A stretch of 32,198 nt of DNA from a virus, in IMG/VR virus record IMGVR_UViG_3300020420_000041, positions 1-32,198 of that record. One strand, written 5' to 3'. Of the stretch, positions 1-32,198 are shown one piece after another (within the stretch, counting starts at the first letter, position 1; the number at the start of each line of letters is the position of its first letter). A program made the translations under genes and the position numbers. The notes below the pieces were generated by a model that was given only the letters and a program-made list of their open reading frames with translations, was not told the origin of the DNA and made no database searches.

Positions 1-239
1 GGTGAAGTTAGTAGTATCAGTATATGACTATAATTTTTTTCAAGGGCTTCTTCAACTTGTAAAAATATTTTAAACATTGAAGAGCCAGGTGCACCAAAAA
101 CTTTATATTCATTGAATCCTAATTCTTTATGCAGTCTGTGGCTCCATAATTGTTCATTGTTAAAGTCACAACCATGATCTGGACTATGGCTATTAAAATC
201 ACTAGCAAAAGAACAACCACATATAGCTAACTTTTTCAT
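1..239 (-). CDS. SGNH/GDSL hydrolase-like protein, N-terminal part (runs off the window)
   Basis: The reading frame starts at an ATG at 239 and stays open for 79 codons to the window edge, so only the N-terminus is present. It begins MKKLAICGCSFASD, followed by a LWSHRL segment and then FGAPGSSMFKI and an ILILLTS strand. This layout (GCSF with a candidate nucleophilic serine at residue 10, then W..RL, then a G.PG.S block) resembles phage-borne SGNH/GDSL hydrolase-like proteins, which often act as esterases on acylated sugars. The His/Asp part of the catalytic site would lie outside the window and cannot be checked. It starts 6 nt after the stop of the radical SAM gene upstream and is probably co-transcribed with it. 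The hydrolase family is inferred from motif layout only. Confidence 0.7.
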   Translation of the reverse strand, partial: MKKLAICGCSFASDFNSHSPDHGCDFNNEQLWSHRLHKELGFNEYKVFGAPGSSMFKIFLQVEEALEKNYSHILILLTS

Positions 240-245
240 TGAGCA

Positions 246-1769
246 TTAATTCTCCTTATATTCCTGAGAGCCAGGATTTGCACCTTGAGGTTTTAATATC
301 CATCCCTCCTTCTTGGCTCTTTCTTCTAGTTCTTGTTTATGTAAAGCTCCTTTTGTTGCATCACCATCAAATAAACCAACAGGCTTTATTTCTGTTTCTG
401 GAATGCTAACAAACCATTTTTGTAAGTCAGTGTGTTTGAAAGTTTCTAAAAAGTTTTTGTTTCTTCTTAAATCATACTGCACATAAAAAGTTTTAAAATC
501 TCTATGTCTTGATACTTCGCTTGATGTGTGTGCATGTCCAGTTTTAACCACTCTTGTATATTCAATTAATCTGTTAATTCCATCAATCTCCATATCATGT
601 ATTAATGGGTTTTCTTTATTTTTTTCTACCCATTGCTCTAGTGCATCTGCACGTTCATTTCTTATGTGTTCTGGTAATGTAACAATGCTTTGAAAACTAG
701 GAAATCTTAAGATATTAAAACTCATTGTAGGAAAATGTTTTCCATATTGTTCTTTAAGTTTTACCATTTCGTCCATAAACTCTGGCATTGAAAATAATGC
801 TAAAGCAGGTATAGTCATCATCATATGAAATTCACGTACATTACCTTCATTTAAAAACATATGAATATTTTTTAACCATGTTTCCCAATCCATACCATCT
901 CTAATATACTCAGCATGTGAACCAAATGCTTCATTTGAAGTATATAAATCAAATTGTTTGAAACTGTGTGTAGCATCAACAAGTTTTTTCATTAACTCTG
1001 GTTTTGCACCTAAATTTGAATTTACACTAAATCTTACATTACAATCTGGATTACTTTTCCACCAATCAATTAATCTCCAAAAATCTTGTGACATAGTTGC
1101 TTCGCCACCTGTAACTCTTAGTTCTTCTAATGTATCTTTTAGTTCATCGTCCCACCATTTAAAGAAAGCATCTATGTATGGATTGCCTTCGTTCTTTTTA
1201 CCATACTTCATTGCCCAAGATCCATCTTGTTGAAATGCTCGAGCACCATCTGATACTAAATTTTGATAAGAACCATTTTTTTTAATATCGTTTTGCCATT
1301 GTGTAGAAAAACTTGCATTACAATAACTACACGCAAAATTACAGTTGGCATCAAAAGCAATTTCTAAAGTTTTTAAAGGAACGTCATCTGTGTAGCTATA
1401 TTTTGTTTTGCATGACTTTAAATCTTCTTCTTTGTAGATAACACTTTTATAAGTTCTATCTGATACATAGTTTTTACCTAAGTCTTCAACTTTCCAACAG
1501 TAATCACACTCCTTAGGTCTTTCGCCATCAAGCATTTGTTTACGAACCATTTTCTTATATTTTGTATTGTGTATGGCTTTAAAATTTTTTTCAACTTCTT
1601 CAACAGGTATCTTATGTGCAGGTGGGTGATGACAACTTGCAGTAGATCCAGAATTTAACCATATAGTAGCATTATACCATTTTGCTCCACAGAAACTTGG
1701 AGATATTTTATCAATGGTTCTGTCTCGCCATTGTTGATATGATTCGTTTTTATTTTTACTAATTGACAT
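246..1769 (-). CDS. Radical SAM protein with N-terminal twitch domain (paralogue 1)
   Basis: 507 aa. The radical SAM 4Fe-4S motif CxxxCxxC is at C143, C147 and C150 (CNFACSYC), and a SAM-binding GGE motif is at 221-223. Before the core, residues about 27-91 hold C27, C46 in a CHHP motif, and C88/C91 in a CDYCW motif. That is the cysteine pattern of a SPASM/twitch auxiliary cluster, here N-terminal rather than C-terminal. Known relatives are the N-terminal-twitch radical SAM proteins of marine phages and bacteria; their substrates are unknown to me. The Shine-Dalgarno sequence is weak (ATAGAAAAA before the ATG), so translation may be coupled to the 53-aa gene that ends 16 nt upstream. It is clearly paralogous to the gene at 1959-3344. 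The enzyme class is certain, the reaction is not. Confidence 0.93.
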   Translation of the reverse strand: MSISKNKNESYQQWRDRTIDKISPSFCGAKWYNATIWLNSGSTASCHHPPAHKIPVEEVEKNFKAIHNTKYKKMVRKQMLDGERPKECDYCWKVEDLGKNYVSDRTYKSVIYKEEDLKSCKTKYSYTDDVPLKTLEIAFDANCNFACSYCNASFSTQWQNDIKKNGSYQNLVSDGARAFQQDGSWAMKYGKKNEGNPYIDAFFKWWDDELKDTLEELRVTGGEATMSQDFWRLIDWWKSNPDCNVRFSVNSNLGAKPELMKKLVDATHSFKQFDLYTSNEAFGSHAEYIRDGMDWETWLKNIHMFLNEGNVREFHMMMTIPALALFSMPEFMDEMVKLKEQYGKHFPTMSFNILRFPSFQSIVTLPEHIRNERADALEQWVEKNKENPLIHDMEIDGINRLIEYTRVVKTGHAHTSSEVSRHRDFKTFYVQYDLRRNKNFLETFKHTDLQKWFVSIPETEIKPVGLFDGDATKGALHKQELEERAKKEGWILKPQGANPGSQEYKEN

Positions 1770-1785
1770 TTTTTCTATAAGTTTA

Positions 1786-1947
1786 TTAGCAACCCCTAAT
1801 TCTTATCTCTAAATTATTTTCTACAATTTTTAAATTTTTCTTTAATTCTTTGTTTTCTTTCTGTAATTGCTTAACCTTTTCTTGTAATACTTTTACTTCT
1901 TCAAGACCACGGTAACCATATTCGGTATATCCTTCTTTTTTATTCAT
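1786..1947 (-). CDS. Small coiled-coil protein of 53 aa between two radical SAM genes
   Basis: A short reading frame with an ATG at 1947 and TAA at 1786-1788. A good ribosome-binding site, AGAGGA, lies 6-7 nt before the ATG. The N-terminus is tyrosine- and glycine-rich (MNKKEGYTEYGYRGLEE). Residues about 17-45 form a Lys/Glu/Leu heptad-like helix (KVLQEKVKQLQKENKELKK), a likely coiled coil. The protein ends in IRGC. It fills the space between the radical SAM genes at 1959-3344 and 246-1769, with 11 and 16 nt gaps, so it is in the same operon. I do not recognise a family. It could be a partner or scaffold of the radical SAM enzymes or, more speculatively, their peptide substrate. Confidence 0.72.
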   Translation of the reverse strand: MNKKEGYTEYGYRGLEEVKVLQEKVKQLQKENKELKKNLKIVENNLEIRIRGC

Positions 1948-1958
1948 ATTATATCCTC

Positions 1959-3344
1959 TCACTTTTGTTGTAGATAAAACTCTTCGAGTTCTGGAAATGT
2001 TTTACAAAAATTCTTGTTTCTTCTTTTATCATATTCGTCTATGTAAGATACAAAATCTTTTCTTACTTGTTGTATATTTAACCGTTCTCCTGGATTTGGT
2101 CCAGCGGCTACATACTCTTGAAACCTTTTTAATTTAGCTATTTCAAAATCAAAAAATCCTTTATATGGGTTGTTATGTGTTTCAGCATTTATGTTCATTA
2201 CGTTTATTGCTTTATTAAGCATTGTAGAATAGTTTGTAGGTCCTACAACAGCACTTAGATAAGAAGGATGTCTTAGTATAGCAGTATCTATTGTTATTGG
2301 CACACGACGAAAATCGCTATAAAACTGTGTTTTAAGTGGTGCTATTAGCTCTAATAATTTATGTAAATTTGGTAAACTCAATAAGCCAGTTGTACACATA
2401 ACAGTAATTTTAGTTAATGGTAGTTCTTCAAGCACTCTACAAATGTTGTCGTACCATTGATTAAAGTTTAAGCCATCTCTAATATATTCAGCTTGTTGTC
2501 CATATGTATCAACAGATGTGTATAACCTGGTTAAACCAATTTTTTCATCTAAAGTAATACGTTTCATTTTTTCAATATATTGATTAAAAAGTTTATCAGG
2601 AACACAACCATTTGAATTGATAGCTAATTCTAATTCTGGTCTTGGATTTTTGTTAATGTAATCTAAAACTTTAAAAGTGTCTTTTGAAAGTAAAGGTTCA
2701 CCTCCTGTGATTCTAAAAACTTTTAAAGTTTTATATAAGTCAGGCCACCATTTCCAAAATGCATCTACATAAGGATTTTCTTCTCTGTGAGGTATTGGCA
2801 TCTTGCCTTGACTTTTAAGCCAATGCAAGTTATTAAATTGATCACTAGTTGGATAAGCACCTTGCGATTGTATTTCTTCCATCCATGAACTGCTATATGC
2901 AGGACTACAATAACTACATTTAAGATTGCAAACATTTGAAAAACTAACTTCTAAATATGTTGGATTAACATTTTCACTGCCATCCATTTTAGCTGTTGAA
3001 TTAAGTAAAGGTTTGGCCCATGGCTCGTGTGACTTAGAACTTCTGTCGCTGTAATGCTCTGGACCAAGATCTTCTACGTTCCAACAATATTGGCATTCAG
3101 GTGGACGTACACCTTTCAACATTAATTGTCTTTGTGACTTTTTATATTCTGTATTGTGTAAAGCTGATGGATTAGTTTTTAATTCGTCTATTGGAACTTG
3201 ATGTGTTCTTGGGTGATGACAGCTATGAGTATGTCCATACTGAAGATGTAGAGTACTTTGATACCATTTTGCTAAACAAAAACTTGGAGAAACTTTGTTA
3301 AGTTCATCTCTAGTTTTTTTAATTTTAATAACTTCATCAGTCAT
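1959..3344 (-). CDS. Radical SAM protein with N-terminal twitch domain (paralogue 2)
   Basis: 461 aa. The radical SAM motif is C139, C143, C146 (CNLKCSYC), with GGE at 214-216 (RITGGEPLLS). The N-terminal cysteine set C23 (SFCLAKW), C42 (SCHHP) and C84/C87 (ECQYCWNVEDLG) matches that of the paralogue at 246-1769 position for position. This indicates an N-terminal twitch-type auxiliary iron-sulfur site. Both proteins end with a related YD.RRNKNF..TF segment near the C-terminus. The gene starts 13 nt after the endolysin stop with no obvious Shine-Dalgarno sequence. The substrate cannot be told from sequence. Neighbouring sugar genes suggest a glycan or peptide modification role, which is inference. 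Confidence 0.93.
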   Translation of the reverse strand: MTDEVIKIKKTRDELNKVSPSFCLAKWYQSTLHLQYGHTHSCHHPRTHQVPIDELKTNPSALHNTEYKKSQRQLMLKGVRPPECQYCWNVEDLGPEHYSDRSSKSHEPWAKPLLNSTAKMDGSENVNPTYLEVSFSNVCNLKCSYCSPAYSSSWMEEIQSQGAYPTSDQFNNLHWLKSQGKMPIPHREENPYVDAFWKWWPDLYKTLKVFRITGGEPLLSKDTFKVLDYINKNPRPELELAINSNGCVPDKLFNQYIEKMKRITLDEKIGLTRLYTSVDTYGQQAEYIRDGLNFNQWYDNICRVLEELPLTKITVMCTTGLLSLPNLHKLLELIAPLKTQFYSDFRRVPITIDTAILRHPSYLSAVVGPTNYSTMLNKAINVMNINAETHNNPYKGFFDFEIAKLKRFQEYVAAGPNPGERLNIQQVRKDFVSYIDEYDKRRNKNFCKTFPELEEFYLQQK

Positions 3345-3357
3345 TTACACGTCGATG

Positions 3358-3885
3358 TTAGATTAGTTTAAGAGCAAGTTCCGTTGTTTCGTTAACTCTT
3401 CTAGTCCAACCCTTTCCAAAAGTTTCAAAGGTAGACAGAGATTCGTAATATTTTTGTCTTTGTTTTTGATAGTCTTTTACAACCTCAGCAACGCCACCAA
3501 CTTCTTCTTCATAATTAGCTAATGCTCTTAAAGTATTAGGGCCAATGCCTCCATCTGCAACTGTGCCTATCATAGTTTGAATCATTCTTGCGGCTCTGCC
3601 TGTTCCAGCATTTACACCAAAGTCAAACATACATAAATCTAAACCGCTTGGCAAGTCATCTCCTTTTATTCTATCCCAATAATTTTTTTTATAAATTGGT
3701 GCAACATCATCAACAGTTAAATCTTTCATATCTTTTTGATGCAAATCATTTTTCATAGCCCATTCTTCATAAACTCTTTTTGTTACTCCAAGATTGGTTT
3801 CGCCACCTGGATCTTTAGGGTGATTAACATAACCACCTTCATGATGTAGAATTGTTTCTAAACACTTATCGTAATTTGATTGCAT
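3358..3885 (-). CDS. Endolysin, glycoside hydrolase family 108 (N-acetylmuramidase)
   Basis: 175 aa. The N-terminal half carries the GH108 signature HHEGGYVNHPKDPGGETNLG. E16 in EGGY is the expected catalytic acid, and the DPGGETN block follows at 25-31. The second half (about 85-175, starting LCMFDFGVNAGTGRAARMIQ) matches the peptidoglycan-binding domain usually attached to this family. The protein has the normal full length and no signal peptide, so it would need a holin to reach the cell wall. None is adjacent; the 77-aa membrane protein at 29175 is a distant candidate. The Shine-Dalgarno AGGAGA overlaps the last codons of the RpiB-like gene upstream, so the two are translated as a pair. 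Its role would be host lysis. Confidence 0.93.
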   Translation of the reverse strand: MQSNYDKCLETILHHEGGYVNHPKDPGGETNLGVTKRVYEEWAMKNDLHQKDMKDLTVDDVAPIYKKNYWDRIKGDDLPSGLDLCMFDFGVNAGTGRAARMIQTMIGTVADGGIGPNTLRALANYEEEVGGVAEVVKDYQKQRQKYYESLSTFETFGKGWTRRVNETTELALKLI

Positions 3886-3887
3886 TT

Positions 3888-4361
3888 TTAATCTCCTAAA
3901 TTGCTTAACTTTTTTACTCTAGTTAAATGTCTACCGCCTTCAAACTTTGTCTCAAAAAAAGCCTTAATCATTCTCTTTACTTTATTTTGTGACGTAAAGT
4001 CAGCACCTAAACATAACACATTTATATTATTATGCTTACGAGCCATCTCTACTTCTTGTACTGTTCTACATGTTGCCGCTCTAATATGTTTAAATCTATT
4101 TGCCGCAATACAAACTCCATATCCTGAACCACAAACTAATATTCCATGTGTATGATATTCCATTGTTTCTGCAATACCTTTAACAACATCTGGATAATCT
4201 ACTTTCTTGTTGTCATCATAAACTCCTTCATCCATAAAAACAGATATATCATATCTTGTTGCAAAATTATCATCTAATGGTGTTACCCATTGAGTAATAA
4301 AATCTTTAAGTTTCATACCTCTGTGATCAGAAGCTATTACTAATTGATTATCTTTTGTCAT
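3888..4361 (-). CDS. rpiB: RpiB/LacAB-type sugar-phosphate isomerase
   Basis: 157 aa, normal length for the family, which interconverts ribose-5-phosphate and ribulose-5-phosphate or related aldose/ketose phosphates. Family signatures are in order: SDHRG at 11-15, DYPD at 55-58, GILVCGSGYG with the catalytic-type Cys at 77, IAANR at 85-89, ARKHNNINVLCLG with His110, and EGGRHLTRV at 141-149. The active-site set therefore looks complete. The start ATG overlaps the stop of the glycosyltransferase-like gene upstream (ATGA), a sign of translational coupling. In a phage this could feed the pentose phosphate pathway for nucleotides, or make a sugar precursor for the neighbouring glycosyltransferases. 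The context favours the latter, but substrate preference cannot be read from the sequence. Confidence 0.92.
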   Translation of the reverse strand: MTKDNQLVIASDHRGMKLKDFITQWVTPLDDNFATRYDISVFMDEGVYDDNKKVDYPDVVKGIAETMEYHTHGILVCGSGYGVCIAANRFKHIRAATCRTVQEVEMARKHNNINVLCLGADFTSQNKVKRMIKAFFETKFEGGRHLTRVKKLSNLGD

Positions 4362-5353
4362 ATAGTTTTGTACATTATCCTTCCTTCAGAGTCTTTTTCA
4401 GTAACTAGATTACCCATTCTTGGTGGGTTCCAATATACTTTCTTAAAAAATTTAGATGCTGTAGCATCCATCTCTGAAACATCAATATTAAGTTTTTTCT
4501 TTAATGTTTTTCCTAATTCTGTTGACGCTAATTTAAGTTTATTAAGATCCCAATTATATTTCATCTTAGGACAAAAATCAGTTTCGCCAACAAACTGTGG
4601 CATTACTTCATTTTCAAAATATTCTGTATGCCATTTAAAATCTCTTACATTTACAAAATCAAAATTTGTATCTAAGTTAGTAAGGTAACAACCTAGTCTT
4701 GCACCGTAAATTGCCCACAAACCATTTTGTACATCTTCACCAACATTCATCCATGTTAGTAATCTATGAAAGTTTTTATTGTGTAAACTTTTTTCAAAAT
4801 TGTCTGGATCAACTTTATAACCTCTGTCTAGAGACATCTTAACACCTTCTCTAAATCCAGCTCTATAGGCTTGATAAGGAGTATCATTATTAACAACTAA
4901 ACTATAAGCATCGTTCATCTGTATATAATTTAAATCCCAACAAAAGTCAACTTGCGATCCTTCGTCCTCAGCTATCTCATGTGTTTTCATATTTTTAACA
5001 TACTCAACAGGCCAACATTTAATTCCACCATTACCGTATACCAATCCATTAATTGAATTTTTGCCACACCAACTAATTACTGAATTTTCTAAATTTACAT
5101 CTGCTTCTGAAAAATTAATTATTTGATCAAAGAAAGCAGGGTCTACAATATTGTCTCCATCAACACTAATAAATCTTTCTGTATCACTTGCTTCTGCACA
5201 GGCCTTGTGTGCCGCATCAGAACCATAAACACCGTGTGTCCTTTTTGCCCACGGACACTTTGATTTTAAATCAGCCCAATTTTCTTCCATATTTGGCTCA
5301 TCAAAACTAATATAAAAAATATCTATATCTGTTACGTCAACAATTTTATTCAT
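4358..5353 (-). CDS. Glycosyltransferase-like protein with DGD motif
   Basis: 331 aa. The N-terminal 80 residues read like a GT-A nucleotide-sugar-binding fold: a first strand (DIFYISFDEP), a GSDAAHKACAEA helix, then RFISVDGDNIVDPAFFD with the DxD-type motif at 65-67. DxD binds the metal and the sugar-nucleotide diphosphate in GT-A enzymes. The C-terminal two thirds has no motif I recognise. The start uses an AGGTGA Shine-Dalgarno sequence at the end of the 196-aa gene upstream, and the stop overlaps the RpiB-like start. Likely role: transfer of a sugar to a surface or virion glycan. Acceptor and donor are unknown, and the assignment rests on fold-like features, not on a close match. Confidence 0.8.
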   Translation of the reverse strand: MNKIVDVTDIDIFYISFDEPNMEENWADLKSKCPWAKRTHGVYGSDAAHKACAEASDTERFISVDGDNIVDPAFFDQIINFSEADVNLENSVISWCGKNSINGLVYGNGGIKCWPVEYVKNMKTHEIAEDEGSQVDFCWDLNYIQMNDAYSLVVNNDTPYQAYRAGFREGVKMSLDRGYKVDPDNFEKSLHNKNFHRLLTWMNVGEDVQNGLWAIYGARLGCYLTNLDTNFDFVNVRDFKWHTEYFENEVMPQFVGETDFCPKMKYNWDLNKLKLASTELGKTLKKKLNIDVSEMDATASKFFKKVYWNPPRMGNLVTEKDSEGRIMYKTI

Positions 5354-5356
5354 ACT

Positions 5357-5947
5357 CTATTCACCTATTTCTATATATTTGTAGTCATTATATACTCTTC
5401 TAGTAAAAATGCAATGATTGTTATAGTGTTCTGTTTCATATTTTACAGTTACTTTTTCATTTTTTAGTAATTGAACTAAAGGAATCATTGCATATGATAT
5501 TCTATTATGCGGATCTTCGTTGTAGCATAATAAAAATTCTAACAATGATGTTCCTTGTATATTTAAGTTATTTAATTGAACATCTGATTTAATTTCATGT
5601 TTTTCTAGTAAATATTCTCTAAATTTTTTGTTCAAATAAATTACAAGATTCTGTTCTTTTTTGTGATTTTCAATAATAAGTTCGGGTGCATTTGTTGTTG
5701 ATTTTACCCAATATAATCTTTCGTCAATTGAATTAACTAACATATTAATAGTTTTTTTAGTCATATGAAACTGTCCATCAGCAGTTCTATCAATATAAAA
5801 ATCAACAACATTTAATTTACCATCAATAAAATCTTTAACTTCATCATAGGTAACTTCAATAAAATTTTCAGATATTGAAGGTTTATTTCTCATTATTCCT
5901 TTGATATCTCTAGTTTCTAAATCAAATACAATATATCTAGATTCCAA
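5357..5947 (-). CDS. Unknown 196-aa protein with a TTG start
   Basis: I do not recognise this protein. It opens with a strand-like segment (RYIVFDLETRD) and has a mixed, charged sequence with no membrane segment or cysteine motif. The first in-frame ATG is at codon 19. A TTG at 5945-5947 with a good Shine-Dalgarno GGAG at 5956-5959 (7-nt spacing) is the better start and keeps the open frame intact. The gene then overlaps the end of the glycosyltransferase gene upstream by 11 nt, so translation is probably coupled. Sitting between glycosyltransferase genes, it may be part of the same modification pathway, but nothing in the sequence shows this. Confidence 0.78.
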   Translation of the reverse strand: MESRYIVFDLETRDIKGIMRNKPSISENFIEVTYDEVKDFIDGKLNVVDFYIDRTADGQFHMTKKTINMLVNSIDERLYWVKSTTNAPELIIENHKKEQNLVIYLNKKFREYLLEKHEIKSDVQLNNLNIQGTSLLEFLLCYNEDPHNRISYAMIPLVQLLKNEKVTVKYETEHYNNHCIFTRRVYNDYKYIEIGE

Positions 5948-6788
5948 TTTTTTTCTCCAGTTTTACAATCATATTATCAGTTAAGAAATCTTTAGTGTGA
6001 TAATGAAATGGTAATGTTTGTTTAAAATTACCTATAGTTAATTCACAGTTGTTATTGAAATAAACTCCAATATGTTTATTCCAATGTTCAGAATAATTTG
6101 CTTGCCAGTTTTGTACGTTTGTTTTCATGTGTACAAATGTTGGATAATTTAAATTTTTTATAATAGTTTGATCTTCAATGTTTAAAATTTTAATAGCCAT
6201 AGCATATATTACATCAGCACTAATCCAATTTTGTCTTGGAGGATTAAGAAAGTCTTCTTTAAAAATATTATAATTTCTAAAAATATATTCAACCAACTTA
6301 AAAAATTCTTCAGTCAAATCACTATTTTTATTAAAGTGAAAAAATGCTGAATATATGTTTGGTAAATTGTTTGTTAAAAATGTGTTACGATAATGTTTAT
6401 CATTAACTTTATCTCCACGATATGTAAACACTTCTGTTGTTGCTGTTATACTTCTATCTGCAAAACTATTCCACCAATGCCCAACATCATTTGTAAACAA
6501 CATGTCTGCATCAAGTACAACAGTTTCATCATATGGAGTCATATGATAATATTTCCATTTATTATGCACTTTCCATTTTTCAAGTTCAGCGTCATCATTA
6601 AAAGGAATCTCAATAATATTGTCAAACATTATTTTATATTTGTCAGGTATTTTTGTGTTTTTATCAATAGCTATTGAAAGTTTTCTAACACTTTTTTGTG
6701 TTGAAGCAATGCTCATTGCAAGAGCATAAGCCATTCTTACATAGTCATGAGTACCATTTTGTACAATAGCAAAGTAGCCTTTAGACAT
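5937..6788 (-). CDS. GT8-like glycosyltransferase (paralogue A)
   Basis: 283 aa from the ATG at 6788, which has a GAGG ribosome site 7 nt upstream. The open frame extends four codons further to a TTG without support. A GT-A-type layout is visible: N-terminal GYFAIVQNGTHDYVRMAYALAMS, then YHMTPYDETVVLDADMLFTND with the DxD motif DAD at 93-95, the metal and nucleotide-sugar site of GT8-like enzymes. Further on are YSAFFHFNKN and a W.SADVIYAMAIKI helix. It shares this plan and the TPYDET block with the neighbour at 6781-7665, so the two arose by duplication. It overlaps that gene by 8 nt. Probable cytoplasmic sugar transferase; acceptor unknown. Confidence 0.88.
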   Translation of the reverse strand: MSKGYFAIVQNGTHDYVRMAYALAMSIASTQKSVRKLSIAIDKNTKIPDKYKIMFDNIIEIPFNDDAELEKWKVHNKWKYYHMTPYDETVVLDADMLFTNDVGHWWNSFADRSITATTEVFTYRGDKVNDKHYRNTFLTNNLPNIYSAFFHFNKNSDLTEEFFKLVEYIFRNYNIFKEDFLNPPRQNWISADVIYAMAIKILNIEDQTIIKNLNYPTFVHMKTNVQNWQANYSEHWNKHIGVYFNNNCELTIGNFKQTLPFHYHTKDFLTDNMIVKLEKKIGI

Positions 6789-7665
6789 TGTGAACCTCAA
6801 TAATTTTATCTGCTAACCTGTTTAATGCAAACTTATTCATAACATGCACGTTTGTATTTTTAGTTTTACATGCTAGATACTTACCTGGTTCGTTTGGCTT
6901 GTCTAATAAAAATAAAAGACTATTTTTGTCAGGCACGTCAATTAGATCATCAATACCATGTATGTGTTGTAAAAATGGTAATGGCAGATTTGGTACAAAT
7001 TTACTATTTGTCATGCCATTAAACATATGAACTGCTATAGAAAATGCAAAATCATTTCTATATGTTTGTGAATTAATACTATATAACAATTTATAATAAT
7101 TCCAATTTATCTTGATATCTTTTATTAGATTAAAAAATAGTTCAGTTTCCTTATTTTTTCTAAAGAAAAAAGCAGTTGCCCAATAAAATTTTGGACCTTG
7201 ATCTGAAATATAGTTAAACTCATCAAAAGACCTTTCTGAAAATAAATCTCTTGATTCTGAATTTATTTGTAAATCATAATCCAAACTCCAACACTGGTCT
7301 AATAAATTATTACAAATAAGATAGTCAACATCAATTACTAAAGTTTCATCGTATGGGGTTAATTGATAACACTCATCTCTATTAATATTATAAAAAGTTT
7401 CATTTACTTTTGTATAACGTGTGTCGTAAAATCTTTTTGGATTATTTAATTGTCTTCTTTTTGTAACTACTATATTATCAATATACTTTGATAACATGTC
7501 ATTACTATAAGATTTATCTAACCATTCTTTTGTACCGGTATCAGTAATCAAAGTGATATGGTTGTTCTTCATGTTGTTTTTAATCAAACATGAATTAGCT
7601 AGTGCTATTTTACCATAATCTATTTGTCTATTGTTGTGTGCAAATAACAGTATACCGCGTGACAT
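6781..7665 (-). CDS. GT8-like glycosyltransferase (paralogue B)
   Basis: 294 aa. The start MSRGILLFAHNNRQIDYGKIALANS resembles the N-terminal strand and helix of GT8-like enzymes. The block YQLTPYDETLVIDVDYLICN carries the DxD motif DVD at 112-114, and FYWATAFFFRKN and RNDFAFSIAVHMFNG match the corresponding positions of paralogue A. The ATG lies 3 nt after the stop of the 115-aa gene, so the cassette is tightly packed. The two paralogues differ enough outside the core to suggest different acceptors or linkages, acting in sequence or as partners. Donor sugar and target are not visible from sequence. Confidence 0.87.
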   Translation of the reverse strand: MSRGILLFAHNNRQIDYGKIALANSCLIKNNMKNNHITLITDTGTKEWLDKSYSNDMLSKYIDNIVVTKRRQLNNPKRFYDTRYTKVNETFYNINRDECYQLTPYDETLVIDVDYLICNNLLDQCWSLDYDLQINSESRDLFSERSFDEFNYISDQGPKFYWATAFFFRKNKETELFFNLIKDIKINWNYYKLLYSINSQTYRNDFAFSIAVHMFNGMTNSKFVPNLPLPFLQHIHGIDDLIDVPDKNSLLFLLDKPNEPGKYLACKTKNTNVHVMNKFALNRLADKIIEVHNV

Positions 7666-7668
7666 CTT

Positions 7669-8016
7669 TTACTCAACTATTGCTTTAACTTTTCTTTTTG
7701 TAGACAGTTCTTGATAACTTCTAAAATATTCATTTACAGATTCAAAGTATCTTGTTTGTATTTTTGTTTGAAAGTCTTTTAAATCTGTAATTTCAATAGG
7801 TGTTTTATTTGAATCTAAAATGCACATTGAATCTTTGCCATCTGAAACATATGAATTTACAAATCCAATTAATGATTCAGTTATATAGAACATTCCACCA
7901 TTGTAAGCAAAATTTAATTGTGCTTCACATTGGTCTTGCAGTTTTGCTTTTTGATTAGCAAGTGTCTGCCTATAGTTAGCAAATTCTAGTGCGTTTTCAA
8001 GTCTTTCGTTGCTCAT
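7669..8016 (-). CDS. Unknown 115-aa helical protein, first gene of the leftward cassette
   Basis: I do not recognise a family. The start is the ATG at 8014-8016, because an excellent Shine-Dalgarno GGAGGG sits at 8024-8029 with 7-nt spacing. An upstream in-frame TTG would lie on top of that site and is rejected. The N-terminal half is a charged helix (NERLENALEFANYRQTLANQ), followed by a short mixed segment (FAYNGGMFYITESLIGFVNS) and a second helix with basic residues at the end. There is no membrane segment or signal. It is the first gene after the consensus sigma70 promoter at 8042-8070, and its leader forms the 3' arm of a terminator hairpin. Confidence 0.85.
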   Translation of the reverse strand: MSNERLENALEFANYRQTLANQKAKLQDQCEAQLNFAYNGGMFYITESLIGFVNSYVSDGKDSMCILDSNKTPIEITDLKDFQTKIQTRYFESVNEYFRSYQELSTKRKVKAIVE

Positions 8017-8020
8017 AAAA

Positions 8021-8059
8021 AAGCCCTCCAATTATTCTTAAATTATAACTGAAGGGCTT
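8021..8059 (-). terminator. Terminator hairpin of the late structural block, with the next gene's ribosome site in its 3' arm
   Basis: On the minus strand AAGCCCTTC (8059-8051) pairs with GGAGGGCTT (8029-8021). The stem is 9 bp with one G-U pair, around a 21-nt loop, and a run of T follows. RNA coming from the structural gene at 8080-8997 would contain both arms and could terminate here. The 3' arm is also the GGAGGG Shine-Dalgarno sequence of the gene at 7669-8016, so any read-through transcript would have that site hidden. Confidence 0.7.
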
Positions 8060-8070
8060 GTAAATGTCAA
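8042..8070 (-). promoter_or_regulatory. Consensus sigma70 promoter of the leftward cassette
   Basis: Minus strand: TTGACA at 8070-8065, a 17-nt spacer, and TATAAT at 8047-8042, a perfect match to both boxes and to the optimal spacing. Transcription would start near 8035, inside the loop of the terminator hairpin, giving a short leader with GGAGGG directly before the ATG at 8016. It lies entirely between genes and faces the glycosyltransferase/lysis/radical SAM cassette. This suggests expression by unmodified host RNA polymerase, probably early. Confidence 0.85.
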
Positions 8071-8079
8071 CAACTAATA

Positions 8080-8997
8080 TTATAATGTTGATGTGTTTGT
8101 AAACACTGGTGAAGCCACTTGTACAAAAGAGGCATTATCCGCTTTTGTGAATGTGATTGTTGATGATAAAGTACCATCAACTGAGTCTGTACCAGTCCAA
8201 CCTTGACCTTCGTTTGGAGAGTTACCTAAACCGCCACCTGTGTAAGTACCAGTTTCTGCTACGTGGTCGTCATTAAAATAAAGTTTAAATGTTACTAAAC
8301 CACTTCCATCTGAATTAGCTTGGATTAATAGATCGTTAGCCGCATAATCGCCAGATCCAACTGCACTTGATAAAATAGTCTGATCAGAACTTGTTAAATC
8401 ATGAAAACCAATTGCAGTACCACCTGCAGATGCAGTAGTGTCTGTGTGACCAAACGATGCTGTACCTATACCTGATAGTAAGTTTGTCCATGATGTATTT
8501 TGTGCTGTTGATGAACCACCTGATCTTGAAAACGCCATAGTAATTCTTCCACCTGAGTTGAAGAAATGTCTAGCCGCATTCTGTGATCCGTAGTTTACTG
8601 TAAATTGGTGTGTTACCTGTCCAGTCCAAGCAGTTGTTCTTGTTGAAGATACTCCTGCTACGCCTGTTGACAAGTTGGCACCTGCCGCTGTTAGTTTGTT
8701 AGTTGTTATTGTTGTAATGTCTGCTTCTAAGTTAGATAATGGTAAAATATTACCACCTGTTGTAACTGTGTTCGATGCATTCGTTACTGTAGAACCTTGG
8801 TGTCCAGCCCCCTTCTGTAGTCCAGAAAGTAATGAATTCCATTGCGCCGCTGTAATAGTTGCTCCTGCGGCCACAGTAGAAATTTCAGAAAGGCCATAAC
8901 CCGAGTTACCGCTACCAGTACCGATGATCGTATTAATATTACCGATTAGTGTGTTGTAATCACTAGCGGTAATTGTATCACCTTGTTGATAAGCCAT
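8080..8997 (-). CDS. Virion structural protein, tail-fibre-like, 305 aa
   Basis: The N-terminus holds a module that occurs twice: MAYQQGDTITASDYNTLIGN at 1-20, and a diverged copy GATITAAQWNSLLSGLQ at about 45-61. The rest is rich in Gly, Ser, Thr and Asn (for example HFFNSGGRITMAFSRSGG and a TFKLYFNDDHVAETGTYTGG strand), typical of beta-structured phage surface proteins. Similar MAYQ.GD.I.A.DYN proteins are common in marine T4-like phages, where they are annotated only as structural. The start is 1 nt after the upstream gene's stop, with the ribosome site AGGAG inside that gene. The stop lies just before the terminator at 8021-8059. Whether it is a fibre, a fibre tip or a decoration protein cannot be decided. 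Confidence 0.85.
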   Translation of the reverse strand: MAYQQGDTITASDYNTLIGNINTIIGTGSGNSGYGLSEISTVAAGATITAAQWNSLLSGLQKGAGHQGSTVTNASNTVTTGGNILPLSNLEADITTITTNKLTAAGANLSTGVAGVSSTRTTAWTGQVTHQFTVNYGSQNAARHFFNSGGRITMAFSRSGGSSTAQNTSWTNLLSGIGTASFGHTDTTASAGGTAIGFHDLTSSDQTILSSAVGSGDYAANDLLIQANSDGSGLVTFKLYFNDDHVAETGTYTGGGLGNSPNEGQGWTGTDSVDGTLSSTITFTKADNASFVQVASPVFTNTSTL

Positions 8998-8998
8998 T

Positions 8999-10309
8999 TT
9001 ATTTTACTCCTATTGCAATAGTTATTTTTTCGACTTCTTCTGAAGTTTTATCAGTTAAAGCTCTACCAATGATAGATTTCCAACTGTCCGTTATGTCGGC
9101 TCTGACAGCAACTCCTGGAATGTCACTGCTTACCAACCTTTCACCTTTTGCTACCGGACCCTTAACTAAACAAGGAACCCTTCCGGAAAAAGCAACAAAA
9201 GGATATTCAACATCATCTTGTACTACATCATTCATTCTGAATGCTGGTTTACTGGAGATGACTCCGAATACGTTTTCATCAGCTCTTTCGGCTGTGCGAG
9301 TAATTTCCTCAACACCTCCTAAAGCAACAACTGTGCCTGGATCCATAGATGCGTCTGCGTGATATCTTTCTGCAATATCACCGTATTGTGCTGATGTTGA
9401 TACACCGTAAATTGTTGAGTATCTTTTATCAGTTGCACCTAAGTTGACTGAATTGTTTGCTGATGGTTTCAAATCACCTACATGCTCTTGTGCTGTAGAT
9501 TTTGATAAAATCATAATTTGCGAACTATTATATTTTGTAGATGGGTTACTGTTATCTTGTACAGCAAGTGCCTCATCTGCCAACGGAGCTGATGCCGCCG
9601 GATCTAAGAAACCGTCTCTAATATTTAAACCAGCTTGTAAGGATTGAGATCCTGCGCCAGTTGTAGTTACTGAGAAGTTGTTATAGATATCATATTCTAG
9701 TTTGCTTGAATCGGCAATATTTGCTGTTTGGTTACTGATATCAAATGATGCAGGTGAAAATACTGCTACCACTTCGTTGTTACCAGCGCCGTCTGTTGCA
9801 ACAACAGCCGTTACGTCTACTTCAGCATTTGAATTAGATGTAAAGCCGTTTTGTCTTGCAGTTGTGGCCCATGAATTATCGCCAATTTTTAATGTAACTG
9901 CTGTGCTTCTTGTTTTTGATGAAGCCATTGCAGATGCAACAAATTTTGTTGCTGTCGCGTTGTAAACTTTAAAAACACCATCTCCTGCTGATGTGTCTAA
10001 CCACATTTCGCCAGCTTGTGGTGATGATGGTGCAGATGTTCCTACTGTTACTTGTAGTCTCTGCCAATTTGTATCGTATACTTTTAAATTATTTTCTGTA
10101 GTGTCATACCATAACTGGCCTTCCAAGGGTGAGTTTGGATTGCTTGTGTTGGCTTGATTTTCCAACATCTTGACCAAGTCTTCAGCAATTAATTCACCAT
10201 ATCCTGTATAGTTTTTACCAATTAGGGTAATGCCACCAACAACCTGGGTTGTACCCGGGGTCACTGTTGTTACTACAGAACCTCTACTGTTATTAATTGT
10301 GTATGACAT
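8999..10309 (-). CDS. Tail fibre protein with C-terminal chaperone-like beta domain, 436 aa
   Basis: The N-terminal part (MSYTINNSRGSVVTTVTPGT...GKNYTGYGELIAEDLVKMLENQAN and EGQLWYDTTENNLKVYD at about 1-90) is a module repeated across marine T4-like phage fibre proteins. A related GEMWLDTSAGDGVFKVYN follows at about 100. The last 150 residues contain GATDKRYSTIYG, then GDIAERYHADASMDPGTVVA and ADENVFGVISSKPAF. These resemble the C-terminal peptidase G2/intramolecular-chaperone-type domain seen at the end of fibres and tailspikes. I see no way to tell whether self-cleavage occurs. The ribosome site AGGAG is 9 nt before the ATG, and a late-promoter box at 10328-10334 would start the transcript at that site. 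Confidence 0.88.
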   Translation of the reverse strand: MSYTINNSRGSVVTTVTPGTTQVVGGITLIGKNYTGYGELIAEDLVKMLENQANTSNPNSPLEGQLWYDTTENNLKVYDTNWQRLQVTVGTSAPSSPQAGEMWLDTSAGDGVFKVYNATATKFVASAMASSKTRSTAVTLKIGDNSWATTARQNGFTSNSNAEVDVTAVVATDGAGNNEVVAVFSPASFDISNQTANIADSSKLEYDIYNNFSVTTTGAGSQSLQAGLNIRDGFLDPAASAPLADEALAVQDNSNPSTKYNSSQIMILSKSTAQEHVGDLKPSANNSVNLGATDKRYSTIYGVSTSAQYGDIAERYHADASMDPGTVVALGGVEEITRTAERADENVFGVISSKPAFRMNDVVQDDVEYPFVAFSGRVPCLVKGPVAKGERLVSSDIPGVAVRADITDSWKSIIGRALTDKTSEEVEKITIAIGVK

Positions 10310-10327
10310 TGTGTATTGCTCCTAACA

Positions 10328-10334
10328 TATTTAT
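10328..10334 (-). promoter_or_regulatory. T4-type late promoter box upstream of the 436-aa fibre gene
   Basis: ATAAATA on the minus strand (TATTTAT on the plus strand) in a 30-nt intergenic gap. In T4 the TATAAATA box covers about -13 to -6. With that geometry the transcript would begin at about 10322, exactly at the GGAG ribosome site, giving a 13-nt leader. A 7-base AT-only word is common by chance in this genome, so the support comes from position and spacing. Confidence 0.6.
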
Positions 10335-10339
10335 TTTCA

Positions 10340-10984
10340 TTACTGCATTTGCACCCTAATTGTGTAGATAATCTCTATTTGTCTGTTTGTACTCTTTTGC
10401 ACTGGGTGGAATATAACATGAGAAAGCATTAAACTTTGTTCAATATCTATAGTTCCAGTTGTAGTGTCTTGGTAGTAAGCAAACAGTCCAAGCTCATCAA
10501 ACACGTAACTTGTATCAGTTGTTGCACTATCAGTGGCATCTTGACCAGTGGGTTCTCCAAAGTCAAGTAAGCATTTTACTTTTAAATCCGTATAAGCACC
10601 TGTTGATGCTATTACTTCAATATTATTACTTGGGTCACCGCTCTGTACAGATGTTGTTGCTGATGGTTTTGCTACAACTTTTTTATATGTTCTGTTGTAC
10701 AAATCAGCCGAACTATCTTTAGTTGAGCTAGTGTTGGTGCTTTTATACTTAATAGCACCTGTAGATAACACGTCAGAACCACCATTACCAAATCCCATGT
10801 GATATATTCCTGAGTCATTTAGTGTGTGATGTGACAAAGCCGCCGCAATTACAAACGCCATGTTTCCATGATGTATTGCGTTTTTCTTGTCTACAAGCAC
10901 TTCTCCAGTCTGTTTGTCTGTAATTAATACATGACCTTCAACTTTTACAGTGCCTGTTTCGTCTGGTTTTTCTGTCTTTTGCAT
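10340..10984 (-). CDS. Virion structural protein, 214 aa
   Basis: Translation is placed at the ATG at 10982-10984 (MQKTEKPDETG). The open frame runs 20 codons further upstream, but that stretch is the promoter region and is unlikely to be translated. The sequence starts VKVEGHVLITDKQTGEVLVDKKNAIHHGNMAFVIAAAL and continues with a Gly/Ser/Thr-rich middle and FDELGLFAYYQDT and IEIIYTIRVQMQ strands. IHHGNMA and GFGNGGSD blocks are typical of structural proteins in the fibre region of marine T4-like phages. The exact role is unknown to me; a baseplate or fibre-attachment part is plausible from its place between two fibre genes. Confidence 0.83.
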   Translation of the reverse strand: MQKTEKPDETGTVKVEGHVLITDKQTGEVLVDKKNAIHHGNMAFVIAAALSHHTLNDSGIYHMGFGNGGSDVLSTGAIKYKSTNTSSTKDSSADLYNRTYKKVVAKPSATTSVQSGDPSNNIEVIASTGAYTDLKVKCLLDFGEPTGQDATDSATTDTSYVFDELGLFAYYQDTTTGTIDIEQSLMLSHVIFHPVQKSTNRQIEIIYTIRVQMQ

Positions 10985-10990
10985 ATCTAT

Positions 10991-11020
10991 ATTATACCCT
11001 ATACTTCTATTTATTGTCAA
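10991..11020 (-). promoter_or_regulatory. Composite promoter: sigma70 boxes with a late box in the spacer
   Basis: Minus strand: TTGACA at 11020-11015, ATAAATA directly after it at 11014-11008, and TATAAT at 10996-10991. The two consensus boxes are 18 nt apart. A sigma70 start would fall at or within a base or two of the ATG at 10984, making a leaderless message. A late start from the ATAAATA box would fall near 11002 and leave an 18-nt leader. The overlap could allow the same gene to be read by host and late-modified polymerase. Confidence 0.65.
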
Positions 11021-11073
11021 GATTAAAGTAGTATTTAACCTCAACTAATTCTTTTTTACTCTTTTTCATTGGT

Positions 11074-12408
11074 TTAATAGAAATCATTCCATGCACTACC
11101 ATCATAACCTTGATGTTTATTAACAGTAGTATTAAATATCATCATTCCTGCTTGAGGACTACTGATTGCATCTCTTTGTGTTGTAGTCATACTTGCTAGT
11201 TGTACAGCACCAGTGAAGGCACTTGACCCGTCAGCTTTTACTGATAAAACTTCATTATAACTACCTGCACTAACCAATGTTAATACAAACTTACCTGTGT
11301 TATCTGCACCATCTCTTGCAACACTGATTGATCCAATGTCTTCTTCAGCAGTATCATCTTTAATTTTAAACCCTAATGAACCACCATAACCATCTGCCAT
11401 ATCTGTGCTTGATTGTGCTCGGATATTCATTGTTCTTACTGTAGTTCCTGATGAATTTTGATCTCTTGTAAATGTTGAAACTTGTGTTGATGTATCTGCA
11501 TTAGCATTGAATGTTCTAGCATCAACATTTGATGAAACAACAACATTACCTAAATTAGAAATAGTATAAGTTCCTGCATTAACATTTGCACTTAGAGTTG
11601 ATGTTATGTAACCAGCACTTGCATGATTACCCCAACTGTAAGCAGTGTTCCAGTTTGCCGAACCTGCCGTAGTAATTCTTGCATCAGCTCTAGTATCAGT
11701 ATAATAAAGATTTGTTCCTTCACTTAAATCAGATGTGGTATTAGATGATAAGTCTGTTGTATCTGTGTCTGTTGAAACTACCCATGCACTACCATTATAT
11801 TTTAAAATTGAATTTGTAGTTACGCCTGATGTGTTAACATCTGAAAGTTGAGTAATTGTGTTAGCACTAATATCTGTTGTATTAGTGTCAACATCAGCTT
11901 GTAATTCAAATCTTGAATTTGCAGAAACATATTTTATTATATCTCCGTTACTTGGTGATGTTGCTACGACGTCACTTAAACTATTAATTGACGTGTTTTG
12001 AATTCTTGTATCTACTCTTGCATCTGTGTAATATAAATTTGTTTGTTCTGGTATATCTGCTGTTGATACTTGACCTCCACTTGTACCAAAGTCAATATGC
12101 GTATCTTTAACAGCGTCTGCGCCAATGTTTGCAACTGCAATATTAGCCACCCTAGCATCTACTCTAGCATTGGTATAATATAAATTTGTACCTTCTGCTA
12201 AATTAGTTGTTGTTTGATTTGCAAGAGTTACTCCTTCTGTAGAAGACAAATTCACTATAGAATTTGCTAATTCTAAGAAGTTTAAATCTATTTGTTCATG
12301 AGTCAACGGAGCATTTGTTACTTGAGCAGAACTTATAGCTGATATGCCATTTATCTGTGTTGTAACATTTGTTGATGTTGCTCGTAATTTAATATTTCCT
12401 AATGCCAT
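11074..12408 (-). CDS. Tail fibre protein with TNLYYT repeats, 444 aa
   Basis: The N-terminus MALGNIKLRATSTNVTTQIN and LTHEQIDLNFLELANSI is a conserved fibre head in marine phages. Three copies of a repeat with core EGTNLYYTxARVDARI lie in the first half (about residues 70-90, 121-138 and 228-243). Between copies 2 and 3 are SLSDV/QLSDV blocks. The middle holds NWNTAYSWGNHASAGYI, and the end MMIFNTTVNKHQGYDGSAWNDFY is a common fibre C-terminal motif. The low-complexity Thr/Asn/Ser composition fits a trimeric fibre shaft. The ATG is 5 nt downstream of a late box, with no correctly spaced ribosome site (AGGA is 12 nt away). Likely role is host recognition or linkage of distal fibre parts. Confidence 0.88.
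   Translation of the reverse strand: MALGNIKLRATSTNVTTQINGISAISSAQVTNAPLTHEQIDLNFLELANSIVNLSSTEGVTLANQTTTNLAEGTNLYYTNARVDARVANIAVANIGADAVKDTHIDFGTSGGQVSTADIPEQTNLYYTDARVDTRIQNTSINSLSDVVATSPSNGDIIKYVSANSRFELQADVDTNTTDISANTITQLSDVNTSGVTTNSILKYNGSAWVVSTDTDTTDLSSNTTSDLSEGTNLYYTDTRADARITTAGSANWNTAYSWGNHASAGYITSTLSANVNAGTYTISNLGNVVVSSNVDARTFNANADTSTQVSTFTRDQNSSGTTVRTMNIRAQSSTDMADGYGGSLGFKIKDDTAEEDIGSISVARDGADNTGKFVLTLVSAGSYNEVLSVKADGSSAFTGAVQLASMTTTQRDAISSPQAGMMIFNTTVNKHQGYDGSAWNDFY
11682..12205 (-). repeat. Three dispersed repeats of a fibre module (TNLYYT...RxDARI)
   Basis: Copies lie at about 12157-12205, 12008-12046 and 11682-11724, inside the fibre gene. Each encodes a TNLYYTxxRxDxRI core, and the DNA is also similar (TATAATATAAATTTGT-type word in the first two copies). 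The spacing is uneven, which suggests shuffling or loss of copies by recombination. Confidence 0.8.
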
Positions 12409-12413
12409 AACAA

Positions 12414-12420
12414 TATTTAT
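12414..12420 (-). promoter_or_regulatory. T4-type late promoter box immediately before the TNLYYT fibre gene
   Basis: ATAAATA on the minus strand followed by exactly 5 nt and then the ATG at 12408. With T4 late-promoter geometry the transcript would begin on the A of the ATG, so the message would be leaderless. The same spacing occurs before the kinase-like gene at 29480. Confidence 0.55.
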
Positions 12421-12422
12421 TC

Positions 12423-15400
12423 CTATTCTTCACTAAAGTATCCAGTTAATCCAGATTGTGGGTTTGCGTATCCTGGTTTTGCGTAAGTTGTATTATATAA
12501 GTTGAAATTACTGATACTACCTGCTCTAATGAATATAGCTTGTTCACTAGGATCGAGTGTTGCTTTATCCCATGGAGCCGCATCATTATCCCATGAAGTA
12601 GCATCCCACGTTGATTGTACAGTTTTGTCAATAATTGTTGTACCAACAGGATCAAACGCACTCCATCTTGCTGATGTAGATGCATTTGGAATATTATGCT
12701 GTACACTAGCAGATCTTACAGCTTCTGTTGTAGTGTGAGCATATATTGGAGTACCTAGTACGCCTCTTCTAATTCCTGTTAGTGTATTGCCATTAATACC
12801 AGTAAATTCAATCAACTCTGCGCCTATCCAAATTCTACTTGGGTTGTTTTCATTAACAACACCAGATGGAATTGAATCAATGGTTCCAATTGAACTGCTA
12901 GAATCATCTGGATCTGGTACGGTTAATGTGTTCCAAAGCACTGAAGCATTTGTAACTGTTATTGATGAAACACTAGTGCCAATGTTTGTAGTTAATGTAG
13001 TTTCTGCAACTTTTGGTAGTCTTTGAAAAAGTGATCTACCATCAGCACCATAAAAAATTCTAAATGCATATTGATCACCATAACCATGTTGTTCTGTAGT
13101 ATTACCATCATTATCTATATCAGCTGTATCAGTATCCATTTGTTCATATGTGATTGCAGTGATACTCAAAGTTTCTTTTACTTTTGTTGGTATTAATTCT
13201 TGTGGATGATCTTCATGTTGTGGTCTAACAAAACCAGCACCGTCAAAATTAATTGTAATTAAACTCCAATTACCAGCATCATAATCAGTTTTAAATGTTG
13301 TTGACGCTGTATGATCTTTTGCTGTGAAGTATACATAATCTTCAATTAAATCCCATCTGCTATTTTGTAAAACAGTTTCACTTGCAAGATTTTTATGTGC
13401 AACATTACATTTGTAAAGTCTATTATTATATTTGACTAGATCATCAACTGCGTAAGTATTTGACACACTCCAAGTTGCAAAGTGTGATATATCATCATAT
13501 CTTACATAACTGTTTGATGTGATTGCACCTGAACTATTTGTAGTAATTTTTGTTGAATATGCTGTACCTGGCTTCCATGAGTTTTTACTTTGGAATAAAG
13601 AACGATAAACTTTTTGTTGTACATCTGCGTCCCAGCCAATATCATTATCATATCTATGTTTGTCAATACCAATATTATTTCCTAAGTCGTCAATTGTAAA
13701 TGGTGTGCTATCAAGATCTAAATCATTAAATGGAGAAACTATGTTATGTAATTGTTTCATAAATGCATCAACAGAATCTTGATTTGTTGTTATTAAAGAT
13801 GCTAGTTGCGATCCAAAATAGAATTTTGCAATTCTATCAATTGCACTTGCGTCAGGTACAGTTGTTAAAGAAGTTCTTTTCTTTAATGCTTCAAGTTGTT
13901 GTGCTTGAGTTCCTGAACTTAATACTTCAATATTTTTAGAAACTCTATCAAATACTAAATCAGTTCTCATGTTAATTGATTTTTCTGTCATATTAACATC
14001 AGCTTGTTCTGTTGCTGTTGATTTTTTAGATAAGAAGTTTAACAGCTTTCCGTGATATGGTTTTACTTCATTTACATATTTTTCTACAAACGCAAACGTA
14101 TCTGGTTTGTAAGATACTTTTTGTTGTAAACTGTTGTCATTTTGTAAAACGTCAAAATAACTAGTTTTCATAATCCAATCTATATTTGTTTGTTCAGTAA
14201 ACACATAATTAATACATTCAAACAGTAACTCACTTAATGATTGTTTATTAGATCCTGATAATACCTTAGTATATAAAGAATTCATAATTTGTCTAATTTC
14301 TGTTTCACTTGCAGTACTGCTAGTCCAAAAATCATTTTTTAAATTCATTGTACTTGTTTGTGTAGCTACTCTTACAAGTTCATATGTAGCTGGGTCTATA
14401 CCTTCGTCATCTAAATGACCTGCTTGATGACCTTGAGTAGATGTTGAATATGTGTAACCTGTTTCTTCGCCTGATGTTGTTTGTGATGCAGTTTCAGTTG
14501 TATCAATGCCAACGTCAGTTTGTCCTAATAATATTTTTTCTCTATTACCATAAATGTAAATTGCCCATTTAGAATTATTATCAATGTTTACTTTAATAAC
14601 TTCATTTTTGTTTAAAACTGAAGTATCTATTTCAGATGCAGTATCAACAATTCTATTAACAATTAGTGAACTATTATATCCTGGCAAATAAAAATCAACC
14701 TTATCATATAATGTACTTGTTGTTATTTCTTTATCCCATCCTGGATATTCAACATCAAGATTAATTCTTGATAATATATTATTTGCTTTGTATTTGAATA
14801 ATCTTCTAGCTTCTTTAATATCTTTAAACCAACTTTGTCTTGGTCTTATGCTGTTACCATATTTCATATTTTCATGAAGATTAGTATCTGGTACTGCAAA
14901 ACCTAAACGATCCTTACCAGATAATGAATCAGTAAATTTATTCCAAATAGTATCAGGTACTAATTCGTTTGGATCATTTTCTTTAATTAATAACCATTGT
15001 TTGTGAACTGGTATATCAAGGTCTTTAGTTTTATAGTTTACTCTCAATACACTGTTATCAGTTGAAATAAATTTAGCAACGTTTGAAACTAGTATGCTTG
15101 ATGTTGACACCGGAGCATACCAACTTAATCCTTGTGATGTTGGATTTTTAAGAAGTCTTTGAATTGACAATGCTGACAGAGATCTGTCTAACATGCTAGG
15201 AACTTCTGTTCTTGATTTTACCCAGAAATAATATGAAGTTGTTTCAATACCTTGTCTATCAGTTTCTTTTTCAATTACGTAATCTGTTGTACTTTTAACA
15301 GTACCATCTAAGTTCCAACTAGTTGGAACCTTACTACTTTTAACCCATTCGTAAACATCAATTGTTGAACCTGGGAATAAAGTACCCCAATTTTTTAATC

Positions 15401-18400
15401 GATATTCTTGATCAAAGTTTTCATATTCAATATATCTTATTGAACTTAAATCCCACCATAATTTACCAACTTGTTTTTCTCCCCAAACATCTAAATCATT
15501 TGCTGTTTTAATTGTTGTATTTGCAGTGTTTGTAAACACAGCTGGATCTGTTTTTCTTATGTATGATAATTCTCTTATTGCAATACCAGGATACATATTT
15601 TTGAGAGGATCAAACACTTCAAGATCAACTTCATTTTCACCATCATAGTCATTGTATATTCTTGATTTGTTTAATAATGCAGAGTTAACTTGATAGCTTT
15701 GTTTTCTTTTTGTATTATTAAACAGTGTTTGTCCTGGTGTAGTTGCAGAATAATCTACGTCTGAATCAATTATCCAATAATTAGATCCAATAGTAACATT
15801 TGCTGAAACGTTGGCGTTACTTGCCAAAGCATCATATTTGTCTCTAGTTGTTGTGCTTGTAACAGCTTTCATAGTGTACCAATTACTATCACCACCATTG
15901 TCTATAAAAATTCTATCGCCATTAGTAAATGTTACTTCAGAGCAAACATTTGATACAAAGTCATTAACTGTAGCTGACAAGTCGGCTCCTACGTTAGATT
16001 GATCTATGCCATTGTTTCTTGAAGCAAGTCTTACATCTTTCCATTTGTATAAAGGATGTGTGCCACCAGATAAATCATTTGCTGTTACAGAAGTATTAGA
16101 TCCATCAAGTTCTGAAATTGTGTAAAGTGCTTTTTTATAATTAACTGTAACTGTAGCATTACCTGTTGTTGCATTTGTGGCACTAAATCTTAATCTTACT
16201 GATGTGTTTGATCTATCAGTAATATTACTGTTAAATGATGTTACAGTAGCATTTGCTGATAAACTTTGTGAAGATAATAATAAAGAAGTATTTGCAGTTG
16301 AACCTAAATTAAATGCTGGTCCTGTTCCATCAAATGTTTCATTGATTGTAATTACTACGTTAGATACTGTATCACATTTTAGTAATGCGTCAGCAAAATC
16401 AATATCTGAATTTATTACTGTATCTTTTACAGTAATTGTAACATCAGCTCTATCTGGAATTTGTAATCTATATCCAGATCCACCATCAGTAATAAATGCT
16501 TTATTAATTGTACCTCCTGATTGTTCAAGTGTAGCAACTGCAACTCCTGTGTTTCCTGAGAAATGAATACTTGGACTATTATATCCTGTTCCGCCATCAT
16601 TAATTTCTAAATCTAATAGAGCACCAAATGTAGTATCACCATATGCTTGAGAACTTCTTGCAAATATTGTAGCTGTGCCTAGCGATATAGCACCCGACGT
16701 TGCACCTGTGAATACATCTGATGCAACTGGAACCTGTGTGTTTTCATTAACGTGTAAAATAGTTGTAGCACCGTCAGTATATACATTCATTATTTTAGCA
16801 CTCATGCCACTAACACTACCAGTAACTGTTTCGCCTTTTTGGAAAGGTGTAGCTGTATTTGTAAGTGTTGTATTAATTTGATATGTAGGATTATTACCTT
16901 TAAATCTAAGAACTGCACCAACACCAGAACTGTCAACTCCACCAGTTTTAATTGTTACGTTACCTGGTTCGCCAAAGAAGCCACCGCCACCTGATACAAC
17001 AGATACATTTGTAATACCACCACTGCCATCAATTGTAGTAACATTACCTGTAGCTGAAGTTCCTCCAGCACCACTTATCTGAACTGTATCTCCTACTGAA
17101 TAACCTGATCCTGCTGTAGTTACTGTTATTCCAATTACTTTATCTGAAACATTACCTGCAACAACATCAGCATTTGAGCCACCAACATTTGCAAACGTAA
17201 ATGTTTTTGAAATTGATTGATCTTGTAAATTTAATGCAAAAGTTTTATCACCATATGTACTAGCAGTTATACTTCTGTTTGACACATTTGATTTTTCTAA
17301 TAACAAATCAACTGTATCACCATTTGTAGTTAATAGTTTTGTGCTTTCATTCATTGTAACTGTAAATGGAGATGTTGACGTTACAGATTCAATTGCTTGT
17401 GGAATCTGTGTAAATCTATAAACATTCCAATCAGTTGTATCATCTTTTGCTACCCAAACCAAATGTCCGTCTGATATATTTGCAGTTAGATAATTATTTT
17501 TGTAATAAGTGTTTAAATCTGTTTTTGTAAAAACTCTAGCATTAACATCATTGTAATGAACGTAACCTGCTGTAGGCATATCAAACGTTTCTGTTCTTGC
17601 TGTAAATAATTCTTCTGTATTTCTGTTACCACTTGGTTTTTTAACCCATCTAGTGCTATCATCAACATCTATTGTAATAATATTATCTGTTTGAACGTCT
17701 GTTGTAACTGTATCATCTTTCTTAGGTAGAAACTGAATAATTTGAGGATTAGTTTTAATTTCTTCATCGCCAAGTTTTACTTCAATTGATTGATTTATAT
17801 CGCTTCCACCAAAGTCAGATAATTTAATTGCATAATATTCGTAGATATTAATATCTTGATTATCTAAGACTGTTTCACTTCTTAATAATCTATCAATAGC
17901 ATTTTTAGTACCTTTTTGTTTTACAAATCCTTGATAAAATCTAACTTGATTCTCATCAATAATTTCTAGGTTGTCTAAATGATCTCTAGACTGATAACCA
18001 ATTGTATGTAAACCAGCTTTATTAAGTTCTTCGTTGTTTGTAGTTTTGTCAACGTCAAGATATGTTTGTACGTCACGAGCTGATGTGTCAAAGTTACTAA
18101 CAAGTCCAGTAGATGTAATTAAATGACCATTTGCTTCTAATTTACCAGTCCAGTCTTTTGATCTTAAGACAGTTTGTTTTAGTCTTGGTTGTCTAATTGC
18201 AAGTACAGGATCATAAATTACATCATCAAATGATGTTGTGTTATCAAAAACAGTAACATGTTCTAATTCTCTAGTGAATAAATTTACAAAATAAATTGGT
18301 ACATTTTGATCTTGTGTGATTGTAACTTTTTTACCATCTCTAATAACAGTAGTAGTTGACCCATCAATTGGCAATCCAGCTCTATCAAGTATAGCGTAAG

Positions 18401-21400
18401 TGTTGCCAATAATATCTTCAACATTAGATACAATACCTTTTTTAGGTAGATAAGAAACTTCATTAGCTAAAGGAGATAATGTTATTATTGATCCATCTGC
18501 CCATTCACCTAAACTCCAGAACAAATATTCTTTTGCAGAATATAGCCAATCGTATGTTTCTTTAATTCTATTATTTTGTACATCAAATATCCAACCTTGA
18601 TTTTCTAAATATCTACCCCAGTTAATTAAAAAATCAAATACTTCTTGTGCTGTTGAATATTCTGTACCGTATTCAACTACTTTAATTGAATCTTGTACTG
18701 TATTTCTGTAGTAAGTAACTTTAGCGCCACCTTCTGTTGGTGCTTCTGCTACTGATTGATAATTACTTGGAGTAAATTTATCTCCGGTTGTATGGTCCGT
18801 AGTTGCTTTGTAAATTTGTCCTTCATACTTAACATATTCTCCAGTTCCTACAGTATTACCTGGGCTATAAGTTGGAACCTTAACTGGTTTAGCACCTACT
18901 ACTACAGGTGCAGATAAACCGTTTACATCACTTTCAGTAACATTAAAATAATTTGCTCCAGCATCGTATCCGTGTACTTTAAAACCATTACTTGTTTTTT
19001 CAATGATAACACCAGAGTATGCTGTTTTTCCAACTGCTTCACTTGAGTGTACAAAAGTTTGTACGTTACTTGTTGGCAGGAAGATACTTGATGTAGATGA
19101 TTCAGGTGAATATGATTCAGCCTGTACTTTGTATGAATCAAAATCAATGTATGATGCTTGTTTAAGACCTAGTTGCGGAGTAACAGTTCTTACTGTTTCG
19201 CCGTATATGTTTTTAACATCTTTGTTTTGATTTATTAATCTTTCAGAAACAAAATGATTGTAACCATATCCAACTACGATATTTCCAGCAGTAGTTGTTT
19301 CACCATGTACAAATACATTGTTATCAAATCTTTTGTTTGTTAGTTTTGAAAATTTTTGTTTTGTGTTTACGTTTGCAAAATCAACATTTAAAGTATCAAA
19401 CATTGTTTCACAAAATTCAGCTGGTTTAGTCACAAGTAAAACATTCATTAAAGCAAATGAATATGCACTGTCAATAATAAATGCAAACTCCGCCGGAGAT
19501 ATGTCACCTAGTTTCCAATCTTTTTTTGCTTCAGTGGCAACAGGATCAATTGATATTAAACCAATATCTTTTGGATTTTTTAAATTTCCTTGTAAGTCTA
19601 CAGGAACATAATTTGAAAATCCATCATGTCTATAAAAGTTATTTTTATCTGCATATTTGTTTTTTAAATCATTTCTTCTATCACCTAATCTAATAATACC
19701 TTGTTCTATATCATTAATTAAATTATTTCTTTTATCAACATCAGTCCATGAATACGTATCGTCCCACCATGTAGGTTTAATACTAAAGCCTAACAGTTCC
19801 CATGGATGCGTATGAGGTCTTGGTGTTCCATAAAACTTTTGAAATATACCTCTCCAGTGACCAGGTGTTGGCTCGTTTGAAATATTGCTAACAGAACTAT
19901 AGTTCCATGTTTTCCAATTAGATGAATCATATGTATTGTTTAGTCTTAATTCAACATCATTTTTAACTCCCCAATCGTAAGCATGTGATCTCATTGATTG
20001 AACATATTCTTCGTAACTGTAATCTTTTTTATTAAAGTAATTTCCAAATACATTATCATATGAAAGTAAAGGAATATAATCCGGATCAATAAATTTAACT
20101 TCTATGTCATTGTAAATTCTTTTTTCTAGTTCAAGTAATGCAGTATCTTTATAATTATTATATTTTAATGTTAGAGAACCATCATGCCCTTGTATAAAAG
20201 ATTGACTACTTGATGAATAAGATGAATCTGTATATTCTTGTGGTATAAATGTTTTTGTTATACCTAATTTAGCTGGCGATGGTGGAATCCAAGCTGGCTG
20301 TCTTGAACTAAAATAATCAACTTGAATTTTATCACCAATAACTGGTTTATTAGCACCAATAAAAACAATTTTAGTTCCTGCTGAATTATCAATAACGTAA
20401 TCAACATTCATTAACTGAATAATATTATTTTTATAGACGTATAATGATTTTGTATCTTTATCATTAACTGGATTATAACTTGTAGTTAACTCTAATCCAG
20501 CCGCACCCACAAGACTTAAAATTTCTTGATAGTTCTGTGTCATTGATTGAGTATCATTATTCCATGTTTTATTTGTAGCATCAATTGTGATAGTTGTACG
20601 ACTTCCAGTATCACCATATGACATCATTAAACTATAAGCCCAATTTTGAGATAGACTTTTATTAGTATTCATTTTCTTTAGTGTAGTGTCAACAAGTTGT
20701 TTGCCTGTCCAAGCACTAGTGTCATTTTCTCTATCTACTGCTTCTAGTGTTTGTAAAAACTTATTTTTAAATCTTACATATTCGCTTTGTGCAAATCTAA
20801 TTGACTTAACAATGTTTCTATCATCTGAGTTAACATGAGACATAAACTTTAACAACGGTGCGTCATGTTGCAGTATTTCAGTTGATAAATCTAAATCTTT
20901 TCTTGTATCTCTGTAAGTATTATTTCCTAGTGCAAGACCTACAATATTTTTTTGATTTTGTACACCAGATGAAAAATGATCAAGTAAATTACTGTAGCTG
21001 TAACTTGCAATATCTTTATTTTGTGAGTTGTTAGATAAGTTTTTTGGAACTTCAAAATGTGCTGTACTTAATATGCTGTCAACATCATTTGTTTCATACT
21101 TGATTAAAACGTGTTGGTAATTTGTTAAATCACTAGTAAACTTAAGAAACTCTCCATATTCAATTGTGTAAGCAGTTGACAATTTATTATCAACATATAC
21201 TTCTACTGAACTATCGTTAGAAATAATTACATCTAGTTTAAAATTATTTTTATCTGAATATTCATCTGTTTCAAATTCTTGAATTAGTTTTTGCTTTGAT
21301 TTTTTATCTACAGCACGCCATTCATTATAATAATTTGTTTCAGTTTTTTCATCAACTGTAGTATAAGGATTATTAAGCATTAAAACTTTTCCACCCATAC

Positions 21401-23711
21401 CAGCATGTACATGACAATAATAATATAATGTATCTGGGGTTGAACTTGTTGGTTCGATCTCAATGTATCTTGATGTAGATGTATTAAACTGAGCTGACTT
21501 AAATACCGCTTCAGTTACTTCACTGTTATTAAGGTAATATTTTACGCCAGTATTATAAACTGTACCAGAGTTATGTGTACCATCTTGAGTAGTACTTAAT
21601 AAAACTGGATGATATCCTTTTGTGTATCCTTTTGAACCAAAAGATGAATCATTCATTAACAATCTATAAACATTACCTCTTTGTAAAGATAGTGTTTGTT
21701 GTTTAACATTATCTATATAAATTCTATTGCCTGATGTAACAAAGTCAGGATTAACTGTTAAATCATATTCAATTGTGTCTTTTAAAATATTTTTGTAATC
21801 AAAATTTTTGTAATACTTAAACCCATCAACTGTTGTATCTGAATTCAAAAAGTTTTCAAATTGATAGTTACTAATTGAGTTGTAACTAGTATAGTATGGT
21901 GCAAATCCTAATACAGAATCATTTGTGCCTGATCCTACTTTGTAACCAAATATTTTATTTCCGGCAAAGTTTTTTGAACTGTAGGTTGTATCATCTAAAG
22001 ATAAACCTCTGCTATCATACAAAGCAAATAAAGGAGCTTGGTTAAGTGATGTTTTTTGTTGAGATAGTTTCCATTCATAGCCAGTCCAGTAATATTCTTT
22101 ACCGGCATTAACTGCACCTAGCTTGACTGTTACTGAGCTGAAATCATCAATCGTAATTCCACTTACTTTTGTAAGTGTTATTGACGTACCTACTCCAGAT
22201 ACTTCCCATATTGAACTAGAAACATCAAATGCTGATCCAGTTATATCCCAACCTACATCACCACCTGTATTTCCACCACCACCTGTACTTTGATTATTAT
22301 CTGTGTCATGGTCCCATGGATAGCTATCACCGGACCACTGTACTAAATCAGTTTGGAAATTTGGATTAACAAATAATATTTTCATACCATCACGTAATGT
22401 AATGTCATCAACTTTATCACTTGCTAATCCAGTTATATCATCAACTGTTCTAGTTGTTTCTAATACGTCTACTGTTTGTGCATGTCTTTGTCCGTAGTTA
22501 AATAATTTTATATCTTTTTCAAATTCAAGAATTGGTCTTCTGCCTTTTCTATTAATATCTAATTGAAAAATTGAAGGTTGAAATTCTGTTGTACTATCCC
22601 AATAACCATCGTCCCAACCAGTAATGGCTGACGACACGCTGTCAAACGGATGAAAAACTGTAACTTCTTCTTGAAAATTTTTATATGCTGTAATAACGTC
22701 TTTGTGTACCCAACCATTAGTTCTTGACCATGGATTTCTATCTCTACAACCTCTTTCAATAGTAAGATAGTCTGGATTTTCAATTGATGGAACCGTATCC
22801 CATCTTGTTGCATCCCAACCTTCAGTTGTTGATGTTGTGCCTTGATTTTGTGAAGGATCCCATTCTAAAAATTCTTCATTTAAGAATAGTTCTGTTTCAC
22901 TGCTAGTTTCTACAAGCTCAATTCCGTTTTTACTATTCACGCCTTCAACAAAATATCTTTTATTTTCATAACTTGAATTTGAAAGATATCCAGTTGAGAA
23001 TTCAATTAGTAGCCCTGATGTAAATGTAATACTATTAGGTGATGTGTAAGTTTTTAAACCAATAATATCAGTTGGATTAATTTTGTGTAATACAGAAACT
23101 GTATCTCCAGCAACTAAACTTGGACTATTAATTGTTAGTGTTAATCCTGTTGCTGTAAAAGTTGTGATAACTGTACCATTTACTTTTATTTCATCATTGC
23201 TTGATACTGCATAAGCAAGTGTAAAATTAGTTTGTCCGTTTGTTGCTGTGAAAGATTCTGTTGTTCCAGAAACTACAACACTTGGAACACCGGTATCAAG
23301 ACTAGGATACCAATAATAGTTTTCGTAATTTAAAAATTTATCATAATCAATTGGTGGAGAATAAGTGTAATATTTTTGACCAAACAATCTGTTTTGATTG
23401 TTTATTCTACCGTTTTCGTTGACAACATAGTCTAATGCTTCATTAAAAAATATTGCATCAGAAGTTCTTAAACTTTCTGGATTTTTTAATGTTGCTGTAG
23501 TTTCTAGTTGATAATTTTGTCTAAGATTGTTTGATTCTTCTTTATAACTATCTTTGAATGGGTTATAGTAAGTACCATACTTTCTACCAATCCATTCAGT
23601 AACCTTTTCATTATCAGCTTTTGAAAATGCTTGTTCTACTGTGCCATCAAAAAAGTTCTTTAACTTTGGGTTTTGTAAGAACTCTGGTAATTTTGAACTT
23701 ACCTTAGCCAT
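12423..23711 (-). CDS. Giant baseplate/tail structural protein, 3762 aa
   Basis: The largest gene here, at the place where T4 has gp7 and gp8 (directly after gp6), but several times longer than T4 gp7. The N-terminus (LPEFLQNPKLKNFFDGTVEQAFSKAD...YYNP) resembles the start of large structural proteins in marine T4-like phages. Domains visible: a cupredoxin-like domain at about 660-785 with ligands H701, C766, H769 and M772; carbohydrate-binding-like segments (EYVKYEGQIYKATTDH near 1620 and WSVSNTYAVDDLVKYNNRLY near 3410); GSGY-type beta repeats at about 2200-2420; and a C-terminal IWIGAELIEFTG...GIRRGVLGT module near 3640. The frame is intact over 11.3 kb, so it is under selection. It starts 3 nt after the gp6 stop. 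A role in the outer baseplate is likely. Assignment to gp7 itself is inference from position. Confidence 0.9.
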   Translation of the reverse strand: MAKVSSKLPEFLQNPKLKNFFDGTVEQAFSKADNEKVTEWIGRKYGTYYNPFKDSYKEESNNLRQNYQLETTATLKNPESLRTSDAIFFNEALDYVVNENGRINNQNRLFGQKYYTYSPPIDYDKFLNYENYYWYPSLDTGVPSVVVSGTTESFTATNGQTNFTLAYAVSSNDEIKVNGTVITTFTATGLTLTINSPSLVAGDTVSVLHKINPTDIIGLKTYTSPNSITFTSGLLIEFSTGYLSNSSYENKRYFVEGVNSKNGIELVETSSETELFLNEEFLEWDPSQNQGTTSTTEGWDATRWDTVPSIENPDYLTIERGCRDRNPWSRTNGWVHKDVITAYKNFQEEVTVFHPFDSVSSAITGWDDGYWDSTTEFQPSIFQLDINRKGRRPILEFEKDIKLFNYGQRHAQTVDVLETTRTVDDITGLASDKVDDITLRDGMKILFVNPNFQTDLVQWSGDSYPWDHDTDNNQSTGGGGNTGGDVGWDITGSAFDVSSSIWEVSGVGTSITLTKVSGITIDDFSSVTVKLGAVNAGKEYYWTGYEWKLSQQKTSLNQAPLFALYDSRGLSLDDTTYSSKNFAGNKIFGYKVGSGTNDSVLGFAPYYTSYNSISNYQFENFLNSDTTVDGFKYYKNFDYKNILKDTIEYDLTVNPDFVTSGNRIYIDNVKQQTLSLQRGNVYRLLMNDSSFGSKGYTKGYHPVLLSTTQDGTHNSGTVYNTGVKYYLNNSEVTEAVFKSAQFNTSTSRYIEIEPTSSTPDTLYYYCHVHAGMGGKVLMLNNPYTTVDEKTETNYYNEWRAVDKKSKQKLIQEFETDEYSDKNNFKLDVIISNDSSVEVYVDNKLSTAYTIEYGEFLKFTSDLTNYQHVLIKYETNDVDSILSTAHFEVPKNLSNNSQNKDIASYSYSNLLDHFSSGVQNQKNIVGLALGNNTYRDTRKDLDLSTEILQHDAPLLKFMSHVNSDDRNIVKSIRFAQSEYVRFKNKFLQTLEAVDRENDTSAWTGKQLVDTTLKKMNTNKSLSQNWAYSLMMSYGDTGSRTTITIDATNKTWNNDTQSMTQNYQEILSLVGAAGLELTTSYNPVNDKDTKSLYVYKNNIIQLMNVDYVIDNSAGTKIVFIGANKPVIGDKIQVDYFSSRQPAWIPPSPAKLGITKTFIPQEYTDSSYSSSSQSFIQGHDGSLTLKYNNYKDTALLELEKRIYNDIEVKFIDPDYIPLLSYDNVFGNYFNKKDYSYEEYVQSMRSHAYDWGVKNDVELRLNNTYDSSNWKTWNYSSVSNISNEPTPGHWRGIFQKFYGTPRPHTHPWELLGFSIKPTWWDDTYSWTDVDKRNNLINDIEQGIIRLGDRRNDLKNKYADKNNFYRHDGFSNYVPVDLQGNLKNPKDIGLISIDPVATEAKKDWKLGDISPAEFAFIIDSAYSFALMNVLLVTKPAEFCETMFDTLNVDFANVNTKQKFSKLTNKRFDNNVFVHGETTTAGNIVVGYGYNHFVSERLINQNKDVKNIYGETVRTVTPQLGLKQASYIDFDSYKVQAESYSPESSTSSIFLPTSNVQTFVHSSEAVGKTAYSGVIIEKTSNGFKVHGYDAGANYFNVTESDVNGLSAPVVVGAKPVKVPTYSPGNTVGTGEYVKYEGQIYKATTDHTTGDKFTPSNYQSVAEAPTEGGAKVTYYRNTVQDSIKVVEYGTEYSTAQEVFDFLINWGRYLENQGWIFDVQNNRIKETYDWLYSAKEYLFWSLGEWADGSIITLSPLANEVSYLPKKGIVSNVEDIIGNTYAILDRAGLPIDGSTTTVIRDGKKVTITQDQNVPIYFVNLFTRELEHVTVFDNTTSFDDVIYDPVLAIRQPRLKQTVLRSKDWTGKLEANGHLITSTGLVSNFDTSARDVQTYLDVDKTTNNEELNKAGLHTIGYQSRDHLDNLEIIDENQVRFYQGFVKQKGTKNAIDRLLRSETVLDNQDINIYEYYAIKLSDFGGSDINQSIEVKLGDEEIKTNPQIIQFLPKKDDTVTTDVQTDNIITIDVDDSTRWVKKPSGNRNTEELFTARTETFDMPTAGYVHYNDVNARVFTKTDLNTYYKNNYLTANISDGHLVWVAKDDTTDWNVYRFTQIPQAIESVTSTSPFTVTMNESTKLLTTNGDTVDLLLEKSNVSNRSITASTYGDKTFALNLQDQSISKTFTFANVGGSNADVVAGNVSDKVIGITVTTAGSGYSVGDTVQISGAGGTSATGNVTTIDGSGGITNVSVVSGGGGFFGEPGNVTIKTGGVDSSGVGAVLRFKGNNPTYQINTTLTNTATPFQKGETVTGSVSGMSAKIMNVYTDGATTILHVNENTQVPVASDVFTGATSGAISLGTATIFARSSQAYGDTTFGALLDLEINDGGTGYNSPSIHFSGNTGVAVATLEQSGGTINKAFITDGGSGYRLQIPDRADVTITVKDTVINSDIDFADALLKCDTVSNVVITINETFDGTGPAFNLGSTANTSLLLSSQSLSANATVTSFNSNITDRSNTSVRLRFSATNATTGNATVTVNYKKALYTISELDGSNTSVTANDLSGGTHPLYKWKDVRLASRNNGIDQSNVGADLSATVNDFVSNVCSEVTFTNGDRIFIDNGGDSNWYTMKAVTSTTTRDKYDALASNANVSANVTIGSNYWIIDSDVDYSATTPGQTLFNNTKRKQSYQVNSALLNKSRIYNDYDGENEVDLEVFDPLKNMYPGIAIRELSYIRKTDPAVFTNTANTTIKTANDLDVWGEKQVGKLWWDLSSIRYIEYENFDQEYRLKNWGTLFPGSTIDVYEWVKSSKVPTSWNLDGTVKSTTDYVIEKETDRQGIETTSYYFWVKSRTEVPSMLDRSLSALSIQRLLKNPTSQGLSWYAPVSTSSILVSNVAKFISTDNSVLRVNYKTKDLDIPVHKQWLLIKENDPNELVPDTIWNKFTDSLSGKDRLGFAVPDTNLHENMKYGNSIRPRQSWFKDIKEARRLFKYKANNILSRINLDVEYPGWDKEITTSTLYDKVDFYLPGYNSSLIVNRIVDTASEIDTSVLNKNEVIKVNIDNNSKWAIYIYGNREKILLGQTDVGIDTTETASQTTSGEETGYTYSTSTQGHQAGHLDDEGIDPATYELVRVATQTSTMNLKNDFWTSSTASETEIRQIMNSLYTKVLSGSNKQSLSELLFECINYVFTEQTNIDWIMKTSYFDVLQNDNSLQQKVSYKPDTFAFVEKYVNEVKPYHGKLLNFLSKKSTATEQADVNMTEKSINMRTDLVFDRVSKNIEVLSSGTQAQQLEALKKRTSLTTVPDASAIDRIAKFYFGSQLASLITTNQDSVDAFMKQLHNIVSPFNDLDLDSTPFTIDDLGNNIGIDKHRYDNDIGWDADVQQKVYRSLFQSKNSWKPGTAYSTKITTNSSGAITSNSYVRYDDISHFATWSVSNTYAVDDLVKYNNRLYKCNVAHKNLASETVLQNSRWDLIEDYVYFTAKDHTASTTFKTDYDAGNWSLITINFDGAGFVRPQHEDHPQELIPTKVKETLSITAITYEQMDTDTADIDNDGNTTEQHGYGDQYAFRIFYGADGRSLFQRLPKVAETTLTTNIGTSVSSITVTNASVLWNTLTVPDPDDSSSSIGTIDSIPSGVVNENNPSRIWIGAELIEFTGINGNTLTGIRRGVLGTPIYAHTTTEAVRSASVQHNIPNASTSARWSAFDPVGTTIIDKTVQSTWDATSWDNDAAPWDKATLDPSEQAIFIRAGSISNFNLYNTTYAKPGYANPQSGLTGYFSEE
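21357..21734 (-). other. Cupredoxin-like domain with full type-1 copper ligand set inside the giant protein
   Basis: Residues about 660-785. The order is RIYIDNVKQQTLSLQRGNVYRL, GYHPVLLS with H701, a stretch of strands, then DTLYYYCHVHAGMGG with C766, H769 and M772. The spacing C-x2-H-x2-M is that of amicyanin-type blue copper proteins, and the separate upstream His completes the usual four ligands. The aromatic YYY before the Cys is also typical. Metal binding is predicted, not shown. Confidence 0.68.
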
Positions 23712-23714
23712 CTA

Positions 23715-26700
23715 TTAATAACTCCCACTGCTACTGCTTGTACCTGTCGAGGAAGGATTTAAATTATTACCTGTTAATCCTGTTACTATTTCAACATCGT
23801 TTACTGACGCTGTTGAAAAGAACAGTTCATTTGGTTCTGCTTTAATTTGGAATAAGTTACCAAATTTTGATTCACTATCTTTTGGAACAATTACTACAGA
23901 TGAAATCTGTGATGATAGTTGATTGTGAATATATGCTGATAGTTCTGTAAAGAAAAATGTATCACCAAAGTCCCAATTAGAAATACCAAAATAGCTTTGT
24001 ATAGCATTTACAACACCAGTTTTAATTTGATTATCTGTAAATGTTGCACCTGGTATTTTCACTATTCTAAATGTAGCTTGGTTAGCCACGTTTGCAGATG
24101 ACCCAAACAGTAATTTAAATTTAGCTGGTGAGTAAACAATCTGATCTCCTATTGTTTTATATTTTTCAAGTTCTGCTAAAGATTCTTTTAGTTCAGTTGC
24201 TGTTGGTTGTTTTGGCAATTCTGCAATAGACTTATTAGAAGCAAACCAGTTTTGAACACTTGTATAATAAGTTGTTTGTAATATAATCATCTCAATAATG
24301 TTTGAAACACTAGGATCTACTCTTTGTGTTCTTGGTGCTGAGTGCTTGTATTGAAAATAAAAAGGCTCAGATGTTGTAGCTGTTCTTCCTCTATATGCTT
24401 TATAGATTGTACTACCTGATACTCCATATCTTTTTGTATATGAATTTGCTGTTCCGTTTGTAAGTTTAGTATTGTTAAGATAAAACTGTTGATCAGTTGT
24501 TAAAAACTCAAGTCCAGATCCTGTTAATGCAGATACTTGTGATACAGTTTTATTAATTTTATAATAAGTGTATCCATTGTAATCGCTGTAGCTATTAAAA
24601 AATACATGATTACTGTCGTCAATTAACAACTCATGTCCAATTGGATTGTCTGGCATACCATCGCTGTCAGAATCATAATTTGCAATTTTAACTTTTTTAG
24701 TATCAACATATCCATCTTGTTCAACAAATTCTTCTGACAATTCAAAAGTAACTGGAGATGTTAATTTTGTTGTACTTGAAGGATTTGATAATACAGATAC
24801 GTCTTTGTTTATGTCAAGTAACTTAATTGTATCTTTAATTGCTTTTCCTGTTTGTGTACTAATATTTTTATATTTGTCAACATAAAAGAATCTAACTTCG
24901 TCATCGCTTTCAAAAACATATTCTAAACCTCTAACAGTAAAAACATACTTTGCTGAGCTGGCAGAGTCTGATGCTGGAACATATGAAGCTCTTACGATCC
25001 AAGATGAATCTTGTCCTAAAGAACTGTACCCGCCGTGTGATTGATTGTACTTAACTGTAAAATCTGATGTGGTATCAATGAATGTTTCACCAATAACGTA
25101 CCATTTATTTTCAGTTGTAGATAAATCTCTATAATGATAACCAATACCAAAATCTAAACCTGACTCCATTTGTGACTGTATCAGAGCTTTTTCTTCAGTT
25201 GACAGTGTTGTTCTAAAAGCTGGTAATATTTTTCTAACTTTAAGGCCAGCTGTTATTTCTTGATCAAGTGTTATTGATCCAGAGTTTTCAGATGATAATA
25301 TTGAACCATCATTACTCACTGAAACAACAGTGGCCCATTTGATTGTAGTAGGGTTGGAATAATCGTTAACAAACTCTAACTTTGCACCTGGTCTAATAAA
25401 TGCCAGTTTTTCGTCTGAACTATTAGGGTTGTTGAAAACTGTAATTAATTGTGATGTGTTTGGTCTTCCGTTTGTTAATATTGGTGCGTTACCAATATAA
25501 AAGAAACCAACACTTGATGAACCTGACACTGGGTAAGGTTGCCATAAAACTTTGTTGACTGATACCTGATCCATTTCAAACTGATCACTATCATGATCTG
25601 TTTCAACAGTTTTTTTGTAAGTATCAAAATAAAAATTCTTTAACTGTGCTTTCTTTATTAAAGGTTCAAGTACATTATTAATAATATAACTGTAACTTGA
25701 CGTATCTGAAATAATGCCAGTAACTTCATCACTAGCAAGACTAAAATTTGGATTTTTATACAATATACCATCTTCGCCAAATACATTTACATTTTTTACA
25801 GTTCCAGTTGGATCATTTGTGTCAAGATATCTTGAATGGCCAATGTGTGTTCTATTAATTGTTTTTATTTTTTGTATTGTTTGCGATTGTGTTAGTGGAA
25901 ATATTGCATAATCTTCAGCATTTACCATACGATCCTGTGTGTAAAATGCCACTGGTGCATTGCTTTTAATATTTGAATTTGTTTCTGTGTCAGATGAGTT
26001 AGCAACTGTATATGTTAGTGTTAAACTCAATGTAGCTTGAAACTGTTGACCTTGTTTATTAAGATAGGTTACTGTAATTTCTTTATCTTGAATTCTGTTT
26101 GCTCTTAAAACTTGTCCTTTACCTTTACTTCTTCTATACCATACTCTAAAATTACCTTTTGGTGCTGTACCAAAGTTACCATCTGCAAAAAGTATTTTTA
26201 CTTTATCGCTATTTTCAGTTTGTACGTTAAAAATATTTCTTTGTGATAAAGCAATTGAATTATAAATTGTGTTTTGTCCAAACAAAGAAGGAACCTTATT
26301 CCATTTTTCTAATGGAACACCAGTACCAGTAACTTTTTGTACCCAAACGTCTAAATCGTTGACATTTGTTTTATCAACAGATAGTACTCTGTTTGGAGCA
26401 GGAGATGAATAAAATGCATCTTGATATTCTAGTTCACCTTCTTTGAAGTAAACAAAAAATCCTGTATCTGATGATCCAAATCCTTGATTGTTATTTCTGT
26501 ATAACATAGTAAACGCACTAGTTTGATCTGGATCTTTTTCTTCTATAAAATTATCATCATTGAATTGTGCTTTTACAACTTCAAGTTTTGTGTTAACGCC
26601 ATCTATATCAACTGAAAATGGTTTTACAACACTAGTATCAGTTTGAGAATTTACATTGTAAATTTCTGTTGGAACATTACCAACTGTTTTTTTAGAAGTT

Positions 26701-27218
26701 GGATTACCAAATTGATTTGTTGAGTTAAACATTGAATTACAAATTGTTAACCATTGGTCATACCAATCTGCATTTGTTGGATCATTCCATGTAATTGAAG
26801 TATTGGACAGTTCATTACCATTTGAGTCTTCAAGTGGTTCTGTTGTTTGTACTTTTGTAATTTTTAAAATACCTCTTGCTGGTACGTTTCTTTTTGATCT
26901 GTAATTAATTAATTTTGCTAATCTAATTATTGAATCTCTTCTTTCAGCAGTATCTAAAAAGTTTTCTCTTGAATTTAAATCTGTTCTAAATGCAATACTC
27001 TGTCCTAAAAATGCAACAAGGTCTATGATAGCAATAAATTCACTTGATTGAATATAGTCGTTAAAATCTTCTGGATAATTTACTGAAATGTAATTAAGCA
27101 TAGTTGATCTGATTGAATCATAATCATATGCTGTGAAGTTTGCCTGCGAAAAGGATCTATAGATAGTTTTCCAATCTTCTGCGGCAAATAAATTATTTTG
27201 TCTTACTATCTGACTCAT
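23715..27218 (-). CDS. 6: Baseplate wedge protein, T4 gp6-like
   Basis: 1167 aa, longer than T4 gp6. The conserved N-terminal region of gp6 homologues is clear: DYDSIRSTMLNYISVNYPEDFNDYI, then SSEFIAIIDLVAFLGQSIAFRTDLNSRENFLDTAERRDSI. The C-terminal gp6/gpJ-type segment is also present (FRIVKIPGATFTDNQIKTGV and WDFGDTFFFTELSAYIHNQL). The middle, with many beta-type stretches, is the expanded part. gp6 forms the inner ring of the baseplate wedge and drives the sheath-contraction switch. The start overlaps the gp25 stop in a TAATG arrangement, the classical coupled pair of T4-like baseplates. Confidence 0.95.
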   Translation of the reverse strand: MSQIVRQNNLFAAEDWKTIYRSFSQANFTAYDYDSIRSTMLNYISVNYPEDFNDYIQSSEFIAIIDLVAFLGQSIAFRTDLNSRENFLDTAERRDSIIRLAKLINYRSKRNVPARGILKITKVQTTEPLEDSNGNELSNTSITWNDPTNADWYDQWLTICNSMFNSTNQFGNPTSKKTVGNVPTEIYNVNSQTDTSVVKPFSVDIDGVNTKLEVVKAQFNDDNFIEEKDPDQTSAFTMLYRNNNQGFGSSDTGFFVYFKEGELEYQDAFYSSPAPNRVLSVDKTNVNDLDVWVQKVTGTGVPLEKWNKVPSLFGQNTIYNSIALSQRNIFNVQTENSDKVKILFADGNFGTAPKGNFRVWYRRSKGKGQVLRANRIQDKEITVTYLNKQGQQFQATLSLTLTYTVANSSDTETNSNIKSNAPVAFYTQDRMVNAEDYAIFPLTQSQTIQKIKTINRTHIGHSRYLDTNDPTGTVKNVNVFGEDGILYKNPNFSLASDEVTGIISDTSSYSYIINNVLEPLIKKAQLKNFYFDTYKKTVETDHDSDQFEMDQVSVNKVLWQPYPVSGSSSVGFFYIGNAPILTNGRPNTSQLITVFNNPNSSDEKLAFIRPGAKLEFVNDYSNPTTIKWATVVSVSNDGSILSSENSGSITLDQEITAGLKVRKILPAFRTTLSTEEKALIQSQMESGLDFGIGYHYRDLSTTENKWYVIGETFIDTTSDFTVKYNQSHGGYSSLGQDSSWIVRASYVPASDSASSAKYVFTVRGLEYVFESDDEVRFFYVDKYKNISTQTGKAIKDTIKLLDINKDVSVLSNPSSTTKLTSPVTFELSEEFVEQDGYVDTKKVKIANYDSDSDGMPDNPIGHELLIDDSNHVFFNSYSDYNGYTYYKINKTVSQVSALTGSGLEFLTTDQQFYLNNTKLTNGTANSYTKRYGVSGSTIYKAYRGRTATTSEPFYFQYKHSAPRTQRVDPSVSNIIEMIILQTTYYTSVQNWFASNKSIAELPKQPTATELKESLAELEKYKTIGDQIVYSPAKFKLLFGSSANVANQATFRIVKIPGATFTDNQIKTGVVNAIQSYFGISNWDFGDTFFFTELSAYIHNQLSSQISSVVIVPKDSESKFGNLFQIKAEPNELFFSTASVNDVEIVTGLTGNNLNPSSTGTSSSSGSY

Positions 27219-27643
27219 TATAATGTTTCTCTTTCAAAATCTAATTGCATAGTAGCTTGTTTATTAAATGGCAAAACATTAATATTGATATCAATTCTTA
27301 TACCGTTTCCTAATGAATCTAAATTTATATCTATTAATTCACATCTTGGATCTTCATCAATAATTCTAGTGCAGTCTTCAATTAAATCTTCTTCAGCACT
27401 TTCATCAAGTGGCTCATAAAGCATATCCCAAACAATTGATCCAAAAGTTGGTTCCATAACTCTTTCACCTTTTCTTGTGTAGAAATGATTTATAAGATCC
27501 TGCTTTACTACATCAATATCATATAGCATATTACTCTTGTTTCCGGAACTCGTTGAAAATCCTTTGTAGATCTGATTAAATCCACTATTTTCACTACTAT
27601 TTGTAGTATTGTTTGTTACCTGTGTTGAACTCGAGTATGCCAT
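27218..27643 (-). CDS. 25: Baseplate wedge protein, T4 gp25-like
   Basis: 141 aa. The core KSNMLYDIDVVKQDLINHFYTRKGERVMEPTFGSIVWDMLYEPL is the gp25/TssE-type signature: a helix, then a KGER.M.P.FG turn. It is followed by EDLIEDCTRIIDEDPRCELIDI and a final strand pair ending QLDFERETL. gp25 joins the sheath to the baseplate wedge and nucleates sheath assembly. The gene has an AAGGA ribosome site 7 nt before the ATG, and a late box whose predicted transcript start is the first base of that site. It is the first gene of the leftward late structural block and overlaps gp6 by one base. Confidence 0.95.
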   Translation of the reverse strand: MAYSSSTQVTNNTTNSSENSGFNQIYKGFSTSSGNKSNMLYDIDVVKQDLINHFYTRKGERVMEPTFGSIVWDMLYEPLDESAEEDLIEDCTRIIDEDPRCELIDINLDSLGNGIRIDININVLPFNKQATMQLDFERETL

Positions 27644-27659
27644 TTTATATCCTTATTAA

Positions 27660-27666
27660 TATTTAT
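27660..27666 (-). promoter_or_regulatory. T4-type late promoter box for the gp25-gp6-giant gene block
   Basis: ATAAATA on the minus strand, then 5 nt (TTAAT), then AAGGATATAAA and the ATG. T4 geometry puts the transcript start on the first A of AAGGA, giving an 11-nt leader made almost entirely of the ribosome site. It lies in the 115-bp gap between divergent genes. Confidence 0.65.
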
Positions 27667-27708
27667 TGCTGTGATTAACTACTAACTTAATTACTTACTT
27701 AATTATCG

Positions 27709-27737
27709 TTGACATTTAGAAATAAATAAGTTAAAAG
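27709..27737 (+). promoter_or_regulatory. Promoter region of the clpP-like gene
   Basis: TTGACA at 27709-27714 is followed by a late-type ATAAATA at 27722-27728 and a weak -10 candidate, TAAAAG, at 27732-27737 (17-nt spacer). A late start would fall near 27734 and leave a 25-nt leader with no clear Shine-Dalgarno sequence before the ATG at 27759. The arrangement repeats the -35-plus-late-box pattern at 10991-11020. Evidence for a sigma70 start here is weaker because the -10 box is poor. Confidence 0.5.
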
Positions 27738-27758
27738 TTAACATACACTATTTAACCT

Positions 27759-28319
27759 ATGAAAAAATACGAACAATTTACAGCGGAAGATCGAGTAGAC
27801 GTTTTGCTCAATAATGAAGATATACATTATCTCAATGGAGAACTGACTGAAGAGAATATTGGCAAAGCTGTAAAATGGATCATTGCTTGTAACATCAGTA
27901 AAAAACCAAAAAGAACGTTGAAGTTGTATGTCAATACAACCGGCGGCGATCTTTATGAGACGTTTGCTTTAATTGATGTTATGAGAAATAGCTATCATCA
28001 TATATCCACAATTGGTATTGGTGCTGTTATGAGTGCTGGATTTTTAATTTTAGCAAGTGGTAAACATGGACAACGTTACATAGGTAAAAATACAGGTATA
28101 ATGAATCATCAACATTCAGATGCAATGGAGTCAAAAATGCACGATATGAGAAGTGCTATGAAAGAAAACGTCAACTGTGAGCAAAGATCTATGCAAATAC
28201 TCAGAGACGCAACTGGATATCCATTAGTAGAAGTTCGTAAAAAATTCAATAATCCTTCAGATCAATACTTCACGGCAAAACAATTGGTTGACTTAAAGAT
28301 AGCTGATCATATATTATAA
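27759..28319 (+). CDS. clpP: ClpP-type serine protease (S14 family)
   Basis: 186 aa, about the size of bacterial ClpP. The family landmarks are present: NTTGGD at 60-64 (oxyanion/GG loop), the nucleophile Ser92 in GAVMSAGF, the catalytic His117 in TGIMNHQHS, and Asp168 in NNPSDQYFTAKQLVDLKIAD, which also matches the ClpP C-terminal signature. The triad is complete, so an active peptidase is expected. There is no signal peptide. Possible roles are processing of head or tail proteins, degrading host proteins with a host Clp ATPase, or host takeover. T4-like phages normally use an unrelated protease, gp21, for prohead maturation, so this is probably an addition. It is followed after 4 nt by the 80-aa gene. 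Confidence 0.92.
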   Translation: MKKYEQFTAEDRVDVLLNNEDIHYLNGELTEENIGKAVKWIIACNISKKPKRTLKLYVNTTGGDLYETFALIDVMRNSYHHISTIGIGAVMSAGFLILASGKHGQRYIGKNTGIMNHQHSDAMESKMHDMRSAMKENVNCEQRSMQILRDATGYPLVEVRKKFNNPSDQYFTAKQLVDLKIADHIL

Positions 28320-28323
28320 CAAT

Positions 28324-28566
28324 ATGTCAGCCAACTTAAAAAATTTTGCTTCAGGCAAAGAATGGTGGCACATGGACAGAAAACAGGCTATCCAACTTCT
28401 TGATGTAATTACAGAAGCATACAACAAGAAACTTTCAGATGAAGTTTGGTATGATGACCATGATGTTGCCCTAAAAATGTATGAAATTAAAGACGAAATC
28501 ATGCGTTTTCCTGATCTGATTTTTAAAAATGCTGGGATTAAGTTAGATAAATCAAAAAGTGGATAA
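28324..28566 (+). CDS. Unknown 80-aa protein after clpP
   Basis: I do not recognise this protein. It has a tryptophan-rich start (KNFASGKEWWHMDRKQA), a helix (IQLLDVITEAYNKKL), the acidic segment DEVWYDDHDVALKMYEIKDE, and a basic tail. There is no membrane segment or cysteine. It starts 4 nt after the clpP stop without a recognisable Shine-Dalgarno sequence, so translation probably depends on ribosomes finishing clpP. Being coupled to the protease, it could be an adaptor or inhibitor, but only the position suggests that. A sigma70 promoter begins 9 nt after its stop codon. Confidence 0.75.
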   Translation: MSANLKNFASGKEWWHMDRKQAIQLLDVITEAYNKKLSDEVWYDDHDVALKMYEIKDEIMRFPDLIFKNAGIKLDKSKSG

Positions 28567-28574
28567 AAAAGGTG

Positions 28575-28603
28575 TTGACAAATAATGCTTTTTCATATAT
28601 TAT
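28575..28603 (+). promoter_or_regulatory. Sigma70-like promoter of the 104-aa gene
   Basis: TTGACA at 28575-28580, a 17-nt spacer, then TATTAT at 28598-28603. An A-rich tract (28564-28570) lies just upstream and could act as an UP element. The start would be near 28610, giving a leader of about 45 nt up to the ATG at 28655. Confidence 0.8.
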
Positions 28604-28654
28604 TATTTTTATATGTTTAACTTAATAAAAAATCTGTTTGAAGGAGAAAAACAA

Positions 28655-28969
28655 ATGGCAAGAACTAAACAATATGTAGTATACACTAGAGAATTCTCAA
28701 AAGGAAGAGTTAACAACAAAGTTGGCGTTTTCTTAGATGAGGCTAAAAATGCTCTAGATAACTCAGGTAATGTCAACGGTGGCGTTATCAAATTCAAAAA
28801 CCTAGCGATGAAAAGATCAACACCAACAACTGATCTTATGTCAAAAGGTTATGATTTCAATGTAAGAGTAATTGGTACAGGTAACTATGAAGTTGCTAAA
28901 TCAATGAAAAACTCTGTAATTGAGCTATTAGCTGATACAGGTAAAACTGTAATCAATGCAAATGCTTAA
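28655..28969 (+). CDS. Unknown 104-aa protein with its own promoter and terminator
   Basis: The start is the ATG at 28655, because AAGGAG sits 8 nt upstream at 28641-28646. An earlier in-frame ATG at 28613 lies only about 3 nt after the predicted transcript start and has no ribosome site. The protein is basic at the N-terminus (MARTKQYVVYTREFSKGRVNN), with Lys-rich and beta-type stretches (GGVIKFKNLAMKR, YDFNVRVIGTGNYEVAKS). There is no membrane segment and no cysteine. I do not recognise a family. A near-consensus promoter, a strong ribosome site and a strong terminator form a single-gene unit, which suggests abundant early expression. A small DNA- or RNA-binding or host-takeover protein would fit the basic start, but that is a guess. 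Confidence 0.85.
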   Translation: MARTKQYVVYTREFSKGRVNNKVGVFLDEAKNALDNSGNVNGGVIKFKNLAMKRSTPTTDLMSKGYDFNVRVIGTGNYEVAKSMKNSVIELLADTGKTVINANA

Positions 28970-29022
28970 TTAATTCCCAAACATTGTAATAGTTTATAAC
29001 TATAATTATAAGCATTAAACTT

Positions 29023-29050
29023 AGGGCGGTAGAAATATCGCCCTTTTTTT
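29023..29050 (+). terminator. Terminator after the 104-aa gene
   Basis: A 9-bp stem (AGGGCGGTA at 29023-29031 with TATCGCCCT at 29036-29044, one G-U pair) closed by a GAAA tetraloop and followed by seven T (29044-29050). Textbook intrinsic terminator on the plus strand. Confidence 0.9.
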
Positions 29051-29116
29051 ATGGCTAATTAACACATCATTTATTAGAGTTATCCACAGCTTTAAATATT
29101 CTGGCAAAAGATTGCG

Positions 29117-29146
29117 TTGACTTATGCTGTTATATACTATAGCATA
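29117..29146 (+). promoter_or_regulatory. Promoter with a 24-bp palindromic operator-like element
   Basis: TTGACT at 29117-29122 is a good -35 box. No -10 box fits well: TATAGC at 29138 is 15 nt away and TAGCAT at 29140 is 17 nt away. The interval 29123-29146 is an interrupted palindrome with outer arms TATGCT and AGCATA and a central TATA. It covers the spacer and -10 position, where a repressor or activator dimer could control the membrane-protein gene at 29175. A weak -10 plus a dimer site suggests regulated expression. Confidence 0.55.
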
Positions 29147-29174
29147 GGAAGAAATAAAAGTTAGGAGGTCCAAT

Positions 29175-29408
29175 ATGGATATTATTAACAAAATAAAATC
29201 ATGGGCATCAGCACTTGCAGATGTCGGTGTATCATTAATAGCACTAGGTATAGTTTTAGAGGTGTTATTTGCAGGGCAGGGCATTCCGTTCTGGCCTAAT
29301 ATTTCAGTAATAGGAAATGTACAATCAATAATTGCAGGTTTCTCAGCACAAGGTTTAGTTGGTCTAGTTGCAGTTTGGGTATTGTATCACATATACAAAT
29401 CTAAATAA
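29175..29408 (+). CDS. Small membrane protein of 77 aa, holin candidate
   Basis: A near-perfect ribosome site, AGGAGGT, lies 7 nt before the ATG. After a short amphipathic start (MDIINKIKSWASALADVG) there are two hydrophobic segments: about 19-33 (VSLIALGIVLEVLFA) and about 54-73 (IIAGFSAQGLVGLVAVWVLY). They are joined by a Pro/Gly-containing turn (GQGIPFWPNISVIGN), and a charged IYKSK tail follows. Size, two membrane helices and a basic tail fit a class II-like holin, and the GH108 endolysin in this phage needs one. It is, however, 25 kb from the endolysin and in a different unit, and similar small membrane proteins of unknown role exist in marine T4-like phages. So the membrane protein is sure and the holin role only possible. 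Confidence 0.87.
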   Translation: MDIINKIKSWASALADVGVSLIALGIVLEVLFAGQGIPFWPNISVIGNVQSIIAGFSAQGLVGLVAVWVLYHIYKSK

Positions 29409-29432
29409 TTACAAGCCAAAAATCTTTGTTTC

Positions 29433-29460
29433 AAAAAGGGCGGCTAGTTCGCCCTTTTTT
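29433..29460 (+). terminator. Terminator after the membrane protein gene
   Basis: AAAAAGGGCG (29433-29442) pairs with CGCCCTTTTT (29450-29459), a 10-bp stem with the 7-nt loop GCTAGTT and a T6 tail. The A tract on the left arm makes it potentially bidirectional. It is followed 7 nt later by a late box for the next gene. Confidence 0.9.
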
Positions 29461-29467
29461 ATGGCCA

Positions 29468-29474
29468 ATAAATA
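29468..29474 (+). promoter_or_regulatory. T4-type late promoter box before the kinase-like gene
   Basis: ATAAATA at 29468-29474, then 5 nt (TCCAT) and the ATG at 29480. No Shine-Dalgarno sequence is present. T4 geometry places the transcript start on the A of the ATG, the same arrangement as before the fibre gene at 12408. Confidence 0.58.
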
Positions 29475-29479
29475 TCCAT

Positions 29480-29992
29480 ATGAGCAATAATGAGTTCCAT
29501 AAGAAGATTCAAGATTTACCACAGTTCAATGAAGAACTATACAATCGACTACATAATTCTAAAGAATATGGCTACAACTGGTTAGACATATACAACAAAT
29601 ATCACATTTACGATCCACGTGTAATTAAAGTTCTTAGGATTGAAGATGATGTGGTTGTTATGGAAAAGTTGACAGGATTTACTCTGGATGATACACAGAA
29701 ACTTAGACAATTAAGTATTGAACAAAGGCGTTATATTGTAAATGAAGTCATAGATATCTATAATAAACAATTTCAATTTAAAGATAGTATTTTGGGTCCA
29801 AGAGATATATGGGCACATGGTGACTTTTTTCTACAGAATCTAATGTACAGTGACGGACAAGTTAGGTTAATTGACCCAGAAAGTTTTGGTAGACGTTCTT
29901 TAGAGTTACAAGAAACCAATATGAGATATGGTAAATTCTTTGAAACACTGACTAAATTGATGTGTTTCTTAAATCAATCCTACGGCGATTAA
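29480..29992 (+). CDS. Minimal kinase-fold protein (APH/fructosamine-kinase type), 170 aa
   Basis: The start is the ATG at 29480 just after a late box. An earlier in-frame codon at 29426 lies inside the terminator and is rejected. The C-terminal half has the aminoglycoside-phosphotransferase/choline-kinase catalytic loop HGDFFLQN (H113, D115, N120) and the metal-binding LIDPESFGRRSLELQ (D132, E134), closest in style to the IDPA..G..E block of fructosamine kinases. DDVVVMEKLTGFTL at about 56-69 looks like the last strands of the small lobe with the hinge. There are only about 60 residues before it, so the ATP-binding lysine strand is missing or reduced. It may phosphorylate a sugar or small molecule, or be a degenerate regulator. 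Confidence 0.82.
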   Translation: MSNNEFHKKIQDLPQFNEELYNRLHNSKEYGYNWLDIYNKYHIYDPRVIKVLRIEDDVVVMEKLTGFTLDDTQKLRQLSIEQRRYIVNEVIDIYNKQFQFKDSILGPRDIWAHGDFFLQNLMYSDGQVRLIDPESFGRRSLELQETNMRYGKFFETLTKLMCFLNQSYGD

Positions 29993-30011
29993 ACTTTTTT
30001 TAAAAAAAAGG

Positions 30012-30040
30012 TTGACCTTTTCCAAAACCTATAGTATATT
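30012..30040 (+). promoter_or_regulatory. Sigma70-like promoter of the structured RNA
   Basis: TTGACC at 30012-30017, a 17-nt spacer, and TATATT at 30035-30040. Directly upstream is a T7A8 tract (29995-30009) that could act as an UP element. The start would fall at about 30046, at the 5' arm of the closing helix of the RNA. Confidence 0.78.
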
Positions 30041-30045
30041 AAAGA

Positions 30046-30297
30046 CAATACCAACAAAGGATTCGCTATCCGATGTTAATAGTGCAAGGAAGAGGGTCTT
30101 ACCAGAGGCTCGAACTTGACTAGTCAGGGGTGGTACCCAGGCATTATCCGGAGAACGGAAGGTGTCACATCGCAGTCACTCGCGGGGCTAGGTTGCTGGG
30201 GTTATAGAATGGTATCTGTGTCTCTGGCTTGGAGGTGTAACCAAGTCCTCCCTATTTTAGGTATTGTTTTAAAAGGCACCGTAAGGTGTCTTTTTTT
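30046..30297 (+). ncRNA. Structured non-coding RNA of about 250 nt, family unknown
   Basis: Four independent signs support an RNA gene. It has its own promoter (30012-30040) and a strong terminator at the end. The central 160 nt (30091-30250) are 87/160 = 54% G+C by my count, against about one third in a nearby coding stretch. The 5' end (30042-30052) and the segment just before the terminator (30260-30270) pair in an 11-bp helix with one G-U. Inside are several hairpins: GGAT/ATCC at 30059-30071; GGGT/ACCC at 30128-30138; a 10-bp stem with one A-A mismatch at 30140-30166 with a GAGAA loop; and a 7-bp stem with one bulged T at about 30226-30247. A possible long-range pairing is CCAGAGGC (30102) with GTCTCTGG (30220). 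I found no conserved tmRNA, RNase P, SRP or tRNA pattern. The exact 5' end is uncertain by a few bases. Confidence 0.85.
30271..30297 (+). terminator. Terminator of the structured RNA, usable from both sides
   Basis: AAAAGGCACC (30271-30280) pairs with GGTGTCTTTT (30285-30294) around a GTAA tetraloop, with T7 following. The minus-strand hub gene stops in the T tract (TAA at 30296-30298), and read from that side the same hairpin ends in four T. It can therefore serve both convergent units. Confidence 0.88.
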
Positions 30298-31711
30298 ATG
30301 ACTGATTATCCAAGTTTTTAGTTTCGTGATCTGGATATGGTTCTCTTGTAGGGAATCTTGTATTAATTGATCCTCTTAATGTTTCTGTTTGTCTTGGAGA
30401 ATTTAAAGAACTTCCTGTTCTGGTTTCTAAAATATTTGTGTACAGTAAGTTTCCATCTGAATCAACTTGGAAAGATATTCCACTGACCGGTACTGCTGTT
30501 GATGCCTCTGGGCCATTCATATCAATTCTTCCTGCTGTTTCTTTATGACTAGTTCCACTTTTAATGTGTGAAGTGATACCTTGTGTTAATTTTAAATCTT
30601 TACTTGAATAGATGCTAGTATTTTCAACTGTTGATGTGCTAATATCTTTTCCAGCTTTCAATTTAAATTCACCTGAAACATCTAGATGTAAATTTCCAAA
30701 CACATCAGCTAAATCAGTTGTTGATTTTGGTTGTGTAGAATCTGCTGTACTGTTTGTTTTAATATTAATATGTCTTCCTGATTCAATATTAATATCTCTG
30801 TCTGCTCTTATATTAAAATCTTTTTCTGATCTCATTGAGATAGAGTCAGCACCAAAAATTTCTATTTTACCTTGATTTGTAATTTCAACCCAACCGGTTG
30901 CATTACTATTGGTTACATAAACTGTATTATTTGAATCATCTAATAATATTTGAGCTCCACCTAATGTTCTTAATCTAATTTGTTGTTGACTTGCATCGTC
31001 CATTACAAACTGATGTCCACCTGGTGTTAATATTCCAAAAACTTTTGATGGAGATTCTCTACGAGCAGATGAATCAGTTAATCCTCTAATAGCATCATTT
31101 TCAAGTCCTTGATTAATTAATCCCTGGTAATGTGGTCCATGTGCTGGCCTTTTTACTCTATCAATTGGTTGTCCTTTTTCTGTGTGTGCTTTGATATCAA
31201 AAATATCTGACAACTGCGACTCTGCACCAATTCTGTTTACTTCCGCTACTGGCAATAACGGTGCTTCATCACCAAAGGTTGTTCCTTTAGCAATACCCGG
31301 CATCATGTGATTTATTCCAGGTTGAATTAAACAACCAATAAAAATACCGTAGTTACTGTTACCATCAATAAATGCTACAGCAACTAAATTTCCTACGTCA
31401 GGTGGTACCATCCACATTCCGTAAGAATTTTGTGTTCCAGAATAACTAGTTTCAGCATCTCCACCTTTTCTTAGTGTGCTAGGATTTGTTGCTCCAGCAA
31501 ATGGTGATGTCCATATAATACTTTTCCACGTTGATGAATCTGTTTTAGGAGTATCAGAACCAATCATATGTACTTTCATTCTACCTAATCTAGCCATATC
31601 AGTAGTATCCATTACTTCAGCTATTTTAATAGTTGTAAGATTACGAGTTTTATTTGACCCGTCTCTTTGCATTGTATAATTGGTTGTTGATGAAATATTT
31701 TTGCCAGCCAT
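30296..31711 (-). CDS. 5: Baseplate hub / central spike protein, T4 gp5-like without lysozyme domain
   Basis: 471 aa. The N-terminal OB-fold of gp5/VgrG-type proteins is visible at about 25-135: TTIKIAEVMDTTDMARLGRMKVHMIG, then NSYGMWMVPPDVGNLVAVAFIDGN and YGIFIGCL. A linker follows (residues 140-230). Then comes a strand-rich repeat region at about 235-345 (QIRLRTLGGAQILLDDSNNTVYV, KIEIFGADSISMRSEKDFNIRADRDINIES), typical of the beta-helical spike. T4 gp5 has a lysozyme domain between these parts; none is seen here, as is usual in marine relatives. The start overlaps the stop of the upstream structural gene by one base (TAATG). It punctures the outer membrane as part of the tail tip. Confidence 0.9.
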   Translation of the reverse strand: MAGKNISSTTNYTMQRDGSNKTRNLTTIKIAEVMDTTDMARLGRMKVHMIGSDTPKTDSSTWKSIIWTSPFAGATNPSTLRKGGDAETSYSGTQNSYGMWMVPPDVGNLVAVAFIDGNSNYGIFIGCLIQPGINHMMPGIAKGTTFGDEAPLLPVAEVNRIGAESQLSDIFDIKAHTEKGQPIDRVKRPAHGPHYQGLINQGLENDAIRGLTDSSARRESPSKVFGILTPGGHQFVMDDASQQQIRLRTLGGAQILLDDSNNTVYVTNSNATGWVEITNQGKIEIFGADSISMRSEKDFNIRADRDINIESGRHINIKTNSTADSTQPKSTTDLADVFGNLHLDVSGEFKLKAGKDISTSTVENTSIYSSKDLKLTQGITSHIKSGTSHKETAGRIDMNGPEASTAVPVSGISFQVDSDGNLLYTNILETRTGSSLNSPRQTETLRGSINTRFPTREPYPDHETKNLDNQS

Positions 31712-32198
31712 TACTTACCGCCTCCGCCCATTGTTTGTTTTTTATCTCTTTGACCGGTAATAAAACTTAAATCAGTTAGAGCATCTCTCTGCATGTGTAA
31801 TCTTTGTGTAAATTGTCCATTATCAAATCTGTGTTCAATTCTATATATTCTATATATGCAAGTTAAAATATCATCTGTTCTTTCTGATACAGGTGGTATA
31901 AAACCAGTACTTCTATCAGCTTCTTTTGGAAACAATGTTTGAAATAAAACCATATTTTCAGCTTTAGGATCAGCGGCAACGCCTAATTCTTCTAATGTTT
32001 TGTCTAAAGGATCAACTTCAGGATTTGGTAGCCAATAAGGATCTCCAATGATATCCATAGTTACGTTCATTAAATCAACTGATGGCCCTCCTGAAAATGC
32101 ATTTTCAAGAATTCTTTGAGCTTCTGCATTATCTTGATTTCCAACATCAGTTGTACCGCCATCGCTGTCAGAAGTTCTTGAATAAAATTGAGAACTAA
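31711..32198 (-). CDS. Virion structural protein, C-terminal part (starts outside the window)
   Basis: The frame is open to the window edge. The methionine at 32070 is internal, since the codons before it (ending SGGPSVDL) continue without a stop. The visible 162 residues include AEAQRILENAFSGGPSVDL, MDIIGDPYWLPNPEVDPLDK, FKIxR-like strands (CIYRIYRIEHRFDNGQFTQRLHMQRD) and a C-terminal GGGGK. The pattern of a DP.W block followed by strands resembles baseplate hub or tail-tip proteins of T4-like marine phages. It is translationally coupled to the gp5-like hub gene, which supports a role in the hub. A specific T4 counterpart is not assigned. Confidence 0.78.
   Translation of the reverse strand, partial: SSQFYSRTSDSDGGTTDVGNQDNAEAQRILENAFSGGPSVDLMNVTMDIIGDPYWLPNPEVDPLDKTLEELGVAADPKAENMVLFQTLFPKEADRSTGFIPPVSERTDDILTCIYRIYRIEHRFDNGQFTQRLHMQRDALTDLSFITGQRDKKQTMGGGGK

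Follow-up and report, generated by a model that had tools for sequence, protein, structure and literature searches.

A structured RNA candidate between convergent genes

What kind of element lies at positions 30042-30297 of the window, the whole 32,198-nucleotide stretch of viral DNA analyzed here, where the upstream same-strand gene ends at 29992 and the sole gene after the element, a baseplate-hub gene at 30296-31711, is convergent? The original prediction was of a new structured RNA with a dedicated function, leader of neither neighbor, equipped with a promoter of its own, a closing helix, hairpins and a terminator whose loop is of GNRA type. Each of these parts is present where it was placed, and with no same-strand gene 3' of the RNA and the hub gene convergent, the dismissal of a leader role stands. 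We consider it likely that a free-standing, phage-borne gene for a non-coding RNA occupies the interval, its product being a divergent relative of manA, about 250 nt long with its terminator and putatively trans-acting. The upstream gene, which had been called kinase-like, has no match in Pfam, PHROG or phage searches and thus gives no hint on function. Elsewhere in the window, one 3762-aa open frame (12423-23711, minus strand) takes up about one third of the stretch, and a Clp-protease-type gene, also similar to phage head maturation proteases, is found at 27759-28319 (plus strand).

The plus strand folds with an energy of -92.3 kcal/mol versus -71.6 +/- 4.3 kcal/mol for shuffled sequences (z -4.79, none of 200 as good), which together with the covariation described below upholds the proposal of a dedicated structured RNA. 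The minus-strand fold is far less remarkable (z -1.83), and an RNA on that strand was rejected for this weak signal. The G+C content of the core (30081-30254) is 54% relative to 32% for the window, matching the composition originally described, and is the highest among all 174-nt stretches of the window. A protein-coding reading was rejected as no frame survives in relatives: the core is open in any frame in at most 1 of 75, and a 61-aa frame meets a stop in 71 of the 75, so that the absence of a protein-like frame first noted in the window extends across its relatives.

The predicted RNA, on the plus strand throughout, is assembled from an outer closing helix P0, whose arms at 30042-30052 and 30260-30270 form 11 pairs in the minimum-energy fold, and a series of enclosed hairpins. 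A 5' hairpin with stems AACA/TGTT and GGAT/ATCC (30053-30077; helix 2, supported by fold and covariation) precedes helix P1, in which ATAG at 30079-30082 pairs with CTAT at 30252-30255. Next come a CAAG/CTTG stem with the inner hairpin GGGTCTT/GAGGCTC (30085-30118), seen in both fold and alignment, and a branched domain closed by CTAGTC/GGCTAG (30120-30191) that contains hairpins at 30127-30138, 30140-30166 and 30170-30185, its helices 5-8 covarying. The 3' portion comprises a long hairpin, GCTGGGG/CTCTGGC (30195-30228; helix 9, with covariation at 4 of 4 counted pairs), and a 3' hairpin, GGAGG/CCTCC (30231-30251; helix 10 of the alignment, also in the fold). Directly after the 3' arm of P0, an intrinsic terminator is predicted at 30271-30297, composed of AAAAGGCACC-GTAA-GGTGTCTTTT (30271-30294), with a GNRA-type loop, and a T run; the corresponding loop in a near relative (L005) is GCAA, likewise GNRA.

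Covariation among relatives

Relatives were aligned as 54 representatives with a mean pairwise identity of 65%. Two-sided changes occur at 36 of 50 pairs of the consensus fold and at 39 of 53 pairs of a slightly extended structure, counts that are inflated by relatedness, with bases inside the search pattern conserved by construction. Of the cells in the extended structure, 96.4% pair; its covariation score reaches 0.562, whereas shuffling yields 0.189 and sliding the partners yields no more than 0.118. Compensatory changes had been predicted for the closing helix and the 30140-30166 stem, and both show them among the 54 representatives. All six counted pairs of the outer closing helix change on both sides somewhere among relatives, and its outermost pair is broken in 19 sequences. 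Helix P1 reads AUAG/CUAU in the window and GGGAG/CUCCC in cyanophages and covaries at its variable pair (alignment columns 43/224), and the outer four pairs of the 30085-30118 stem, which lie partly inside the search pattern, are invariant.

The loop GTGGT at 30130-30134 can pair with GTCAC at 30175-30179, and loops taken from one sequence match each other better than loops from different sequences do (0 of 1000 shuffles). This loop-loop contact probably corresponds to the pseudoknot given as uncertain when manA was described in 2010 (PMC2864571). Loop and internal-loop bases are conserved as the stems vary freely, a pattern suggesting that the RNA would probably act in trans through its shape, most likely using these conserved loops to bind a protein or ribonucleoprotein of host or phage.

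The RNA is a distant branch of manA

A default Rfam scan of the window at gathering scores returned nothing, which explains why the RNA looked new. The claim of novelty nevertheless fell with a permissive scan, which aligned model positions 1-192 of manA RNA (RF01745) at 41 bits (E 2.4e-9), short of the manA gathering score of 55.2 bits. Relatives of the same type score from 40.4 to 64 bits against manA, several of them above 55.2, and the copy in pelagiphage Mosig, 72% identical by blastn, passes the gathering score. The consensus helices of manA are recovered over the full-length alignment and backed by covariation in relatives. On sequence grounds, then, the window RNA is a divergent homologue of manA, not a member by Rfam's rule.

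Other assignments were considered. At gathering scores and up to E 10, the Rfam models for tmRNA, RNase P, 6S, SRP RNA, group I intron and tRNA gave no match, bearing out the earlier failure to recognize any of the first five, and ARAGORN reported neither a tRNA nor a tmRNA for the window. Further permissive Rfam matches, including Atu_C8 and mir-3689, were rejected as chance level, and a blastn match in a 4.7-kb 'bajarodmic virus' was set aside because it covers only 47 bases of AT-rich flank and promoter. Of the functions suggested originally, regulatory sponge and ribozyme are speculative, and so is a decoy that, like 6S RNA, would occupy the host RNA polymerase. The small size of this phage RNA, its strong-type promoter and its presence in phages whose hosts differ widely would suit such a decoy. 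6S RNA, however, forms one long hairpin interrupted by a central bubble, whereas the window RNA is predicted to fold into several branches enclosed by a helix, with contact between two loops, and with no 6S match even at E 10 we regard such a decoy as very improbable.

A promoter conserved in front of the RNA

A sigma-70-type promoter, TTGACC-N17-TATATT, at 30012-30040 (plus strand) matches the consensus at 10 of 12 positions. Promoters of equal quality number 19 in the AT-rich region around the RNA versus 21.4 expected, not above chance alone, and the weight of the window promoter therefore derives not from match quality but from an equivalent promoter being kept in relatives. Among pelagi-type copies, a promoter of at least 10/12 precedes the RNA at a near-fixed distance in 71 of 75, in a test whose shuffles preserve base content only, and the remaining four carry weaker versions, read by eye. 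For the cyanophage type, a promoter of at least 9/12 is found in 102 of 104 copies, mostly 4-6 nt before the 5' hairpin. The two exceptions are preceded by a tRNA with zero gap (L269) and by a tRNA-like sequence (L219). The latter, at about 1650-1720 of L219 (minus strand) and directly before manA, resembles tRNA-Gly and was reported neither by Rfam at gathering nor by ARAGORN.

The position of the -10 box places the expected start of transcription near 30046-30048, in which case about 7 of the 11 closing-helix pairs (CAATACC/GGTATTG) are likely transcribed. Host sigma-70 polymerase would transcribe the RNA on its own, without phage factors, and from established promoter biology the RNA would probably be made early in infection.

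The promoter also bears on whether the RNA instead belongs to the upstream mRNA, as its folded 3' end or a tail processed from it, in effect an elaborate terminator. Its position after the same-strand gene ending at 29992 and its own terminal terminator fit such a tail, but relatives retain a promoter that separates the RNA from the upstream gene, the upstream neighbor differs among phages, and many copies have no terminator; we give this explanation very little credence.

Boundaries and genes downstream

A terminator occurs within 80 nt 3' of the RNA at 24 of 62 distinct pelagi-type loci versus 14 of 477 random control stretches, and relatives carry terminators of unlike sequence at the same place as that of the window. 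Within 70 nt 3' of the RNA, TATAAATA, the established T4 late-promoter sequence, is found at 24 of the 62 distinct pelagi-type loci versus 4 of 477 controls; at gp32 loci it overlaps the 3' arm of the RNA. In other copies the boundary is a tRNA, whose first base coincides with the final one of the manA match in L184, L208 and L240 and which, as tRNA-Gly, lies directly after manA in S-SSM7, such that tRNA processing would release the manA RNA. Frequent adjacency of manA to tRNAs has been reported, as has a CMCompare link between the two that is just low-scoring (PMC3692125). A further hairpin, GACCTAAGATGCAACT...AGTSGGGCAGATGGTC, is conserved within 150 nt downstream of manA at 20 distinct loci (for example L189:8950-9010, plus strand, L205 and L241), with a T run often coming next; its internal-loop bases are conserved, and it has no Rfam match at gathering.

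The genes that follow manA are varied, falling into 53 clusters across 155 loci. The commonest are gp32 (40 of 155) and transaldolase (12 of 155), and others include a cold-shock protein, ThyX, a phosphomannomutase-like protein, rubrerythrin and peroxiredoxin.

These observations address the standing interpretation of manA, which was described in 2010 (Weinberg) as a certain RNA, cis-regulatory and possibly a riboswitch (PMC2864571), had its Rfam alignment corrected in release 14 (PMC7779021), and in later papers still carries the cis-regulatory label with reference to metabolism genes (PMC9964418, PMC12197685). Under that interpretation manA is a riboswitch-like leader of the following gene and the window copy such a leader, moved away from the gene it once served. 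Its filing in 2010 and in Rfam and the many cyanophage-type copies that lie shortly before same-strand transaldolase, purine or gp32 genes are consistent with a leader. Against it, the window copy has no same-strand gene after it, is closed by a terminator and thus does not occupy the potential 5' UTR location on which the label is based; terminators, late promoters or tRNAs often intervene between the RNA and the next gene; and the following genes are of 53 kinds. A terminator/antiterminator switch was likewise rejected, since pairing between terminator arms and the RNA does not exceed that obtained with shuffled RNA. We therefore view the leader explanation as unlikely, although somewhat less so than a decoy or an mRNA tail. 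The promoters, the 3' boundaries, the varied following genes and the lack of a target gene in the window all favor an RNA gene in its own right over the cis-regulatory label. Many copies are without a terminator, above all before gp32, and in these the RNA may also head a longer mRNA from its own promoter.

Distribution among phages and hosts

The pattern common to the window and Mosig copies was found in at least 120 viral contigs, and a second pattern, of cyanophage type, in at least 120 more. Baseplate proteins of the window have their closest counterparts, at 37-41% identity, in jumbo phages of the type of PA5oct and Salicola SCTP-2, and several larger RNA-bearing contigs belong to this jumbo-phage lineage; other carriers (Mosig, HTVC008M, G010) are T4-like with gp32. 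A covariance search of cultured phages recovered manA, one copy per positive record, in cyanophages P-SSM2, P-SSM4, P-SSM7, P-HM1, P-HM2, S-SSM5, S-SSM7 and more, gave only a weak match in HTVC008M (25.9 bits, E 7e-6), and detected none in Syn9, S-SM2, S-PM2 or Syn1. In P-HM1 (GU071101) manA lies at 112.8 kb and follows gp23, and in P-HM2 (GU075905), filed as the same species, it lies at 4.8 kb and precedes gp32; the gene thus seems to change place. In cultured cyanophages, small genes annotated as 'hypothetical protein' that overlap manA or lie inside it (GU071101 112705-112881, GU075905 4849-4953, AY940168 164884-165057, GU071097 116417-116623) are probably spurious.

With filters that lose weak matches, manA was not found among the other genomes sampled from the Prochlorococcus family (299) and from one gammaproteobacterial class (368). 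It does occur in a Prochlorococcus single-cell assembly, on a contig bearing a T4-type capsid gene. A host origin was rejected, given the sampled bacterial genomes otherwise without the RNA and the capsid gene beside this copy.

Comparison with known systems

The window RNA is not brand new and is a distant branch of manA; what departs from the 2010 label is its reading as a standalone gene. Literature searches, which covered few subscription papers, found no treatment of manA as a standalone RNA, nor did they find manA transcripts from infected cells; one study of P-HM2 infecting Prochlorococcus MED4 counted intergenic reads (PMC5082946). If manA is an independent RNA gene, it becomes a widespread marine phage RNA, putatively trans-acting, instead of a cis-regulator, and claims of manA-mediated tuning of mannose, nucleotide or photosynthesis genes by these phages lose their basis. 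Tentatively, and with a little less than even confidence, we propose that manA as a whole may comprise trans-acting phage effector RNAs that target a machine shared by all their hosts; they would be movable cassettes, present once per searched record in different marine phage lineages, whose hosts include cyanobacteria and SAR11.

Phage tRNA and tmRNA genes are comparable as stable RNA genes of the same genomes, and tRNAs abut manA in some phages. With manA (RF01745) itself, the window RNA shares the full-length 192-position alignment, the basal helix, of which P1 is the counterpart, the hairpins, the loop-loop contact and an occurrence in marine phages. In contrast to the RF01745 model, it has an outer closing helix; it also has its own terminator and no downstream gene, and it occurs both in T4-like phages and in a jumbo-phage lineage.
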